DNA from: Bacilli bacterium
GTDB lineage: Bacteria > Bacillota_I > Bacilli_A > RF39 > UBA660
Length of the DNA stretch: 64,000 nt
NCBI GenBank assembly: GCA_017484205.1
Contig: JAFUTO010000018.1
Location: 62,001 to 126,000 of the forward strand
Reading direction: 5' to 3'
In this document: positions 1 to 64,000 of the stretch, in pieces
Position numbering within the stretch: the first letter of the stretch is position 1
Layout: every line of letters begins with the position of its first letter
Made by a program: the position numbers and the translations under genes
Notes under the pieces: model-generated
Databases searched by the model: none
Seen by the model: only the letters and a program-made list of their open reading frames with translations
What the model was told of the DNA's origin: nothing

Positions 1-441
1 GGATCTTGATAATGCTACTGGAACTGTATAATGTTGAATTAATATTTCCAAACTTTTTAAGTAATAAGGTAACATTTGATCTATTTGGTGCAAATTTGCC
101 TTATAATAATTTTTTAAACTTGTATATGAACTTTTGAATACAATATATCCACCAGCTAAAGCTATTAAAGCATATACAAATTTAAAATTTTGTAAGAACA
201 AAAATATTAAAGCAACAATAGTTATTAAACCATTTCTTACTCTTTGGCCATATAGTTTATTAACATCTAAATCGCCTGTTTTATATTTAATACTCAATAA
301 GAATTCATAATCATCTTCTTTTAAGAACATGAAATAAGGTTGAGTTTCATATATGAATTTATTTAAATCAATTCTTTTGTTATACCACATTACAAATAGT
401 ATCAATGCAGTAATAATTATAAACATTATTCCTATACTCAT
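1..441 (-). CDS. TadC-like type II secretion system F-domain membrane protein (partial)
   Basis: The first 147 codons of a minus-strand gene that runs off the left edge. It starts at ATG 441, sharing one base (TAATG) with the stop of the preceding gene. Visible are an N-terminal membrane segment (about residues 3-19) and another hydrophobic hairpin around residues 77-105, followed by an amphipathic stretch beginning HQIDQMLPYYLKSLEIL, which resembles the start of a T2SSF domain. Tad operons normally carry two such inner-membrane platform proteins in tandem, TadB then TadC; its position directly after the TadB-like gene makes TadC the likely identity. The C-terminal T2SSF domain lies outside the window, so the assignment rests largely on context. 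Confidence 0.6.
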   Translation of the reverse strand, partial: MSIGIMFIIITALILFVMWYNKRIDLNKFIYETQPYFMFLKEDDYEFLLSIKYKTGDLDVNKLYGQRVRNGLITIVALIFLFLQNFKFVYALIALAGGYIVFKSSYTSLKNYYKANLHQIDQMLPYYLKSLEILIQHYTVPVALSRS

Positions 442-1346
442 TACTCTTCACCTACATTCTCATTATAATATTTTTCACCACTTAGGATGAAGAATGTGTT
501 TAACATTACAACAACATGTAGAAGTATTTGTACTAACACATTTTCTAATAATTTAATATAAGAGTCAACACCTACCATCATTTGAACTAACATTATCATT
601 AAATATAAGACAATACCAAATTGTAAGAATTTTTTGTGGAATGCAGCTCTATCCATTCTATCACGATAAACTCCTTCAACTAATTGGTCAATATCCAATG
701 ACATGTTTTCAAGTGGTCCTGATGCATCTTTAGAACCTTCATTTGTTATTTGCAAGAATAATTGGTGCATATTTCTAACCATATAATAATCATACTTATT
801 GTTCATATAAGATAATGATTCATCTATAGAACCATTCTGCATTGCTAAATCTAGCATTACTTTAACATCAGCCTTAACTGGATCTTCTAAAACTCCTGAT
901 TCATATACACCTTCAAGTGATTTAACAAATGATTGAGTTGTTGCAAATTCCATTATTGTATTTGTAGTATATACTTGTATTTGTTCAAATAAGAACTCAC
1001 TATATACTCTCTTACACCTTAAATATGATAAATAAGGAATAGTAGATATAGCGATTATTATATATACTATACATATAATTAAGTTATAAAAATATAAATA
1101 TGAAATTACACCTGCACCTGCTCCAAAAGCAACTATTTGGACTATATATTGTCTAGGTGTAAAATCTTGGCCTAAATCTTTAACCTTTTCACGGATTACC
1201 TTATATGAGAATGGTGCATATTTATCATATATACTTTTACTTTGCCTAACGATAAATTTATATACACCCTCTTTACTGTTTCTTCTATATAATATTAGAA
1301 ATATTAATATTAAAGTTACAAGTAAAAACGTCGTCAAAGGTGCCAT
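441..1346 (-). CDS. TadB-like type II secretion system F-domain protein
   Basis: A 301-residue polytopic protein: N-terminal TM about residues 3-20, a TM pair about 70-110, a cytoplasmic T2SSF-like helical domain about 115-235 (containing FVKSLEGVYESG and MHQLFLQITNEG), and two C-terminal TMs about 240-290. This is the layout of TadB, the inner-membrane platform that couples the ATPase to pilus or pseudopilus assembly. It lies 11 bp after the TadA-like ATPase gene and overlaps the next gene by one base, so it sits within one operon. Size is normal for TadB (about 300). The family call comes from topology and context; no residue-level signature was checked. Confidence 0.7.
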   Translation of the reverse strand: MAPLTTFLLVTLILIFLILYRRNSKEGVYKFIVRQSKSIYDKYAPFSYKVIREKVKDLGQDFTPRQYIVQIVAFGAGAGVISYLYFYNLIICIVYIIIAISTIPYLSYLRCKRVYSEFLFEQIQVYTTNTIMEFATTQSFVKSLEGVYESGVLEDPVKADVKVMLDLAMQNGSIDESLSYMNNKYDYYMVRNMHQLFLQITNEGSKDASGPLENMSLDIDQLVEGVYRDRMDRAAFHKKFLQFGIVLYLMIMLVQMMVGVDSYIKLLENVLVQILLHVVVMLNTFFILSGEKYYNENVGEE

Positions 1347-1357
1347 ACTATCCCTCC

Positions 1358-2776
1358 TTACCCATTATTTGTTTGATTCACTACACCTGGCGTTGCCGGT
1401 GTTACCGGTGCCACTGGAGTAGGATTTGGTGTTGGAGTTGTTCCAACACTTGGCGTACTCGTAGTTGGAGTACTTGGAGTGCTAACTGGAGTAACTGTTG
1501 GAGTTACTGGAGTTGCACTTGTAGTTTGCGCTACTGTAGATGTTTGTGGCGCTACTGGAGTTACTGGTTTTTGAACTGGTGTTGGAGTTGGAACTACTGG
1601 TTTTTCAGCAGTCACTGCTTCAGGTTTCTTTTCTTCAGCAGGTTTTTCTTCTCCTGACACTTGAGCTTTTTCAAATTTAGCTCCATTTGGTAACTCTGGT
1701 GCCTCATCATCTATAGTATTAGTTTCTTGAATTGGAGGCAAAGTTATACCTTGTGCATCCAAATAATCAATTAAATATTTTGTTGGATTACTTCTAATCA
1801 TTCTACCATCTGATGTTTTACGATATATCAAATGACTTTTTGGTACATTGTTTTCATCAACATAGAATTCTGAAATATCCGCGATTTCTCTTTTAAATTT
1901 CTTTGTTACTTTATCTTGTCTACCTCTTATACATACACCTAATTGAATATATCTATATACAGTTGTTAAGAATTGCGTAACATCTTGACTTGTTTCCATC
2001 AAACTGTATAGACGCATAGGAATTGATGCTGATTTATCAGCATGGATTGTTGATAAGATAAAGTGTCCTGATGAAATAGAGTTTCTGACAGCTGTAACAG
2101 CTTCAGCACTTCTGACCTCGGATAGTAATATCCATATAGGGTTTTGACGCATACAAGCAACTAATACATCACTATAAGAAGCAATATTATTAGTTTTCAA
2201 TGTAACTATATCTCTATGAGGAAAAATTCTATCCAAGTGAAGTTCTAGAGTATCCTCTATTGTAATGATTTTTTCATTTTCATTAGTTTTAGAAGCTAAG
2301 TATTTAACAAACTCTGTTTTACCAGAACCAGTTTCTCCACAAACTAGAATATTACAATGACCTTGTACACATGTAATTAAGAAATCATGAATATCCTCTG
2401 TAATATAATCTTCATTTAATAATTTTTGTTTCTCTAATCTGATTTTTGCTGGTGTCTTACGAATAACGCAGGCAATACCATTTTTAGAGATTGAATCATG
2501 TATGAAGTTCATACGTAATTCAGCACTTTCACTATCCAGCATTGGATGAGCCATATTAAATGTCTTACCCATTGCATTTGAACATTGGAAAGCTAATTTT
2601 TCCATAAATGCATTGTTTATGTTAGGGTTTTCTACACGATAATTACCTTGAGATAATGTTTTTAAGTGTATTTGACTTTGTGAATATGAAACATCGGTTA
2701 CATCATCGTTATCTAAATACTCTTGTAATGGCCCAAAATCTAGTTGGGAGAATACATTTTCATTACTTTCTTCCAT
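1358..2776 (-). CDS. TadA/CpaF-type secretion ATPase with Pro/Thr-rich C-terminal tail
   Basis: A 472-residue VirB11/CpaF-family hexameric ATPase that would power assembly or secretion by the Tad-like machine from the cytoplasmic face. Walker A is GETGSGKT at 147-154. The Asp-box region ITIEDTLELH is at 171-180. The Walker B-like element is WILLSEVRSAEA (about 215-226), where many family members have GE, so Ser replaces the usual Gly. The His box STIHA is at 242-246. The ATPase core ends near residue 365. Residues about 370-472 are low-complexity, rich in Pro, Thr, Val and Glu, then PTPTP-like repeats, which is unusual for a cytoplasmic motor. It lies 8 bp downstream of the CpaB-like gene. 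Confidence 0.88.
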   Translation of the reverse strand: MEESNENVFSQLDFGPLQEYLDNDDVTDVSYSQSQIHLKTLSQGNYRVENPNINNAFMEKLAFQCSNAMGKTFNMAHPMLDSESAELRMNFIHDSISKNGIACVIRKTPAKIRLEKQKLLNEDYITEDIHDFLITCVQGHCNILVCGETGSGKTEFVKYLASKTNENEKIITIEDTLELHLDRIFPHRDIVTLKTNNIASYSDVLVACMRQNPIWILLSEVRSAEAVTAVRNSISSGHFILSTIHADKSASIPMRLYSLMETSQDVTQFLTTVYRYIQLGVCIRGRQDKVTKKFKREIADISEFYVDENNVPKSHLIYRKTSDGRMIRSNPTKYLIDYLDAQGITLPPIQETNTIDDEAPELPNGAKFEKAQVSGEEKPAEEKKPEAVTAEKPVVPTPTPVQKPVTPVAPQTSTVAQTTSATPVTPTVTPVSTPSTPTTSTPSVGTTPTPNPTPVAPVTPATPGVVNQTNNG

Positions 2777-2783
2777 AAGTCAC

Positions 2784-3623
2784 CTACTCTTCTACAGTAG
2801 TATCTTCTTCTTCAGATGGAATAGTTTCCTCTGTAGCCTCATCTAAATCAGAATCAAGTAAGTTAACTGTTCTAGCCTCAATATAATTTTCTAATTCAGC
2901 AATATCTACTTGTAAGTCACCTTGAACAGGTACCATACCTCCATGAGGTACTGGGAATAATTCAACTCCCTCACCTTTTAAGTAAACAGCTTTTCTAAGT
3001 AAAATATGTATTTTTTCAGGAACACCAAATAGCAAGAATGCAGGTGCTTTAGTATCATTTACATCTTCAAATACATTTTTACCTTGTGAATCCTTTACAG
3101 CTAATACTTCAACATTTTCTAATAATCTACCTACCATGATTTGATCATTATCATCTTTAGCTTTCATATAAATATCAATCATATTACCAGGATATATAGA
3201 GTTACCATAAGTAGTTTCTATATTAACAGCAAATTGATAAGGAATATCTCCTTCTTTAACATCAGTAAATACTGAATCTGGTAATGCCTCTTTATTAACC
3301 AATATACCATTATAGAACATACTACCAGCTGGGATAGTAACGTTTATATTAGTATATTTTCCTATAATATTTGTTGTATTAGTGATTACATCTTCTGATA
3401 CAGCAATTTTAGGCACTTTAATACGTGATATCATATCACTAGTTATTTCAGTTCTAGGTTGAATAGTTGCCTTAGCTACAGGAACTGAAACAGGGTTAAC
3501 AGAACTATTAATTTGGCTTTGATATCCCCAATATAATAATCCTAAAATTATGATTACGGCAATAACTGTAACTATATTTTTATTACCTATAAATCTTTTT
3601 AATCCAATTAATATATTATTCAT
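2784..3623 (-). CDS. CpaB/RcpC-like SAF-domain pilus assembly protein
   Basis: A 279-residue protein with one N-terminal TM (about residues 17-34), then a SAF-type domain (about 45-115: VPVAKATIQPRTEITSDMIS, a typical SAF opening) and a second extracytoplasmic domain (about 125-230). The tail is acidic (Glu/Thr-rich, about 250-279). CpaB/RcpC proteins of Tad systems have this order and are thought to act at the cell envelope during Flp pilus export. It lies between the pilin-like gene and the ATPase with short spacers, as expected for a Tad operon. The start is supported by an AAAGGAA-type Shine-Dalgarno sequence upstream of the ATG. Confidence 0.75.
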   Translation of the reverse strand: MNNILIGLKRFIGNKNIVTVIAVIIILGLLYWGYQSQINSSVNPVSVPVAKATIQPRTEITSDMISRIKVPKIAVSEDVITNTTNIIGKYTNINVTIPAGSMFYNGILVNKEALPDSVFTDVKEGDIPYQFAVNIETTYGNSIYPGNMIDIYMKAKDDNDQIMVGRLLENVEVLAVKDSQGKNVFEDVNDTKAPAFLLFGVPEKIHILLRKAVYLKGEGVELFPVPHGGMVPVQGDLQVDIAELENYIEARTVNLLDSDLDEATEETIPSEEEDTTVEE

Positions 3624-3639
3624 ATCTTTTTATTCCTTT

Positions 3640-4047
3640 CTAATATGGTGTTTCCAATATAGCATCAAGTTTATTATCTAATCGAAAACTAACATTTTCA
3701 CTTTTTAAGAAGTTCATGCCACCAACATGAGTTTTTACTTTCAAACTGACTTTAGGTGGGTATTCATTTACATCATAAATACTTATAGTATATTTTTTGC
3801 CTAATGATGCATTTTCAGCAAATCTTCTTAAGAAGTTTTCAACAAATTTTTCTCTATCTATTTGTATTATACCTTTATCACGGTAAGCAATCAAATCAAC
3901 TGCATCAATCATTGCGCCTTCTGTACATTCCATCATAAGGTTAAAATTGTGTTCGTCAGTTGTTGTTATATCTTGAAAAAAGTATATCAAGAATAAACAA
4001 GCTATTCCCATTAAAATGATAAATACACCCCAAAACGATTCTTTCAT
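3640..4047 (-). CDS. Small single-TM pilin- or TadE-like protein
   Basis: A 135-residue protein beginning MKESFWGVFIILMGIACLF, i.e. one N-terminal TM (about residues 5-25) that continues into an amphipathic helix (about 30-60), then a small alpha/beta domain ending RLDNKLDAILETPY. This shape, hydrophobic N-terminal helix first and globular domain after, matches pseudopilins or TadE/F-like minor components, but no clear prepilin peptidase site (Gly before a hydrophobic stretch with Glu at +5) is present. It sits 12 bp after the giant exoprotein gene and 16 bp before the CpaB-like gene. I recall similar short proteins of unknown function beside Tad genes in uncultured Bacilli. Function inferred from topology and context only. 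Confidence 0.5.
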   Translation of the reverse strand: MKESFWGVFIILMGIACLFLIYFFQDITTTDEHNFNLMMECTEGAMIDAVDLIAYRDKGIIQIDREKFVENFLRRFAENASLGKKYTISIYDVNEYPPKVSLKVKTHVGGMNFLKSENVSFRLDNKLDAILETPY

Positions 4048-4059
4048 TTTAACCTCCTT

Positions 4060-7000
4060 CTAATACCTACAGGCATTCCAATCATTGTCATTACTTTTTC
4101 GTGACCAACCATAGCATGTTCCAGTAGCATCTTGGAAATATATTCCATTATTATTACTTGATAAGAATGTACTAGAACAATACTCACCATTTTTACATTC
4201 TAGTGTATCATAATCTGCATAATTATATTCTTGTTCTTTATTATAATTTCTAATAGCTCTTATATTATTAGCACCTAATACAAATTCATACATAGGAGTT
4301 TTCTTATATACTTCTTCTGTAGTTACACCTCTATTTTTTGTAATAAACGCATATGTTTTAGTAACAAAACTTCCATTTCTATCTATAACATTTCCATTCC
4401 AGTTACTACCAGGAGTTCTACCATCTTCGCCATTTTTTTGAACGCCATGTTCACCAGGGAACGGGTTATCTAGTGATATCGGTCTATATATTATGTTAAA
4501 TCCATGGTTATTAGGATCCAGACCTTCTTCCACTACACCACAGGTGTTAGTCTCACAACATGCATCAGGACATTTTTTAATTAAAACATCAACATAATAT
4601 TCACATTTATAATCAACACTTGGATTTATTGTAACCTTATTTCTAAAGTCTCCTCTACCTGTTGGTATTGAACTACTACAAGTTCCACTTAATCCACCTT
4701 TTGCAAGTTGTGTAAATTTATTACTATCACCAAATAGTTTTACTTGAGCAGAACTATCATAATAGAATGAGTAGTAATATGTATATTTACCTTCATCACT
4801 ATCAAAACTAATAGGTAAAGTAGGATATCCAAAGTCCTTATATGGTTCAACATATTGAGCTTCACCTTCAGTATTATATGATCTACCATTTTTAGACATA
4901 TATCTATATGTATCAAATTCTAAAGTATATGTATACTCTTTTTCAGTAATTTGAACAACGTAATCATTTACTGGATAATAGAAGTCTTTTGCTACACACT
5001 GTTGATAATTACCTTTACAGTCCCATTTGGATGTAAGGTATTTAGCACCATATGCAGTTTGAGTTGCAGGACTAGATACTTGTTCTTGTAAACTATAATC
5101 TTTATAATATGCTGTTTGAGAATTCTTTTTCACATCTTTAGATAGAAGATGTGTAACATCTGAATAGTGTTGTTCACCATACGTAAACGTAAGATCTGGG
5201 TCGAAATCATCGTAATCTCTTTGAAAGTTATTACATTGCATTATCCATTTGATATATTGTTCACGCAAATTATACAATCTTCGATATTCTCTTGCAGTCG
5301 AATGTTTTTCATTCCATACGCGATTTCTCTCAGGCCAATAATTTGAATGACGCCAAGAGGTACCCTCGTTAGTATCATAATACCTAGATTCTCCAAAATA
5401 ACCATTTTTTTCGAAAGATGCATAATGATATTTTTTGATATATGTTGGTCCAAGATGATCATCTTTCCATACTTGGCAATTGCTTAAACTAGTTTTATTA
5501 TCACATGTTTTTTCTTCTTTTCCGTACGTTTCTTCGTTGCGTTTAGAATATCCATCAGAACAAGTAGCAGATATGCCTTCATATTCCCACTGTTCATTTC
5601 CATCTTCATCTGTATAACTACGTTTGCAGCCCCATCTATTATTTTGAACCCAGTCTCCGCCTAATCTTGAAGAACATTCTGTTGTTTCGTGATAAGTATC
5701 ATACATATTTTTTACACAATCATATTCCACATGAGCATTAGTATAGTCATATCCATCACCAGAAGTTTTTGTGCAGTTGAAAGTCGTCATTGTTGCATTT
5801 TCCCATTCAGTGCAACTGCATATAGACGTCGATTTAACTTTTTCCCAAGTTTTGCAATCATTTTGTGAATGTCCTAGTTCTTCAGTTTTATATATTTTTT
5901 CATCGCTTTGCGCGTCTAGAAATGCTTGAAGTTGTGCTTCTGCATTTTGCCATGCATCATAAGCAACTTTTAATTCTGCATTTACTTTTTCATAATCTTT
6001 TTCAAATTGTTTCCAATTAATATTTGCATTTGCTGTAGTACCATCTTTAGAAGCAGTTCTACATGTACTGACACCAGTCATACGACCTGGATCCAATACA
6101 TATACGCTTTCATCAGTATCAAATTTATAGTCTTCTGCACCTTCTATTGCAATTTTAGTTCCAGAAAGTACAGTAAATGGCCCAGAAAAACTATAATTAA
6201 CTTCTTCTCTACAAGCTACTGTACAATATGGATTAGAAGAAAATTCATAACTTGCTAATTCATCAACATTATAGAATTTACCAGCATAAGTATCGGAAGG
6301 AGCATCATATTGTTTAAATATACAAGCCCATTCCGCAAGAGAACCTCCTATATCCCCAATATCATTAACATATCCTTCTGAAGAAGCATTACAATCTGTT
6401 GCAAATTCAGATGTTGGACATATTGAACATGTATTAGGAGGACATGTATTAGTCAAAGGATCATAATTTGGCATTCCAGGTCCACAATCAGGAAGTTTGC
6501 CTTCTTCTTCCGGGCAATCTGGTCGTCCTTCGCAACATTTACCTAACCAAAAGTGAGCAGCTGCCCAACCTTCATTTGAGGAAATAACTTTAGCCCTAGT
6601 AGGTGTGCCAGATACAACTGATAAACCGGCCGTAGGTTTATCAGTAACTCTTAAATATCGAGCCGCATTTTGAAAGTTTGAAGCCGCAGTTTGATCAGCC
6701 ATTTTAAACACTTCCGTTACCGTTCCATAATACGCTTGTTCCATACAACTTGTATCAGTATTTTTAAAGAACATCAAAGGTTCAAACAAAACATAATGTC
6801 CAAAGAAAGAGTCATTTGAAAAATTAGTTGTGTTATACCCAAGCAAATTTAATAACCAAATCGTTTCAGCTGAAGTTGGTGAAAGCATAGTAGATTCTAC
6901 ATATGCCCTTAGCTTTTCATAGCTACGGCCAGACATACCTTGCCAATATACTAGAGATATGGTCCCGTTAAAATGTGTAGCTAAACCAGCGCCATTAAGT

Positions 7001-7410
7001 ACTTCATTTTTATAATATGTTCCTCCAGAAGTATACCATTTGACAGTACTACTTGTACTTGCCAAACCATCACCTGATTTTCCATCAACTAAGTTAAAAG
7101 AAGAATGAGTCCAGCTTAAATCTACAGATTTAGTTCCAGCAACTCTATTACCACTACCATCAACTACAGTAGCTCTAACACCTTGAAAAGATGTATTATA
7201 ACTTACTCCACCAACTTTAAAGTTTTCATTACCATGTTGACAGCCTGCGTTAACCTTTCCCTTAGTACTATTGCCGTCGCTACCGCTAAAGTTCGCACCT
7301 CCAAGACTACAATTATAACCTGCGCATCCACCCGCCTTAACATTAACAGTACCATTAAAGCTTATAGCCATAGCAAGCATTATTAATAGCAATAATATTT
7401 TTTTCTTCAT
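4060..7410 (-). CDS. Giant cysteine-rich secreted protein of the Tad-like operon
   Basis: A 1116-residue exoprotein with a clear signal peptide (MKKKILLLLIMLAMAISF followed by small residues, cleavage near residue 26). It has about 40 cysteines, many in close pairs (KCC, CCET, CPPNTC, SICSC), and is rich in Tyr, Asn, Ser and Gly. There is no internal TM or LPXTG-type anchor; the chain ends in ACRY. A short Ala/Glu-rich coiled coil (about residues 475-515) splits the protein into an N-terminal part with Pro/Cys-rich linkers and a very Tyr-, Trp- and Cys-rich C-terminal part. I recognise no family. Its place inside the Tad-like operon, next to a membrane-anchored exoprotein, suggests a surface or pilus-associated adhesin or tip protein; this is inference. 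Disulfides are expected from the cysteine content. Confidence 0.8.
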   Translation of the reverse strand: MKKKILLLLIMLAMAISFNGTVNVKAGGCAGYNCSLGGANFSGSDGNSTKGKVNAGCQHGNENFKVGGVSYNTSFQGVRATVVDGSGNRVAGTKSVDLSWTHSSFNLVDGKSGDGLASTSSTVKWYTSGGTYYKNEVLNGAGLATHFNGTISLVYWQGMSGRSYEKLRAYVESTMLSPTSAETIWLLNLLGYNTTNFSNDSFFGHYVLFEPLMFFKNTDTSCMEQAYYGTVTEVFKMADQTAASNFQNAARYLRVTDKPTAGLSVVSGTPTRAKVISSNEGWAAAHFWLGKCCEGRPDCPEEEGKLPDCGPGMPNYDPLTNTCPPNTCSICPTSEFATDCNASSEGYVNDIGDIGGSLAEWACIFKQYDAPSDTYAGKFYNVDELASYEFSSNPYCTVACREEVNYSFSGPFTVLSGTKIAIEGAEDYKFDTDESVYVLDPGRMTGVSTCRTASKDGTTANANINWKQFEKDYEKVNAELKVAYDAWQNAEAQLQAFLDAQSDEKIYKTEELGHSQNDCKTWEKVKSTSICSCTEWENATMTTFNCTKTSGDGYDYTNAHVEYDCVKNMYDTYHETTECSSRLGGDWVQNNRWGCKRSYTDEDGNEQWEYEGISATCSDGYSKRNEETYGKEEKTCDNKTSLSNCQVWKDDHLGPTYIKKYHYASFEKNGYFGESRYYDTNEGTSWRHSNYWPERNRVWNEKHSTAREYRRLYNLREQYIKWIMQCNNFQRDYDDFDPDLTFTYGEQHYSDVTHLLSKDVKKNSQTAYYKDYSLQEQVSSPATQTAYGAKYLTSKWDCKGNYQQCVAKDFYYPVNDYVVQITEKEYTYTLEFDTYRYMSKNGRSYNTEGEAQYVEPYKDFGYPTLPISFDSDEGKYTYYYSFYYDSSAQVKLFGDSNKFTQLAKGGLSGTCSSSIPTGRGDFRNKVTINPSVDYKCEYYVDVLIKKCPDACCETNTCGVVEEGLDPNNHGFNIIYRPISLDNPFPGEHGVQKNGEDGRTPGSNWNGNVIDRNGSFVTKTYAFITKNRGVTTEEVYKKTPMYEFVLGANNIRAIRNYNKEQEYNYADYDTLECKNGEYCSSTFLSSNNNGIYFQDATGTCYGWSRKSNDNDWNACRY

Positions 7411-7421
7411 AATCTCACCTC

Positions 7422-8069
7422 CTACAAATCAAATGCATTTCTTTTATTTATAATAAATCTAACTCCGAATGTTATAACTAACACTCCGATAATTATATAC
7501 AAATAGTTTTCAAATACAAAATTTGATATATAATCAAATATTGTTGATAAACTTAAATCTTTTTGTTTTTGTTTTTCTTCTTCTGCTTCTTTATATTCAT
7601 TCATTTTCTTTTCAAATTCAGCTCTAGTCATACTTACTTTTTGCCATTTACTACAAATACTATATGATTTACCTTGGCATAAAGGATCATTATAATATTT
7701 ATTGTAATAAGGCAAATTAACATTTTTGACAATCAAACTTTTTGAAAAGCAATCTTCCTTAGATGTATATATTTCAAATTTTACATTAGAACCTGGTTCA
7801 TAACCAGTTAATATAATTTCTTTTTCATTATTATAACGATGTTCTATTTTTTTTGCTGTTTCATATATATATAAATCCTCATTCAAATTAGTTAATGTTA
7901 TATTAAATGTAACTTCACCATTTACTTCTACATAATCATAAGAAGTAGTTACATTGCTAGCTAATTTACGTAATCTTGCTTTTTCAGTATTGCTGCAGAA
8001 ATCAAAGGCCTTAGCAGATGTAGGTAACAATAATATTATAAATAGTAGTAATATTAACTTATCTTTCAT
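7422..8069 (-). CDS. Membrane-anchored extracytoplasmic protein, first gene of the Tad-like operon
   Basis: A 215-residue protein with a signal peptide (residues 1-21, ending SAKA), a beta-rich outer domain (about 35-150) with five cysteines, an Arg/Glu/Lys-rich helix (about 148-170, KKMNEYKEAEEEKQKQK) and a C-terminal TM (about 189-207) with a short basic tail. It would be anchored with its domain outside. The middle contains YYNKYYNDPLC, a Tyr/Cys-rich style shared with the giant protein encoded 11 bp downstream. No family recognised; a docking or chaperone partner of the large exoprotein is a reasonable guess. An extended -10 promoter directly upstream suggests that it opens the operon. 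Confidence 0.7.
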   Translation of the reverse strand: MKDKLILLLFIILLLPTSAKAFDFCSNTEKARLRKLASNVTTSYDYVEVNGEVTFNITLTNLNEDLYIYETAKKIEHRYNNEKEIILTGYEPGSNVKFEIYTSKEDCFSKSLIVKNVNLPYYNKYYNDPLCQGKSYSICSKWQKVSMTRAEFEKKMNEYKEAEEEKQKQKDLSLSTIFDYISNFVFENYLYIIIGVLVITFGVRFIINKRNAFDL

Positions 8070-8089
8070 AGCCTAGCCTCCATTATATT

Positions 8090-8118
8090 ATTATATCATA
8101 CAATTTTCTTTTTGAAAA
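8090..8118 (-). promoter_or_regulatory. Promoter of the Tad-like operon
   Basis: On the minus strand TATAAT (8090-8095) is preceded by TGA, giving an extended -10 element, with a weak -35 TTTTCA 17 bp upstream (8113-8118). It would start transcription about 15 bp before the Shine-Dalgarno sequence of the first operon gene. No other promoter this good was noticed between here and the left edge, which supports a single transcript for the downstream Tad-like genes. Confidence 0.6.
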
Positions 8119-9729
8119 TCATTTTATTATATATTCATATTGTTTATTTCTAATTGTTAATATCAATTTTATATTAGTTGCAGTTTCCATTTCACCAGGG
8201 ATTGCAATATATAATGTTTTTGATGAATTTGTATATGATGGAGATACCCTAGGTAAATTAGTTACTGTCTTAGTTTTATCTCCTATTGTATATTCTAAAA
8301 CACCATAAGAATTTATAATATCATATAGAGTATTTAAATTAGATTTTTCATCTAATGTTGCTGTACCCGTTATTTTTAATAAAATTCTATCTGCAGTTGT
8401 TTCTAAAGGTGCATATATATATTCATAAGATGCAATAGTTTCTTTTCCGATTGTATAGTTATAATTTATTTTGAACCTTTTAGCAATTTCTGCTTTTGTT
8501 ATATTTAAAGTGCTGTTTTTTAACACTGTATCACTTAAATTTATATCTTCGCCACTATTTATAGTTACAGGGGATGCAACATTATCAAGCCTAACAGGTT
8601 TGATTGGTATAGTTATATATGAAGGAATCAAATCTTTTCCTTTAATTCCGATTGAAGTAATAAATCTAAGTTTCATTTTTCTTTTTACAAAATTATTAGG
8701 GATAGTAAACGCTAGGGCTTTGTTTTGAGTTGTTCCAGCAAGTATTTCTTCTGAATCATAAATAGTACCCAAATCATAAACTCCATCTCTATAAGTATTA
8801 ATATTTCTAAACTTATGATTACCAATGCTCAATTCTACATTTGCTGTTACAAGATTTGTATTCTTTTCTGTATTATTTTTAACTTCAAATGGTATAACGA
8901 CTACAGTCATATTATCATTTAATCCTGTCAATGTATTACCATTATAGCTTAATCTTGTAGCATAAGCATCAGTCATTTTAAAGGTTAAACCATTAACAGT
9001 AAACGCTTGATTCATTTTTTTCCTAGTACCGCCGCCAAAAATAGCACCTAAGATAATTATAATAATTATTAAAGCAGCTAATATGCCAATACCAACATTG
9101 ATTAAAAATTTATGTTCCTTATAGATATAGCTTAAGTTTCTTGTTCTAAAGTTAAATCCTCTTTTCATTTTATTAGTATCGACATTGACATTAACTTCAA
9201 ACTCTTCGTTATCTTTTTCTTCTATTTCTAATTCTTCTAAATCTTTACCAAAATCAAATTGTTTAATATCAAAACCAACAGCTCTTACTAAACATTTTAT
9301 AAGTGGGAATGTCTGCGCTAAGAAAGAGATTGTAATTAAATCTCTAACTAGTTTTATAGTTCGCATATTTAAAACGTTGATTACCATAGAAGTAAATTGT
9401 GATTTACCTAATAAAAACATCACAAGTACATAAAAATATATTACAAAAATAATGACATATAACTTATTTGGTTTTTTCTTAATTAACATTATCCAAAACA
9501 ATAAAACGCATAATGCCATTATTAATAATGTTACAAAGAAAAGCATACCCGGAAATGCAGCAGTTGGTACATTAGGACCAAGAAGAACTAATTCTGAAGT
9601 AAAGTATTCATCGTACACTGACATAATATTAAATGTTTTTGACATTACATAAACCATTAAAGCAGTTATAATAACGTGTATTAGTTTGAAATGTTTAATC
9701 AGAAAAGCATAAGGCTTTCTAAGTACCAT
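8119..9729 (-). CDS. Polytopic membrane protein with C-terminal beta-rich ectodomain
   Basis: A 536-residue protein of unknown function. ATG 9729 is chosen because AAGGGGAT lies just upstream; a longer GTG start at 9771 would overlap a -10-like box. There are four hydrophobic segments in residues 1-165 (an YckC/RDD-like or VanZ-like look, not diagnostic), an acidic linker (about 165-190), a fifth TM (about 208-232, very Ile-rich) and then about 300 residues of beta-rich extracellular sequence whose first part resembles Ig-like DUF4352-type domains (AFTVNGLTFKMTDAYATRL; VIPFEVKNNTEKN). It is read separately from, but in the same direction as, the Tad-like operon, so a link to that system is possible but unproven. 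Confidence 0.65.
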   Translation of the reverse strand: MVLRKPYAFLIKHFKLIHVIITALMVYVMSKTFNIMSVYDEYFTSELVLLGPNVPTAAFPGMLFFVTLLIMALCVLLFWIMLIKKKPNKLYVIIFVIYFYVLVMFLLGKSQFTSMVINVLNMRTIKLVRDLITISFLAQTFPLIKCLVRAVGFDIKQFDFGKDLEELEIEEKDNEEFEVNVNVDTNKMKRGFNFRTRNLSYIYKEHKFLINVGIGILAALIIIIIILGAIFGGGTRKKMNQAFTVNGLTFKMTDAYATRLSYNGNTLTGLNDNMTVVVIPFEVKNNTEKNTNLVTANVELSIGNHKFRNINTYRDGVYDLGTIYDSEEILAGTTQNKALAFTIPNNFVKRKMKLRFITSIGIKGKDLIPSYITIPIKPVRLDNVASPVTINSGEDINLSDTVLKNSTLNITKAEIAKRFKINYNYTIGKETIASYEYIYAPLETTADRILLKITGTATLDEKSNLNTLYDIINSYGVLEYTIGDKTKTVTNLPRVSPSYTNSSKTLYIAIPGEMETATNIKLILTIRNKQYEYIIK

Positions 9730-9762
9730 AAGTTCATCCCCTTTACTATCTTTACTATATAT

Positions 9763-9791
9763 AGTATACACTAGAATTGCTAAAAAAAAAA
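9763..9791 (-). promoter_or_regulatory. Possible promoter for the polytopic membrane protein gene
   Basis: Minus-strand TATACT (9763-9768) lies 33 bp before ATG 9729; the -35 position 17 bp upstream falls in a T tract (TTTTTT) and is poor. The box lies inside the alternative longer reading frame, which argues for the shorter start. Confidence 0.4.
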
Positions 9792-9814
9792 GAGTTGGTT
9801 AACATTTTAACCAA
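9782..9814 (-). terminator. Hairpin with T tract in a divergent intergenic region (minus orientation)
   Basis: A perfect 8-bp inverted repeat, TTGGTTAA/TTAACCAA with a 4-nt loop (9795-9814), is followed on the minus strand by CTC and ten T residues (9782-9791). This is a canonical intrinsic terminator in form, yet it stands between two divergent genes, so no known minus-strand gene ends here. It may stop antisense transcription out of the yfhO-like gene or serve as an operator. Confidence 0.55.
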
Positions 9815-9827
9815 TTACTTTACTTAA

Positions 9828-9856
9828 TTTACATCCAAAAATATAAATGATATAAT
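9828..9856 (+). promoter_or_regulatory. Promoter for the YfhO-like gene
   Basis: TTTACA (9828-9833), a 17-bp spacer and TATAAT (9851-9856): close to the sigma-A consensus. The Shine-Dalgarno AAGGTGA and ATG 9879 follow within about 20 bp. Confidence 0.8.
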
Positions 9857-9878
9857 TTAAATTAGTAAGGTGAGTAAT

Positions 9879-12260
9879 ATGAATAGCATAAAAAAATACA
9901 AAGTTGAATTTTTTTCATTTTTGATGCCTTTTATTATATTATGGATATTTTTCATTTGGAATGACTGTTTAGGAAGTAATATAGTTGTCAATTCAGATAT
10001 GCAAGGGCAATATTGGCCATTATTTCAATATTTAAAAAATTTATTGCATAACTCCGCTACATTTCCATACACCTTTTCCAAAGGGTTAGGTGGATCTATG
10101 TATGCAACATTTTTCTATTATTTGTCTAATCCACTTAATTTCTTAGTTTATTTTTTCAATAATATTCCATTTTTCTTCTTACTCACAATTATATTAAAAA
10201 TATCATTATCCGGTTTAACAATGAGCATATTCTTGAAACACAAGTTTAAAAAGAACGATTTAAGCATCGTCGTATTTTCACTAGCATATGCCCTTTCAAC
10301 ATATAATATTAATTACTATATTAATATCATGTGGTTAGATAGTGTCATAATTGCACCACTACTATTATTAAGTATAGATAATATCATAGAAAAAAAGAAA
10401 AATTGGTTATATATATGTTTATTATTTTTATCAATTTATTTAAATTTTTACATGGGATATATCTTAGTTTTGTTTTCTGTCTTATATTTTTTATATTCTT
10501 ATATAATCAAGTATGGTAATAGTTGGAAAAAAGAATATAAGATAATTATTAATTTTTTTATTATTACTTTATTAACGGGATGTATGACTGCATTTATATT
10601 AATTCCATCAGGATTAGAATTATTTCATTCTATGCGAACTATTATAAATATAAAATTTATAAATCTTAACTATTTAAATTATGTCGCACCTTTAATTATA
10701 GGGGGAGGCAATTTAACAAGACCACTTAACGCAAATATATTCATGTTTTTTTGCGGAACGATGATGATTCCTTTAGTAATATGTTATTTTACTAGTAGTA
10801 TACCAAAGTTGCAAAAAATATGTGGAATTATAATGTATACACTCTTTTTATTACCTATAATGTTTCCTAAATTAAATTTGATATGGCATATGTTTTCTAA
10901 TCCATCATGGTTTAACTATAGATATAGTTTTTTAGCTATTTTATTTACTATAATTATAGCTTATCAAACATATATAAATTGGGAAATTAATAAAAAAGTA
11001 TTAAAGCTATATTTAACATTGCTTATAATACTAGCATGTTCTTTGGCTTACGCTTCTTATTATGCCCCTGAATATTACGTTTATTTATCTATTCCAAAAA
11101 TAGTTGTTACTATTATATTCACTATATTAAGTATTGCATTGATAATAAAAAATAAGAAAAATATATTACTCCTATTTTGTATATTGGAGCTAATTATAAA
11201 TATATCATGGATTGGTATTGAATCTTCATTTTTTACATTAGATTTTTATAACGAAACAATTAACGGTATAGCTGATTTTAAGAATTACTGTGTCAGTGGA
11301 TATCGATGTGAAATGGGTAAAGATATATATACAGCTGGTGACAACTTATTAGGAAATTATAATGGCACTACTATTTTCTTAACAACTGCAAATGAAAATG
11401 CTGCAAATCTTTTTTATGATATTTTCAGTATCAAAGGAAGCCATAATTATTATTCATACATGCCTAATATTGTTTCGGATACTATTGTTGGTATTAAAAG
11501 AATTAAATATCCAAATAAAATTGAAGGATATAAAGTTATCAAAGAAGAAAATAATGATTATATTCTAGAAAACCCCTACGCATTAAAATTAGGATATATC
11601 GTTTCTAATGATATTAAAGATTTTAAAAGTGAAAATATGGGTATTGCGTATGAGGAAGAATTATTATCGATAATAAGTAACAAAGATATAAAATTTGTAA
11701 ATAAATTATCTATAGAAAAATTAGATGAATATACTTATAAATTAAATCTAGTTGAAGACTATCCTTACTTATATTTAATGACCAATTCAAGTGTTTATAT
11801 TAATGATGAACCAGTTAATATTATTTGCACAAATGATGTTGGTTATATAATTGTTCCACCTGAAAAAGGAGAAATAATCTTAAAAACAGAAGAAGTTGAA
11901 GATAATTTTGAAGTATATACAATTTTTATTGATGCTTTGGAAGAGTTTACAAAAGATCTTACAAAACTTGATATAATAGAGAATAACGGAAATAAAATTA
12001 TTGGTAGCATTACTGCTCCAAATAAATCTACTCTTATGTTATCCATTCCTTATGAAAAAGGATGGAACATCTATGTAGATAATAATAAAGTTGAATACTA
12101 TTCTTTATTAGATTCATTTATTGGAATAGATTTAAGTGAAGGTACCCATAAAATAACTATGGAATATCATGTCCCTGGTTTAAAACTTGGAACAAGTATC
12201 AGTGTTTTGAGTTTGCTAGTTTTAATTTATTATGAAAATAGAATTAAACATCTTTTATAA
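9879..12260 (+). CDS. YfhO-family polytopic membrane protein
   Basis: A 793-residue protein; ATG 9879 is preferred over GTG 9870 because AAGGTGA would overlap the latter and is well spaced from the former. About 12 or more TMs fill residues 1-440, followed by an extracytoplasmic domain of about 330 residues and a final TM (about 770-788) with a short basic end. The first outer loop contains SDMQGQYWPLFQYLKN, matching the conserved loop-1 acidic motif of YfhO proteins, which are GT-C-fold integral membrane proteins implicated in sugar modification of lipoteichoic or other cell-wall polymers in Bacillus and Listeria. The C-terminal end EKGWNIYVDNNKVEYYSLLD and GTHKITMEYHVPG is typical of the family. 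Transcribed alone. Confidence 0.85.
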   Translation: MNSIKKYKVEFFSFLMPFIILWIFFIWNDCLGSNIVVNSDMQGQYWPLFQYLKNLLHNSATFPYTFSKGLGGSMYATFFYYLSNPLNFLVYFFNNIPFFFLLTIILKISLSGLTMSIFLKHKFKKNDLSIVVFSLAYALSTYNINYYINIMWLDSVIIAPLLLLSIDNIIEKKKNWLYICLLFLSIYLNFYMGYILVLFSVLYFLYSYIIKYGNSWKKEYKIIINFFIITLLTGCMTAFILIPSGLELFHSMRTIINIKFINLNYLNYVAPLIIGGGNLTRPLNANIFMFFCGTMMIPLVICYFTSSIPKLQKICGIIMYTLFLLPIMFPKLNLIWHMFSNPSWFNYRYSFLAILFTIIIAYQTYINWEINKKVLKLYLTLLIILACSLAYASYYAPEYYVYLSIPKIVVTIIFTILSIALIIKNKKNILLLFCILELIINISWIGIESSFFTLDFYNETINGIADFKNYCVSGYRCEMGKDIYTAGDNLLGNYNGTTIFLTTANENAANLFYDIFSIKGSHNYYSYMPNIVSDTIVGIKRIKYPNKIEGYKVIKEENNDYILENPYALKLGYIVSNDIKDFKSENMGIAYEEELLSIISNKDIKFVNKLSIEKLDEYTYKLNLVEDYPYLYLMTNSSVYINDEPVNIICTNDVGYIIVPPEKGEIILKTEEVEDNFEVYTIFIDALEEFTKDLTKLDIIENNGNKIIGSITAPNKSTLMLSIPYEKGWNIYVDNNKVEYYSLLDSFIGIDLSEGTHKITMEYHVPGLKLGTSISVLSLLVLIYYENRIKHLL

Positions 12261-12290
12261 CATGAAATCATAATAAATAAAACTTAAATA

Positions 12291-12319
12291 TTGTAACTTT
12301 TTATATACAATATTATAAA
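12291..12319 (+). promoter_or_regulatory. Candidate promoter of the ORF6N gene, overlapping an inverted repeat
   Basis: TTGTAA (12291-12296), 17 bp, TATAAA (12314-12319). An inverted repeat ATATTGTA (12288-12295) / TACAATAT (12306-12313) overlaps the -35 and ends at the -10, as an operator would. AT-rich sequence makes chance matches common. Confidence 0.4.
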
Positions 12320-12353
12320 TATGTGATATATTTAATACATAAGAAATATGTCG

Positions 12354-12384
12354 AAGGAAGTAGTATAAAAGCTACTTCCTTTTT
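12354..12384 (+). terminator. Intrinsic terminator or attenuator hairpin ahead of the ORF6N gene
   Basis: A 10-bp stem AAGGAAGTAG (12354-12363) / CTACTTCCTT (12372-12381), 8-nt loop, then T residues to 12384. It may end the yfhO-like transcript. The ORF6N Shine-Dalgarno AGGAGG begins only five bases later, so any promoter for that gene must lie upstream of the hairpin and be read through it. Confidence 0.7.
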
Positions 12385-12400
12385 GTTTAGGAGGGATTAT

Positions 12401-13642
12401 ATGAATGACATAATATTAAAAGATATAAGTAGTATGATATATGAAGCAAGAAATAAATATGTAATATTAGATAGTGATTTAGCTAAGTTATTTGGAGTGG
12501 AGACTAGAGTATTGAATCAAACTGTTAAAAGAAACTGCGAAAAATTTGATAATAATGTATATTTTCGTATAACTGAGAGTGAATATATAAATTTGAAGTT
12601 GGTATTGTCGACTTCAAGAGATGACTTGAAATCACAATTTGTGACTTCAAGTTTAGAAAATAATTATGGTGGTTCAAGAAAAGGACATACTGTTTTCACC
12701 CGTGAAGGAGTATCTATATTAAGTAGTATTATGAGAAGCGATAGAGTAAAGGAAGTAACAAAAGAAATACTATACGAATTTGATAAGTTAGAGAATGAAA
12801 ATAGTCTTATAATTAAAGGGCATAACATTAAAAGTATGATATATGAAATTAGAGGGAAGCAAGTTATATTAGATAGTGATTTAGCATATTTATATCAGTG
12901 CAAAAATGGTACAAAAGAGATAAATCAAGCTGTAAAAAATAACCTTGATAAATTCCCTTCAAATTATGTTTTTCAGTTAACTAAAGATGAGTGTGAGAGA
13001 CTTTCAAGGTCAAAAGTTTTGACCTTGAACGAAGGAAGAGGACACAATATTAAATATTTACCTTATGTTTTTACTGAACAAGGTGTAGTTATGTTAGCAA
13101 CAATTCTCCATACCAAAATAGCTATAGAAACTAGTATAATGATTATTGATGCTTTTGTTGTGATGAAACATTATTTAACTGAACACGGAGATATATATAA
13201 ATCAATTAATCATCTAAATAACAAAGTTATTGAACATGATGAAAAGATAGATTTATTATTATCTGAATTCAATCCAAAGGAAAGACTTTATCTAGCTGGA
13301 AAAACTTTTGAAGCATATTATGACATTATTGATATTTTCAAAAAAGCAAAAAAGGAGCTGATTATTATAGATGGATATGTTGATAGAAGTATGCTAAACT
13401 ACATTAAAGAAATTAAATCTAATATAATCATTATTACCAAAACAAATAGTAAATTATCTGATTTTGATATTCAAAAATATAATGATGAATACCATAATTT
13501 AAGATTAGTATATAACGATAAAATTCATGATAGATATTTTATTATAGATAAAAAAGATATATATCATTGTGGTACTTCTATAAATAAGCTTGAAGATAAA
13601 TTTATAATAGATACTATACTTAAAGAAATAAAAATAGTTTGA
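12401..13642 (+). CDS. Protein with two ORF6N (KilA-N-like) domains and a PLD-like C-terminal region
   Basis: A 413-residue protein; ATG 12401 follows AGGAGGGATT at ideal spacing. Residues 1-130 and 140-265 are two tandem ORF6N domains: both start with I-MIYE-R-K-VILDSDLA-L, followed by VFTEQGV-ML or VFTREGVSIL. ORF6N domains are DNA-binding modules common in phages, plasmids and mobile elements. Residues about 295-413 (FEAYYDIIDIFKKAKKELIIIDGYVD ... HDRYFIIDKKDIYHCGTSIN) resemble a phospholipase D-like fold with a degenerate H-D/R motif, as seen in proteins fused to ORF6N. It is likely cytoplasmic, with a regulatory, defence or toxin-type role. AT content matches its neighbours, so transfer is not evident. 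Confidence 0.75.
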   Translation: MNDIILKDISSMIYEARNKYVILDSDLAKLFGVETRVLNQTVKRNCEKFDNNVYFRITESEYINLKLVLSTSRDDLKSQFVTSSLENNYGGSRKGHTVFTREGVSILSSIMRSDRVKEVTKEILYEFDKLENENSLIIKGHNIKSMIYEIRGKQVILDSDLAYLYQCKNGTKEINQAVKNNLDKFPSNYVFQLTKDECERLSRSKVLTLNEGRGHNIKYLPYVFTEQGVVMLATILHTKIAIETSIMIIDAFVVMKHYLTEHGDIYKSINHLNNKVIEHDEKIDLLLSEFNPKERLYLAGKTFEAYYDIIDIFKKAKKELIIIDGYVDRSMLNYIKEIKSNIIIITKTNSKLSDFDIQKYNDEYHNLRLVYNDKIHDRYFIIDKKDIYHCGTSINKLEDKFIIDTILKEIKIV

Positions 13643-13666
13643 CAATATCTACATTTGTGCTAGAAT
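13639..13666 (+). promoter_or_regulatory. Promoter of the 64-residue protein gene
   Basis: Consensus -35 TTGACA (13639-13644) overlapping the TGA stop of the ORF6N gene, a 16-bp spacer, and extended -10 TGCTAGAAT (box at 13661-13666). It reads into the small gene at 13692. Confidence 0.75.
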
Positions 13667-13691
13667 AAAATATTTAAGAGGAGGAAATATT

Positions 13692-13886
13692 ATGATTAAT
13701 TCAATTATTTCTGATGAAGCAAAACATTCAATCGATTCTATGTTAGAATTAGAAAAATTAATAGACTTAAATAAAAACTTATTTTCTGATAAGGAGTTAG
13801 AACAAATTCACCAATGTCTTGAAGAAATGGAAAAAAATGAACAAGTTAAAACTATACCATTTGTGGAAAAAACAAAAAGAAAATAA
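13692..13886 (+). CDS. Small acidic helical protein (64 residues)
   Basis: A short acidic, wholly helical protein with no Cys except one in QCLEEME; the C-terminus is basic (EKTKRK). It has a strong Shine-Dalgarno (GAGGAGGAAA), its own consensus promoter and its own terminator, so it is a genuine expressed gene. No family recognised. Following directly after an ORF6N/PLD protein gene, it could be a partner of that protein, but the separate promoter and terminator argue equally for independence. Confidence 0.7.
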   Translation: MINSIISDEAKHSIDSMLELEKLIDLNKNLFSDKELEQIHQCLEEMEKNEQVKTIPFVEKTKRK

Positions 13887-13906
13887 TGCATAAGCATTAT
13901 TTTTTT
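13882..13906 (+). terminator. Intrinsic terminator after the 64-residue gene
   Basis: Stem AATAATGC/GCATTATT (13882-13889, 13894-13901), loop ATAA, followed by seven T residues. The opposite strand has TTTTC then TTTTT after the stem, so it may also serve the convergent minus-strand gene ending at 13911. Confidence 0.8.
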
Positions 13907-13910
13907 ATGA

Positions 13911-15254
13911 CTATCTTTTTGATAATTCTACTATCTTTTTCCAAAGTAGTGGTCCCACTACACCATTTATATCAAAATCATAATCGTCTTGCAGTTTTTT
14001 AATAGATTTTTCTGTTAATTCGTCAAATACTCCATTAACTCTAACACCTGGAATTGATTTATCAAATTTGCAAATTGCAAGTAAAAATCTTTGTAATCTT
14101 CTTACATCATTACCTGTCATACCTCTAGTTAAGAAATAGTCGGGATATAGTTCACTTACATATTCTTGATATTCTGAAGGAAATGATTTTAAGATATTAT
14201 CATAAGCTCTTTGAAGCACTAACCAATCACTATAAGTGAACACTCCAGTTACTGGTAAATTATATTTTTCTTGGAAAGCTTTTACCATTGTTATAGTATT
14301 ATCATTATAAATAGAATTTGTTGGTAATCGTGGTATATCCTTATCTAGAAAAGCAAGGGCATCTAAAAAGTAATGTACATATTCTACTTCTATTCCTGTA
14401 TCACCATAATTAAGCTCATCAGTATATAAAAATGTTGCTTCATCAAGTGATAAACCTTCAGAGTATAAATCAGATAATTTCTTAACACTAGTATAGACAT
14501 ATTTAATTTTATACCATGTTGCTTTATCAACAACTCCAGTTACTGGAAGTCCAAATATTTCTTGAAACTTTCTCACTGCATTTTCTGTTTCTTGATCATA
14601 AATTCCTAAAGTAGTTGTAATTCCTGGAATAGCAGGATAATTTTGACTAATTCTTCTTAAATCTCTTTGAATAGCTAAAACAGGGTTACCTGCATTACCT
14701 AATCCCACTTCATATCCTGGATAACCACCGGTAGTATCACCTACTGGCGCGTCATATTTAATTGATATATCATTTCCATAATAATATTGTAATATTTGTA
14801 ATGGTGTTTTACCTTGGTTAGCTAAAGATACACTTCCCCATTGTGATAATCCATCACATGTGGTAACCCTTCCATCACAATACCTAGTGAAATACGGCTG
14901 AATTTGGTTTCCTTTAACAACATAGTTATTAAATATTTCACCTACTATATCATTTATGTTTTCATATGTTGATCTATTTTCTATGTAAGTTTGATCATAT
15001 GATGGTGAAGATGTTATATCAAAACTATATCCCTTACTACGATACCATTCATTATATATACGATTCATAGCAAAAGATATAATTGTATAAATATTGGCAA
15101 TTAAAGCATTTCTAGGCCATGTTGGATATAGTTCTGATGATGCAACATTAGCAATATAATCTGTAAATGGTACTGTTATATTTCGTGCAGGTTCATCTGG
15201 CGCGCCTAAATGGACAGTTATATTATTTGGAACAATAGGATACCTAACTGCCAC
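13911..15254 (-). CDS. SpoIID-like N-terminal domain fused to three peptidoglycan-binding repeats
   Basis: A 447-residue protein. Residues 1-175 resemble a reduced SpoIID/LytB-type domain: YTTWPRN-like start PTWPRNALIANIYTI, then YCDGRVTTCDGLSQWGSV, ANQGKTPLQILQYYYG. Three PG_binding_1 repeats follow at about 190-255, 280-350 and 375-440, each with an ItG(V) signature (RKFQEIFGLPVTGVVD; KAFQEKYNLPVTGVFT; KKLQDDYDFDINGVVG). I recall this architecture from clostridial spore-associated peptidoglycan-binding proteins. No signal peptide is visible, consistent with a spore-assembled rather than exported protein. It overlaps the preceding gene by one base (TAATG-type) and forms a three-gene unit with the Ig-like and LysM proteins. 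Confidence 0.75.
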   Translation of the reverse strand: MAVRYPIVPNNITVHLGAPDEPARNITVPFTDYIANVASSELYPTWPRNALIANIYTIISFAMNRIYNEWYRSKGYSFDITSSPSYDQTYIENRSTYENINDIVGEIFNNYVVKGNQIQPYFTRYCDGRVTTCDGLSQWGSVSLANQGKTPLQILQYYYGNDISIKYDAPVGDTTGGYPGYEVGLGNAGNPVLAIQRDLRRISQNYPAIPGITTTLGIYDQETENAVRKFQEIFGLPVTGVVDKATWYKIKYVYTSVKKLSDLYSEGLSLDEATFLYTDELNYGDTGIEVEYVHYFLDALAFLDKDIPRLPTNSIYNDNTITMVKAFQEKYNLPVTGVFTYSDWLVLQRAYDNILKSFPSEYQEYVSELYPDYFLTRGMTGNDVRRLQRFLLAICKFDKSIPGVRVNGVFDELTEKSIKKLQDDYDFDINGVVGPLLWKKIVELSKR

Positions 15255-15664
15255 TATAAACCACCTTCAATACCTGTGTTAGGTACAATACTAATATTTT
15301 GTACTACACATATATCTTCATACATATTAACTTTATATACTTGGTCTATATTATCTGGTGCATATGTAACATTAACATCATAAGTAGTACTACTTGGTAT
15401 ATCTAAATCATTTTGATCTAGTGCTGGGGTTGGTAAACTTACTTTCTCGATAACACCTGATGAATCGGTATAACCTTCAAAAAATATAATATTATTATTT
15501 TTATATTCTGTACTTATAACTATTTTCACATTACTCATTGGTATAGCTTGATTAGCTGCATATGCCCTTATTCTTAAATATCCATTACTAGGATTTTCAG
15601 TTATAAATTCTTTATACAAACTAGAATTAATAAAGTTTTGATCATTTATATTATATGTATTCAT
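15254..15664 (-). CDS. Carboxypeptidase-regulatory-like (Ig-like) small protein
   Basis: A 136-residue protein without signal peptide. Residues 20-110 read as a beta-sandwich of the carboxypeptidase-regulatory/CNA-B type: GYLRIRAYAANQAIPMSNVK, then EGYTDSSGVIEKVSLPTP, where the D-x-x-G-x-I turn is characteristic. Such a protein lies between LysM and peptidoglycan-binding genes in clostridial genomes as I recall them. Its stop overlaps the next gene's start, suggesting translational coupling. Role unknown, likely structural in the spore or cell envelope. Confidence 0.65.
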   Translation of the reverse strand: MNTYNINDQNFINSSLYKEFITENPSNGYLRIRAYAANQAIPMSNVKIVISTEYKNNNIIFFEGYTDSSGVIEKVSLPTPALDQNDLDIPSSTTYDVNVTYAPDNIDQVYKVNMYEDICVVQNISIVPNTGIEGGL

Positions 15665-15673
15665 AAAACCTCC

Positions 15674-16519
15674 TTATATAATCAACTTTTGACCTACAGA
15701 TAATAAATTAGAAGTTAAATTATTCTTTCTTTTTATATCATCTACTGTGGTATTGAACTTTTTAGCTATTGAATATAGACTTTCCCCACTTTTTACTGTA
15801 TATGTGTTTGTAGTTGATGTACTAGGTATTTTTAAAACTTGACCTATTTGTAAGTTATTATTACTCAAATTATTTATACTTGTTATAGCAGATACTGTCG
15901 TATTATATTGCTTAGCAATACTATATAAACTATCACCTTTTTTAACAGTATAATTTGTAGATGGCGTAGATGTAGTCGGTGGTGTATAATCTGGTCCAAA
16001 ACATTCGTCTTCTACTATATTAGAATCACTAGGTATTCTTATTCTTAAAATTTGACCTATTGTTAAATTATTTCCTTTTATTGAATTATCTTTAACTATC
16101 GTTGTTACATCCACATTATTATTTCTAGCAATTGAATATAATGTGTCACCTTTTTTAACGGTATAATTTATATAGTTTGGAAGTGTCATTTCGTCTTCAG
16201 GGGTATATGTTTCTGGTATTCTAAGTACTTGACCTATTGATAAACTTGTTGTTTTTAAATTATTTAAATTTTTAATTGCATCGACCGTTGTATTGTATTT
16301 TCGAGCTATGCTATATAATGAGTCTCCTTTTTTTACAGTATACATGAACATATTATTAGGATTTGTTCCTGTTTTAGTAGGTATTTTTAAAACTTGACAT
16401 ATTTTTAGTGTATTTGCGTTGACATTATTTAAATTAGCAAGTTCAGTTACGGATACACCAAATTGATTACTTATTCCATATAAAGTATCGCCTGCTTTAA
16501 CAGTATATGTTTGGTTCAT
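15674..16519 (-). CDS. Five-LysM-domain protein, probably spore-associated
   Basis: A 281-residue protein built almost entirely of five LysM peptidoglycan-binding domains, each starting YTVKKGDSLYSIA-like and ending IGQVLKIP-like, separated by short Thr/Ser/Pro linkers. ATG 16519 is chosen because GAGGGGAT stands just upstream; the longer reading frame to 16573 would cover a divergent promoter. There is no signal peptide or TM, resembling SafA-type or other cytosolic spore-coat LysM proteins assembled around the forespore. It lies 9 bp upstream of the Ig-like gene in the same operon. Confidence 0.8.
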   Translation of the reverse strand: MNQTYTVKAGDTLYGISNQFGVSVTELANLNNVNANTLKICQVLKIPTKTGTNPNNMFMYTVKKGDSLYSIARKYNTTVDAIKNLNNLKTTSLSIGQVLRIPETYTPEDEMTLPNYINYTVKKGDTLYSIARNNNVDVTTIVKDNSIKGNNLTIGQILRIRIPSDSNIVEDECFGPDYTPPTTSTPSTNYTVKKGDSLYSIAKQYNTTVSAITSINNLSNNNLQIGQVLKIPSTSTTNTYTVKSGESLYSIAKKFNTTVDDIKRKNNLTSNLLSVGQKLII

Positions 16520-16566
16520 ATTTATCCCCTCGATAAAGTATATGAAATTCATCATAAATAGTGACT

Positions 16567-16594
16567 TTGACATTTAGGCAAAAATATGTATAAT
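16567..16594 (+). promoter_or_regulatory. Promoter for the possible ATP-grasp gene
   Basis: TTGACA (16567-16572), 16-bp spacer, TATAAT (16589-16594). Consensus on both boxes; GGGGGAT and ATG 16619 follow. Confidence 0.85.
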
Positions 16595-16618
16595 ATATAG
16601 CAAATAAGGGGGATTTAT

Positions 16619-17722
16619 ATGTTAAAATCAGGGGTTATAAAAAATGAACAGATTATCAAATTAAAAGATAATGAAATAATTTACTTTTTAACAAATGAAC
16701 TTGATAGTTTGAACGATGATGAAAAAACAAGCTATGATATGTATAAAAATTCAAAGTTTTATCTAAGTGATGATACTATTATTGAATATTTTGTAAAATT
16801 TCATAATTATATAGTCGTTTATAATAATAAAGTTTTTTATGCTAAAGTAGATGATAATTTTGATAGGATAGGATATATCAAAGAAGGTTTTAGTTTGAAT
16901 AAACTATCTAATATGATTTATAAAGATGGTAAAAACAAAGTGGATAAAAGTGAAATAGACATTAAGATTGAGGAAGATGCGATTATGCATGGTGAAAGTG
17001 AAGAAAATGACTTATCATTTTGGTATCCTAAAACTAATAATATAGGTTTCAAATGTCCTAAAACATTAATTACTAAATTTACTGATAATGAGGTTAATTT
17101 AATACGATGTAATAATTTTAGAAGTTTAGATAAAGATGATATTTTAGATAGAATCATGAAAGAAAATAGTGAAGTTGATTTGAAAAATGAGTTATTTGTT
17201 AGATTAGGTATGGGAAGTAATAAATTTCATTTTGATTCATGTCATTTAACTAACATTGATGAATTATATCCAAAACTATTAAGTATATTGGAAGATATGT
17301 ATTTTAGGCTTGAATGGCATGATAAAATAAATCTAGTTTTAAGAGAGTTTATTAAAACTAATTATAAAAGGAATACTATCTATGATGGGTTAGCTTTAAA
17401 TACAGAATTTAGAGTATTCTATGATTTTGATAAAAATGAGGTTTTAGGTATTTATAATTATTGGGATAAAAATACGATGTTAGATAATTTAAAATATCCT
17501 GTTGATCTAATAAACTTTGCTGATACAACAGAAGAAATAGAAAAAGATTTTAATAGATTAAGTCCTAGACTAAATGATGAAGTTAATAGTAAAATGCCAA
17601 ATGCAAATTTAAATGGTAAATGGTCTATTGATTTTATGTATGATGGTAATGAATTTGTATTAATAGATATGGCTCATGCAGAGTGTAGTTATTACTATGA
17701 TAAAGTATTAAAAAAGCATTGA
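16619..17722 (+). CDS. Possible ATP-grasp (CDC123/D123-like) protein
   Basis: A 367-residue soluble protein of uncertain family. The C-terminal half has a pattern reminiscent of ATP-grasp enzymes of the D123 kind: LNTEFRVFYDFDKNEVLGIY, then WSIDFMYDGNEFVLIDMAHAE, i.e. strand E-F-R, later D-F and a second acidic strand ID-M-A with a carboxylate-rich ATP/Mg-binding appearance. The N-terminal third is Lys/Asp-rich and shows no motif. Start ATG 16619 has Shine-Dalgarno GGGGGAT. It is transcribed divergently from the LysM gene with its own promoter and terminator. Substrate unknown. Confidence 0.55.
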   Translation: MLKSGVIKNEQIIKLKDNEIIYFLTNELDSLNDDEKTSYDMYKNSKFYLSDDTIIEYFVKFHNYIVVYNNKVFYAKVDDNFDRIGYIKEGFSLNKLSNMIYKDGKNKVDKSEIDIKIEEDAIMHGESEENDLSFWYPKTNNIGFKCPKTLITKFTDNEVNLIRCNNFRSLDKDDILDRIMKENSEVDLKNELFVRLGMGSNKFHFDSCHLTNIDELYPKLLSILEDMYFRLEWHDKINLVLREFIKTNYKRNTIYDGLALNTEFRVFYDFDKNEVLGIYNYWDKNTMLDNLKYPVDLINFADTTEEIEKDFNRLSPRLNDEVNSKMPNANLNGKWSIDFMYDGNEFVLIDMAHAECSYYYDKVLKKH

Positions 17723-17742
17723 TTAAATAATCAATGTTTTTT
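17717..17742 (+). terminator. Bidirectional intrinsic terminator between convergent genes
   Basis: Stem CATTGATT/AATCAATG (17717-17724, 17729-17736) with AAAT loop, T6 on the plus side and, on the other strand, CT6 as well. It overlaps the last codons of both convergent genes. Confidence 0.8.
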
Positions 17743-18657
17743 AATGATGTATGATTTAAGTTTTTCATTCTCTCTTAATTTCTTTATAGCTTTTTTCTTA
17801 ATTTTAGATATTTTGTCAGGATTAACTCCTAAATATTCACTTATTTCATTATATGTTAAAACAGTATTTCCTGAAGCGTCAAATAGTAACCCCATAACAT
17901 TTTTAGCTTCATCGTCTAAATTATTAAGCGCTTCTTTATAATCATACATAAATTCATTTGATGAAATATCTTTGATATAATCAACATCATATGATTCATC
18001 TTTCATGCGATAAAATATTTTAGATGGAGGTTCTACTTCTTCTTTATCATAATCAAATGATAATTCTTTTCCTTTTTTAATTGAAAAAACATCCATTTCA
18101 CATTCTGGAATATCAAATATTATTCTATATGCCTCTCTGTATGATATATGTTCCCATCTAGCTACATATTTTATAATATTTCTTTCTATACATTTTTCTA
18201 TATAAAATTTAAAAGTAGGTTTTTCATTATGAGTATTATATTTAACAGCGTTCATAAGCGCTTCTAAACATACATAATATATTTTTTCCATAGGAATTTT
18301 ACCATTAAAAAAATTATACCAATTTCTTGTTTCGTCAAATACTACGCCTAAACAACCTTCAATGACTTTTCTTTGTGATTCTTTACTTAAACGTGTTTTT
18401 GAAGGATATGGTATTTTTTCGTGTAACTTACGCTCTTTTTCAATAACATCACAAAGTTCTCGATTTCCAAACATAGCTGCTAATAACCTATCTTCTGCAG
18501 AAAACGAAGATTTTGTCTTTTCATAATACTTATCTACTTCTTCAAAGTATTGCTTTAGTGTTGCACCTTCACCACGATAAATTTCTATTATTTCTTCTTC
18601 ACTTAAGCAAAAAGAATTATTTTTCCAATCTAGTTCTATCATATCTAAGTCAAACAT
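17731..18657 (-). CDS. Divergent sigma-70-family RNA polymerase sigma factor
   Basis: A 308-residue protein. Residues about 118-170 resemble sigma region 2 (MEKIYYVCLEALMNAVKYN ... FKFYIEKCIERNIIKYVARW), and residues about 242-298 are a region 4 helix-turn-helix (ALNNLDDEAKNVMGLLF ... LTYNEISEYLGVNPDKISKIKKKAIKKLRENEK). There is an unusual N-terminal extension of about 115 residues with a YEKTKSSFSAEDRLLAAMFG segment and an acidic linker between regions 2 and 4. It is not a clear match to SigA, SigE, SigF, SigG or SigK. Shine-Dalgarno AGGGGGAT supports the start. It lies among spore-related genes (LysM cluster, gpr, spoIID), so a developmental role is plausible. Confidence 0.65.
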   Translation of the reverse strand: MFDLDMIELDWKNNSFCLSEEEIIEIYRGEGATLKQYFEEVDKYYEKTKSSFSAEDRLLAAMFGNRELCDVIEKERKLHEKIPYPSKTRLSKESQRKVIEGCLGVVFDETRNWYNFFNGKIPMEKIYYVCLEALMNAVKYNTHNEKPTFKFYIEKCIERNIIKYVARWEHISYREAYRIIFDIPECEMDVFSIKKGKELSFDYDKEEVEPPSKIFYRMKDESYDVDYIKDISSNEFMYDYKEALNNLDDEAKNVMGLLFDASGNTVLTYNEISEYLGVNPDKISKIKKKAIKKLRENEKLKSYIIKKH

Positions 18658-18684
18658 AATAATCCCCCTGTAATAATTGTGCTT

Positions 18685-18713
18685 ATTATAACATAATTTC
18701 TTGCATTTTAAAA
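18685..18713 (-). promoter_or_regulatory. Possible promoter of the sigma-factor gene
   Basis: Minus-strand TATAAT at 18685-18690 with a weak -35 (TTTTAA, 18708-18713) 17 bp upstream, immediately after the tRNA terminator. Confidence 0.45.
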
Positions 18714-18736
18714 CTCGAAACTTTAAAAGTTCGAGT
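18713..18736 (-). terminator. Terminator of the tRNA-Gln/tRNA-Thr transcript
   Basis: Minus-strand hairpin ACTCGAA...TTCGAGT extended by CTTT/AAAG (18713-18736), followed by TTTTAAAAT. It lies 12 bp beyond the CCA end of tRNA-Thr. Confidence 0.7.
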
Positions 18737-18747
18737 AAAAATCAATC

Positions 18748-18823
18748 TGGTGCCGACTGAGGGATTCGAACCTCCGACCTACGCGTTACGAATGCGTTGC
18801 TCTACCAGCTAAGCTAAGTCGGC
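18748..18823 (-). tRNA. tRNA-Thr (CGU anticodon)
   Basis: A full cloverleaf on the minus strand, with acceptor GCCGACT pairing AGTCGGC, D arm GCTTAGCTGGTAGAGC, T arm GGAGGTTCGAATCCCTC and an encoded CCA. The anticodon loop TTCGTAA gives anticodon CGU, reading ACG (Thr). The innermost anticodon-stem pair is A-C. It is the second tRNA of the pair, 4 bp after tRNA-Gln. Confidence 0.93.
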
Positions 18824-18827
18824 TTAT

Positions 18828-18901
18828 TGGCTACCCCAGTTAGATTCGAACTAACGATCTCAGAGTCAGAGTCTGATGCCTTACCGCTTGGCCATGGGGT
18901 A
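18828..18901 (-). tRNA. tRNA-Gln (CUG anticodon)
   Basis: A minus-strand cloverleaf with acceptor TACCCCA/TGGGGTA and the U1-A72 pair typical of tRNA-Gln, discriminator G, encoded CCA, anticodon stem TCAGA/TCTGA and loop CTCTGAC, giving CUG. CUG reads CAG only, so a UUG species is expected elsewhere. Confidence 0.9.
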
Positions 18902-18911
18902 ATACATATAT

Positions 18912-18940
18912 ATTTTACCACGAAATTATATTTATGTTAT
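18912..18940 (-). promoter_or_regulatory. Possible promoter for the tRNA pair
   Basis: Extended -10 TGGTAAAAT on the minus strand (box 18912-18917) with ATAACA at the -35 position (18935-18940). Transcription would start a few bases before tRNA-Gln. Confidence 0.45.
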
Positions 18941-18991
18941 ATTATTTTGTATTTTAATTAAAATAAGAGAAATATTAATAATGGTGATATT

Positions 18992-19717
18992 ATGGAAATT
19001 TATTCTAATAAAACAGACTTAATAATAGAAAAAAACAAAATAAACACTAATAATAATGATGTTGAAACTATAACTTATGAAGATAATGATAAGATATATA
19101 AAACTATATATTTTAATGATATTAATAAAGTTAAAAATGTTTTAAAAAATGAATTACTATATTTTTTTAAGGAATTAAATATTAAAAAAGGATCTCATAT
19201 ATTCATTATAGGTATTGGTAATGATAACTATACTGCAGATTCAGTGGGACCTAAAACTTTAAAACATGTTAAAGTAAATTCATTTTTAGAAAATTTTGGA
19301 ATTAAAAAAGAAGAAACGATAGTATCTTCTTTAGAACCTGGTGTATTAGGAGAAACAGGAATATTAACAGAAAAAATTATTAAAAGTGTATCTAATGAAA
19401 TTAAACCAGATTTAATCATATTAATTGATTCTTTTGTAAGTAGTAATATTGATTATTTAAATAAAACTATTGAAATAACTAATAGTGGTATTAGTACAGG
19501 TACTGGTATCAAAGGTATTAATTCTAATATTGATGAAACTTTGTTAGGTATACCTATTATATCAATTGGTGTTACTACAGCTTTAGAAATAAAATTTTCT
19601 AATAAAAATATTAATTATATACCTTATATATTATCGACTAAAGATGTTGATACTTATATAGATAAAATATCTAGAATTATTGGATATTCATTAAATGAAG
19701 TTATAAATGGCTTATAG
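18992..19717 (+). CDS. gpr: Short GPR-family spore germination protease
   Basis: A 241-residue protein clearly related to GPR, the aspartic-type endopeptidase that degrades small acid-soluble spore proteins at germination. Matches to Bacillus GPR: SNKTDLIIE (N-terminal YxxRTDL-like motif), IIGIGNDNYTADSVGPK (Asp 83 aligned with a catalytic Asp), SSLEPGVLGETGILT, LIILIDSFVS (Asp 146 aligned with the second catalytic Asp) and TNSGISTGTGIKG. Bacillus GPR has about 370 residues; the C-terminal third is missing here, as is the longer propeptide. GGTGAT precedes the ATG. It converges on and overlaps the spoIID-like gene by 17 bp. Confidence 0.85.
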   Translation: MEIYSNKTDLIIEKNKINTNNNDVETITYEDNDKIYKTIYFNDINKVKNVLKNELLYFFKELNIKKGSHIFIIGIGNDNYTADSVGPKTLKHVKVNSFLENFGIKKEETIVSSLEPGVLGETGILTEKIIKSVSNEIKPDLIILIDSFVSSNIDYLNKTIEITNSGISTGTGIKGINSNIDETLLGIPIISIGVTTALEIKFSNKNINYIPYILSTKDVDTYIDKISRIIGYSLNEVINGL

Positions 19718-21017
19718 ATACTCCAGTATAATAATGTTTTAATATTTGTTCATAATTATATCCTGCTTTTGCCATTCCATTAGCGCCATATTGACTCATA
19801 CCTACACCATGACCATACCCTCTTGTTGTAAAGATAACTCCAGTATCCGTTTTTTCAATATCAAAATCAGCAGACCTAAGTCCTAATAAATTTCTAAATT
19901 CAACACCTTTATATATTTTTCCATTTACTTCAATAGCTGCTATTCTATTACCTGTAGTTTTATTTAGAATATTAAATTCAGTATCTATAGTAACTTCCAT
20001 TTTAAGTTTAGATGATAATTCACTATATGAAATTGCAACACTTTTAATAAATGAAGGATTACTATCATCATAGGTACTTTCAACACTGACTAAGTATGGA
20101 TAACTATTGCCCCATACATTTGAAGAATCTTCAGTTCTACCATTACTAGTTGAATGATATAATGCTTCTATATAAGTACCATTATAAGTTAAATACATAC
20201 CTTTTGTTTTTTCTACAGCATTTTTTACTTTATTATAATAAGTACTATAACTAGATCCCCATATATTTTTTAATTGCTCGATATCTTTATAATTTTGAGT
20301 ACTTGAAGTATCTGTTAAAGTTCTTCCAGTTGAAATAGATTTTAATGCGTAAGTGCGAGCTACTATAGCTTGGGCTTTTAAAGCTTCTTCATTAAAAGCA
20401 GCTGGCATCTCCGCACCTACAACACCTATTATATATTCTTCAAGTTCTAAAGTTATTATACTACCATTACTTCTATGGATTGTAACGTAAGTATTAGTAT
20501 CTACAATAGGTGTTTTCACCTCTTCTTTTAATTCTTCTACTATAGGTGTTGGTATTACTTGTTTTGTCTCAGTTTTAGAAGTTTCTTTTGTTGGTACTTT
20601 TACCTCTATTTTTATATCATCTTTAGTGTCTTTTTCTACCTTTCCTTGAACTTGAACAGTTTCATTAGGTTCTTCTTTTTCTACAGTTTTTATTTCTAGT
20701 CCATCTACATTTAAAACAATATCTTGGGTTGGAATTTTACTTGGCATTACCTCTACAATATTATTAGGATTTTCAACTGGTGTTGTATCTATGTTATTAT
20801 TAAGTGCAATATTGCCTGCAAGCATTCCCCCTACAACTAAAGCAACGGTAGTACCAGTAAAAGCTATTTTATTATCTTCTATAAATTTTTTAACTACTTG
20901 TTCTATCTTTTTACCTTGTTCTTTAAAATTAAGTTTTGCAAATTCACTATCTATATCAAGATATAAATATAGTACCTCTTCACCATTTTGTTTTTTTATT
21001 TCATAACTAGTAATCAT
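19701..21017 (-). CDS. SpoIID/LytB-domain protein with N-terminal cytoplasmic segment
   Basis: A 438-residue protein. ATG 21017 (Shine-Dalgarno GGTGAT) is preferred to TTG 21062, which lies within a promoter-like box. Residues 1-50 are cytoplasmic, about 51-71 form a TM, 75-175 are a Val/Glu/Lys/Pro/Thr-rich linker, and about 180-438 a SpoIID domain: EYIIGVVGAEMPAAFNEEAL, ALYHSTSNGRTEDSSNVWG, YGHGVGMSQYGANGMAKAGY. SpoIID is the lytic transglycosylase that thins septal peptidoglycan during engulfment. The domain is complete with the family's catalytic Glu region (VGAEMP). The long anchor and linker are unlike the short Bacillus SpoIID N-terminus. Confidence 0.85.
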   Translation of the reverse strand: MITSYEIKKQNGEEVLYLYLDIDSEFAKLNFKEQGKKIEQVVKKFIEDNKIAFTGTTVALVVGGMLAGNIALNNNIDTTPVENPNNIVEVMPSKIPTQDIVLNVDGLEIKTVEKEEPNETVQVQGKVEKDTKDDIKIEVKVPTKETSKTETKQVIPTPIVEELKEEVKTPIVDTNTYVTIHRSNGSIITLELEEYIIGVVGAEMPAAFNEEALKAQAIVARTYALKSISTGRTLTDTSSTQNYKDIEQLKNIWGSSYSTYYNKVKNAVEKTKGMYLTYNGTYIEALYHSTSNGRTEDSSNVWGNSYPYLVSVESTYDDSNPSFIKSVAISYSELSSKLKMEVTIDTEFNILNKTTGNRIAAIEVNGKIYKGVEFRNLLGLRSADFDIEKTDTGVIFTTRGYGHGVGMSQYGANGMAKAGYNYEQILKHYYTGVSISHL

Positions 21018-21053
21018 ATCATCACCAGTATTAGTCTTTACATTGATTTTAAG

Positions 21054-21059
21054 ATTATA
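21054..21059 (-). promoter_or_regulatory. Possible -10 box of the spoIID-like gene
   Basis: Minus-strand TATAAT at 21054-21059, preceded by TTTTG, directly after the tRNA-Ala terminator. No good -35 is visible; read-through from the tRNA is an alternative source of transcripts. Confidence 0.35.
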
Positions 21060-21060
21060 C

Positions 21061-21084
21061 AAAATAAAAACCCTTAAAAGGGTT
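21061..21084 (-). terminator. Terminator of tRNA-Ala
   Basis: Minus-strand stem AACCCTT/AAGGGTT (21069-21084) with a tiny loop, followed by TTTTTATTTT. It lies 11 bp beyond the CCA end. Confidence 0.75.
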
Positions 21085-21094
21085 AATTATCAAA

Positions 21095-21172
21095 TGGTGG
21101 AGAATAAGGGACTCGAACCCTTGACCCCCTGCGTGCAGGGCAGGTGCTCTAAGCCAACTGAGCTAATTCCCC
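21095..21172 (-). tRNA. tRNA-Ala (UGC anticodon)
   Basis: A minus-strand cloverleaf with acceptor GGGGAAT/ATTCTCC holding the G3-U70 alanine identity pair, D arm GCTC...GAGC with an enlarged loop, anticodon stem CCTGC/GCAGG, T arm AAGGG/CCCTT and an encoded CCA. The anticodon loop reads CCTGCAC, so the anticodon is UGC, but position 33 is C instead of the near-universal U. Confidence 0.93.
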
Positions 21173-21231
21173 AATCAATTGGTACGTATTTGATTATACC
21201 ATTGCTTTTTAATGTTGTCAATAAGTTTAAT

Positions 21232-21255
21232 AAAAAAAGATATCAAAGATATCTT
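21232..21255 (-). terminator. Terminator of the slipin gene
   Basis: Minus-strand hairpin AAGATATC/GATATCTT with 3-nt loop (21237-21255), followed by a run of seven T. Confidence 0.85.
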
Positions 21256-22024
21256 ATTTCTTAGTTTTTTTAACAGCTTCTACTACTTTTTTTCCATCAA
21301 GTCCTTCAAACGCTTTTAATACTTCTATTGGAATAGCAAATATTATAGTATTTGATTGATCAGATGATAAATCATTTAATGTAGCTAAAGTTCTTAAATG
21401 TAAAGCTCCTGGAGTAGATCCCATAACATTAGCAGCTTTTGCTAAATTATTTGCAGCTTCTACTTCGCCTTCTGCTTTAGTAATAACAGCAGCTTTTTCT
21501 CTTTCAGCTTCTGCTACTTTGGCAATAACACGTTTCATTTCTTCTGGTAATGTTATTTCTTTTAGTTCTACATTCTCAACTTTAATTCCCCATGGATCAG
21601 TAGCTTCGTCTATTATTTTACAAATTTCAGTAGCTATTTTTTCTCTAGAACTTAATAATTCATCTAATGATACAGAACCAACAGCATTACGCATAGTTGT
21701 TTGAGCTAATTGACTAACAGCATATCTAAAGTTTTCAACTTCTAATATAGCCTTAGCTGCGTCAAATACTTTATAATAAATAACAGCGTTAATTCTTACT
21801 GATACATTATCACCAGTAATCGCATCTTGTTCAGGAACATCTACAGCTTTAGTTCTTATATCAACCTTTGAATAAGATTGAAAAATTGGTAAAACTATAT
21901 TCCAACCTGGATTCATAATTCCACTGAACTTACCTAAAGTAAATTTAACTCCTCTCTCATATTGATTAACTTGTTTGATAGAAACTAATATGATAACTAC
22001 TATTATTCCAATAATAAACCACAT
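21254..22024 (-). CDS. SPFH-domain slipin (stomatin/prohibitin-like) membrane protein
   Basis: A 256-residue protein with an N-terminal TM (residues 1-15, WFIIGIIVVIILVSI), then QYERGVKFTLGKFSGIMNPGWNIVLP, a textbook start of the stomatin/slipin SPFH domain, and an Ala/Glu/Lys-rich coiled coil (VAEAEREKAAVITKAEGEVE region, 170-200). Slipins form membrane microdomain scaffolds; many are encoded with an NfeD partner, but no NfeD gene is nearby. The start is supported by GGAGG. The gene appears monocistronic, with its own terminator. Confidence 0.9.
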   Translation of the reverse strand: MWFIIGIIVVIILVSIKQVNQYERGVKFTLGKFSGIMNPGWNIVLPIFQSYSKVDIRTKAVDVPEQDAITGDNVSVRINAVIYYKVFDAAKAILEVENFRYAVSQLAQTTMRNAVGSVSLDELLSSREKIATEICKIIDEATDPWGIKVENVELKEITLPEEMKRVIAKVAEAEREKAAVITKAEGEVEAANNLAKAANVMGSTPGALHLRTLATLNDLSSDQSNTIIFAIPIEVLKAFEGLDGKKVVEAVKKTKK

Positions 22025-22140
22025 AATGATACCTCCTTAATACATATTATACAATATAATTTAAAAAATTGGTGAAAATTTCAATTTTTTTAAGTATTTT
22101 TCTTAAAAATGTTATAAAATTATATAGAGAGGAGATTTTT

Positions 22141-23241
22141 ATGGCACAAAAGAAAAAAACAAATAATAAAAAGAATAATAAAGTGGTTAAAAAAAGTGAA
22201 TTAGAATTAGTCAAAGAATCTTTGCTTAGAGACTACGACGAAGAAAATAAGAACAAGAAAAAAGTTTTAAATGAAACAGATAATAGTAATAACAAAAGAA
22301 ATATTGTAACTGCATTTATTGTTGGATTATTAATTGGTGTAGGTATTATGGCAATTATTGTTCCTGATAGAATAGCTAAACTTGAAAATGGAGAAGAAAT
22401 TATAGTTAAAATCAATGATAAAAATATTACTGCAGATGAACTATATACTGATATGAAGGAATACTATACTGTAGATATTTTACTTGATAAAATTGATAAC
22501 ATTATTTTAACTAAAATATATCCAGAAGACAATGATATGAAAACTGAAATAAATAATATAGCTGATTACTATATATCAATGTATGAAACATACTATGGTT
22601 ATACTGAAGAACAATTTTTAGAAGCAAATAATTTTAAAAATCGTGATGAATTTTTAGATGCTATTGCACTAGATTATCGTAGAAATAAATGTTTAGAAGA
22701 TTATACAAAAAGTTTAGTTACAGAAAACGAAATAAATAAATATTATAAAGACAGTGTATATGGCGATATAGAAACTAAATATATTAGTGTATCAGGAACA
22801 GATGATACATCTAAGTCATTAGCCGAAAGAATTATTAACCGACTTAATAATGGTGAGAGTTATGATGATGTAGTTGAACACTATGGTGATAGAATTACTA
22901 GTGAAGACTTAGGATATATTTCATTTGATAATGAACTAGATGACGTTTATATAGATTCATTATTAGCTTTAGAAAATAATAATTATACAACTACTCCTGT
23001 AAATACTGATGATGGATATATGATTATACTTAGAGGTGAATCTAAAGATAAACCTAGTCTAGATGACGTTAAAGGTAAAATCATTGATATATTAGCTAAA
23101 CAAAAGCAAAGTGAAGATAGTACTTTAATATATAAAGCATTAATAGATATTCGAAAAAATAATGGTTTAGAAATTAAAGACACTGATTTATCTAAAAAAT
23201 ATAATGATTATATTAAAACTAATACTTCTAATAACGAATAA
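22141..23241 (+). CDS. PrsA/SurA-like peptidyl-prolyl isomerase anchored by an N-terminal TM
   Basis: A 366-residue extracytoplasmic foldase. ATG 22141 has Shine-Dalgarno GAGGAGA; an earlier ATG at 22069 lacks one. Residues 1-45 are very Lys/Asn-rich and cytoplasmic; one TM spans about 51-70. A SurA-like N-terminal chaperone region (about 85-205) carries the motif LLDKIDNIILTKIY, followed by a parvulin/PpiC rotamase-like domain (about 215-325: TKYISVSGTDDTSKSLAERI ... DDVVEHYGDRI...LGYI). PrsA of Bacilli is a lipoprotein; no lipobox is present here, so the TM replaces it. It would assist folding of exported proteins, of which this region encodes several. Confidence 0.75.
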   Translation: MAQKKKTNNKKNNKVVKKSELELVKESLLRDYDEENKNKKKVLNETDNSNNKRNIVTAFIVGLLIGVGIMAIIVPDRIAKLENGEEIIVKINDKNITADELYTDMKEYYTVDILLDKIDNIILTKIYPEDNDMKTEINNIADYYISMYETYYGYTEEQFLEANNFKNRDEFLDAIALDYRRNKCLEDYTKSLVTENEINKYYKDSVYGDIETKYISVSGTDDTSKSLAERIINRLNNGESYDDVVEHYGDRITSEDLGYISFDNELDDVYIDSLLALENNNYTTTPVNTDDGYMIILRGESKDKPSLDDVKGKIIDILAKQKQSEDSTLIYKALIDIRKNNGLEIKDTDLSKKYNDYIKTNTSNNE

Positions 23242-23265
23242 AAGACGAATTAATCGTCTTTTTTT
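23240..23265. terminator. Terminator between the foldase gene and pheT
   Basis: Stem AAAAGACGA/TCGTCTTTT (23240-23248, 23254-23262) with a 5-nt loop and seven T on the plus strand; the A-rich left flank lets it work for the convergent pheT too. Confidence 0.8.
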
Positions 23266-25633
23266 AATCCCTTAATTTAGCATCCATCTTAGTTGTAACT
23301 GCACTAATTATATTATTTAATACCTCATTAACTTCTTCATCAGAAAGTGTTTTAGTTGGATCTGAGAATGTTAATGTATATGCGATAGATTTCTCATCAG
23401 ATTTAACATTAACACCTGTATAAACATCAAACACATCTATATTAGTAAGTAATCTACTTCCTGCCTTTTTAATAATTGCCTGTATATCGCCAGATGAGGC
23501 ATCCTTCTTAACAACAAATGCTAAATCTTTAGTTATTTCTGGATATTTAGATGATTCTTTATATTTAATAGGTTTTATATCTTTAACAATGTGTGATAAA
23601 GCTAATTCAGCTACAAAGATATCATCTTTGCTTAATGATGGGTGTACTCTCCCTATAATACCTGCTTTTTGTCTATCAATATATATAGCTGCACTCATAC
23701 CTGGATGCATATCAGGTAATTCCTCTTTTACAAACTCATATCTATTTTTTAATCCCATATAATCAAGTAAATTTTCAATGATTCCTTTTATTACATAGAA
23801 ATCTACTTTAATACCATTATTTTGCCATAAATTATTAATATAATTACCTTTCATTAAAATAGCTACTTTAGTATCTTCATTATAATGAATATCATATACT
23901 TTACTTATCTCATATAACATAATATCTTCTACTTTACGATATTTATTATATTCATAAGTATTTAAAAGTGATGGCAATATACTAGTTCTAACAATTGATT
24001 TATCTACACTCATTGGATTAGGTAAAACAATATTTTCCATATTATCATATCTAAATAATTTAGCCATAGTAGGAGATGTTAAAGTATAATTCTTTGTTTC
24101 ATTTAATCCTAGACTTCTAAGTCTTTTAGATATCATCTTAGTATATTTATTATTTCCTATATAGCCACCCCTTTTAATAGTTGTTTTAGGTAGTGTAGAT
24201 ACTAAGTTTTGATAACCATATAATCTGCCTATTTCTTCAGCTATATCATTAACATTAGATTCGATATCAAGTCTTCTATTAGGTACTGTAACAATAAACT
24301 TATCTTTATCTATTTCATATTTAAAATCTAATCTATCTAGTTCTTTTTCCATATCTTCTAATGAAATATTAATACCTAACATTTTGTTTATATCATCTGG
24401 ATAAAAACTTACTACTTTAGGTGTTTTATCTACTTTGTCATGTTTTATAGTACCTGATAACACTTTCGCATCCGCATATTTTTCAAGTAAGTGGCAGGCT
24501 CTTTCTATAGCTTTCTCTGTATATTCATAGTTTAGACCTTTACCATATCTAATAGATGCTTCACTTTTTAGATTTAAATTAGAAGCTGTATATCTAATAC
24601 TTACTGCATCAAATATTGCTGATTCTATTAATATAGTTTTAGTGTTTTCATCTACTTCTGTATTTTCCCCACCCATAACACCAGCTATACAAACTGGTTT
24701 CTTACCGTCTGTAATAACTATATCATTATGTGTTAATACTCTGTCTTTGCTATCTAGTGTAGTTATCTTTTCACCATCTTTGGCATCTCTAACTAAAATA
24801 TTATCTCCTAATTTATCTTTATCAAAAAAGTGCATTGGTTGACCATATTCTAACATAACATAATTAGATATATCTACTACATTATTAATTGGTCTCATGC
24901 CAGCAGCAATCAACCTCTTTTTAATAAACTCTGGAGATTCACCAATTTTTACATCCTTAACCATTTTAGCAAGATAGTATGGACATTTTTTAGTGTCAAC
25001 TTTTAACGTAAAATAGTCTTTTATATTTTCCTTTATAGGATTTGTGCTATCTTGCGGTAATGTTACCTTTTTATTAATAATTGAACCTATTTCATAAGCA
25101 AAACCTATATGATAATAGCAATCATTATTTCTATGTTTATGAACATCTAAATCATATAAAGTATCATCTAAGCCTAAATATTTAATTGGATCTTCCCCTA
25201 CTTTAGCATCATCATCTAATTCATGTATGCCTTTATTATAGTTTTCTTCTGTTTTTTCTTCTAATCCTAGTTCAAATAGCGCACATATCATACCATTTGA
25301 TTCTTCACCACGAATTTTACCAACTTTTATTTCGAAATCACCTGGTAAAACTGCACCTGGTAGGGCAACAATAACTTTTAACCCTTTTTTAACATTAGAG
25401 GCTCCACATACAATTTGAATAACTTCTTCACCAACATTAACCTTACAAACATGCAAATGATCACTATTAGGATGGTCTATACATTCAACTACTTCACCTA
25501 TAGTTAAATGATCTATATGATTAGTTATTACTTTTTCTACATTAATACCAGCTTTAGTTACTTTTACAGCTAATTCTTTTGGATCTTCTGATGCAATATC
25601 AATATAGTCCTTTACCCATTCTAAACTTATCAT
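23264..25633 (-). CDS. pheT: Phenylalanyl-tRNA synthetase beta subunit
   Basis: A 789-residue chain of normal bacterial length. N-terminal tRNA-binding OB domain (about 40-150: HLTIGEVVECIDHPNSDHLH, VCGASNVKKG), B3/4 editing domain (about 205-380), B5 domain (about 400-470), core synthetase-like domain and C-terminal FDX-ACB domain (about 695-789, KYPEITKDLAFVV). With PheS it forms the alpha2-beta2 enzyme that charges tRNA-Phe; the beta subunit edits Tyr-tRNA-Phe. It starts at the last base of the pheS stop (TAATG coupling). Confidence 0.97.
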   Translation of the reverse strand: MISLEWVKDYIDIASEDPKELAVKVTKAGINVEKVITNHIDHLTIGEVVECIDHPNSDHLHVCKVNVGEEVIQIVCGASNVKKGLKVIVALPGAVLPGDFEIKVGKIRGEESNGMICALFELGLEEKTEENYNKGIHELDDDAKVGEDPIKYLGLDDTLYDLDVHKHRNNDCYYHIGFAYEIGSIINKKVTLPQDSTNPIKENIKDYFTLKVDTKKCPYYLAKMVKDVKIGESPEFIKKRLIAAGMRPINNVVDISNYVMLEYGQPMHFFDKDKLGDNILVRDAKDGEKITTLDSKDRVLTHNDIVITDGKKPVCIAGVMGGENTEVDENTKTILIESAIFDAVSIRYTASNLNLKSEASIRYGKGLNYEYTEKAIERACHLLEKYADAKVLSGTIKHDKVDKTPKVVSFYPDDINKMLGINISLEDMEKELDRLDFKYEIDKDKFIVTVPNRRLDIESNVNDIAEEIGRLYGYQNLVSTLPKTTIKRGGYIGNNKYTKMISKRLRSLGLNETKNYTLTSPTMAKLFRYDNMENIVLPNPMSVDKSIVRTSILPSLLNTYEYNKYRKVEDIMLYEISKVYDIHYNEDTKVAILMKGNYINNLWQNNGIKVDFYVIKGIIENLLDYMGLKNRYEFVKEELPDMHPGMSAAIYIDRQKAGIIGRVHPSLSKDDIFVAELALSHIVKDIKPIKYKESSKYPEITKDLAFVVKKDASSGDIQAIIKKAGSRLLTNIDVFDVYTGVNVKSDEKSIAYTLTFSDPTKTLSDEEVNEVLNNIISAVTTKMDAKLRD

Positions 25634-26679
25634 TAGTCTTGCTCCCTTCTATCAAATGTTTTTGCTTCTCTTAAATCAGTATTATAAAATGTCCTGATAT
25701 CATCAATACCATATTTAAGCATTGCAAGACGTTCTGCACCAAAACCAAAAGCAAATCCTGTCCAAATGCTTGGATCATATCCACAATCTCTTAATACATT
25801 AGGATGAACTATACCTGCTCCAGCTACAGTAATCCAACCAGTATTTTTACATAGTGAACAACCTTTACCCTTACATGCAAAACAACTAATATCTGTTTCT
25901 ACAGAAGGTTCTGTAAATTGGTAATAACTTGGTCTGAATCTAGTTTCGATGGAATCGCCAAATACTGATTTTAAAATAACATCAAAGGTTCCCTTTAAAT
26001 CAGATAAACTCACTTCTTTATCTACTAATAATCCCTCTATTTGCATAAATTGGTGTGAATGTGTCGCGTCATCATTATCTCTTCTATATGTCTTACCTGG
26101 GCATATAATTCTAATTGGTTTTTCACCTTTTGCTTCTAACATTGTTCTAGCTTGAACAGGTGATGTTTGACTTCTAAGTAAGATATTTTCATCTTCTATA
26201 TAGAAGGTATCTTGAGCGTCTCTTGCGGGATGTCCTTTAGGTATATTCAATAATTCAAAATTATATTTATCCTCTTCTATTTCTGGACCATCTACTACAT
26301 CATATCCCATAGACATACAAACACTCTCTATTTCTTCTACTAATTTTTCTAGTATGTTAGGTGTTCCTTCTTCTATTTTATAAGAAGGTAGACTTATATC
26401 AATAGTTTCATTTGCTAATTTTTGATTTAATAGTTCTTCATTTAGTTTTTCTTCTAATTTATTAATAGTTTCATTTGCATAATTCCTTATTTCATTAGAT
26501 AACCTACCAACTTCTTTTCTTTCTTCCACTGATAAATCTTTCATATTAGAAGTAAGTTCTGTAATAAAACCTTTTTTACCTAAGTATTTTACTTTAACAT
26601 CATTAAGTTCTTTTAATGTAGTTACTGCATCTAATACTGAATCTAATCTTTCTTTTATTTCTTCAATTTTTTCTTTCAT
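25633..26679 (-). CDS. pheS: Phenylalanyl-tRNA synthetase alpha subunit
   Basis: A 348-residue class II synthetase catalytic subunit. An N-terminal coiled coil (1-85) precedes the catalytic domain, with motif 2 (PGKTYRRDNDDATHSHQFMQ, His-rich site), FRPSYYQFTEPSVETDISC, and motif 3 (GFAFGFGAERLAMLKYGI). An extra CFACKGKGCSLC cysteine pair set lies at about 268-279, as in other Bacilli PheS. Expression is set by the T-box leader directly upstream. GGAGGT is the ribosome binding site. Confidence 0.97.
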   Translation of the reverse strand: MKEKIEEIKERLDSVLDAVTTLKELNDVKVKYLGKKGFITELTSNMKDLSVEERKEVGRLSNEIRNYANETINKLEEKLNEELLNQKLANETIDISLPSYKIEEGTPNILEKLVEEIESVCMSMGYDVVDGPEIEEDKYNFELLNIPKGHPARDAQDTFYIEDENILLRSQTSPVQARTMLEAKGEKPIRIICPGKTYRRDNDDATHSHQFMQIEGLLVDKEVSLSDLKGTFDVILKSVFGDSIETRFRPSYYQFTEPSVETDISCFACKGKGCSLCKNTGWITVAGAGIVHPNVLRDCGYDPSIWTGFAFGFGAERLAMLKYGIDDIRTFYNTDLREAKTFDRREQD

Positions 26680-26689
26680 ATTTACCTCC

Positions 26690-26905
26690 TAAAAAATAAA
26701 AAGATATCCATAACATAAGGACGAATTACCGCGGTACCACCTTATTTCATAGATATCTATGCTCTCTATCTTAACGCGATTAACGGGATTATTCCAGCTC
26801 ATATATTGAAATTCACTATATAATATCTTAAATAACTTCCACCATCGTTATTCTCTCTCTTAAGTGTCATATATAGCTACTTTATATAATCATTGCCATT
26901 ACATA
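26690..26905 (-). promoter_or_regulatory. T-box riboswitch (tRNA-Phe) controlling pheST
   Basis: The minus strand carries the T-box signature AAGGTGGTACCGCGG (26743-26729). Stem I includes a specifier triplet UUC, the Phe codon, followed by A (26810-26808). The terminator is formed by 26757-26740 pairing with 26720-26703 (17 of 18 positions), followed by TTTTTATTTTTT. Uncharged tRNA-Phe would stabilise the alternative antiterminator and allow pheS-pheT transcription. Confidence 0.92.
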
Positions 26906-26907
26906 AG

Positions 26908-26936
26908 ATATTAACATTATTTTAAGTTATTGTCAA
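26908..26936 (-). promoter_or_regulatory. Promoter of the T-box/pheST transcript
   Basis: Minus-strand TTGACA (26931-26936), 17 bp, TAATAT (26908-26913). The -35 overlaps the stop codon of the upstream HtrA gene. Confidence 0.85.
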
Positions 26937-27997
26937 TTATTTAAGCTTAAAATCTCTGTTAATATTATTTTTGTTTCTAATTCTTCGTTGCCTCTTCTAT
27001 ATTTTATAGTTATCTCATCATTTATATCATATTTATATAGTAAATATCTAAAATGAGGAGCAGTTTTTACTTTATTATTGCCTATATAAGTAATAACATC
27101 ACCTTTTTTTAACCCAGCGTTTGAAGCAGGTGAGTTATTAGAGACACTGATAACAACTGCGCCTTCACTTATATTAGGTATATTAATATTTTGTTCTCGA
27201 AGTAAATAACTACCTACATCAGTTAGTGATACTCCAATACTAGGTCTATTAATTATACCATTTTCTTCTATTTTAGTTGCAATTGACATAGCCTGTTCAA
27301 TGGGAATTGCAAAACCCATACCTTCAGTATCATCACCAGCTATTTTAAGTGAATTTATGCCAATTACTTCACCATCTACATTACATAAAGGGCCACCACT
27401 ATTTCCTTCATTAATAGCTGCATCTGTTTGTAATACATCCATAAGTATTTCGCCTACTGATATTCTTACAGTTATCGTTCTATCTTTACCAGATAATATC
27501 CCTTTTGTGACAGTTCCTTGATAATCAATGCCTAAAGGAGAACCTACTGTAAAAACATTATCACCAAGTGACATATTTGTACTGTTACCTATAATTGCAA
27601 TTTGTTTAACATAATTACTATCAATGCTTAAAACAGCTACATCCGAATATATATCACTACCAACTATATTTGCTTCCACTAATTCTCCACTAGAAAGTAA
27701 TAATTTTATTGTATCAGCTTTATCTATTACATGATGATTAGTAATTACAAATGCATGGTCATCTTCCTTTTTATATACAAAGCCTGTACCTGTTGCTACT
27801 AACTTATCTTTTTGATAGTTTTCTACTAATAATACAGCATCATATATTTTATCTATGGGACCTTTTAAAGAACCTGTATCACTATAATTAACTTCATTAG
27901 TAATATGTTTTTCTTTAGTATTATATAAACATAATGTACCAATAACTCCTAGAAAAAAAGCTAATATAACTATTAATATATATGTTATTTTTTTCAT
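26933..27997 (-). CDS. HtrA/DegP-family membrane-anchored serine protease
   Basis: A 354-residue S1C protease with one N-terminal TM (about 5-25), a trypsin-like domain with the triad His 89 (TNHHV), Asp 119 (SDVAVL) and Ser 200 (EGNSGGP), and one C-terminal PDZ domain (about 265-350: RPSIGVSLTDVG, SPASNAGLKKGDVITYIG). It acts outside the membrane in quality control of exported proteins. ATG 27997 shares its first base with the stop of the Abi-like gene (TAATG), so it is translated by coupling; a TTG at 28021 with eight more residues is less likely. Three-domain layout is standard for Bacilli HtrA. Confidence 0.92.
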   Translation of the reverse strand: MKKITYILIVILAFFLGVIGTLCLYNTKEKHITNEVNYSDTGSLKGPIDKIYDAVLLVENYQKDKLVATGTGFVYKKEDDHAFVITNHHVIDKADTIKLLLSSGELVEANIVGSDIYSDVAVLSIDSNYVKQIAIIGNSTNMSLGDNVFTVGSPLGIDYQGTVTKGILSGKDRTITVRISVGEILMDVLQTDAAINEGNSGGPLCNVDGEVIGINSLKIAGDDTEGMGFAIPIEQAMSIATKIEENGIINRPSIGVSLTDVGSYLLREQNINIPNISEGAVVISVSNNSPASNAGLKKGDVITYIGNNKVKTAPHFRYLLYKYDINDEITIKYRRGNEELETKIILTEILSLNN

Positions 27998-28926
27998 TAT
28001 AAATCTATTATATCTTTCCAATTATTTGGAAAACCTATCTTATTTAATATGCTTTCTAATGGTACAACATCTATATGTTGATCTAATATATCAATTTCAT
28101 AACCAATTTCATATGTAAGACTTCTAAATTCTTTATCAGTAAGTAATGCCTTAAGCATTATCATAAGTGCGAATAAGTCATTTTTTCCATATATATATCC
28201 ACCATCGTCTTTTTCAATATTTAGAGCAGAATGAATATAGCAATCTGGAATAACCTTTTGAGTTCTATAATCATACAAAATTTCTTCGTGGGCACATAAA
28301 TTTCTAAAATTGGCAATTAACGATAAATAAATCCCTAATGTTTCTGTATCTAACCCATATTTTTCAGCTATTACTTTTTGGTCATCATATCTTAATATTG
28401 CATATAATTCTGATACAATACCAAAGGATAATACTTTAACTAAAATCCACATAGGTATGTAACCATATTTATTTATATAATGCACTGTTGCAGTATGTTT
28501 ATCTCCATTAACTCTAATTTGTCTTTTCATCTTATTTAATACATCATTTATTTGCCTTTTTCTTAGAGGATCTTGATTAAAGTTATTTGGATTTAAGTAG
28601 TCTTTTTCTTTATAACCATAGTTCTTAGATAATTGATAACTTATTATTGATTTTATGTTATTTTCAACGACCAATAAATATCTAAAATAAATATTTCTTA
28701 TTCTGCGGTCAAAAATAAATGCAGAATATAATTCATCAAAAGTAGTTCCGTCTAAAAATAAATCATTACCTTTTTCTTTAGAAAATAAATGTCTATAACC
28801 ATTTATAAAAAAGTAATTTTCTCTAAGCAAAATATTTCTAGCTTCTTCTTCATCTTTGATAACTAAACCACGATCTTTCAATATAACAATTTGCTCATCT
28901 AAAGTTTTAAATACTTTATTTGCCAT
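27997..28926 (-). CDS. Abi_2-family (AbiD/AbiF-like) HEPN protein
   Basis: A 309-residue protein of the Abi-like family (Pfam Abi_2) known from phage abortive infection. Diagnostic segments: DEQIVILKDRGLVIKDEEEA at the start, ENYFFINGYRHLF, FIFDRRIRNIYFRYLLVVEN, and FRNLCAHEEILYDYR, which contains the HEPN-type RNLCAH (R-x4-6-H) motif expected of a ribonuclease. Family proteins are cytoplasmic and may cut RNA on phage infection or act as toxins. The single gene has no obvious antitoxin, and it is coupled to an HtrA protease gene by a one-base overlap. Base composition is like the neighbours. Confidence 0.85.
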   Translation of the reverse strand: MANKVFKTLDEQIVILKDRGLVIKDEEEARNILLRENYFFINGYRHLFSKEKGNDLFLDGTTFDELYSAFIFDRRIRNIYFRYLLVVENNIKSIISYQLSKNYGYKEKDYLNPNNFNQDPLRKRQINDVLNKMKRQIRVNGDKHTATVHYINKYGYIPMWILVKVLSFGIVSELYAILRYDDQKVIAEKYGLDTETLGIYLSLIANFRNLCAHEEILYDYRTQKVIPDCYIHSALNIEKDDGGYIYGKNDLFALMIMLKALLTDKEFRSLTYEIGYEIDILDQHIDVVPLESILNKIGFPNNWKDIIDL

Positions 28927-28971
28927 ATTATCACCATATCAATTATAACATATTATATGTTTTAATTAAAG

Positions 28972-28997
28972 AAAAAAGATGAATTAATTTTCATCTT
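28972..28997 (-). terminator. Terminator of the DUF1292 gene
   Basis: Minus-strand stem AAGATGAA/TTCATCTT (28976-28983, 28990-28997), then six T. Confidence 0.8.
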
Positions 28998-29241
28998 CAT
29001 CCATTAGGTCTAAATGCTCAAGTATAAACTTAGCCATACTATCATCTTCAACTATTTTAATATAAGTTTGTTCACCATCTTTTACTTCTTCAAATAGATA
29101 GAAGTCTTCTTTTACATCTGTTTCTTCTGCATCAACAGAGCAACAAACAAAATAGTTTTGATTATTATAAATTGCTTGATGTAAAATCATAAATTTATCA
29201 CCATCAGCAGTTGTAATAATTTGATTAATTTTATTTTCCAT
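28984..29241 (-). CDS. DUF1292-family (YrzB-like) small acidic protein
   Basis: An 85-residue acidic protein. ATG 29241 has AGGAGAA upstream; TTG 29259 would be before the Shine-Dalgarno. Residues 5-70 fit the DUF1292 pattern: IITTADGDKFMILHQAIYNNQNYFVCC, then DFYLFEEVKDGEQTYIKIVED. Function of the family is unknown; many members occur near alaS/ruvX/yrrL in Bacilli, not here. It is likely co-transcribed with the large coiled-coil gene upstream (21 bp). Confidence 0.75.
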   Translation of the reverse strand: MENKINQIITTADGDKFMILHQAIYNNQNYFVCCSVDAEETDVKEDFYLFEEVKDGEQTYIKIVEDDSMAKFILEHLDLMDEDEN

Positions 29242-29262
29242 TTTTATTCTCCTATCCAATTA

Positions 29263-32200
29263 TTATCTATGCATTCCACCAGAATTATTAGTAACAACTT
29301 CTGCAGAATCTCCTAATAGAGCTTGTAAATCTAATAATTGATCATTTGTTAAAGTAGCTTGTTGTAATTCAGCTGCTCTTTGAGCAAGAATAGCTTGTTT
29401 TTCTTCCTCTGACATTCCTGCAAATTCATCAGCAGTACCACCAGCTTGATCTGCAGCTACTGTTTCCTCAGTAGTACCAGTATTAGTTATAGTATATGTT
29501 CCTCCGTCTTCAGTTAAAGTAAGATTTGCATTACCATTAGCTAATTTTATATTTTGAACATAACTAGCATCCTCAGTGCTTGTTATATAACTTTCACCTG
29601 GAGTTAAGTTTGCACCTACATTTTTTGTTTCTGTTTCAGTTTTTTCTGTTCCACCAGGTAAAACCACATTGTTTTCAGTTACTTCTGTAGTAGAATCTTT
29701 TGTTTCTCCTGTTGCAGTATTTTCAGTTTTTGTTTCAACTGTTGTATTTGTATTTTCAGTTTTTGTTTCTCCACCTGTAACAGTTTCTGCAACTTTTTCT
29801 CCACCTGTTGTATTTGTATTTTCACTAATTACTTGTTGATTTGTATTATTATTTTGAACTTCTTCATTAGAAACGATAACGCCTCCGCCTAAGTCAGGTA
29901 ATACTACATTATTATCTATTACTTCTGTAGTATCTGATACAACTCCTGTTCCTGTTCCATCAGTAACATTTGTAACACCTGTAGAAGTCTTTGTTCCGTC
30001 AGGATTAACAACCTCATTTCCAACTACCTCTGTTGTTTCAGATATTTTTTCTCCACCTGTTACTACAGTACTTTGACCTATTACTTGTTGATTTGTATTT
30101 TCCCCAACAATTTCTTCACTTTGACTTATAATAGTCCCTTTTTCATCTGTTGTATTTGTAGAAGTACCTGTTCCACCTGTATTAGTACCATTTCCAGTAC
30201 CACCAGGATTAGTAGTTGTATTAGTTCCTGTTGTATTTGTACCTGTTGTATTTGTACCTGTTGTATTAGTTCCTGTTGTATTTGTAGAAGTACCTGTTCC
30301 TGTTGTTTTAGTACTTGTTGTGCTAGTACCTGTTCCTGTTTTCTTGTTTGTTGAGTCTGTAGCTTTTCCAGTTACAGCATCATGAATAGCTTGACTATCG
30401 CTATTTTCTTTATCCTTATCTTCTGTATTTTCTTCACCAGCATCTACCATAGATTCAGTATTTGCATCATTACCAAATTTAGAAGCAAGGCGATCTCTTA
30501 ATTCATCATTAGTTAATGAGAATAATGCTGCTACTACACCACCAGCTACGGCCAAACCATAAAGATATTTTTTCCATTCATCTTTGAAACCATTTTTCAT
30601 TCCAGCTAATTTTGTCTTAAATTTACCTAATAAACCTTTAGCTTTATTTTGCAATGAATCACTTGCTTTGTGATATGCTGCTACTGGAATTAATGCTGCT
30701 GCAGCAAGTTTTTCACCAACATTTGATTTTTTCTTATTAACATCAAATGGAACAATTTTTTCATCGACACCTTCAATATATTCAGGATTATCACCTGACA
30801 TATATTTTTCATACCACCAATCAGGTTTATATACATAATTAGCATTTACTGTTGGGTCGCCCTCCATTTTAATATCAAAATCATCATCATCTGATACTTG
30901 AATATCAAAATCATCTTCTTGTTCTGCTGGTTTTACAGAATCTACTTCATTAGTTACTTCACCAAATAAATCATCAGCATTATCAGCGATTTCTATTTCT
31001 GGAGTATCAATTGTTACATCAGTAGTAGGTACAACTACCTCTTCATTTGAAACAACTGGAGCCTCATTAGTTGATGTTGCCACATTAACATTCTCTAAAC
31101 TAGATAAAATTGTAGCAATTTTTTCTGTAACACCAATTGATAAAAATTGTTTTCTATTTTCTAATGCTGCCTTAGCAGATAGTAATTCTGCCAACTTATT
31201 TTGATCACTTTCATATTTAGAATAATCAAAAGCATTATTATCTACTAGATCTTTTAGTTGTTTTCTAATTTCAATTGCACGAACACTACTATTATCTAAT
31301 GTAGCCAACTCAGATCTTAAACTTTGAATTTGTTCTAAATCATTACTGTTAGTTACGTTATAGCGTTTATCTGTATAGAAATCAATAAGATTTTGATATC
31401 TATCTGCTTTTTCTAATCTATCAGAACCATATTCAGTAGCTAATGCTTCTTCTTGATCAGCAATTCTTGCTTTTAAATCAGCTATTTCAGCTTCGTCAGT
31501 AGCAGGGTCAAGAGTAACAACTCTTCTTCTCATTGTTTCTAATTGTCTTCTTAGTGCATCACCATTAGCTCTATCACGACGTTCTTCTAATTCACTTATT
31601 CTTTGGTCATAAACTTCTCCACGGAAATTAGATTCTAGATAATTTGAATCTTCCTCAAGTCTAGTTTGAATATTCGCAATTTCACTAGCATTTTCAGCTA
31701 ACTGACTTTCAATTTTTGCTAATTCTGCTTCTCTATCTTGTTCTATTGTAGTTGAATTACTAATTGTTTCATATAGTACTGTTAAATCACGAGTTGCATC
31801 TTCAATAGAATATGTACCATTTTGGATACCTGTAATCATATCATTTAAATCTGCATCTACATTTTCTCTAATATACTCAAATCTTGAAGAAATACTATCT
31901 CTGGCAGTTTGTAATTCTTGTAATCTATCTTCATCTGCCATCTTTACATTTAGGTTAACACCTGGTTCTTCGGCCATTCTTCTTTCTAATGTTTCCAAGC
32001 GATCTTGATAATATGATAATGATCTTTCATCACTACTAACATCTGAAGTTCTTTGAGCAAGGAAACTTCTTAAATTTTCTAATCTACTAGCAGTTTCATC
32101 TCTACCATTACGTTGATTTTCTAAAATTCTATTAAATCTTTCATCTTGTGTTCCATCACTAGCTCTTAATTCAACACCTGTTTGTTCAATAGCATCTTCA

Positions 32201-32487
32201 TACGCAGCAAGATCTTTTTCAGCTTCAATAATTCTAGTATTGCTTGAATTAACATCTTCTCTTGCTTGTGTTAATTTATTTTGAACTGATTCAATAGTTC
32301 TTTCATATATAGTCTTTCTACGTTCATTACCTACTTCGGCATCTTCACGATAATTATCATTATTAGCAATTTTTTCCTCTAATGGTCTAATTTCTTCATC
32401 TAAACTAATAAGTTCACGATCTAATTCACTTTGAGGTAAAATATTTCTTAACTCTTCTATAGCTTGGATTAATTCTTCATTACTCAT
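29263..32487 (-). CDS. Large coiled-coil membrane protein with Thr/Gly/Asn repeats
   Basis: A 1074-residue protein; the start follows AAAGGAG. Residues about 1-460 are predicted heptad-rich coiled coil (SELDRELISLDEEIRPLEEK, many Glu/Arg/Leu). An acidic linker comes next (about 460-560), then a basic stretch and one TM (about 637-657, GLAVAGGVVAALFSLTND). After it comes a long Thr/Asn/Gly/Glu-rich segment, including five perfect or near-perfect TTGTN repeats (about 733-758). The N-terminus has no signal peptide, so the coiled coil is cytosolic and the repeat region extracytoplasmic, or vice versa. Unknown family; may be a cell-division, cell-shape or spore-coat scaffold. Confidence 0.65.
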   Translation of the reverse strand: MSNEELIQAIEELRNILPQSELDRELISLDEEIRPLEEKIANNDNYREDAEVGNERRKTIYERTIESVQNKLTQAREDVNSSNTRIIEAEKDLAAYEDAIEQTGVELRASDGTQDERFNRILENQRNGRDETASRLENLRSFLAQRTSDVSSDERSLSYYQDRLETLERRMAEEPGVNLNVKMADEDRLQELQTARDSISSRFEYIRENVDADLNDMITGIQNGTYSIEDATRDLTVLYETISNSTTIEQDREAELAKIESQLAENASEIANIQTRLEEDSNYLESNFRGEVYDQRISELEERRDRANGDALRRQLETMRRRVVTLDPATDEAEIADLKARIADQEEALATEYGSDRLEKADRYQNLIDFYTDKRYNVTNSNDLEQIQSLRSELATLDNSSVRAIEIRKQLKDLVDNNAFDYSKYESDQNKLAELLSAKAALENRKQFLSIGVTEKIATILSSLENVNVATSTNEAPVVSNEEVVVPTTDVTIDTPEIEIADNADDLFGEVTNEVDSVKPAEQEDDFDIQVSDDDDFDIKMEGDPTVNANYVYKPDWWYEKYMSGDNPEYIEGVDEKIVPFDVNKKKSNVGEKLAAAALIPVAAYHKASDSLQNKAKGLLGKFKTKLAGMKNGFKDEWKKYLYGLAVAGGVVAALFSLTNDELRDRLASKFGNDANTESMVDAGEENTEDKDKENSDSQAIHDAVTGKATDSTNKKTGTGTSTTSTKTTGTGTSTNTTGTNTTGTNTTGTNTTGTNTTTNPGGTGNGTNTGGTGTSTNTTDEKGTIISQSEEIVGENTNQQVIGQSTVVTGGEKISETTEVVGNEVVNPDGTKTSTGVTNVTDGTGTGVVSDTTEVIDNNVVLPDLGGGVIVSNEEVQNNNTNQQVISENTNTTGGEKVAETVTGGETKTENTNTTVETKTENTATGETKDSTTEVTENNVVLPGGTEKTETETKNVGANLTPGESYITSTEDASYVQNIKLANGNANLTLTEDGGTYTITNTGTTEETVAADQAGGTADEFAGMSEEEKQAILAQRAAELQQATLTNDQLLDLQALLGDSAEVVTNNSGGMHR
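30215..30289 (-). repeat. Tandem 15-bp repeat encoding TTGTN
   Basis: Five head-to-tail 15-bp copies of a unit starting GTTGTAT on the plus strand, at 30215, 30230, 30245, 30260 and 30275. They encode TTGTN units in the coiled-coil protein. Such perfect short repeats are prone to copy-number variation. Confidence 0.85.
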
Positions 32488-32501
32488 TTATCCCCACTCC
32501 T

Positions 32502-33899
32502 TTACTTTCTATTGCGATATTTTATCACAATTGTATATCTAATATCTTCATTATTATCTATATCAGCGATACTATTCACATCATATTCTAATTCTTTTAA
32601 TGTTTTTATTAATTCATCTTTTGTCATTGCCTCATCACTAACTGAAACCCAATTCTTAACAGTATTATTTGTTTCATCTAACTTATAATATTGATAAACT
32701 TTTGCCTCTGTACTTGAATCTTTAATCGCTCCAGCTATTGGTGCATCAACATAATATGTATTTTCTTGTGACGCACTAGTTGCATTGCTTGGATAATACT
32801 TTCTAGTATTTACAACTTTATACCATTTCCATGTTCTATCTGTAACTGTATAACCAGTTGCTTTTACACAAGTATAACCATTTGATACGTTTCGGCTAAA
32901 ATCATATCCTTCTGATGTAGTTCCTTTTCTAGTTTGATTACTTTCTTCACATGAAGTAGTTGACCAATTACTACGTTTTTCACATACAGCTCCAGAAGCT
33001 GCTTCATTAGTACCATCACATGTATAATGCATTCCTACTGTAGTTTTATAATGTTCATCAGTTCTCAATTCACATGGTATTGGTGATGTAACAGTACCTG
33101 CAAGAGGCTCTGCACTTGCAATATCACTACAATCATATTTATATGGATATGACACCTTTTCTGTCGCATATAAAGTTGTTTCTACAATTGTTCTAAATGC
33201 TGCTGTTGCAGGTTTTACTATAGTAGTATAAGTATTAGTTTTTTCATTTTCACTAGTGTAACCTGCAGGTTGACTTGAAGTATATTCACCATTGTTATAA
33301 TATACTTTAGCTTGTCCTTCTACATACCATTTATATGCTGTTGTTTCATTATCTGGTAATGCATATTCCGCATTTGGTGACTGAGCATAATACTCTTTTA
33401 CATTAGTTGAGTCTGCTTCATTATTTGGATAATATACTTTCGCACCATTTTTTGCGGCCTCTGCCGTAAACAAAATTTGAACATCAGAATTATCTGAAAT
33501 TAGATTATCGATTGTTCCAGTTTTCCATTCATTAAATGATGTAGTTTCTCTTTTACATGATAAAACTGGTGTATATTGATATTTATTTTCTCCAACTTTG
33601 CATACCTTAACAGTTGTTTTTGTTTTATCACATGTAGAAAATACTTTTTGCTTACTACTTGTCTCATTTGCAATTATTCTATCCAATGTATAAGTTCTAC
33701 AATCGCCTATTTCTTCAGGATAATCATTTGTAGCACTTGCATATTTTTTTGAAACATTTGTAATTTCCTCATATAAATTTGTATTGTTCTTTAGCATCAT
33801 AAATATAAGTATACCTATAATTACTAATATTACTACTATAATTGCGATTTTTAACCATGATATATTTTTTCTATCGCCATAATAAGTTTCTTTGTTCAT
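32502..33899 (-). CDS. Bitopic cell-surface protein with Cys-rich and Tyr-repeat ectodomain
   Basis: A 465-residue protein with start at ATG 33899 (Shine-Dalgarno GGGGTGA; a start at 33962 lacks one). A basic cytoplasmic tip is followed by one TM (about 14-36, Ile/Val-rich) and a long ectodomain. The ectodomain contains repeats of a Tyr-rich unit (VYYPNNEADSTNVKEYY, VYYNNGEYTSSQPAGY, RKYYPSNATSASQENTYY) and Cys-containing segments (GDCRTYTL, STCDKTK, VCKVG, SCKRE, YDCSD, YTCDG). It ends in basic RNRK. Family unknown. It is read with the coiled-coil gene 15 bp downstream; the two probably form a common envelope complex (inference). Confidence 0.65.
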   Translation of the reverse strand: MNKETYYGDRKNISWLKIAIIVVILVIIGILIFMMLKNNTNLYEEITNVSKKYASATNDYPEEIGDCRTYTLDRIIANETSSKQKVFSTCDKTKTTVKVCKVGENKYQYTPVLSCKRETTSFNEWKTGTIDNLISDNSDVQILFTAEAAKNGAKVYYPNNEADSTNVKEYYAQSPNAEYALPDNETTAYKWYVEGQAKVYYNNGEYTSSQPAGYTSENEKTNTYTTIVKPATAAFRTIVETTLYATEKVSYPYKYDCSDIASAEPLAGTVTSPIPCELRTDEHYKTTVGMHYTCDGTNEAASGAVCEKRSNWSTTSCEESNQTRKGTTSEGYDFSRNVSNGYTCVKATGYTVTDRTWKWYKVVNTRKYYPSNATSASQENTYYVDAPIAGAIKDSSTEAKVYQYYKLDETNNTVKNWVSVSDEAMTKDELIKTLKELEYDVNSIADIDNNEDIRYTIVIKYRNRK

Positions 33900-33968
33900 A
33901 AATTCACCCCAACTCGCTAATACCATTTTACCATTAAAGCGCTTTTTTTTCAACTTTTTCATGATATT

Positions 33969-34628
33969 TTAATACTTTTTAAAATAAACTTCAATACCCT
34001 TAGCTATAGATTTTGCAATAAGTCTTTGATAATTATCAGTTTTTAGCCTAGATCTTTCACCAGGATTGCTTAAAAAACCCATTTCTACCAACACTCCAGG
34101 TACTTTTACCCTTTTATATAAATAACCATTCGTGACCTCTTTATATTTCCTAGTAGTTTTTAAGTCAGTTCTTAATTGTTTTTGCAATATTTCAGCTAAT
34201 TTAATATTCATATCATTAATATCATCATAAAATACTTGGGCTCCTGTCCACGAAGTCGATGTAGTTGCATTCAAATGAAGTGATAAATACATATCACATC
34301 CAGAATTATTTATAAGTACACTTCTCCTATATAAGTCATCTCTTTTTCTTTGTTTTGAACCTTTGGGCGCTAAATCATAATCTCCTTCTCTTGTTAAATA
34401 TACTACCGCTCCTTTACTTTCTAGTTCACCCTTTAATTTAAAGGCTATTTCCAAATTAATGTCTTCTTCTTTTACTCCTGCATATGTAGCACCTGGATCT
34501 AAACCACCATGACCAGGATCCAAGTAAATACATTTGCCATATAATGAACCATTATCTGCTTTTACAATATCAAACAAAAAAATACCTACTATTAACATAC
34601 TCAACATTAAGATTTTATATTTTGACAT
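33969..34628 (-). CDS. cwlD: CwlD-like N-acetylmuramoyl-L-alanine amidase
   Basis: A 219-residue amidase_3 zinc enzyme with a signal peptide or uncleaved signal anchor (1-24). The Zn/catalytic motifs are DPGHGG, KEEDINLEIA, SLHLNA and VEMGFLSN, in correct order. CwlD with PdaA makes muramic delta-lactam of spore cortex; length (about 220) and compact catalytic-only form match CwlD better than CwlB/LytC. The next gene in the same direction is the bitopic surface-protein gene (the intergene is 69 bp). Its identity as CwlD rather than another amidase_3 rests on size and the other spore genes in the window. Confidence 0.8.
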   Translation of the reverse strand: MSKYKILMLSMLIVGIFLFDIVKADNGSLYGKCIYLDPGHGGLDPGATYAGVKEEDINLEIAFKLKGELESKGAVVYLTREGDYDLAPKGSKQRKRDDLYRRSVLINNSGCDMYLSLHLNATTSTSWTGAQVFYDDINDMNIKLAEILQKQLRTDLKTTRKYKEVTNGYLYKRVKVPGVLVEMGFLSNPGERSRLKTDNYQRLIAKSIAKGIEVYFKKY

Positions 34629-34655
34629 ATAATCACCTACTAATTTTATGAAAAA

Positions 34656-34682
34656 ATATAAAAAAGTAGAATAAATCTACTT
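34656..34682 (-). terminator. Terminator of the pseudouridine synthase gene
   Basis: Minus-strand stem AAGTAGA/TCTACTT (34664-34682), 5-nt loop, followed by T-rich sequence; it overlaps the TAG stop. Confidence 0.75.
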
Positions 34683-35324
34683 AAATAAATTCCAAGGATA
34701 TGTATTTGGCATATCTAAACTAAATTCCATTTTTTCTTTGGTTACAGGATGTATTAGTGATAATTTATAAGAAAACAAAGCAATTTGCTCACCTACTTTG
34801 GCATCTTTATTATATTTTTGGTCACCATATAAAGGGTAATTCCTAGAAGAAAATTGAACCCTTATTTGATGAGATCTTCCTGTTTCTAAATTAATATCAA
34901 CTAAAGACATGCCATCTTTATAATCAACTAATTTATAAGTCAAAACTGCTTCTTTACCTTTTTCACTTACAACTGTCATGTTAGTTTTAGGATTCTTTAA
35001 AAGTTTATCGTTTAATATGCCACCATCTACTTTTCCCATTACTATGGCATAATAACTCTTATCTAAAGTATGATTTCTTACTTGTTCAGATAGTCTAGAA
35101 GCAGCTTTAGAAGTTTTTGCAAATACCATCACACCACCTACGGGTCTATCCAATCTATGAACTAATCCTAGATAGACATTTCCTGGTTTATTATACTTTA
35201 CCTTAATATATTTTTTTAATTCCGTAAGTAAATCTGGGTCTTTACTGTCATCTTCTTGAGTAGGCATATTAATTGGTTTTTCTACAACAAGTATATGATT
35301 ATCTTCATACAATATTTTAATCAT
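34677..35324 (-). CDS. RluA-family pseudouridine synthase
   Basis: A 215-residue protein; ATG 35324 is chosen because it starts the conserved segment IKILYEDNHILVVEKPINM. The catalytic motif is GLVHRLDRPVGGVMVFAKT (Asp in HRLDRP). SGRSHQIRVQFSS corresponds to the family GRxHQIRxH motif (Gln-Phe replaces His). There is no S4 domain, so it is like the RluC/D-like short forms YjbO or RluE. It makes pseudouridine in an RNA not identifiable from sequence. It overlaps the methyltransferase gene by 8 bp, suggesting a joint rRNA-modification operon. Confidence 0.9.
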   Translation of the reverse strand: MIKILYEDNHILVVEKPINMPTQEDDSKDPDLLTELKKYIKVKYNKPGNVYLGLVHRLDRPVGGVMVFAKTSKAASRLSEQVRNHTLDKSYYAIVMGKVDGGILNDKLLKNPKTNMTVVSEKGKEAVLTYKLVDYKDGMSLVDINLETGRSHQIRVQFSSRNYPLYGDQKYNKDAKVGEQIALFSYKLSLIHPVTKEKMEFSLDMPNTYPWNLFK

Positions 35325-36189
35325 TTGAAACCCATCTTCCATATATACCACAAGGTAAAACTAAATTATCTCTTTTAATTGGTAAAGCTACTTCACCACT
35401 CTCGACTTTGCCATTTGGATAAATGGGCAATATTGTTGTTTTTAAAATATTATCTAAAACTGTACTAGATATACCAGTTGTATATGAATTAATTAAGAAA
35501 AACAAAGGCTCATCACTTAATATTTTCATACATGCTTCTATTAGAGTATAGAGATTTTTTTCAAATTTCCAAGTCTCACCATTTGGACCTCTTCCATAAC
35601 TGGGTGGATCCATTATAATTGCATCGTATTTATTGCCCCTTCTTGCTTCTCTTTCAACAAATTTTAAACAATCATCTACTATAAAACGAATAACATTATT
35701 TTCTAAATGAGATAATTTCATATTTTCTTTCGCCCATTCAACCATACCTTTAGAAGCATCAACATGGACTACATCTGCGCCTGCATAACTAGAAGCCATA
35801 GTGGCTCCTCCCGTATAAGCAAATAAATTTAGAACTTTTATTTTTCTATTGCTTTTCTTTATTTTATCTATGATAAAATCCCAATTAGTTGCCTGTTCTG
35901 GAAATAAACCGGTATGTTTAAAGTTAGTTGGACTTACTTTAAATGTTAACTCTTTATAGTTAATTGTCCAATAATCATCTAACTTCTTTTTAAAATCCCA
36001 GTATCCTCCGCCTTTATTACTTCTATGATAAAAACCATCAGGATTTTTCCAAGTGTCATTATAATCAACTTCCCATATTGCTTGTGGATCTGGTCTCCTT
36101 AAAATAACATTCCCCCATCTTTCTAGTTTTTCACCATTACCAGCATCTAAACATTCATAATCTTTCCATTCATTGCTAACTTTCAACAT
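35317..36189 (-). CDS. Class I SAM-dependent rRNA methyltransferase-like protein
   Basis: A 290-residue Rossmann-fold methyltransferase. The SAM motif I is VLNLFAYTGGATMASSYAGA (about 120-140), with Asp at VHVDASK and the catalytic DPPSYGRGPNG (N/DPPY type, about 197). This resembles the RlmI/RlmK/YccW C-terminal domain without the PUA domain. The start is supported by context only (ATG after TATATGTTG). Likely target: ribosomal RNA cytosine or guanine. Next gene overlaps by 8 bp. Confidence 0.8.
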   Translation of the reverse strand: MLKVSNEWKDYECLDAGNGEKLERWGNVILRRPDPQAIWEVDYNDTWKNPDGFYHRSNKGGGYWDFKKKLDDYWTINYKELTFKVSPTNFKHTGLFPEQATNWDFIIDKIKKSNRKIKVLNLFAYTGGATMASSYAGADVVHVDASKGMVEWAKENMKLSHLENNVIRFIVDDCLKFVEREARRGNKYDAIIMDPPSYGRGPNGETWKFEKNLYTLIEACMKILSDEPLFFLINSYTTGISSTVLDNILKTTILPIYPNGKVESGEVALPIKRDNLVLPCGIYGRWVSND

Positions 36190-36212
36190 ATAACCACCAC
36201 ACTAATTATATA

Positions 36213-36239
36213 ACAAAAGCAGACTTTAGTAAATCTGCT
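36213..36239 (-). terminator. Terminator of the ASCH gene
   Basis: Minus-strand stem AGCAGA/TCTGCT (36218-36239), 10-nt loop, followed by TTTG TTAT. Weaker than others because the T tract is short. Confidence 0.5.
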
Positions 36240-36630
36240 AGTCTTTGTAATCATAATTCCATAAGCTTAATTTGCCATTAATATCTATTGGTTTTACCTT
36301 TTCTACATTTTCTAATTTAAATCCATAACCTTTCCAGTTTAAATCATTTATTATATTACTGTATACTAAAGGATTCTTTCTATTTAACATTTTTCTTGAT
36401 TCTTCATCTACCAAAATACAATCAGTTAGTGTAGCTTTAGCTATTATGCAGCCACTGGGATAATCTAAATTATAGCATTCAAATTTCTTCATAGCTTTTT
36501 TATCTATTCCCTTACCTGCATGAATAAGAATATCGCCTCTATATTTAGTTTTCCATGTTCTAAACTCATATTCTTTTATTCCCTCAGCTATTAAAGAAGC
36601 CCATGGTTGTTTAATCGTTATTACTTTCAT
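36238..36630 (-). CDS. ASCH-domain protein
   Basis: A 130-residue protein covering one ASCH (PUA-like RNA-binding) domain: MKVITIKQPWASLIAEGIKE, YRGDILIHAGKG, YPSGCIIAKATLTDCI. ATG 36630 follows TAGGGA; a longer frame to 36651 lacks support. ASCH proteins bind RNA or modified nucleotides; some hydrolyse acetylated cytidine. It overlaps the Nudix gene by 20 bp, so both are co-translated and may act in nucleotide housekeeping. Confidence 0.8.
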   Translation of the reverse strand: MKVITIKQPWASLIAEGIKEYEFRTWKTKYRGDILIHAGKGIDKKAMKKFECYNLDYPSGCIIAKATLTDCILVDEESRKMLNRKNPLVYSNIINDLNWKGYGFKLENVEKVKPIDINGKLSLWNYDYKD

Positions 36631-37045
36631 ACTTTTCCCTATATCTATCAATAAAGTGTTTAGTTGGACTATATATGTTATCTGGTAAATTATTCAAATC
36701 AAACCATTTCCACTCATCTATTTTATCTGGCTCCATTTCTTTTAATTCACCACTATATTTATGTGCGATTATTTGAATAGTAACATAATGCCTATCACTA
36801 CTTATATCATCCATCGCATTAAAAACATCTAAATTTTCTATATCTAAATTAGTTTCTTCTTTTACTTCTCTAATTGCACATTCAAACATTGTTTCATCAT
36901 ATTCTTGTTTGCCACCTGGGAAAGTCCAACTATCTGGTTCATATATTCCGCCTGTATCTTTGCTTTTAATCGCGCGATGGCCTAATAAAACTTTATTTCC
37001 ATCCTTTATCAGAACTCCTATTCCTACTTTTATCACATTATTCAT
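36611..37045 (-). CDS. Nudix hydrolase
   Basis: A 144-residue Nudix protein. Its Nudix box begins GGKQEYDETMFECAIREV, followed by KEETNLDI (G x5 E x7 REUxEExGU with one change in the last part: Asn-Leu for Gly-U). The core HRAIKSKDTGG insert and PDSWTFPGGK resemble MutT/NUDT1-like cleaning or ADP-ribose enzymes. Start ATG 37045 follows AGGAAGTGG. Substrate not predictable. Confidence 0.88.
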   Translation of the reverse strand: MNNVIKVGIGVLIKDGNKVLLGHRAIKSKDTGGIYEPDSWTFPGGKQEYDETMFECAIREVKEETNLDIENLDVFNAMDDISSDRHYVTIQIIAHKYSGELKEMEPDKIDEWKWFDLNNLPDNIYSPTKHFIDRYREKYESNND

Positions 37046-37086
37046 AAAACCACTTCCTATAATTATTTTATCATAAATGAGGATAA

Positions 37087-37112
37087 AGAAAAACCTTGGA
37101 AAATTCCAAGGT
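37087..37112 (-). terminator. Terminator after rpsI
   Basis: Minus-strand stem ACCTTGGAA/TTCCAAGGT (37093-37112), then TTTTTC. Confidence 0.88.
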
Positions 37113-37122
37113 AACCTGCATA

Positions 37123-37533
37123 TTATCTCTTTGAGAATTGTGGTGCACGACGTGCAGCTTTAAGTCCTGGTTTCTTTCTTTCTTTCATTCTTGGATCACG
37201 AGTAACAAATCCAGCTCTTTTTAAAGTAGTTCTATAACTATCTTCATTACCTTCATTTGCTTTATCATATTCTAATAATGCTCTTGTGATACCTAAACGA
37301 ATAGCACCAGTAGCTCCAGTGAAACCTCCACCTTTTACAGTGGCTTCAATATCAAATGTATTTTCATTGTTAGTAGCAGTTAATGGTTGCATTAAGTCCA
37401 TTACATTTGTTTCGTAAGGGAAGAAATCTCTAACGTCTCTACCATTTACTGTGATTTTTCCTTTGCCAGGAACCATTCTTACACGAGCAACTGTAGATTT
37501 TCTACGTCCAGTTCCAATATATACTTTTTCCAT
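37123..37533 (-). CDS. rpsI: 30S ribosomal protein S9
   Basis: A 136-residue uS9. The C-terminal tail [17 protein letters not shown] is the tail that contacts P-site tRNA, ending SKR as in nearly all bacteria. The N-terminus has [12 protein letters not shown]. It lies 9 bp after rplM, the standard rplM-rpsI pair, followed by a strong terminator. Confidence 0.97.
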
Positions 37534-37542
37534 TTAAACCTC

Positions 37543-37977
37543 CTACTTAACCTTCATTTCTTTAGGTTGTTGTGCAGCATGTGGATGTGTATCCTCTGCG
37601 TAAACAAATAATTTTTTATACATTTGACGTCCTAATCTTCCTTTTGGAAGCATTCCTTTAACGGCTCTTTCAACCATTTCAACAGGATATTTTTCTCTCA
37701 TTTCACGTGCAGTTCTTTCTCTTAAACCACCAGTATATCCACTATGATTATAATACATTTTGTCATCTAATTTGTTTCCAGTTAAATTAACTTTAGAAGC
37801 ATTGATAACAATTACATAATCTCCGCAATCAACATGAGGAGTATATGTAGGTTTGTGTTTTCCACGAAGTACATGAGCACATTTAGTAGCTAATCGACCT
37901 AAATTAATATCTTCAGCATCGATTACATACCAATTTCTCACTACTTCTTCTTTTTTTTGCATATAACTATCTTTCAT
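37543..37977 (-). CDS. rplM: 50S ribosomal protein L13
   Basis: A 144-residue uL13. Start ATG 37977 is chosen because AAGGAAAA lies just upstream and the length then matches the usual 142-147 residues. Motifs: [43 protein letters not shown]. The L13-leader-like RNA upstream probably mediates autoregulation, as in other Bacillota. Confidence 0.97.
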
Positions 37978-37984
37978 GCTATAT

Positions 37985-38047
37985 TTTCCTTTCTCCATTA
38001 CATTAAGTGGTGTCCCAAGCCACTCGATGTGGGATAAAAATGTACCA
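37985..38047 (-). promoter_or_regulatory. L13 (rplM) leader RNA
   Basis: The minus-strand 5' leader of rplM contains TGGTACATTTTTATCCCAC and the hairpin GTGGCTTGGGACACCAC, matching my recollection of the L13 ribosomal-protein leader of Bacillota. Probable autoregulatory site for L13. Confidence 0.7.
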
Positions 38048-38053
38048 GTATTA

Positions 38054-38082
38054 ATTATATTAGAAAACTATGTTAAAGTCAA
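38054..38082 (-). promoter_or_regulatory. Promoter of rplM-rpsI
   Basis: Minus-strand TTGACT (38077-38082), 17-bp spacer, TATAAT (38054-38059). Confidence 0.85.
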
Positions 38083-38124
38083 TAAAAATATGCTAATTTA
38101 TTGAGGAAAATACATAAATTTTAC

Positions 38125-38151
38125 TAAAAAAGATAGGTATAATACTTATCT
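38125..38151 (-). terminator. Terminator after truA
   Basis: Minus-strand inverted repeat AGATAAGTAT/ATACCTATCT (38151-38131, one mismatch), then six T. It overlaps the end of truA. Confidence 0.6.
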
Positions 38152-38880
38152 ATAATAAACATCTTTCAAATATAGTCCTTCAGCAGGAGCAGTTTTACCT
38201 GCTTCTTTTCTATCATGGGCTTCAAAAATTTCTTTAATATTTTCTATTTTTCTTTTACCTTCGCCCACTTCAATAAGCACTCCAACTATATTTCTCACCA
38301 TATATCTTAAAAAGCCAGTTCCAACAAAAGTCATAGTTAAAACATCATTTTCTAACCTCACATCAGTTTTGATTATAGTTCTTTCATAATTATCTCTTAT
38401 ATCATCTGCTGCAGTGAAAGATTTAAAATCGTGTGTTCCTTCAAAGAACTTAATAGCTTTTTCTATTTTTTCTATATCAAGTTTTTTATTATATTGATAA
38501 ATATAATCTTTTTCGATTGGATTATATTCACCCATATTTATTTTATATATGTATTCTTTATTTTTTACATTATATCTAGCATGAAAATCATCTTCTACTT
38601 CTTCTACCTTTTTGACATAGATATCGTTAGGTAGCATACTATTCATAGCCATTTTAAGTTTATCTGAAGTTATATTTATTTTTAAATCAAAATGTGCTTT
38701 TTGATTTAACGCATGGACACCTCTATCAGTTCTACCAGAAGCTGAAATAGATACACTATTATTATCATTAATAATAGTTAATACTTTTTCGACTTCTTCT
38801 TGAATTGTTCTTACATTCACTTGTTTTTGATAACCATTATATTTAGAACCATCATATGAAAATGTTATTAAATATCTCAT
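38146..38880 (-). CDS. truA: tRNA pseudouridine synthase A
   Basis: A 244-residue TruA, which modifies U38-U40 of the tRNA anticodon arm. The catalytic Asp lies in ASGRTDRGVHAL, and the RYMVRNIVGVL motif is typical. Usual length. Overlaps the EcfT gene by 4 bp, as in the conserved ecfA1-ecfA2-ecfT-truA order of Bacillota. Confidence 0.97.
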   Translation of the reverse strand: MRYLITFSYDGSKYNGYQKQVNVRTIQEEVEKVLTIINDNNSVSISASGRTDRGVHALNQKAHFDLKINITSDKLKMAMNSMLPNDIYVKKVEEVEDDFHARYNVKNKEYIYKINMGEYNPIEKDYIYQYNKKLDIEKIEKAIKFFEGTHDFKSFTAADDIRDNYERTIIKTDVRLENDVLTMTFVGTGFLRYMVRNIVGVLIEVGEGKRKIENIKEIFEAHDRKEAGKTAPAEGLYLKDVYYR

Positions 38881-39635
38881 ATAACCATTATACTCCTTGC
38901 AATTAATGTAACTAAAAGTACAATATGAATAGAAACTAAATATGTATCATAAAATCCCCATTTATTTTGTCTAAAATTAGTTCTTTTCTTATGAATACTA
39001 AATAATCTAACCTCCATTGCATCGCCTAATTCATCTGCTCTTTTTATCGTTAGAACAAACATGGGAATAATAAGCGCTTTTATAGCTACAAATCTACTTT
39101 TAATACTAGAACTATTATAGTCAATACCTCTACAAGCTTGTGATTTTAATATCTTATTTGCTTCATCTATTATTGTTGGTATAAATCTTAAAGCTATTGA
39201 AATAGACAAAGCCATTCTATTAACTGGAATTCTAAATATTTTTAATGGTGATAAAAACTTTTCTAATCCATAAGTTATTTCAGTAGGTGGGGTTGTTAAT
39301 GTAAGTATACTTGTATATAAAACAAGTAATACAATACGCGATAACATTACCAAAGTTGTTTCAAAATATACATTAAAAATCATATTTATTATTATAGTAA
39401 ATAATAGTATAAATCTTAATGATTTAATTGTTTTAAAAAAATATTTTAAAGGAATATGTGAATTTGCAATCATTAGCATTACAAGTATAAATAATATTAA
39501 ATTAAGTAACATTGTTGTAGAAAACAAACACATTATGACAAATGCCATTGTGCATATTACTTTAGCTAATGGATTCATCAAATGGACACGAGATCTAACA
39601 GGATAATATTTTCCTATAGTTATATTATTTAGCAT
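38877..39635 (-). CDS. ecfT: Energy-coupling factor transporter transmembrane protein EcfT
   Basis: A 252-residue CbiQ-family membrane protein with about five TMs and the two coupling-helix Ala-Arg-Gly-like motifs: QACRGIDY (about 167) and a MEVRLF signature (about 208). It forms the scaffold linking EcfA ATPases to vitamin-binding S components. It overlaps EcfA2 by 11 bp. Confidence 0.93.
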   Translation of the reverse strand: MLNNITIGKYYPVRSRVHLMNPLAKVICTMAFVIMCLFSTTMLLNLILFILVMLMIANSHIPLKYFFKTIKSLRFILLFTIIINMIFNVYFETTLVMLSRIVLLVLYTSILTLTTPPTEITYGLEKFLSPLKIFRIPVNRMALSISIALRFIPTIIDEANKILKSQACRGIDYNSSSIKSRFVAIKALIIPMFVLTIKRADELGDAMEVRLFSIHKKRTNFRQNKWGFYDTYLVSIHIVLLVTLIARSIMVI

Positions 39636-40476
39636 ATCTATATATATCCTTTAATAAATCATTTACATCATCTCTGTATCCCATTTTTATTCCTTTTTTC
39701 TTTAATACTTTATATGAAAATTCAACTACTTTAGGCATAGGTATATTGAATTCTTTTAAAACTGCTGGATTAGCTAAAGTGTCATATTTACTTCCTGTAA
39801 GTATTAAATTACCTTTATCTAATAAAATCACATAATCAGATATATTATGGATAAAATCAATATCATGTGAAATTATTATTATTGTTTTATTATATCTATT
39901 TTTAAGCATTCTAATTAGTTTTATTAAGTTCTTTTTACTATCATAATCTAATCCTATAGTTGGTTCATCAAATACAATAATTTTAGGATTAAATACTAAA
40001 ATAGAAGCAATAGCCACTTTTCTTTGCTCGCCATTTGATAATTTAAATGGATCTCTTTCAAGATAACTATCATCTAATCCTACCATTTTCAAAGCATCAC
40101 TTACTCTTTTATCTAATTCATTAGTTCTATAATTAAAACTAAGTAAACCAAATTCAATTTCTTTTTTTACAGTTAAATTAAAGAATTGCTCTTCTGGAAA
40201 TTGGAAAACTATACCAACTTTTCTTCTTAATTGATTTATATTTTTGATATAACCTTTATTAGCGATTATATCTTTATCTACAATAACTTTTCCTTTAGTA
40301 GGAACTAAAAGTGAATTTAAAAGTTCAATTAGAGTTGTTTTTCCTGACCCTGATGTGCCAATAAGTGCGTTTATTTGACTGTCTTGAATAACTAAATTAA
40401 TATCTTTTAAAGCAACTTTCTTTAAAGCTGTTTTAGGATTATATACATAACTTACATTTTCATATTTTATTTCCAT
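39625..40476 (-). CDS. ecfA2: Energy-coupling factor transporter ATP-binding protein EcfA2
   Basis: A 283-residue ABC ATPase. Walker A GTSGSGKT, Q-loop FQFPEEQFF, signature LSNGEQRKVAIAS, Walker B KIIVFDEPTIGLD, switch His in IIISHDI. The longer length and the FPEEQ segment match EcfA2 rather than EcfA1. With EcfA1 it powers group II ECF vitamin importers, whose S components are encoded elsewhere. Confidence 0.93.
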   Translation of the reverse strand: MEIKYENVSYVYNPKTALKKVALKDINLVIQDSQINALIGTSGSGKTTLIELLNSLLVPTKGKVIVDKDIIANKGYIKNINQLRRKVGIVFQFPEEQFFNLTVKKEIEFGLLSFNYRTNELDKRVSDALKMVGLDDSYLERDPFKLSNGEQRKVAIASILVFNPKIIVFDEPTIGLDYDSKKNLIKLIRMLKNRYNKTIIIISHDIDFIHNISDYVILLDKGNLILTGSKYDTLANPAVLKEFNIPMPKVVEFSYKVLKKKGIKMGYRDDVNDLLKDIYRYAK

Positions 40477-41273
40477 ATTTTATCCACCAACTCATCTATA
40501 TCTAACACTATATCATCTACTAAACCATAGTATTTTAATTTATATGATAAATCAACAACAAAAGGCAACTCTAAACCATTGTTTTTAAATAACTTTTCTT
40601 TTCTTAGCAATTCTTTTGTTGGCCCCTGGTCCTTTATTTCACCATCATTTAAAACAATTATATTAGAACCATATAATAGTTCTTCTGAATTATGTGTAAT
40701 GTTAATAATAGTTAATCCTTCTTTATTTAAATTTGTAAGTATTCTTAATACATCATCTCTTCTATTATTATCAATCATATCTAATGCTTCATCTAATATT
40801 AATATTTTAGGTTTTATTACTAAAGCACTAGCTAATGAAACTAATTCCTTTTGGCCACCACTTAAGCTATGAGGTTCTTTTTCCATAATATTCTCTATAT
40901 TTAGTAGTGCACCTATTTCTTTTACTCTTTGCCTAATTTCTTTCTTTTCATAGTTCATATTTTCCAATGAAAAAGCAATTTCATCCATTACTGTTTCAGA
41001 CACAAATTGATTATCTGGATTTTCAAATACAATACCAATTTTACTTCTTATTTCTTTATAAGTATCTTGTGACATAGCAATATTATCTACTTTGATTTCA
41101 CCTTCAGCTTTATATAAACCTACGATAATTTTCATTAAAGTACTTTTACCAGAACCATTTGAACCTATTATTGAAGTAAAACTACCTTTTTCTATTTCCA
41201 AATTAAATTTATTAAATATTTGTTTAGCATCATATCCAAAATCTAAATTTTTAATACTTATAATTGATTCCAT
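40467..41273 (-). CDS. ecfA1: Energy-coupling factor transporter ATP-binding protein EcfA1
   Basis: A 268-residue ABC ATPase; ATG 41273 follows GGTGATT. Walker A GSNGSGKS, Q-loop VFENPDNQFV, signature LSGGQKELVSLAS, Walker B ILILDEALDMID (Glu-Ala-Leu in place of Glu-Pro-Thr), switch His in INITHN. It overlaps EcfA2 by 10 bp. Confidence 0.93.
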   Translation of the reverse strand: MESIISIKNLDFGYDAKQIFNKFNLEIEKGSFTSIIGSNGSGKSTLMKIIVGLYKAEGEIKVDNIAMSQDTYKEIRSKIGIVFENPDNQFVSETVMDEIAFSLENMNYEKKEIRQRVKEIGALLNIENIMEKEPHSLSGGQKELVSLASALVIKPKILILDEALDMIDNNRRDDVLRILTNLNKEGLTIINITHNSEELLYGSNIIVLNDGEIKDQGPTKELLRKEKLFKNNGLELPFVVDLSYKLKYYGLVDDIVLDIDELVDKIWK

Positions 41274-41320
41274 AATAATCACCACTAGAAATATTATACT
41301 ATATTTACTTTTACTTTAAA

Positions 41321-41347
41321 AGAAAAAAGTTGCCTTTAAGCAACTTT
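41321..41347 (-). terminator. Terminator of the 138-residue gene
   Basis: Minus-strand stem AAAGTTGC/GCAACTTT (41326-41347), 6-nt loop, T-rich tail. It separates the SDR pair from the ECF module. Confidence 0.8.
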
Positions 41348-41752
41348 ATTATCATCATATATAGGGTAAATTGGTAACCCATAATTATTATCCATTTTTA
41401 TTATCTTTTCTTTTCTATCTTTAATAGCTATTTCCTTATTTATTCTAGGACTCATACTATATATTTTTAATAGTTTTTCAGCACTTGTATAAATATAAGG
41501 TAGTCTTCTCTTTTTAATAACCTTTTTAGTTGCTTTCAAAACTGGTTTTAATTCTTGTGGCTTACTATTATGGTTAGCTTGAAAACTTTTAATAGTATTT
41601 ATTTCACTTATCTTCTTATTATATTCAATTATCAAATCATATTTTACTTTATTATCTTCAACGCTTTCAATCATATTTTTTATACGATTTAAATAATTGT
41701 TATCACTGTCAATAGTAATATATGAAATATAACTTCTTATTTGACCTATCAT
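41336..41752 (-). CDS. Uncharacterised basic protein (138 residues)
   Basis: A soluble, Lys/Ile/Asn-rich protein with no signal, TM or recognised motif. Helical N-terminal half (about 1-60); a basic patch KATKKVIKKRRLPYIYT at about 75-91. It starts one base after the SDR stop, so it is translationally coupled to it. Nothing in the sequence assigns function. Confidence 0.55.
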   Translation of the reverse strand: MIGQIRSYISYITIDSDNNYLNRIKNMIESVEDNKVKYDLIIEYNKKISEINTIKSFQANHNSKPQELKPVLKATKKVIKKRRLPYIYTSAEKLLKIYSMSPRINKEIAIKDRKEKIIKMDNNYGLPIYPIYDDNKVA

Positions 41753-41753
41753 A

Positions 41754-42503
41754 TCATTTCTTCCTTTTCTGTGAATTATATGCCAGTTTAGCTAAAAATG
41801 TATCAGGTAATATTTTAGAAACAAATCTACTAAATTTCATCATAAATCCTGGAACTATAATATTCTTTCTTTGAAACATTTTTTTAATTGCGTATTCGGC
41901 AACTTCACCACTTTCAAATTTTTTTATAGTAAATTCTACATTAGCAACTTTTTCAAATTCTGTTTTAATTGGTCCAGGGCATAACGCGCCTACATACACA
42001 TTACTATTATCTATTTTAAGTTCATAATCAATAGCTTCTGTAAGTCTAAGTACATATGCTTTAGTTGCATAATAAGTAGCCATCATAGGTCCTGGCATAA
42101 AAGCTGCTGAAGATGCTACATTTAATATATATCCTCTATCTTTTTTCTTGAAATCTTTTAAAAATAATTTTGTTAATGTATGAGTAGTTTCAACATTTAA
42201 ATCAATCATATCTAATTCTGTATCAATTTTTGTTTTTGAAAACTCACCATATAAGCCAAAACCTGCGTTGTTTATTACTATTTCAATATCTTCATCTTTA
42301 ACTTTTTCATATAATTTCATACAATTATATGTACTAGATATATCCATAGGTATTATTGTCACATTTGTTGGTAAGGCAACTTTTAATTCTTCAAGCCTAC
42401 TTTTTCTTCTTGCAACTAAAATAAGATCATAGCCCATATCACTTAATATACGCGCCATATCTCTCCCTATTCCGCTACTTGCACCTGTTATTAAAGCTTT
42501 CAT
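41754..42503 (-). CDS. Short-chain dehydrogenase/reductase
   Basis: A 249-residue classical SDR. Cofactor motif TGASSGIG (residues 6-13), NNAG (about 84-87), catalytic Ser and YxxxK in ASSAAFMPG and YYATKAYV. The sequence LVARRKSRLEEL points to NADPH preference (Arg-Arg). ATG 42503 is chosen by its SD GGTGG upstream. Similar to the DltE/YqjQ type SDRs; substrate unknown. It sits between rplQ and the ECF genes, an unusual position. Confidence 0.9.
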   Translation of the reverse strand: MKALITGASSGIGRDMARILSDMGYDLILVARRKSRLEELKVALPTNVTIIPMDISSTYNCMKLYEKVKDEDIEIVINNAGFGLYGEFSKTKIDTELDMIDLNVETTHTLTKLFLKDFKKKDRGYILNVASSAAFMPGPMMATYYATKAYVLRLTEAIDYELKIDNSNVYVGALCPGPIKTEFEKVANVEFTIKKFESGEVAEYAIKKMFQRKNIIVPGFMMKFSRFVSKILPDTFLAKLAYNSQKRKK

Positions 42504-42583
42504 ATAACCACCCACTTTAATTATATAATATTATTTATTTTAAAACAATTATTTATATTATGAAATTAATATAAATAATTATA

Positions 42584-42608
42584 CAAAAAAAGATGCTATT
42601 TAGCATCT
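42584..42608 (-). terminator. Terminator at the end of the S10-spc-alpha supercluster
   Basis: Minus-strand stem AGATGCT/AGCATCT (42591-42608), 4-nt loop, then seven T. It overlaps the rplQ stop. Confidence 0.88.
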
Positions 42609-42952
42609 CCTTCAACTAATTCTAAAACAACCATTAAAGCGTCATCGCCTTTTCTTTCAGTCATTTTTAAGATTCTTGTATAACCACCATTACGTTTAGC
42701 GTATCTTTTAGCTAAGTCATCAAAAACCTTTTTAACAGCTTCAGTATCATTTTCTAGGAATGCTAATGCATTTCTACGTGCCACTAAAGTACCTTTTTTA
42801 CCATAAGTGATCATCTTATCAACAAATTTACGAGTTTCTTTTGCTCTTTCTTCTGTTGTAACAATTTTTTCATTCATGATTAAGTCTTTAGTTAAATTAG
42901 CTAGCATACTTCTTCTGTGTTTATTAGTACGTCCTAATTTTCTATAAGCCAT
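42596..42952 (-). CDS. rplQ: 50S ribosomal protein L17
   Basis: A 118-residue bL17: [20 protein letters not shown], then [23 protein letters not shown]. Normal length for Bacillota. Last gene of the ribosomal supercluster, with terminator at its 3' end. Confidence 0.97.
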
Positions 42953-42970
42953 ATTAATCCTCCTTAACTA

Positions 42971-43921
42971 CTAATCTTCGTCACGGAATCTAAGTCCCAT
43001 ATCTTTAATTTTATCCATAACTTCTTTTAAAGATTTTTTACCTAAATTACGTATTTTCATCATTTCTAATTCTGATTTTTCAGTTAAATCACCTAATGTA
43101 TTAATATTAGCTCTCTTTAAGCAGTTATATGCTCTTACTGAGAAATCTAAATCATCAATTGGAGTTTCTAATTTCTTAATCTTGCTATCTTCTTGCTTAG
43201 CATTCATAATACCAGTCATATCTGAAATATCACTTAAATTAGTAATAATGTTAAAATGTTCAATTAATATTTGTGAACCTAAAGCCATAGCTTCTTCTGG
43301 GCGAATTGATCCATTAGTTGATACTTCCATAACTAACTTATCATAGTTATCATTTTGACCAACACGTGCAGGTTCTACATCATAACTGATATTTTCTACT
43401 GGTGAATATAATGCATCAATAGGAATATATCCTAACTTAGTATTGTCAACATATTTTTTGTTTTCTGTAGATGGAACATATCCTCTACCACTACTAATAA
43501 TCATTTCGATATCAAGTTTTCCACCTTTAGATAAAGTTGCAATTTCTTGATCTTTATTAATAATTTCTACATCAGCATCAGTTTCAATATCAGCTGCTGT
43601 TACTTTTCTCTCTTCATGAACAGATAAGTGTACTACTTTATCTTCATCAGAATTTTTCTTAATAACAACATTTTTTAGATTTAATACTATTGTAGTAACG
43701 TCTTCTACTACACCTTCGATAGTTTGGAATTCATGCATAACGCCATCAATTTTAATAGCTACAATTGCACTTCCTGGTAAACTAGATAGCATAACTCTTC
43801 TTAAAGCGTTACCTAAAGTAATACCAAATCCTCTTTCTAAAGGTTCTATTTCAAATTTTCCATAATTACTACTTTCTACATAATCAGTAATTTTAAATAT
43901 TGGTTTTTCAAAGTTTAACAC
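42971..43921 (-). CDS. rpoA: DNA-directed RNA polymerase subunit alpha
   Basis: A 316-residue alpha subunit. N-terminal assembly domain (about 1-230: FEIEPLERGFGITLGNALRRVMLSSLPG), acidic linker, and C-terminal domain (about 245-310: DLDFSVRAYNCLKRANINTL, KSLKEVMDKIKDMGL) that contacts UP elements and activators. Usual rpsM-rpsK-rpoA-rplQ order. Confidence 0.98.
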   Translation of the reverse strand: MLNFEKPIFKITDYVESSNYGKFEIEPLERGFGITLGNALRRVMLSSLPGSAIVAIKIDGVMHEFQTIEGVVEDVTTIVLNLKNVVIKKNSDEDKVVHLSVHEERKVTAADIETDADVEIINKDQEIATLSKGGKLDIEMIISSGRGYVPSTENKKYVDNTKLGYIPIDALYSPVENISYDVEPARVGQNDNYDKLVMEVSTNGSIRPEEAMALGSQILIEHFNIITNLSDISDMTGIMNAKQEDSKIKKLETPIDDLDFSVRAYNCLKRANINTLGDLTEKSELEMMKIRNLGKKSLKEVMDKIKDMGLRFRDED

Positions 43922-43942
43922 ATTTACACACTCCTTTTCTTA

Positions 43943-44326
43943 TTATCCACGTGGGCGTTTTGGTGGACGACATCCATTATGTGGTATAGGTGTTACATCA
44001 GAAATTGAAGTAATTTCTAAACCTGCAGTTTGTAATGATCTAATTGCAGTTTCACGACCTGAACCAAGTCCTTTTACATATACTTCAACTTTTTTCATTC
44101 CCATATCAACAGCAGCTCTACCTGCAGCTTCAGCAGACATTCCTGCAGCATATGGAGTAGATTTCTTACTTCCTTTAAAACCTAAAGTACCAGCAGAAGC
44201 CCAGCTTATTGCATTACCATCCATATCACTTATTGTTACAATAGTGTTATTGAATGTTGAATGAATAAAAGCTTTACCCATAGGTACATTCTTTTTAGTC
44301 TTACGTTTTCTTGCTTTATAAGCCAT
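43943..44326 (-). CDS. rpsK: 30S ribosomal protein S11
   Basis: A 127-residue uS11, with [27 protein letters not shown] and the conserved end [15 protein letters not shown]-like ([16 protein letters not shown]). Shine-Dalgarno AAGGAGG upstream. Confidence 0.98.
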
Positions 44327-44350
44327 TCAAATAACCTCCTTCAGTTACAA

Positions 44351-44716
44351 TTATTTTTTCTTATTAGCAACTACTTTTCCTTTACCCTTACGAGTACGAG
44401 CATTTCTGTTAGTTCTTTGTCCTCTTACAGGTAATCCTTTTTTGTGACGAGTTCCTTCATATGAATTGATTTCCATCTTAGTTTTAATATTCATACTAAC
44501 TTCACGACGTAAATCACCTTCAGTTGCATATTTATTTAATTCATCACGAAGTTTTGCTATTTCATCAGTAGTTAAATCTCCAGCTTTCTTATTTTTATCA
44601 ATACCAGTAGCTTCTAATACTTTATTAGATAAACTTCTACCGATACCATAGATATAAGTTAAAGCTATTTCAACTCTTTTATTATTAGGTATATCTACAC
44701 CTTTAACACGTGCCAT
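44351..44716 (-). CDS. rpsM: 30S ribosomal protein S13
   Basis: A 121-residue uS13: [21 protein letters not shown], and C-terminal [26 protein letters not shown]. Normal length. Preceded by bL36. Confidence 0.98.
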
Positions 44717-44730
44717 TAAAACACCTCCTA

Positions 44731-44844
44731 TTAACCTTGTACTTGTTTATGTTTTGGGTTACTACAAATAACCATTACTTTTCCATTTCTTCTAATTATT
44801 CTACATTTATCACACATCTTTTTAACTGATGGTCTTCTTTTCAT
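44731..44844 (-). CDS. rpmJ: 50S ribosomal protein L36
   Basis: A 37-residue bL36 between infA and rpsM, starting [20 protein letters not shown] and ending KHKQVQG. It has the zinc-binding pattern C-x2-C-x12-C-x4-H (CDKC ... CSNPKH), i.e. the zinc-dependent paralogue. Shine-Dalgarno AAAGGAGG upstream. Confidence 0.97.
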
Positions 44845-44858
44845 ATATATACCTCCTT

Positions 44859-45074
44859 TTATTTTCGGTAAGTTATACGCCCACGTGTTAAATCATATGT
44901 TGAGATCTCAACAGTTACTGTATCACCTGGTAAAATGCGGATATAGTTCATACGGATTTTACCAGAAACGTGAGCTTCTACAGTATGTTTATTTTCTAAT
45001 TCAACTTTAAATTTGCCTCCAGGTAAAACTTCAGTTACTTTACCTTCGACTTCAATTGTATCATTCTTTGCCAT
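44859..45074 (-). CDS. infA: Translation initiation factor IF-1
   Basis: A 71-residue OB-fold protein: [20 protein letters not shown], then [31 protein letters not shown]. Usual length and the typical map-infA-rpmJ order. Confidence 0.98.
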
Positions 45075-45078
45075 TTTA

Positions 45079-45825
45079 TCACCTCTTTGTTAAAATTTCA
45101 TAACCATCTTTAGTGACAGCAACAGTGTGCTCATAATGAGCAGATGGCTCTCCGTCAGCAGTTACGATAGTCCAATCGTCATCTAAAATGCAGATATTTC
45201 TTTTTCCATATGTTAACATTGGTTCAACAGCAATAACCATACCTTCTTTAAGTAATGGTCCAGTTCCTGCTTTACCAAAATTTGGTACATCTGGATCCTC
45301 ATGCATATCAGTGCCAACGCCATGACCAACTAATTCTCTAACTACTCCCATGTGGTGCTTAGTAGCATACTCTTCAATCGCGTGACTTATATCACCAATT
45401 CTATTACCTGGTTTAACCATTTTTAAACCTTCAAATAAAGCTTTTTCAGTATGCTCCATCATATATTTTTTCTTATCATCTATAGTACCAACAGAGTAAG
45501 TCCAAGCTGAATCACCATGATATCCTTTATAACAAGCAACGATATCTAATGTAATTATATCACCATTTTTTAGTTTTCTATTACTAGGAATTCCATGAAC
45601 AACTTCATCATTTATTGATGTACATAATGTTGCAGGGAATCCTTCATAACCTAAACATGATGGTGTTGCACCTTTACTTATTATAAAGTCGTAAGCTAAT
45701 TTATCTAGTTCTTTTGTTGTGATACCTGGCTTAATGAATTTTTCTAGATAATGGTGTGTCTCGCCTACAATTTCGCCAGCTTTTCTAAGTAGTTCAATCT
45801 CTTCTTCAGATTTGATAGTGATCAT
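45079..45825 (-). CDS. map: Type I methionine aminopeptidase
   Basis: A 248-residue M24 enzyme that removes N-terminal Met. The five metal ligands fit: Asp in [19 protein letters not shown] (two), His in [14 protein letters not shown], Glu in AVEPML and the Glu-rich end near HYEHTVAV. No N-terminal zinc finger, so type Ia. It starts immediately after the adk stop. Confidence 0.97.
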
Positions 45826-46470
45826 CTAATCACCTCTTACTATATCTTCAATTTTATTAAATGTTTCGTCTACCGTACCATTCGCATCTACTGTATATAA
45901 AACATTCTTTTCTTTATAATAATCTATCAATGGTTGTGTCTTTTCTAGATATGTATTATATCTAGTTTTATATGTTTCTTCATTGTCATCATCTCTTGCA
46001 GTAAGAGCTGTATTACAATTATTACATATTCCTTCTTCAGTTGGTTTCATATTATCAAAATATATATTATATGTTGAACCACAATTCATACAAGACCTTC
46101 TACCTGCTATACGTTTAGCTGCAAGTTCTGGATCAATATCTAAAAGAATTACTTTACCTATATCTATATTTAATTCTTCTAGTATTTCATCATATTTCTT
46201 TGCTTGTTCTATATTTCTAGGAAAACCATCTAATAAATAACCATTTTTAGAATCTTCAGAGCTGATACATTTTCTAATTAGATCAAAAATAATCTCATCA
46301 CTTACCAACATACCAGCATCCATAATATTCTTTAATTCTGTATTACCATTTTCTACTTCCTTACGTAGTAAGTCACCTGTAGAAATATGTTTAATATTGT
46401 ATTTAGAACATATTAGTTCTGATTGAGTTCCTTTTCCTCCCGCTGGAGGTGCGATTAATATTATATTCAT
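45826..46470 (-). CDS. adk: Adenylate kinase
   Basis: A 214-residue AK. P-loop APPAGGKGTQS, LID with four cysteines (CMNCG ... CNNC), indicating the zinc-binding long LID type common in Bacillota, and DGFPRNIEQA. The P-loop reads AGGKGT rather than the common GAGKGT. It overlaps secY by 4 bp. Confidence 0.97.
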   Translation of the reverse strand: MNIILIAPPAGGKGTQSELICSKYNIKHISTGDLLRKEVENGNTELKNIMDAGMLVSDEIIFDLIRKCISSEDSKNGYLLDGFPRNIEQAKKYDEILEELNIDIGKVILLDIDPELAAKRIAGRRSCMNCGSTYNIYFDNMKPTEEGICNNCNTALTARDDDNEETYKTRYNTYLEKTQPLIDYYKEKNVLYTVDANGTVDETFNKIEDIVRGD

Positions 46471-47726
46471 CTATTTCTTCTACCTTTTCTATAACTTGTC
46501 ATTGCAAGTGAACCTTCAATTTGTTTATATGTTTCTAAAGCAACACCTACAACGATTAATAATCCTGTACCACCAATACTAACACTGGAAGGTAAGTCAG
46601 GCGCAACCATACCAAAGATAATTGGTAATGCTGCTAAAACTGTTAAAGCAAATGAACCAACAAAAGTAATTTTATATAAAACATTGTTTACATATTTAAC
46701 AGTGTCATCACCTGGACGAACTCCTGGGATATATCCACCATTCTTTTGTAAGTTATCAGCCATTTCTTTTGGTTTTAATTGTAAGAATGCATAGAAGAAT
46801 GAGAATACAAATATTAATATTATATATATTGCAAATCCCAATGGTACATTAGTTGTTAACCATTTTGATACAAATGCAGTAAATGCATCTTTCTTAATAA
46901 ATCCAGCTATCATTGAAGGAATTGCTAATAATGCTGATGCAAATATTACTGGTACAACTCCTGCTGAATTTAATTTAAATGGTAAATAACTTTGTGCTCC
47001 CATAGCACTTGCTTGTTTATTAGAATATTGAATAGGAATTCTTCTTTCAGCTAATTGGAAGAATACAATTCCAAGTACAATTACTAAATAAACTATTACA
47101 TAAATAACAAATAATATAGTTCCTCTTGCTGTTCCATCAATTAATCCTTGCCATGCTTGAGCAAACATATTAGGTAAGTTAGATATGATACCCGCCATGA
47201 TAATAATTGACATACCATTACCAATACCTTTTTGAGTCATTAAATCACCTAACCATAATAGTACACAAGTACCAGCAGTTAATGTTAATGAATAACTCAT
47301 GTAGTCTATAACACTACCACCACTCATATAAGTAAATGAGTAAATATAACCTTGTACGAATGCTAAAGCTATACCAGCAATACGAGTAATTTGATTTAAT
47401 TTAGCTCTACCAGTACCACCTTGTTTTGCTAAATCAGCAAAGTATGGAACAATATCCATTTCTAATAATTGAATTATGATTTGTGCAGTGATGTAAGGCA
47501 TAACACCTAAAGCAAATATAGAAAATCTTTCTAATGCTCCACCACCCATAACATTCATAAGTTCAAGGAATCCTAAACTTCTTGTACCAAGTGATGCTTG
47601 ATCTATTCCAGGAACTACTATTGCAGTACCTACTTTAAATACGATTAAGCAAGCAAAGGTAAATAGGATTCTTTTTTGTAATTCCTTATTTCTGGGATTA
47701 AATATCTGCTTAATTGTTGCAAACAT
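46467..47726 (-). CDS. secY: Preprotein translocase subunit SecY
   Basis: A 419-residue channel protein with ten TMs. Motifs: GGGALERFSIFALGVMPYITA, PIQYSNKQASAMGAQSYLPF, LQKNGGYIPGVRPGDDT. Central pore of the Sec translocon, which would export the signal-peptide proteins encoded nearby. Single copy in the window, in the normal rplO-secY-adk order. Confidence 0.98.
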   Translation of the reverse strand: MFATIKQIFNPRNKELQKRILFTFACLIVFKVGTAIVVPGIDQASLGTRSLGFLELMNVMGGGALERFSIFALGVMPYITAQIIIQLLEMDIVPYFADLAKQGGTGRAKLNQITRIAGIALAFVQGYIYSFTYMSGGSVIDYMSYSLTLTAGTCVLLWLGDLMTQKGIGNGMSIIIMAGIISNLPNMFAQAWQGLIDGTARGTILFVIYVIVYLVIVLGIVFFQLAERRIPIQYSNKQASAMGAQSYLPFKLNSAGVVPVIFASALLAIPSMIAGFIKKDAFTAFVSKWLTTNVPLGFAIYIILIFVFSFFYAFLQLKPKEMADNLQKNGGYIPGVRPGDDTVKYVNNVLYKITFVGSFALTVLAALPIIFGMVAPDLPSSVSIGGTGLLIVVGVALETYKQIEGSLAMTSYRKGRRNR

Positions 47727-47727
47727 T

Positions 47728-48171
47728 TTAGATCACCTCTGCTTTTCCACCTAGTTTTTCTATTTGTTCAACTGCTTTTGCAGAGAACTTATGAGCTTTA
47801 ACATTTACTTTCTTTTCTAAAGTTCCATTACCTAATACTTTGATACCAGATAATTGATTCTTAACTAAGCCCATTTCTTTTAATAATTCTGGAGTAATAG
47901 CTGCTCCATCTTCAAATCTATTTAAATCAGTCATGTTAATTACAGCATATTCAGTTTTGAAGCGTGCATTTGTAAAACCTCTTTTTGGAAGTCTTCTGTA
48001 TAAAGGTAATTGTCCACCTTCAAATACAGCTCTTACACCTCCACCACTTCTTGCGTTTTGTCCTTTATGTCCTTTACCACTTGTTTTACCATGGCCACTA
48101 CTTGTTCCACGTCCTAATCTCTTAGTAGCGTGAGTAGAACCATCATTTGGATGTAAATTATGTAATTTCAT
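47728..48171 (-). CDS. rplO: 50S ribosomal protein L15
   Basis: A 147-residue uL15, with the Gly/His/Lys-rich N-terminus ([20 protein letters not shown]) and C-terminal [20 protein letters not shown]. It starts at the last base of the rpsE stop. In most Bacillota rpmD (uL30) lies between rpsE and rplO; here there is no room for it. Confidence 0.97.
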
Positions 48172-48677
48172 TATATGATCTCCTCAACTTTCTTACCACG
48201 TAAACGAGCAACTTCTTCTACTGTTCTTTGTGATTTTAAAGCATTTAATGTAGCATATGCCATATTAATTTTAGTACTTGATCCAAGTGATTTAGACAAA
48301 ACATCTTTAACTCCAGCTAATTCTAATACTGATCTAACAGGACCTCCTGCTTTAACTCCAGTACCTTTTGTAGCTGGTTTTAACATAACCTTACTTGCTC
48401 CTCTAACACCAATAGCTTCATGAGGGATAGTTCTTTCGTCAACGATTGAAACTTTAACTACATTTTTAGTAGCAGCAGCAACTGCTTTTTTAATAGCGTC
48501 TGGTACTTCATTAGCTTTTCCAGTTCCAATTCCAACTTGACCTTTACGATCTCCTACAGCTACAGTAGCAGAGAAACGGAAGTGACGACCACCTTTAGTT
48601 ACCTTAGTAACTCTACCAATATTGATAATTTCTTCTTCAAATTGTTTTGGGCGTGGTTCTCTTTTTGTTCTTTCCAT
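48171..48677 (-). CDS. rpsE: 30S ribosomal protein S5
   Basis: A 168-residue uS5: double-stranded RNA-binding-like N-terminal domain ([35 protein letters not shown]), C-terminal domain with [20 protein letters not shown]. Normal length. Confidence 0.98.
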
Positions 48678-48688
48678 AATACCCTCCT

Positions 48689-49051
48689 CTAGAATTCTAG
48701 TCCATTTTCACGTGCTGCATTTGCTAATGCTTCTACACGTCCATGATAAAGATATCCACCTCTATCAAATACGACTTTTGTTATTTTAGCTTTTTTAGCT
48801 CTTTTAGCAAGTAATTCACCTACTTTAGTAGCAGCTTCTACATTTCCGCCATTTTCTAGCTTTAATTCTTTATCAATAGAAGAAGCACTAACTAAAGTAA
48901 CACCTTTTTCATCATCTATAATTTGAGCAAAAATGTTATTGTTAGATCTAAATACGTTTAATCTTGGTGCTTCACTTGTCCCATATACTTTTTCTCTAAC
49001 ACGTGCATGTTTTGCTTGACGCATTGCATTGCGTGATTCTTTTTTAATCAT
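48689..49051 (-). CDS. rplR: 50S ribosomal protein L18
   Basis: A 120-residue uL18, with [39 protein letters not shown] and AARENGLEF. Binds 5S rRNA. Standard position between rplF and rpsE. Confidence 0.98.
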
Positions 49052-49069
49052 GAATAGCTCTCCTTCCTT

Positions 49070-49603
49070 CTATTTAGAAGCTTTCTTACCAACCTTACGA
49101 ATAATGTATTCATCAGTATAACGAATACCTTTACCTTTATAAGGTTCTGGTTCTCTTACAGCTCTTATTTCAGCAGCAAATTGACCAACTTTTTGTTTAT
49201 CGATACCTTTTACTACTAATTCTGTATTACTTGGGCATTCCAAAGTAATACCTTCTGGTGTAATCATATCAACATGATGAGAAAAACCAGCAGAGATATC
49301 TAAATCTTTTCCTTTTAATGCGAAACGATAACCAACACCTACAGCCTCTAATTTCTTTTCATATCCTTCTGTTACACCAATAATCATATTTTTAATATTA
49401 GCGTTTGCAGTCCCATGGAATTTCTTATAAAGATCACTTTCTCTAGTTATCTTTACTTCAGTTCCATTAACTTCAACTTTTAAATGTTTATCAATTTCAG
49501 TAGAAAGTTCACCTTTTGGACCTTTAACACTAACTACATTACCTTCAGTTGTAACAGTTACACCTGCTGGTATTGTAAGAATTCTATTTCCAATACGACT
49601 CAT
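49070..49603 (-). CDS. rplF: 50S ribosomal protein L6
   Basis: A 177-residue uL6, with MSRIGNRILTIPAGVTV, a KGKGIRYTDEYIIRKVGKK C-terminus and two repeated L6 folds. Standard length. Confidence 0.98.
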   Translation of the reverse strand: MSRIGNRILTIPAGVTVTTEGNVVSVKGPKGELSTEIDKHLKVEVNGTEVKITRESDLYKKFHGTANANIKNMIIGVTEGYEKKLEAVGVGYRFALKGKDLDISAGFSHHVDMITPEGITLECPSNTELVVKGIDKQKVGQFAAEIRAVREPEPYKGKGIRYTDEYIIRKVGKKASK

Positions 49604-49616
49604 AATATCTTCCTTT

Positions 49617-50012
49617 CTACCAAATGTACGCTAAAACTTCTCCACCTAGAGTTTGTTTTCTAGCATTCTTATCAGTCATAATACCTTTAGATGTAGAAAC
49701 AATAGCTATACCTAAACCATTTAAAACTCTTGGTAATTCTTCAGCTTTAACATAAACACGTAATCCTGGTTTAGAAATTCTTTTTAATCCAGTAATTACT
49801 CTTTCTTTCTTCTCTCCATATTTAAGTGTTAATACTATAATATCTTGAGGTTTATTTTTATTAATTTTATAATCAGCTATAAATCCTTCTTCTTTTAAGA
49901 TTTTAGCAATTTCAACTTTTGTTTTTGAAGCGGGTACTTCAACTTCTGTATATCGCATTTGATTAGCATTACGAATTCTTGTAAGCATATCTGCGATTGG
50001 ATCTGTTACCAT
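49617..50012 (-). CDS. rpsH: 30S ribosomal protein S8
   Basis: A 131-residue uS8: [19 protein letters not shown] and the C-terminal [29 protein letters not shown]. Binds helix 21 of 16S rRNA and is a translational repressor in some species. Confidence 0.98.
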
Positions 50013-50030
50013 ATATATCCTCCCTTCATC

Positions 50031-50216
50031 CTACCAGCTTGATTTTTTAAATCCTGGTATTTGTCCTTTATAAGCTAGTTCTCTAAAGCAAATACGGCAG
50101 ATACCATATTTACTAAGTACAGCATGAGGTCTACCACATCTTTGACAACGTGTATACTCACGTACTTTATATTTAGGTTTACGACTAGCTTTAATTATCA
50201 TACTTTTCTTAGCCAT
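50031..50216 (-). CDS. rpsZ: 30S ribosomal protein S14, zinc-binding type
   Basis: A 61-residue uS14 of the short zinc type: [20 protein letters not shown] has two CxxC pairs (the C+ form). Length 61 matches RpsN1/RpsZ of Bacilli. A zinc-free paralogue would be expected elsewhere only if the organism adapts to zinc limitation. Confidence 0.98.
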
Positions 50217-50234
50217 ATTTTCCTCCTAATTTCG

Positions 50235-50774
50235 TTATTTCTTAAATGGCATACCGAAACCCTTTAAAAGATCATACGCTTCTTCGTTAGTTTTTGCTGT
50301 TGTAACAAATACTATATCCATACCACGTACTTTTACGACATCATCGTATACAATTTCTGAGAAAATTAATTGTTCATTTAAACCAATAGTATAGTTTCCT
50401 CTACCATCAAATGATTTAGATGAAACACCTCTAAAGTCCCTAACACGAGGTAATGTAATACTTATTAATTTATCTAAGAAGTTGTACATATTTTCTCCTC
50501 TTAAAGTTACTTTACAACCAATAGCTTGACCCTCTCTGATTTTGAATCCAGCTATGGCTTTCTTAGCTTTAGTAACAACTGGTTGTTGTCCAGAAATTAA
50601 TCTTAAGTCATGTACTGCAGCTTCGATTAACTTAGCATTAGCAGCACCATCACCAACTCCCATGTTAATTACTATCTTATCTAGTTTTGGAACTTCCATT
50701 TTACTCTTATAAGAGTATTTACTCATTAAATCGTTTACGATTTCGTTATTATATTTTTCTTTTAGGCGGTTCAT
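50235..50774 (-). CDS. rplE: 50S ribosomal protein L5
   Basis: A 179-residue uL5, with [38 protein letters not shown] and [18 protein letters not shown]. Binds 5S rRNA. Standard length. Confidence 0.98.
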
Positions 50775-50791
50775 ATATACCCTCCTTCCAA

Positions 50792-51100
50792 TTAATCAAG
50801 ATTCTCATTAGATTTTCTTGCAATTCTTATTTTTTTTCCTTTTTTATCAGTAGAATGTCCTACTCTGGTACCTTTATTAGTTTTAGGATCAATTATCATA
50901 ACATTAGATGCATGAATAGGAGCTTCCATATCAACAATACTTCCAGCACTTTGTCCATTTGGTTTAACATGTTTTTTTACCATATTAATTCCTTCAACGA
51001 CAACTTTATTCTCTGCTCTTAAAGTTTTGATTATTTTACCTTGTTTACCTTTATCTTTACCAGCTATAACAACTACTTTATCTCCAGTTTTTAAGTTCAT
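50792..51100 (-). CDS. rplX: 50S ribosomal protein L24
   Basis: A 102-residue uL24 with a KOW motif ([20 protein letters not shown]) and [15 protein letters not shown]. One of the first proteins to bind 23S rRNA. Confidence 0.98.
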
Positions 51101-51117
51101 AATCTCATTCCCTTCAA

Positions 51118-51486
51118 CTATAGCACTTCTTTAGCTAGTGATACAATTTTCATGAAATCCTTATCACGTAATTCACGTGCTACTGGTCCGAATACACGAG
51201 TACCAATTGGACTCTTATCATCTTTGATTAATACACAAGCATTGTCATCAAATTTAATATAAGAACCATCTTCTCTTCTTAGACCGAATTTACTTCTAAC
51301 CACTACAGCTTTCACAACTTTTCCTTTGCCAACTGTACCAGTAGGAGTAGCTTTCTTTACAGTTCCAACAACTATATCACCAATATTTCCTGTTTTTACT
51401 TTGCTTCCACCCATAACACGGATTACTGATAATTCACGTGCACCAGAGTTATCTGCAACTTTTAAACGACTTTCTTGTTGAATCAT
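51118..51486 (-). CDS. rplN: 50S ribosomal protein L14
   Basis: A 122-residue uL14: [40 protein letters not shown] and [20 protein letters not shown]. Standard length. Confidence 0.98.
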
Positions 51487-51515
51487 ATTAATCCTCCTTT
51501 ATTACCTGTTAGCAA

Positions 51516-51773
51516 CTATAGAATAATTGCTTTTTCTACTACTTTTACTAAACGATAATGTTTAGTTTTAGATAGTGGTCTAGTTTCAGCGATTAATACT
51601 GTATCGCCTACTCCAGCTATATTATTCTCATCATGTGCTGCATATTTTTTAGAATATTTAACACGTTTATGATATTTACTATCTTTAACATAAGTTTCAA
51701 CTAAAACTGTTATAGTTTTATCATTTTTTGCACTTACAACTTTTCCAGTTAATTCTTGTCTTTTATTTTCCAT
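51516..51773 (-). CDS. rpsQ: 30S ribosomal protein S17
   Basis: An 85-residue uS17: [54 protein letters not shown]. Normal length. Confidence 0.98.
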
Positions 51774-51782
51774 GTTAACCTC

Positions 51783-51980
51783 CTACTTAGTTTCTAGTTC
51801 GCGTTCTTTTAATATTGTTTTCATACGCGCTACTAACTTTCTTAATTCTCTTATTCTTGAAGGTTTTTCTAAACTTCCAGATGCTTGACTAAGACGTAAA
51901 TTGAATAATTCAGCTTTAGATTCATCAATTTTCTTAACTAATTCTTCATTAGATAATTTTCTGATTTCTTCATTAGTCAT
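51783..51980 (-). CDS. rpmC: 50S ribosomal protein L29
   Basis: A 65-residue uL29. ATG 51980 ([20 protein letters not shown]) is preferred to GTG 51989 because GGAGAG is better spaced from it. Contains [20 protein letters not shown]. Overlaps the end of rplP by 8 bp, suggesting coupled translation. Confidence 0.97.
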
Positions 51981-52398
51981 TAGTCTCACTCTCCTTCTTT
52001 ACGAATTTACATTTAATAGGAAGTTTGTGCATAGCAAGTCTAAGTGCTTCACGTGCTACTTCTTCACTTACGCCATCAATCTCAAACATGATTTTACCCT
52101 TTTTAACAACTGCAACCCATACTTCTGGTTGACCTTTACCTTTACCCATACGAGTTTCTAGAGGTACTTTAGTTAATGATAAGTGTGGGAAAATATTAAT
52201 CCATACTTTACCTCCACGTTTCATATAACGTGTCATAGCAACACGGGCTGCTTCAATTTGTTGTTGAGTGATCCAAGCACCTTCTAATGCTTGTAATCCA
52301 TAACTACCAAAATGTAATTCTGTATTACCTTTAGCTCTTCCATCATAAGGTAGTCTGTGAGGACGACGATATTTAGTTCTTTTTGGAATTACTGCCAT
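51973..52398 (-). CDS. rplP: 50S ribosomal protein L16
   Basis: A 141-residue uL16: [58 protein letters not shown]. The N-terminus reads AVIPKRTK, slightly different from the usual MLxPKRxKxR. Overlaps rpsC by 26 bp. Confidence 0.98.
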
Positions 52399-53050
52399 CT
52401 ACATTACCTCCCTTATTTTTACCTGGAAGGATTTCACCTTTATATATCCATACTTTAACACCAATCTTACCATAAGTAGTATTAGCTTCTTTATGAGCAT
52501 AATCAATATCAGCTCTTAAAGTATGTAGAGGAATCATACCCTCAGTATATCCTTCTGTTCTTGCCATATCAGCGCCACCTAAACGACCAGATACAGCTGT
52601 TTTAATACCCTTAGCTCCTGCTTTCATTGTATTTCTAATTGCTTTCTTTTGAGCAACTCTGAATGAAACACGATTTTCAATTTGATGAGCTATATTTTCA
52701 GCTACTAAAGCCGCTACCATGTCAGGGTTTTTAACTTCCATGATAGATATTTCAATTTCTTCATTAACTAATTTAGCTAATTCCTTTTTGATCTTTTCAA
52801 TTTCTTCACCACTATGACCAATTACAACACCAGGTTTAGCTGTGTTTATAATTACATTAGTCTTCTTAGCAGTTCTTTCAATTAATATACTTGAAACAGA
52901 TGCGTCTTTTAATTTCTTTTCTAAATATCTACGAATCTTAACATCATTATTTAAGTATTTAGCAAAATCCTTATTGCCAGCATACCATTTTGATTCCCAA
53001 GTTTTATTAATTCCAATTCTCATTCCAATTGGACTAACTTTTTGACCCAT
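52373..53050 (-). CDS. rpsC: 30S ribosomal protein S3
   Basis: A 225-residue uS3, with a KH domain (about 40-115: [20 protein letters not shown]) and the C-terminal S3 domain ([31 protein letters not shown]). The 26-bp overlap with rplP is larger than usual. Confidence 0.98.
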
Positions 53051-53071
53051 CAGTTTACCTCCTTTGCTTGA

Positions 53072-53404
53072 TTATTTTTCTTTTACCTTAACAGTAATAT
53101 GACTTGTTCTCTTTTTAATTGGATCTACATGTCCACGAGAACCAAATTTCATTCTTTTTAATACTACGCCTTCATTAGCATAAGCTTCAGATACGATTAA
53201 GTTTTCTCTCTTTAAACCCATGTTATTTTCAGCATTAGCTACTGCTGAATCTAATACTTTAATAGTATATCTTGCAGCATCATTATTTAAATTATTTAAT
53301 ATGTTATGAGCTTCAATTACACTCTTACCACGTATTAAATCTATAACTAAACGAGCTTTTCTAGGTGATATTCTAACACCTTTTGCAATTGCATATGCTT
53401 CCAT
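53072..53404 (-). CDS. rplV: 50S ribosomal protein L22
   Basis: A 110-residue uL22, with AKGVRISPRKARLVIDLIRG and the exit-tunnel loop around ANEGVVLKRMKFGSRGHVDP. Standard length. Confidence 0.98.
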   Translation of the reverse strand: MEAYAIAKGVRISPRKARLVIDLIRGKSVIEAHNILNNLNNDAARYTIKVLDSAVANAENNMGLKRENLIVSEAYANEGVVLKRMKFGSRGHVDPIKKRTSHITVKVKEK

Positions 53405-53430
53405 TTTAGTCCTCCTTCCTGATTTTTATC

Positions 53431-53697
53431 TTATTTCTTATCGTCGCCATGACCACCGAATTTACGAGTCAAAGCAAATTCTCCTAATTTATGTCCAACC
53501 ATATCTTCTGTAACATAAACAGGAATAAATTCTTTACCATTATGAACAGCAAATGTATGTCCGATAAAATCAGGATAAATTGTTGAACGGCGAGACCATG
53601 TTTTAATTACTTCATTTTTTCCAGATTCTTTTACATTTTTTACCTTTTTCATTAAATGTGCATCAACGAAAGGTAATTTCTTACTACTTCTAGCCAT
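53431..53697 (-). CDS. rpsS: 30S ribosomal protein S19
   Basis: An 88-residue uS19: [56 protein letters not shown]. Normal length. Confidence 0.98.
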
Positions 53698-53714
53698 TTT
53701 TAATCATCCTTTCC

Positions 53715-54545
53715 TTATTTCTTACGTCTACGAACAATTAACTTGTTACTAGCTTTTTTGCTGTCACGAGTTTTATGTCCTAAAGCAGGTTTACCCCATG
53801 GAGTAACTGGTCCTTTACGTCCAACTGGAGCTCTACCTTCACCACCACCATGTGGGTGATCGTTAGGGTTCATAACAGAACCACGAACTGTAGGTCTAAT
53901 ACCCATATGTCTTTTAGTACCAGCTTTACCAACTTTAACTAATTCATGATCGGCATTTCCTACTTCACCTATAGTAGCTCTACAAGCGCTTAATACTTTT
54001 CTAACTTCACCGCTTTGTAAACGAAGTAAAGTATATCTTCCTTCATGTCCTAAAACTTGAACACTTGAACCTGCAGAACGAGCCATTTGTGCTCCCTTTC
54101 CAGGCATTAATTCAACATTGTGAACCATTGTACCTTCTGGAATGTTTGCAAGCATTAATGAATTACCAACAATAATATCTGTTGTATCTCCACTAACAAC
54201 TTTTCCTCCTACTTGTAATCCCTTAGGAGCGATGATATATCTTTTTTCACCATCTGCATAAGTAATTAAAGCAATGTTAGCTGTTCTATTAGGATCATAT
54301 TCGATAGCAGTTACTGTACCTACGATACCATCTTTATTTCTTTTGAAATCAATGATACGATATTTTCTTTTTTCACCGCCACCTCTATGACGTACTGTAA
54401 CTTTACCTTGATTATTACGTCCGCCATTTTTCTTAAGTGTAACAACTAATGATTTTTCAGGAGTAGTCTTAGTTACTTCGTCATTAACGATAACTGACAT
54501 ACCACGGCGACCATTAGTCGTTGGTTTATATGTTTTTATAGCCAT
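53715..54545 (-). CDS. rplB: 50S ribosomal protein L2
   Basis: A 276-residue uL2. Contains [40 protein letters not shown] and the peptidyl-transferase-associated region [19 protein letters not shown]-like ([20 protein letters not shown]). Standard length. Confidence 0.98.
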
Positions 54546-54562
54546 AATATCCTCCTCTTAGA

Positions 54563-54838
54563 TTATAGTTCGATTGAACTACCTTCTTTTAATTTAACAA
54601 TTGCTTTCTTAACTTTATTTGTTTTTCCAACATAACGACCAACTCTTTTTTTCTTTGGTCTAACATTTACAGTATTTACTGATTCAACTTTTACATTGAA
54701 TAATTTTTCTACTGCTTGTTTAATTTCAGTTTTATTAGCTTTTGGATCAACACTGAATGTAATAGTATTGTCATTTGCTAATCTAGCACTTTTCTCAGTT
54801 ACGATTGGTGCTTTTATGATATCTCTATAATTATTCAT
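54563..54838 (-). CDS. rplW: 50S ribosomal protein L23
   Basis: A 91-residue uL23 at the tunnel exit, docking site for trigger factor and [53 protein letters not shown]. Overlaps rplD by 8 bp. Confidence 0.98.
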
Positions 54839-55463
54839 AGTTTAGCACCTCCTCAATAGCTTTAACTGCATCTTTAGTAACAACCATCTTATCAGCTGAT
54901 ATAATATCTAATACATTGATTTCATCTGCTGCTAATACGATAACATTTCTAAAGTTACGGCTTGCTAAGATTAGATTTTCATCTAATTCATTAACTACGA
55001 TTAAGATATTCTTATCTAGTTTTAAATCAGTCATTAAATCTTTAAATTCTTTAGCTTTATTACTAGTTAATTTGATATCATCTACTATAATTAGTTCTGA
55101 TTCAATAACTTTGTAAGATAAAGTTGATTTTAATGCTAATCTTCTTTCTTTTCTATTTTGTTTTGTTGTGTAGTTTCTATCAGGATGTGGTCCAAATACT
55201 ACACCACCATGATACCAATGTGGAGCTCTCGTACTACCTTGACGAGCACGTCCAGTACCTTTTTGTCTCCATGGTTTTGCTCCACCACCAGAAACTTCGC
55301 TACGTGTTTTTGTATCTGCTGTTCCTTGTCTTTCTGCATTACGAGCAAGTCTTACTGCATCATAGATAACAGCATCGTTAGGTTCAATTCCCCAAACTTT
55401 TTCATTAAGTGTTATATCGCTTACTTTTTCTCCCTTAACATTTACTACATTTAATTTTTTCAT
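54831..55463 (-). CDS. rplD: 50S ribosomal protein L4
   Basis: A 210-residue uL4, with the tunnel loop [20 protein letters not shown] and [20 protein letters not shown]. In many bacteria L4 represses the S10 operon through its leader; whether that holds here is not visible from sequence. Confidence 0.98.
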
Positions 55464-55474
55464 GTATGTACCTC

Positions 55475-56260
55475 CTATTCAGCACTTGGAGTTTCTTCAG
55501 AAGTTTCTTCTTTAACTTCTTCAGTTACTTCTTCTGTTGCAGTTTCTTCTTTAACTTCTTCAGTAACATCTACTGTATTTTCAATTACTTCATTAGCTAC
55601 ATAACTAACTAATTCTTCACTAGGATTTACTTTGTTAGGGTTTTTAACAGCTGATTTAATAACAACTAATGCATTTTTTGGTCCAGGTACATTTCCCTTA
55701 ACTAAAATTACATTATTTTCCATATCGATATCAACTATTTCTAAGTTTTGGATAGTAACAGTTAATACACCCATATGTCCTGGTAATTTTTTACCTTTAA
55801 AAACACGCATTGGTCTCATTGTTCCCATTGAACCTGGTCTTCTATGATAGTGAGAACCATGTCCCATAGGACCTCTATTATTTCCATGACGTTTAACAAC
55901 ACCTTGGAAACCTTTACCTTTTGTAGTTCCAGTTACGTCTACAACTTCTCCTGGAGTAAAGATATCTGCTTTTACTTCTTGACCTAAAGCATAATCCTTA
56001 ATATCTACACCTCTAATTTCTTTAAAGAAGCGCTTAGGTGTAGTTTTTGCTTTATTAGTTATACCTAATGAAGCTTTTGTCGCTAACTTTTCACGTTTTG
56101 TATCGAAACCTAGTTGAATAGCTTCATAACCATCATTTTCAATTGTCTTAATTTGTGTTACAACATTTGGTTCAACTGAAATTACAGTTACAGGAGTTAA
56201 TTTACCAGATTTGCTAAATACTTGCGTCATTCCAATTTTACGACCTAAGATTCCTTTCAT
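55475..56260 (-). CDS. rplC: 50S ribosomal protein L3 with acidic C-terminal extension
   Basis: A 261-residue uL3. The ribosomal core (1-210) is normal: [52 protein letters not shown]. Residues about 211-261 are an added tail rich in Glu, Thr and Val with near-repeats of [22 protein letters not shown]. Typical bacterial L3 is 205-215 residues. It follows rpsJ by 13 bp, the usual S10-operon order. Confidence 0.97.
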
Positions 56261-56273
56261 AATTTACCTCCTA

Positions 56274-56585
56274 TTAATTATTTTTAATTTGAATATCAAC
56301 ACCGCTTGGAATATCTAAATGAGTTAATGCCTCAATAGTTTCCTTACTTGGATTTTTGATATCAATTAGTCTTTTGTGTGTTCTCTTTTCAAATTGTTCA
56401 CGTGAATCTTTATATTTGTGAACAGCTCTTAAAATAGTAACTTTTTCAATTTCTGTAGGTAGTGGTACTGGTCCACTAACTTCGCCACCATTTCTTTTTA
56501 CTGTTTCAACAATTTTAGCACACGCTGTGTCTAAACTTTTGTGTTCAAAAGCTTTTAATTTGATACGAACAGTAGTCTTTGACAT
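56274..56585 (-). CDS. rpsJ: 30S ribosomal protein S10
   Basis: A 103-residue uS10 (NusE), first gene of the S10 operon: [40 protein letters not shown] and [12 protein letters not shown]. Also acts in transcription antitermination with NusB. Preceded by GGAGG and the long S10-type leader. Confidence 0.98.
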
Positions 56586-56589
56586 ATTG

Positions 56590-56722
56590 TATCCTCCCTT
56601 CGCCTATATCTAGTATAGACTTGCTCCGTGTAAATAACCCGATTTTACATTTTAAGTTTTTATTTTCATAACAACTTAACCTGGTGTATCGGCAACCTCA
56701 CACATCTAAGCATGCCACACGT
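56590..56722 (-). promoter_or_regulatory. S10-operon leader RNA
   Basis: The transcribed leader before rpsJ contains GTGTGAGGTTGCCGATACAC and ACGGAGCAAGTCTA, which resemble the conserved elements of the S10_leader family of Bacillota as I recall them. Likely autoregulatory for the ribosomal cluster. Confidence 0.6.
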
Positions 56723-56727
56723 AATTA

Positions 56728-56756
56728 ATTATATTACAAAAAGTGTTGAAAATCAA
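56728..56756 (-). promoter_or_regulatory. Promoter of the S10-spc-alpha supercluster
   Basis: Minus-strand TTGATT (56751-56756), 17-bp spacer, TATAAT (56728-56733). The -35 lies inside the upstream terminator stem. Confidence 0.85.
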
Positions 56757-56765
56757 CACTTTTTT
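56738..56765 (-). terminator. Terminator of the gene at 56787, overlapping the S10 promoter
   Basis: Minus-strand stem AGTGTTGA/TCAACACT (56742-56760), then five T; the flanking A tract makes it symmetric. Confidence 0.8.
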
Positions 56766-56786
56766 AATATTTTTTTTAATTTTACA

Positions 56787-57884
56787 TTATCTTATATATG
56801 TTTTAACTTTGGCGTCTGATGCTAACACAACATAATCAACGCCTTTACCATACCAATCATCTATTTCTATATCTTCTTTTTCACCAGAAGCTTCCCATTC
56901 AATTACATCTACACCTTCTTGACCATCTGGTAATGTTAACATATGACCATAAGGTGTCCAATTTGCATCGTTAGAACTTTTTGAATCAGCTATCTTACAA
57001 GGAATAACAGCACCATCTGTTAATACAACATCTACATCGTCACCTGTGACACCAAAAGTTTCAGTCATAGCAACTAAATATCTTCCATCTATTGTAGCAA
57101 TACCTCTATCACTTGTACGGCCCTTTTCATCCCATTCTATTGCAAGTAATTGTTGTCTCGTATTTGGAGTCCATCTATCGTAAAAAGATGGATAATTTGT
57201 ATGGTTATATGATATTCCAGCTTGTTTTGTATTAATATTTACTTCTTCACCTGTTTGAGTTACTTCGTATTCAGTTTGGATATTTTCTTCTTCCAACCCT
57301 TCATATTGTTGATCAATATTAGCAGAATTATTTAAATTATCTGAATCATATAAGAAAGTTACGCTTGTATTTTCAGTTACTTCTTCTATATTTATATTTT
57401 GATTTTGAATTTCAGTAACAGTTTTTACTATTTCTTTTGATTTTTCTTTATAATCATCTATACTATTTTCCATAGTATATTCAGGATATACTACCATTTC
57501 TTCATATTCTTTATGGTTTAATTTAAAAGTAGCTATGCCAGAAATTAACGCAACATTCAATGCAGCAATTTTAATACCTCTACTAATTTTATTTTTAAGA
57601 TCGCTATTTTTAATAGCTTTCTTTATTACTTTCATAAAATTGATACGAGTTATTGCTCTAGTATTTTTTAATACTTTGTCATAATTTCTAATATCAAAAA
57701 TTACTTCTTTAGATTTAAAAGTAGCATTACCATTTTCAACTTTGACACTATCAAATTTTAATTTAGATAATAATTGTAATAATTCTGTATTAGTATTTTC
57801 ATCAAGACTAACTAATCCTAAACCATTTTCTTTTTCTTCGCATAATAAAGAACCATTTTCCATATAAAATGAATATTCGTACAT
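56787..57884 (-). CDS. TM-anchored protein with C-terminal DPBB/3D-like domain
   Basis: A 365-residue protein. ATG 57884 follows AAAGGAGG; the longer frame to 57929 starts inside the leader. Residues 1-100 form a cytosolic alpha/beta domain, about 103-120 a TM, 125-230 a Glu/Asn-rich linker, and about 240-365 an extracytoplasmic domain: GRTSDRGIATIDGRYLVAMT, CKIADSKSSNDANWTPYGH. That pattern is reminiscent of double-psi beta-barrel/3D cell-wall domains, but the catalytic acid residues were not checked. Its N-terminal shape (cytosolic domain, TM, acidic linker, outer domain) resembles the SpoIID-like protein of this window. Function unknown. Confidence 0.65.
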   Translation of the reverse strand: MYEYSFYMENGSLLCEEKENGLGLVSLDENTNTELLQLLSKLKFDSVKVENGNATFKSKEVIFDIRNYDKVLKNTRAITRINFMKVIKKAIKNSDLKNKISRGIKIAALNVALISGIATFKLNHKEYEEMVVYPEYTMENSIDDYKEKSKEIVKTVTEIQNQNINIEEVTENTSVTFLYDSDNLNNSANIDQQYEGLEEENIQTEYEVTQTGEEVNINTKQAGISYNHTNYPSFYDRWTPNTRQQLLAIEWDEKGRTSDRGIATIDGRYLVAMTETFGVTGDDVDVVLTDGAVIPCKIADSKSSNDANWTPYGHMLTLPDGQEGVDVIEWEASGEKEDIEIDDWYGKGVDYVVLASDAKVKTYIR

Positions 57885-57939
57885 ATTAACGCCTCCTTTT
57901 ATCTTTTTTGTATATTTGCCCCCCGGCACACAAAAACAT
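57885..57939 (-). promoter_or_regulatory. GC-rich leader with possible RNA structure
   Basis: The leader contains GTGTGCCGGGGGGCAAATATA, a GC-rich block in an otherwise AT-rich segment. TTTGTGTGCC and GGCAAATATACAAA can pair across a G-rich loop (imperfectly), with the Shine-Dalgarno just downstream. No known riboswitch class matched by eye. Confidence 0.4.
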
Positions 57940-57945
57940 TACACC

Positions 57946-57974
57946 ATCATATAATATTTTTTTAAGTTTGTCAA
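57946..57974 (-). promoter_or_regulatory. Promoter of the gene at 56787-57884
   Basis: Minus-strand TTGACA (57969-57974), 17-bp spacer, TATGAT (57946-57951). Confidence 0.85.
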
Positions 57975-57991
57975 CCCCTTTTTTAAAAATT

Positions 57992-58012
57992 AAAAAAAGC
58001 GATTACTCGCTT
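57992..58012 (-). terminator. Terminator after rpsR
   Basis: Minus-strand stem AAGCGA/TCGCTT (57997-58012) with GTAA loop, then seven T. Confidence 0.85.
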
Positions 58013-58229
58013 ATTTTGTAAATGGTATTAATGCCATAAAACGTGCTTTCTTTACTTCTGCGGCTATATGTCTTTGATGTTTAGCACATGCTCCTGTAAT
58101 TCTTCTTGGTAATATTTTATATTTATCACCACTTACATATTTTTTAATAACATCAACATTTTTATAGTCTACATCTTTACCAGCACACATTTGGCAAACT
58201 TTTTTCTTTTTTCTATAAAATTCAGCCAT
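58011..58229 (-). CDS. rpsR: 30S ribosomal protein S18
   Basis: A 72-residue bS18: [39 protein letters not shown] and the end [11 protein letters not shown]. It has CQMC and CAKH, so it is the zinc-binding form. Standard rpsF-ssb-rpsR order. Confidence 0.98.
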
Positions 58230-58242
58230 GTTTTCCTCCTTA

Positions 58243-58704
58243 TTAATCTAGGAAATTATCGTCTATAGAAACACTATCACCATATTCAGCATATGGATCA
58301 CTTTCTAAATCTATATCATTACTTGGCATATCAAAAGCTGGTTCATTACTATAGTTATTTGAACTACTTTGACGCGCTTGTGATTGTGATCTAGTTTCTA
58401 AAAATTGTACATTATCAGCTTGAACATCTAATGTATAACGTTTATTTCCATCTTTATCTGTATAATTTCCACTTTGAAGACGGCCTTCAACGCCTACTAA
58501 ACTACCTTGATCTAAATAATTAGCAACGTTTTCAGCTTGTTTTCTCCATACTACAACGTTTATAAAATCAGTTTCTCTTTCTCCTTGAGAATTACTGAAA
58601 GTTCTATTTACTGCGATTGAAAATCTAGCGTAAGGTAAATTAGAACTTGTATATCTTAGTTCTGGTTTTGCAGTCAAACGACCAATTAACATTACTTTAT
58701 TCAT
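58243..58704 (-). CDS. ssb: Single-stranded DNA-binding protein
   Basis: A 153-residue SSB. OB fold (1-105): [37 protein letters not shown]. The C-terminal tail ends [13 protein letters not shown] instead of the common DDDIPF, so the protein-interaction tip is altered. Between rpsF and rpsR as usual. Confidence 0.96.
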
Positions 58705-58715
58705 AAACGCACCTC

Positions 58716-59006
58716 TTAATCTTCTTTCTTAGTAATTAAATGTCTTATTACATCTTTACTATTTCTAGCTAAACGATCAAATTCGTTAATTGCTTTATCA
58801 TCATTAGCATTGATAGTTATAACATAATAGAAACCACTTTTGTAATCTTTAATTTCATAGGCAAGTTCTCTTTGTCCCATTTCAGTTACATCAGTAATTT
58901 TAGCACCATTATCAGTTAAAACTTTTTCAAATGATTTTGCAACTTTTTTAACTTCATCCTCTGCTATAGTTGTTCTTATGATGTACATAATTTCATAAGT
59001 TTTCAT
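58716..59006 (-). CDS. rpsF: 30S ribosomal protein S6
   Basis: A 96-residue bS6. ATG 59006 follows AGGAGG; the reading frame continues to 59027 without support. [38 protein letters not shown]. Normal length. Pairs with S18 on the ribosome. Confidence 0.97.
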
Positions 59007-59061
59007 AACACACCTCCTTATGGTCAATAGGCTTCCTAAGAAGCAAGGAGCTCTTCGCTCT
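59007..59061 (-). promoter_or_regulatory. rpsF leader with two hairpins
   Basis: The leader of rpsF can form GAGC-GAAGA-GCTC and GCTTC-TTAG-GAAGC before the Shine-Dalgarno. Autoregulation by S6:S18 occurs at similar sites in other bacteria; whether this is such a site is open. Confidence 0.4.
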
Positions 59062-59067
59062 TGAAGT

Positions 59068-59096
59068 ATTATAACAAAAAAAATATATAAAGTAAA
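59068..59096 (-). promoter_or_regulatory. Promoter of rpsF-ssb-rpsR
   Basis: Minus-strand TTTACT (59091-59096), 17-bp spacer, TATAAT (59068-59073). Confidence 0.8.
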
Positions 59097-59133
59097 TAGA
59101 ATTTTTTAATCACATTTACTCTATATATTTATA

Positions 59134-60231
59134 TTATACATTAAATCTAAAATGACAAATATCTCCATCTTGCATTTCATAGTCTTTACCTTCAAGTCTT
59201 AATCTTCCAGCTTCTTTAACAGCTTTTTCATTACCTAAATATTCTAAATCTGTATAACTCATTATCTCAGCTTTGATAAATCCTTTTTCAAAATCTGTAT
59301 GAATTATACCTGCACATTCAGGAGCTTTCATACCAACTTTAAACGTCCAAGCCCTACATTCATCACTACCAGCGGTGAAATAAGTTGCAAGTCCTAATAA
59401 TCTGTATGTTGCCTTGATAAGTTGGTCTAAACCGCTTTCTTTTATTCCTAGATCTTTCAAAAATTCTAATTTGTCACTTTCTTCTAGTTCACTTAACTCT
59501 GATTCTATTTTAGCACATACAACAACTGTATCAGCGCCTTCTGCTTCAGCATATCCTTTAACCATATCTGAATATTTATTACCACCAGCTACAATATCTT
59601 CTTCAGCTACATTAGCCATATATATAATTGGTTTAGCAGTTATTAGTGCAAATGCCTTTATTAACTTTTGCTCTTCCTCATCCAAGTTAAGTCTTCTTAT
59701 TGGGATATTCTTTTCTAAAGAATCTTTTATTTTAGTTAATAGTTCTAACTCTTTAACTGCATCTTTTTCTTTTGCTTTAGCTTTCTTTTCTACTCTTCCA
59801 ATTCTTCCATCTATTACTTCTAAATCCGCTAACATTAATTCTACATTAATTATTTCAATATCTCTTATAGGATCAACACTATTTTCAACATGTATTATAT
59901 CACTGTTTTCAAAACATCTTACTACTTCTACTATTGCATCGACTTCCCTAATATGTGATAAAAATTTATTACCTAATCCCTCTCCTTGGCTAGCTCCTTT
60001 AACTAATCCTGCTATATCAGTAAATTCATATGTAGTTGGCACTACTCTTTCTGGTATATATAGTTTTTCTAAAAATGTTAATCTTTTATCTGGGACTGTA
60101 ACTACTCCTACATTTGGATCAATAGTAGCAAATGGGTAGTTTGCAGCTAAAATATTTTTCTTTGTAATTGCATTAAATAATGTTGATTTACCTACATTTG
60201 GTAATCCTACTATTCCTGCTTTAAGACTCAT
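59134..60231 (-). CDS. ychF: Redox-regulated ATPase YchF (Obg family)
   Basis: A 365-residue Obg-like P-loop NTPase. G1 GLPNVGKSTLFNA, then FTDIAGLVKGASQGEGLGN, MANVAEED (in place of NKxD, giving ATP preference), C-terminal TGS domain (QDGDICHFRFNV). Standard position near rpsF. Shine-Dalgarno GGAAGTGAT. Confidence 0.97.
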   Translation of the reverse strand: MSLKAGIVGLPNVGKSTLFNAITKKNILAANYPFATIDPNVGVVTVPDKRLTFLEKLYIPERVVPTTYEFTDIAGLVKGASQGEGLGNKFLSHIREVDAIVEVVRCFENSDIIHVENSVDPIRDIEIINVELMLADLEVIDGRIGRVEKKAKAKEKDAVKELELLTKIKDSLEKNIPIRRLNLDEEEQKLIKAFALITAKPIIYMANVAEEDIVAGGNKYSDMVKGYAEAEGADTVVVCAKIESELSELEESDKLEFLKDLGIKESGLDQLIKATYRLLGLATYFTAGSDECRAWTFKVGMKAPECAGIIHTDFEKGFIKAEIMSYTDLEYLGNEKAVKEAGRLRLEGKDYEMQDGDICHFRFNV

Positions 60232-60280
60232 AATATCACTTCCATCTTTTCCATTATAACATATTTATTTTTAAATAGAA

Positions 60281-60304
60281 AAGAAAAAGCGACTACATAG
60301 TCGC
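60281..60304 (-). terminator. Terminator of the parAB-mscS-abgT transcript
   Basis: Minus-strand stem GCGACT/AGTCGC (60289-60304), 4-nt loop, then TTTTTCTTTT. Confidence 0.85.
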
Positions 60305-61801
60305 ATAAGTGTTAATTCCTAATGGAATTCCTATTATATTCCATGATACTATTAATACTAACCATACCAACGCAAGTAATAGCACTGTAGGCAATATCAA
60401 TTTAATTGTACCAAAAATTGTAATTTCTTTTTTATCACCATCATTATACTTTTGTAAAAATCCTAGCATAATTATAAAATATATAAAGAAAGGTGAAATT
60501 GATTTTCCTATTCCATCAGCAATACTAAATATAAATTGTGTAAATTCAGGAGTTATATTAGCTCTCATGAATAATGGTACTACTAATGGCGCTGACATAT
60601 TCCATTTAGTATATGTATTAGGGATTAAAATACTAATTAATATTGTAAATATAAAAAATACAATAATTAATAAACTACCTGAAAATTCTAATGAACTAAC
60701 TGCGTTTATTAATATGGCAGCTATTACATTGCCAATGTTCGTCCATTCTAATACACCAAACATAATAGATGCAAAGAACATTAAGACAAATACGTATCCA
60801 CAATTTTCAAAACTTTTATATAACCCTATATTATAATCTAGACGATGTTTAATATTTCCTGACACAAATCCATATATAGCGCTACAAATCATTGTAGAAG
60901 CCAACATTATGATAATAAATGCATCTTTAAATGGTGATGTCTCACTCATAAGCTTAGCCACATATGTAGTTTTACTATTATCTAATAATATTCCACCAGG
61001 GAGAATCATAATTACTATAGATATCAAAATTAATAATATAGCTAGATTAGTAAACCATAATGCCTTATTTGATATAACTATTTCGTCTTCTTCGGTCTGT
61101 ATTCTTCTAAATTTAGGTGCCAAGTATTTATTGATAATGGCAGTTCCTAAGAAAGCAACTACAAAAGTACTTACAATCATAATATACATACAAGATAATA
61201 CATCATACGAGAATGTTGGATCTACTTCTATTGTTGCTGATAATTCTGTTACTGTACCAAGTAGATAAGTATTATAATTATATATAATTCCAGTACCATA
61301 ACTACATGTAATTCCAATAAAAGTTGTCATGATACCAAGCATTGGATTTCTACCTAAATATTTATATACTACACCTATAAGTGGTAACAGTATTACAAAA
61401 CTATAATCACCAAAAAAAGTAAAAATTATACATAATACTAATGTAAAGAAAATAATCACTGGTGTAGCTAATTTTTTTAGCGGTTCTACTAGATGTTTTA
61501 TTAATCCTGATCTTTCAGCTATGCTTGTAGTTATCAAAGATATAATTATTAAAGCTAATGGTTCAATTAAACGAAAATTAGTAACACCACTACTCAATAA
61601 ATATTTTATACCTTCTACACTAAATATATTATTTACTGTTATTAAGCTCATTTCCAAATTCGAAGCGTTTATTACAGCTTCTTCGCTTTCAAACCCAACT
61701 AAAGATAATATGAAGCTTAACAACATTAGTATAAGTGTAATTATTCCCATCACTATGATAGGACCTAAAATTTTAGGAGCACGTTTAGTCTTTCTTGCCA
61801 T
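60293..61801 (-). CDS. AbgT-family (p-aminobenzoyl-glutamate) transporter
   Basis: A 502-residue membrane protein with about 11-12 TMs. ATG 61801 has GAGGGTGA upstream; two earlier ATGs are too close to it. AbgT features: GVTNFRLIEPLALIIISLIT, SYGTGIIYNYNTYLLGT and PNTYTKWNMSAPLVVPLFMR. Known family members carry folate catabolite p-aminobenzoyl-glutamate (AbgT) or export sulfonamide (MtrF). The substrate here cannot be assigned. Starts inside the DUF951 gene (17-bp overlap). Confidence 0.88.
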   Translation of the reverse strand: MARKTKRAPKILGPIIVMGIITLILMLLSFILSLVGFESEEAVINASNLEMSLITVNNIFSVEGIKYLLSSGVTNFRLIEPLALIIISLITTSIAERSGLIKHLVEPLKKLATPVIIFFTLVLCIIFTFFGDYSFVILLPLIGVVYKYLGRNPMLGIMTTFIGITCSYGTGIIYNYNTYLLGTVTELSATIEVDPTFSYDVLSCMYIMIVSTFVVAFLGTAIINKYLAPKFRRIQTEEDEIVISNKALWFTNLAILLILISIVIMILPGGILLDNSKTTYVAKLMSETSPFKDAFIIIMLASTMICSAIYGFVSGNIKHRLDYNIGLYKSFENCGYVFVLMFFASIMFGVLEWTNIGNVIAAILINAVSSLEFSGSLLIIVFFIFTILISILIPNTYTKWNMSAPLVVPLFMRANITPEFTQFIFSIADGIGKSISPFFIYFIIMLGFLQKYNDGDKKEITIFGTIKLILPTVLLLALVWLVLIVSWNIIGIPLGINTYATM

Positions 61802-61997
61802 ATTCATCACCCTCATATTGTATAACTTTTTTCATTTTTTTATTAAACTCAATACGAGGCAACATTATACTTCTACCACAGTTAATACATTTTATTTTAA
61901 TATCTGCACCAACTCTAGTTATTTGCCATTCATTTGAGCCACAGGGATGTTGTTTTTTCATTACAACAATGCTCCCCATTTTATATTCTTTATCCAT
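61785..61997 (-). CDS. DUF951 (YyzM-like) small zinc-ribbon protein
   Basis: A 70-residue protein of the DUF951 family, found beside mscS and parB in many Bacillota: YKMGSIVVMKKQHPCGSNEW, IKCINCGRSIMLPRIEF. It has CGSNE and CINC, compatible with one metal site. Function unknown. Overlaps mscS by 8 bp and abgT by 17 bp. Confidence 0.9.
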   Translation of the reverse strand: MDKEYKMGSIVVMKKQHPCGSNEWQITRVGADIKIKCINCGRSIMLPRIEFNKKMKKVIQYEGDEYGKKD

Positions 61998-62781
61998 TAT
62001 GAATCACCAACTGACTATATGGAATACTGATTCCTTCTTTATCTAGTTCTTGTTTAATCAATTTACGTAACTGCCTTTGAGTATTAAATTGTTCACCACT
62101 CTTAACTTCAGCAATTATACGGTACACCATTGCTGATGAATCCAAATTTTCTAAGCCTAATAATGCAACATCTTTTTTTAGGTTAGGTATTTGTTTTGAT
62201 ATTTTTATGCAAATTTTATTAAGAACTTTTTCTAATTTTTCTACATCCTCTTCATAAGGTAGTCCAACATCAACAATTGCAATCGAATTATTATGTGTGT
62301 AATTAATTACTTCAGATATTAAATGATTATTTATTATCTTTTCTTCGCCTGTCCAAGCTTTTATTCTTGTAGTTTTTAAAGTAAATGTGGTAACTGTCCC
62401 CATAAAATCTCCAATTTTTACTATATCACCTATAGCAAATTGATTTTCAATAACAATTGTTATTCCAGCAACAAAATCTTTTAAGAAATCTTGCATTGCT
62501 AAAGCTACTGCTGCTCCTACAATACCCAAGGAAGTAATTATGCTTTTAGTATCTATTCCATACTTTTCTAATATCATCAAAGCACATACTAACATAATAA
62601 AATACTTAATAATACCTTTAATTAGTGATTCAATAGTATTATATTTATTATCTTTAAGTTTTTTTGCCCTAATTCTAAATGCTTTATTTAATATACTTTT
62701 TATTATTAAATAAACAATTATTCCTATTAATACTATAATTAATGGGACTACTATTTTATCTATGATAGCCGCTTTATCCAT
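61990..62781 (-). CDS. Small mechanosensitive ion channel (MscS family)
   Basis: A 263-residue channel with three TMs in residues 10-110 (ICVAVALAMQDFLKDFVAGI is the pore-lining TM3 region), then the MscS beta domain (IVIENQFAIGDIVKIGDFMG) and a C-terminal alpha/beta cage. Releases solutes on hypo-osmotic shock. The parB-mscS-DUF951 order is conserved in Bacillota. It lies 4 bp after parB. Confidence 0.93.
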   Translation of the reverse strand: MDKAAIIDKIVVPLIIVLIGIIVYLIIKSILNKAFRIRAKKLKDNKYNTIESLIKGIIKYFIMLVCALMILEKYGIDTKSIITSLGIVGAAVALAMQDFLKDFVAGITIVIENQFAIGDIVKIGDFMGTVTTFTLKTTRIKAWTGEEKIINNHLISEVINYTHNNSIAIVDVGLPYEEDVEKLEKVLNKICIKISKQIPNLKKDVALLGLENLDSSAMVYRIIAEVKSGEQFNTQRQLRKLIKQELDKEGISIPYSQLVIHNG

Positions 62782-62785
62782 AATA

Positions 62786-63661
62786 TTACTCCTTTACATC
62801 CAATATTTCTAATATTCTATTCAAATCTGCAACATTTGTAAAGTTAATTATGATTTTTTTATCACTTATTTTAACTTTTGTATCTAATTTATCTCTAAGC
62901 ATATCTTCTACATACTTAAATTCTTTATTCTCTTTAGATACTTTTCTTTCAACTTTGTGTTTCTTTTCTACATTAGTAGTCATATCCTCTACATCATGTA
63001 CTGGCAACTTTTCATCTACTATTTTATTAGCCATTTTAATTATTTCATCATCATTTTCTATTTTACTTAGTAATTTGGCATGACTCATTGATAGTTTGTC
63101 CGAAGCAATCATTTTTTGAACTTCAGATGGTAATCTTAAAATACCAATGATATTTGTTACATGACTACGGCTCTTACCAACTCTTTTGCTTAAGTCATCT
63201 TGTGTAATGCCTAATTTGTCAATCATTGTTTTATAGGCTAAAGCTTCTTCTAGCGGATTCAAATTTTCTCTTTGTAGATTTTCTAGTAAAGATATTTCCA
63301 TCATTTCTTCATCAGTAAAATCTCTTATTATTGCAGGTATAGTCTCTTTACCAGCAAGTTTACTAGCTCTAAATCTTCTTTCACCAGCTATTATTTCATA
63401 TCCTTTAATACTTTTTTTCGCGATTATCGGTTGAAATACACCATGTTCTTTAATAGAATCACTTAATTCTTCCAAGGCTGCATCATTAAATAGTTTTCTT
63501 GGTTGATAAGGATTCGGTCTCAATTCGTCTAAAGCTAATTCTACTATTTCTTCTTTTGGTGTTGTATCTATTACTTTTTTTTCAAATGCATCTAAATCAA
63601 AATTTTCATTATTAAATAATTGTTCTAAGCCTTTCCCTAATGCTCTTCTTTTAGTTTCCAT
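62786..63661 (-). CDS. parB: Chromosome-partitioning protein ParB (Spo0J)
   Basis: A 291-residue ParB. The CTP-binding domain has GYEIIAGERRFRASKLAGKE and ELRPNPYQPRKLF. The parS-binding helix-turn-helix is LGITQDDLSKRVGKSRSHVT. A C-terminal dimerisation region follows. Loads onto parS sites near oriC and recruits SMC. Overlaps parA by 11 bp. Confidence 0.97.
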   Translation of the reverse strand: METKRRALGKGLEQLFNNENFDLDAFEKKVIDTTPKEEIVELALDELRPNPYQPRKLFNDAALEELSDSIKEHGVFQPIIAKKSIKGYEIIAGERRFRASKLAGKETIPAIIRDFTDEEMMEISLLENLQRENLNPLEEALAYKTMIDKLGITQDDLSKRVGKSRSHVTNIIGILRLPSEVQKMIASDKLSMSHAKLLSKIENDDEIIKMANKIVDEKLPVHDVEDMTTNVEKKHKVERKVSKENKEFKYVEDMLRDKLDTKVKISDKKIIINFTNVADLNRILEILDVKE

Positions 63662-64000
63662 TTCGTGCGATCACCTCTTTCGCTAAATTAAGGTATGCTT
63701 CTGTTCCTGGACTTTTAGGATCATAATTAATTATTGGCATACCATGACTTGGTGCCTCTGCTATACGAACAAGTCTTGGAATAATCGTATCATATACTCT
63801 TTCTTTAAAATATGTCTTTATATTTTCAACTACTTCTATTCCTAAATTAGTACGAATATCAAACATTGTAAGTAAAACACCTTCAATATCTAATGATGGG
63901 TTTAAGGTTTTTTGTGCCCACATAATTGAGTTTAATAATTGCATAATACCTTCTAATGCAAAGTACTCACATTGAACCGGGATTATAACCGAATCAGATG
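63651..64000 (-). CDS. parA: Chromosome-partitioning ATPase ParA (Soj), 3' part
   Basis: The C-terminal 115 codons of a minus-strand gene whose start lies beyond 64000. It reads SVIIPVQCEYFALEGIMQLL, LLTMFDIRTNLGIEVVENI, IPRLVRIAEAPSHGMPIINY, typical of ParA/Soj (MinD-like ATPases). The Walker A is out of the window. With ParB it partitions the origin region. Confidence 0.97.
   Translation of the reverse strand, partial: SDSVIIPVQCEYFALEGIMQLLNSIMWAQKTLNPSLDIEGVLLTMFDIRTNLGIEVVENIKTYFKERVYDTIIPRLVRIAEAPSHGMPIINYDPKSPGTEAYLNLAKEVIARNGN

Follow-up and report, generated by a model that had tools for sequence, protein, structure and literature searches.

A cysteine-rich exported protein family encoded beside Tad-like pilus genes in uncultured Bacilli

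The stretch of DNA analysed here (the window, 64,000 nucleotides within a 130-kb contig) encodes a Cys-rich exported protein of 1116 aa that is very probably a partner of a Tad-like pilus, a reading that gene context supports well. Because its gene adjoins Tad-type pilus genes across the lineage, the protein would most likely be the outer part of that pilus, an extracellular end piece acting as tip or adhesin (probability about 0.5). It has an export signal and no anchor, its Cys residues are conserved, its gene lies next to DUF5411 and Tad genes, and it persists in genomes in which it is not adjacent to them. The initial annotation had taken it for a surface protein, exported and rich in disulfides, with no recognisable family; this holds in part, given the conserved Cys and the absence of a family match, but that reading left out the Tad-like pilus cluster and the type IV secretion (T4SS)-type genes adjoining the gene, which are the main result.

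The cluster lies on one strand, and all coordinates given for it in the window are on the minus strand. Its conserved first gene encodes a 550-aa membrane protein of unknown function (8119..9771; ORF list and synteny). There follows a 215-aa protein with a signal peptide, four invariant Cys and a C-terminal membrane helix (7422..8069; alignment and synteny), which adjoins the Cys-rich gene (4060..7410) on one side; the adjoining partner on the other is a 135-aa DUF5411 protein with an N-terminal membrane helix (3640..4047; PF17424, 8.2e-49). Next come a CpaB/RcpC-like protein (2784..3623), matching PF16976 (2.8e-6) and TIGR03177 (8.1e-11) below the curated cut-offs (27.7 bits vs 28.8 and 41.7 vs 71, respectively), and a CpaF/VirB11-type ATPase (1358..2776; PF00437, 5.2e-28), which belongs by this match to the CpaF/TadA secretion ATPases, the TadA and VirB11 equivalog models matching far below their cut-offs. 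The TadB-like membrane protein (441..1346; synteny) is named by position and size only; it and the TadC-like protein that follows match nothing in Pfam or NCBIfam, and their position, size and pairing fit. The same strand continues with a 63-aa Flp-like pilin (4 Cys, no NCBIfam match), two TadE-like proteins, a CpaE-like protein, a 358-aa protein and a VirB2-like protein, then with a DUF1016 nuclease, a TrbL/VirB6-like protein (TrbL, 8.3e-4), a PrgI-like protein and VirB4 in two parts (NF045975, 5.4e-103, below its cut-off), and ends with a protein weakly matching C39 peptidases, a 251-aa protein and VirD4 (PF02534, 2.2e-53). The names TadB, TadC, TadE, CpaE, VirB2 and Flp follow position, size and topology, not significant family matches, and PrgI a weak match only (E 0.059).

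This one-strand stretch of Tad-type and VirB2/VirB6/PrgI/VirB4/VirD4-type genes spans G000:C19:46573-71771 (window 441-9771, L017, L211). With source-genome queries, the order from Tad genes to VirD4 recurs in six further genomes (G001, G031, G011, G032, G218, G247); the distant G118 and G242 have the Tad part, and no VirB4/VirB6/VirD4 part was found in the stretches examined. A conjugative element was not adopted as the explanation of the whole cluster: no relaxase lies inside it, the two relaxase matches of the source genome being on other contigs, and only 12/38 sampled genomes have such a match. The DUF1016/YhcG-type nuclease (PF06250, 9.1e-36; L017:6905-7804, C19:56908-57804) sits between the VirB6-like and VirB2-like genes. 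Outside the cluster, the source genome (1.27 Mb, 1,273,173 bases examined, 34 contigs, 92.5% complete) has prepilin peptidase A24 domains (3.4e-35 and 4.5e-16). Separately, contigs C1, C2, C6, C11, C12 and C33 encode many GFTLIELLAV-type prepilins, with a prepilin peptidase at C1:40481-41251, which suggests a separate type IV pilus or pseudopilus set. Elsewhere in the window, a 439-aa protein (12323-13642) beside a YfhO-like gene consists, by eye, of two repeated halves starting near IYEIR/ARxKxVILDSDLA.

The association of the Cys-rich gene with its neighbours extends well beyond this genome. Among 78 named loci (80 were collected via DUF5411, 78 of them with enough upstream sequence), the Cys-rich gene is directly upstream of DUF5411 in 59, and for 18 of the 19 loci lacking an adjacent copy a homologue is present elsewhere in the genome, often as a single gene amid unrelated genes. 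The order 215-aa protein, Cys-rich protein, DUF5411, CpaB, CpaF, TadB, TadC, TadE1, TadE2, CpaE-like is the same across genera. In one genome (G031) three Cys-rich copies occur in tandem, each separated from the next by a 215-aa gene, and in another (G006) about 1,040 more residues follow the DUF5411 domain in the same frame, giving a fused protein with 44 Cys. In divergent clades the trio remains together, made up of a 240-250-aa gene, a Cys-rich one of about 1,060-1,520 aa and DUF5411. DUF5411 itself, found in 315/385 genomes of the order, carries C-terminal extensions in these clades; all three that were scanned (L237, L236, L240) are fusions to an M15 D-Ala-D-Ala peptidase domain, L237 also containing fn3. 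Because of this fusion, DUF5411 is suggested to face the cell wall. Its similarity to TadE covers about 25 N-terminal residues only, at low probability, and DUF5411 as a minor pilin is therefore unproven.

The Cys-rich gene is a single open reading frame, as the initial annotation had it, and lies on the minus strand, which had not been given. Residues 1-25 (7336..7410) form the signal peptide region, with a putative cleavage site, a hydrophobic segment and a helix at 2-16 in the model; this N-terminal helix is the sole membrane segment found, in line with the earlier view of a signal peptide and no anchor. The C-terminus reads ...NDWNACRY, as described before, and the previous estimate of about 40 Cys becomes a count of 39. 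In the mature 1088 aa these amount to 3.6%, vs a mean of 0.72% in other predicted exported proteins of the source genome, none of which has as many Cys. Two earlier compositional impressions did not survive: the protein is only mildly Tyr-rich (7.7% vs 5.5% for the proteome, rank 109 of 778 proteins >200 aa), and its Cys are not in close pairs beyond chance, with 11 neighbour gaps <=6 vs 7.5 +/- 2.2 expected (461/5000 simulations as high). The same genome encodes two neighbouring giant exported proteins of about 7,150 and 2,360 aa (G000:C17:41814-63260 and 63407-70480).

An AlphaFold2 model built from 42 sequences is of moderate quality (mean pLDDT 60.1, pTM 0.50). The better-modelled beta regions are about 74-99 with 206-230, 397-453 and 740-882. 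Two helices are predicted confidently, residues 466-503 (5902..6015; pLDDT about 74-94) and 691-727 (5230..5340; about 78-95), and would pack as the two arms of an antiparallel pair in the model. They flank a Cys-rich insertion of low confidence (residues 505-690; 5341..5898), which in alignments is variable between homologues and shrunken or missing in short ones. This agrees with the helical region parting Cys-bearing halves that had been noted as a short coiled coil. The most conserved part in the alignments is the C-terminal domain (residues 965-1116; 4063..4518), with the motifs IIYRxISLxNPFPGxxGxxRxPGxNW ... CxxxxGxxCxS ... C ... C. For the shortest homologue (L028, 526 aa) the model is of low confidence (mean pLDDT 56.6).

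Judged by its sequence relatives, the protein is not an orphan but a member of an undescribed family. A profile of 14 homologues finds a member in 149/243 sampled genomes of the same bacterial family; the 42 aligned homologues share 21-32% identity, and the members first collected range from 526 to 1294 aa. Beyond the bacterial family, only three genomes of a class-wide sample give matches, weak ones (E 1e-4 to 1e-5) confined to the N-terminal region. The named relatives are MAGs of uncultured Bacilli/Mollicutes obtained from rumen, gut and elsewhere, with rumen and digesters as examples of their anaerobic habitats; they include Candidatus Pelethosoma and Candidatus Faecisoma, which NCBI places in Mycoplasmatota. 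The lineage may correspond to GTDB order RF39. Searches of Pfam, NCBIfam, PHROGs, PADLOC, PDB sequences, and phage and plasmid records with the protein gave no match, and Foldseek found no hit for its model (E<=0.001) when run against PDB and viral models. The earlier statement that no family is recognisable is thus borne out by sequence databases and fold search alike, with no confident enzyme match, and an enzyme, phage, plasmid or defence origin was rejected on the lack of matches in the sequence databases and phage and plasmid records.

If the protein is the end piece of the pilus, it would be exported via the Sec pathway and, once across the membrane, take up a fold of several beta domains plus a pair of long helices bearing a variable Cys-rich head, stabilised by disulfides. 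Since it lacks a pilin-type N-terminus, attachment would need other subunits; DUF5411 and the membrane-anchored 215-aa protein may hold it to the pilus encoded by the same cluster, at the tip of which it would be adhesive. Variable length and a variable Cys-rich insertion, together with a retained C-terminal domain, fit a variable exposed part. Several observations count against a tip: the protein matches no tip adhesin in sequence or structure, one genome group has the gene away from the pilus cluster amid unrelated genes, and the DUF5411-M15 fusions also fit a role in the wall zone. Those fusions, with membrane anchors on both neighbours and the wide presence of the family, are also consistent with an envelope-spanning part of the pilus base, a conduit or collar giving rigid passage through the wall, with DUF5411 and the 215-aa protein as its membrane components. 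This is unlikely, as the wide size range of the members first collected and the three tandem copies in G031 speak more for a variable part that is exposed.

The signal peptide, the lack of an anchor and the cluster's VirD4, VirB4 and VirB6-type genes would also suit a secreted substrate, that is, an effector or matrix protein released or delivered by a joined Tad/T4SS machine. We consider this rather doubtful: neither sequence nor fold matches a known enzyme family, family members retain the architecture, and a Sec signal makes export by such a machine unnecessary. It is improbable that the protein is independent of the pilus, a surface or exopolymer-binding protein with adjacency reflecting shared regulation only; about a quarter of the named loci do have the gene away from DUF5411, several amid unrelated genes, but adjacency is kept over many genera and both gene neighbours are kept in divergent clades.

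The Cys positions are conserved between homologues, a test proposed in the initial annotation. No residue is better conserved than Cys across 69 aligned non-redundant homologues (mean 0.65 vs 0.23 over all positions; 0/20,000 permutations as high). Because aligners reward Cys matches, the C-C score was lowered from 9 to 4 in an alignment of 36 sequences, and Cys still ranks first (0.47 vs 0.225; 0/20,000). When Cys is masked as X, the overall excess is gone (0.28; 3293/20000, not significant), although C396, C400, C450, C726 and C1078 remain at 0.67-0.95. The masked run relied on a faster algorithm and is likely to be unfair to masked columns, which makes the lowered-score control the fairer one. 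Twelve Cys are kept in at least 90% of sequences in the 42-sequence alignment: C340 and C936, which are invariant, and C328, C363, C396, C400, C450, C726, C1072, C1078, C1099 and C1114. Some of the variable Cys columns are gained or lost jointly, in correlated groups. The pilin-like ORF has an even number of Cys in 66/66 loci (mostly 4, else 2, 6 or 0) and the TadE-like proteins have two invariant Cys; among adjacent Cys-rich genes that are complete, 34/50 are even. These parity counts are not independent of phylogeny and use approximate mature starts. The protein is probably held together by disulfide bonds.

How such bonds would be made is less apparent. Searches that detected their positive controls find no DSBA (PF01323), Thioredoxin_4 (PF13462), VKOR (PF07884) or DsbB (PF02600) match in the source genome. 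The lack of a thiol oxidase, previously remarked on for the window, therefore extends genome-wide for these families, and the genome search for DsbA/BdbD-type oxidases proposed with it comes out negative; the idea of a missing oxidising pathway is weakened by six exported thioredoxin-like CxxC proteins, none of them in the window. One carries a signal peptide and CEHC, and its multi-TM fusion partner shows CcdA-like motifs (by eye; Pfam weak); two are lipoproteins (CPWC and CSAC). Of the three anchored ones, one has CSHC and a C-terminal anchor (PF13098, 7.6e-6), one has both CTYC and CQYC (PF13098, 4e-9), and one has CNEC and a weak match only. The six candidates lie at C29:15182-16369, C29:21596-22267, C17:80406-81119, C10:39347-40168, C10:9211-9630 and C12:61182-61688. 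The genome also has two short thioredoxins (PF00085). Only 4/117 sampled genomes of the family match Thioredoxin_4, in frames of about 400 aa that equal in size the thioredoxin/CcdA-like fusion of the source genome. At G000:C29:14931-16369 a small thioredoxin gene precedes the gene for this exported fusion with its multi-TM region, and the pair is a possible electron conduit across the membrane. That the Cys bind metal or stay as free thiols is very improbable: the undetected oxidases and the anaerobic habitats of the relatives would allow it, but the even Cys numbers in exported parts (66/66 for the pilin-like ORF), the correlated changes of variable Cys columns and the six CxxC proteins argue against it.

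The source lineage comprises small-genome uncultured Bacilli of animal guts, rumens and digesters, and nothing on their attachment was found in the literature searched. Being widespread, quick to vary and linked to a Tad-like pilus, the Cys-rich exoprotein is a concrete attachment candidate. It also raises the question how so many disulfides would be made here without detectable DSBA, Thioredoxin_4, DsbB or VKOR proteins. Neither the Cys-rich family nor the Tad-VirB arrangement is described in that literature, which left preprints and most subscription papers outside its scope. More speculatively, the Tad genes and the VirB2/VirB6/PrgI/VirB4/VirD4-type block might form one chimeric machine, part Tad pilus and part T4SS, typical of these gut Bacilli, with the Cys-rich family as its disulfide-armoured outer tip contacting host or neighbour cells. 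Such a machine, doubtful as it is, would join two pilus and secretion superfamilies usually treated apart.

Large exported proteins at a pilus tip are known from type IVa pili, where PilY1-type adhesins are helped by minor pilins (cited in PMC12075869). The Cys-rich protein is likewise large and exported; it has no PilY1 or other Pfam match, and no PilY1 family is found in any of 14 members. With the T4SS of Gram-positive bacteria and Mollicutes (ICE VirB4 Mbov_0397, TrbL/VirB6, VirD4) the cluster shares VirB4, TrbL and VirD4 matches, whereas it has no relaxase inside and is joined to Tad genes in a conserved order. DUF5411, CpaF and a PilC/GspF-type protein also occur together in a predicted secretion operon of Roseburia, Ruminococcus and Eubacterium (Miller et al., 2022, PMC9523054). 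These operons of gut Clostridia resemble the present cluster in this; the partner named there has remote, partial Internalin-B homology, and the passage on them mentions neither the Cys-rich family nor VirB/VirD4 genes (PMC9523054). Further parallels are the KilLMN complexes of the Kil Tad pili of Myxococcus, interchangeable tips with large extra domains (PMC12075869), and TadG/CpaL (PMC12607857): like the Cys-rich protein, these have extra exposed domains, belong to a tad cluster beside TadE-like proteins and occur in several versions. KilN, TadG and CpaL are pilin-like, with an N-terminal pilin helix, and CpaL has a vWA domain. The Cys-rich protein, in contrast, is rich in Cys, matches nothing in sequence or fold and has, in place of the N-terminal pilin helix and prepilin cleavage site of TadG/KilN, a Sec-type signal peptide with no other membrane helix; because it lacks the helix defining those proteins, it is not classed with TadG, CpaL or KilN. 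In overall shape, the two long helices and beta scaffold of the KilN4 extra domain (PMC12075869) broadly resemble the AlphaFold model of the Cys-rich protein.

Follow-up and report, generated by a model that had tools for sequence, protein, structure and literature searches.

The gene at 17731..18657 (−) of the window, by which we mean the whole stretch of 64,000 nucleotides analysed here, encodes a divergent sigma-70-type protein of 308 aa, and we give a probability of roughly 0.6 to its being an alternative sigma factor that is functional though divergent and that represents the short form in a group restricted to one lineage. The gene was defined by its open reading frame, which has an ATG start, by matches to the NCBIfam model TIGR02937 and the Pfam model Sigma70_r4, and by three orthologues. 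Most likely, the product is a working accessory alternative sigma with an N-terminal control domain of its own. The group is a narrow and new sigma-factor variant; no account recognisable as this group was found in the literature, as far as titles and the openings of abstracts show.

The protein is of the sigma-70 type: sequence profiles identified the homology to both region 2 (residues ~90-166, 18160..18390 (−)) and region 4 (residues ~236-300, 17758..17952 (−)) that characterises this family, and domain-level structure matches support both. Region 4, which the initial annotation had called convincing, gave a Sigma70_r4 match of 3.3e-8 and 33.4 bits (cut-off 24.1), and the model matched all four short members of the group. 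TIGR02937 spans residues 117-296 with 46.6 bits (cut-off 42.9). Pfam gave no match to region 2 in any of the four short members; Sigma70_r2 matches all six long relatives tested, three of them over the cut-off, and a region-2 profile from eight group members matched canonical sigmas at up to 7.9e-14. The structure model, which is of low confidence (pLDDT 51.6) because it was built from an alignment of two sequences, has its helices placed as expected, and the 30 Foldseek matches of this weak model at E <= 0.001 are sigma subunits by chain and title. With VIA-align, model residues 90-169 were aligned to 8b3z ("SigE N-terminal Domain") with Z 8.3 and 2.8 A over 76 residues, a Z of about 8 by itself not being strong evidence for helical domains, and residues 231-298 to the SigF chain 8jzt_C with 1.9 A over 63 residues. 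The region 2 earlier described as recognisable is thus borne out by TIGR02937, by Sigma70_r2 in the long relatives and by the 8b3z match.

Between the two regions lies a 69-residue linker (17953..18159 (−)) in which region 3 is not recognised, Pfam having found no Sigma70_r3 match in the four short members, the window protein included. The linker had been reported as acidic, which is mildly so in the window protein (18 D/E and 11 K/R of 69), but does not extend to all orthologues (11 D/E and 14 K/R in G145); the more acidic part is residues 1-47, with 13 D/E versus 5 K/R. These residues begin the N-terminal domain (residues 1-89, 18391..18657 (−)), which is common to the long relatives, and a motif near LSxEEIxxxYxxxG is found in it in both short and long forms. 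An unfamiliar N-terminus of 115 residues had been proposed initially; the extension is real, but nearer 89 residues. Invariant positions in the short form amount to 18/47 in residues 1-47, 5/42 in residues 48-89, 22/77 in region 2, 8/69 in the linker and 14/65 in region 4. Since residues 1-47, the best-conserved part of the short form, have a larger invariant share than region 2 or region 4, this stretch is, judged by conservation, no loose tail. Primary sigmas carry region 1.1, region 1.2 and a non-conserved region ahead of region 2, and the group resembles them in that the N-terminal sequence preceding region 2 varies in length. It differs from them in that the N-terminal domain lacks profile similarity to region 1.2: set against 46 stretches of sigmas of 200-270 residues and 8 of SigA-like sigmas in a profile-profile comparison, it matched none of them (probability under 1%), and this identity was rejected. 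The domain has no usable structure model, and missing fold matches are uninformative.

Members of the group and their place among sigma factors

With residues 1-230 as query, the 386 genomes of the same family yielded three full-length orthologues, 48-53% identical (G344, G145 and G408). Several of the weak matches of this search (E 1e-5 to 0.1) are long members; others, many of them in long frames and none matching the full profile, were taken as chance. A profile covering the N-terminal domain and region 2, built from 10 sequences of the group members themselves, detected members in 10 of the 386 family genomes at E <= 1.2e-39, with the next match at 1.5e-15, and such matches cover region 2 only or little more. 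Among 98 relatives, the window copy was the sole full-length one among the matches listed, and the other matches listed fall in the region-4 end. A class sample of 395 genomes contained members in the window genome (G000) and in G150, both of the window's family, and no member outside that taxonomic family, the best non-member among the matches listed being at 5.2e-12; both sets are samples from larger groups. From these searches, the group appears narrow, lineage-restricted and sporadic in one lineage of uncultured Bacilli.

The short form (304-310 aa) is found in the window, G145, G344 and G408, and the long form in six genomes (G150, G213, G340, G267, G369 and G347). Four long members have both regions inside the ORF, and in these the gap between region 2 and region 4, where the short form has its linker, is 344-470 residues. 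The G150 insert is related to that of G213 (26-27% over about 305 residues, E 1e-18 to 1.6e-20), and for the other inserts no clear similarity was seen. In G347 the ORF runs off the contig end and region 4 is not seen, the G369 copy is broken, with region 4 in another frame and containing a stop, and G166 has a C-terminal fragment alone of a short-type copy. Where sigma factors carry additional sequence, it is mainly terminal or placed between regions 1.2 and 2.1. What surprises more about the group is its long members, in which a large insert parts the two domains that read DNA: hundreds of residues separate regions 2 and 4, and insert-free sisters carry the same N-terminal domain. The group would offer a way to test how much uncoupling the two DNA-reading domains tolerate and whether a sigma factor can contain its own control.

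A tree of regions 2 and 4 was calculated with 90 rows (of 94 found, four duplicate or contig-cut ones were dropped; G347 and G369 were not included), in which UFBoot support was 100 for the eight members, 100 for the four short and 95 for the four long ones. The sister of the group in this tree, at a support of just 68, is a SigE/K-like protein of 185 residues from the window genome (L105, G000:C13, about 60002), itself under all specific cut-offs. In a mixture-model tree of 68 rows, with SigE-like rows thinned to every third, the group forms a clade (99/96) outside the F/G (99/100), K (100/98) and E (96/93) clades, a placement to be read with caution in view of long branches, the group stem having 2.1 changes per column. 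The phylogeny with sigma-70 families that had been suggested as a check thus gives the group a clade of its own, not inside any standard sigma clade sampled.

The claim that the protein is no standard sporulation sigma is likewise supported. A SigE, SigF, SigG or SigK diverged beyond recognition might be considered, as SigE models are the best profile matches after TIGR02937 and region 2 resembles SigE. However, the NCBIfam scores lie far under the cut-offs (SigE 34.6 versus 339, SigK 20.6 versus 298.65, SigG 16.0 versus 372 and SigBFG 23.0 versus 234.35 bits), separate SigE, SigK, SigF and SigG genes exist in the same genome, and the group falls outside their clades. This explanation was rejected on the genome's own genes and the tree placement, and we regard its probability as negligible. 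By best NCBIfam match, the other sigmas of the genome are SigA, a second RpoD-like sigma, SigK, SigE, SigG and SigF, with SigK over its subfamily cut-off, SigE and SigG slightly under theirs and SigF well under. Given that the genome already has SigA, SigF, SigE, SigG and SigK, the standard spore cascade is present and the divergent sigma is extra to it, which suggests that small-genome uncultured Bacilli retain accessory sigmas beyond the spore cascade. The second RpoD-like sigma (L096, G000:C11, about 18110) belongs to an open frame about 1,000 residues long, where the sigma core (~205-475) is followed by a long C-terminal part with repeated stretches.

The likeness to SigE and SigK comprises the sequence of regions 2 and 4, the domain fold, the next-best profile matches and a YxxKCIEN-like region 2 stretch in the long form. 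The group is set apart from them by its N-terminal domain, an altered region 2.2 motif, a longer linker (69 residues versus 49 in the genome's own SigE), the lack of an adjoining processing partner and the low model scores. The domain layout (regions 2 and 4, region 3 unrecognised, TIGR02937 over cut-off) is also that of ECF-type sigmas, a likeness of layout, whereas the window protein has an N-terminal domain and the cognate anti-sigma gene expected alongside an ECF gene was not found.

Transcription unit and genomic site

Upstream of the sigma gene lie a tRNA-Thr(cgt) and tRNA-Gln(ctg) pair (18748..18901 (−)) and, behind it, a terminator-like hairpin (18710..18739 (−)), with counterparts in G145 and G262; downstream, a convergent gene stops 9 bases from the end of the sigma gene. 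Because of this arrangement, the gene most likely forms a solitary, single-gene transcription unit. A putative extended -10 promoter of the TGnTATAAT type is located at 18685..18693 (−), and each of the four short genes carries, at <=75 bases from the start, a -10-like site whose extended position is TG; these sites read TGTTATAAT for the window and G408, TGATAAAAT for G145 and TGATATTAT for G344. By its sequence, the gene's own promoter would be sigma-A-like.

The neighbours of the sigma gene differ among the four short-form genomes. The window and G145 have a common terminator and promoter block behind the tRNA-Gln pair, and in G262 a similar block is ahead of a different gene. In the genus g138, the stretch between tRNA-Gln/tRNA-Glu and PAP2 is occupied by the sigma gene in G145 and by an acetyltransferase-like gene (by eye) in G262, and is empty in G409; G344 has no sigma trace there, its copy being located elsewhere. 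The cargo behind the tRNA-Gln/tRNA-Glu pair differs among four genomes of one genus (L178, L177, L067 and L176). The gene appears to be an accessory one in a variable location, its accessory status following from its absence from nearly all relatives and from the decayed copies; the broken long copy in G369 and the short-type fragment in G166 indicate that it is dispensable in places.

Such a site, behind a tRNA pair and variable in g138, would also suit a stranded sigma of a phage or mobile element that once redirected or blocked a host programme such as sporulation. Weak PHROG sigma matches (phrog_351, 1.8e-8) and the phage-like character of nearby genes point in the same direction, and phage sigmas that alter sporulation give a precedent (PMC9429907). 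Against it, no relative was found in 50,697 phage records or 72,556 plasmid records, nor in short-peptide scans of IMG/VR, limited in reach, that took the short form, its alignment and two long forms as queries. Next to the sigma gene, neither an integrase nor a structural phage gene was noticed. The sigmas of Herelleviridae phages are similar in being large accessory sigmas with a SigE-like region 2 (phrog_351 and phrog_1740 being weak matches), but the two examined have regions 2 and 4 ordinarily spaced and carry their extra sequence as a C-terminal tail. The base composition of the gene (G+C 26.1%, third positions 13.6%, versus 29.2% for the window) does not indicate foreign origin. Overall, we consider a mobile-element origin of this kind unlikely. 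The convergent gene at 16619-17722 encodes a 367-aa protein akin to hypothetical proteins from phages, SPbeta-like ones among them, and the gene at 12323-13642 one with two domains of ORF6N, a family of phage-type regulators.

The gene had been described as sitting among spore genes, and in location this is correct: nearby are a protein with five LysM repeats (15674-16573), a germination protease (18992-19717), a SpoIID protein (19701-21062) and, at 13911-15254, a peptidoglycan-binding protein whose SpoIID match is borderline. Judged by position, however, all of them are probably in transcription units separate from the sigma gene. The germination protease has just 241 residues, and matching open frames in 12 relatives have 254-387. 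A shared non-sigma-A motif upstream of the spore-type genes of the window, for which a search had been suggested as a check, was not found with simple patterns. Patterns for the SigE, SigK, SigG and SigA consensus sequences gave only raw isolated matches upstream of ten start sites in the window, which are no basis for a regulon. The idea of a distinct developmental or surface regulon therefore finds no support, considering the sigma-A-like promoter, the differing neighbours, the accessory distribution and the lack of a shared motif and of an adjoining anti-sigma gene.

Polymerase contact and possible modes of control

In E. coli sigma-70, the D-L-x-Q-E-type stretch of region 2.2 contacts the beta-prime clamp helices, and the D, Q and E of this motif face the core polymerase in canonical sigmas. 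The window protein has EKIYYVCLEAL at this clamp-facing stretch, and the short members K/D-I/L-Y-Y/F-V/I-C-L-E-x-L, with K or D in place of D, Y or F in place of Q, and V or I in place of E. As the alteration is conserved across the short clade, the polymerase contact would be either changed or lost. Some residues of the -35 recognition helix also vary among the four short orthologues, and both features would count against the reading as a working sigma. The conserved alteration and the long stem branch of the group would also agree with a sigma descendant unable to initiate transcription, which would act as regulator or decoy by binding RNA polymerase or promoter DNA. Yet regions 2 and 4 are both kept conserved together, and most of the long sisters have a more canonical motif at the same stretch (D-D/E-L/I-F-Q or a near variant, that is, near DD-x-FQ), so that we consider this alternative improbable.

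Partner switching of the SigB/SigF type, with a stress sigma controlled by a STAS protein and a phosphatase with a kinase-like anti-sigma domain, was suggested by G408, where the sigma gene is followed by one other gene and then by a STAS-kinase fusion and a protein of the PP2C type whose C-terminal part is ATPase-like (partly by eye). Of 30 genomes tested, only G408 and G139 have the PP2C protein; the G139 genome has the STAS and PP2C genes together and no group member, and G000, G145 and G344 have no PP2C gene. Since the genes do not co-occur, this mode was rejected; it is nearly refuted by the PP2C distribution and very improbable.

For the accessory alternative sigma that we favour, the sigma-A enzyme would make the protein in growing cells; its regions 2 and 4 would bind core RNA polymerase and redirect it to a small set of promoters, and its activity may be held or tuned by its own N-terminal domain. 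Such self-control is proposed by exclusion, as no anti-sigma gene travels with the sigma gene: in the window it is enclosed by the tRNAs upstream and the convergent gene downstream, none adjoins it, and the neighbours differ in the four genomes. More tentatively, and on balance doubtfully, the whole group may have built-in control, in which the N-terminal domain, together with the 344-470-residue insert in long members, would act as an internal sensor or lock in place of a separate anti-sigma.

The window genome comprises 1.27 Mb in 34 contigs. In its sigF operon (L070:2753-5613, G000:C33), no separate spoIIAB ORF was recognised by eye, and the operon of G344 looks alike; a 2024 study of the uncultured order RF39 describes spoIIAB and spoIIE as reduced in presence or absent (PMC10868615). 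On this likeness, the window genome probably belongs to RF39. Its sigF operon has a STAS (spoIIAA-like) gene next to sigF, as well as spoVAC/AD/AE-like genes (by eye).
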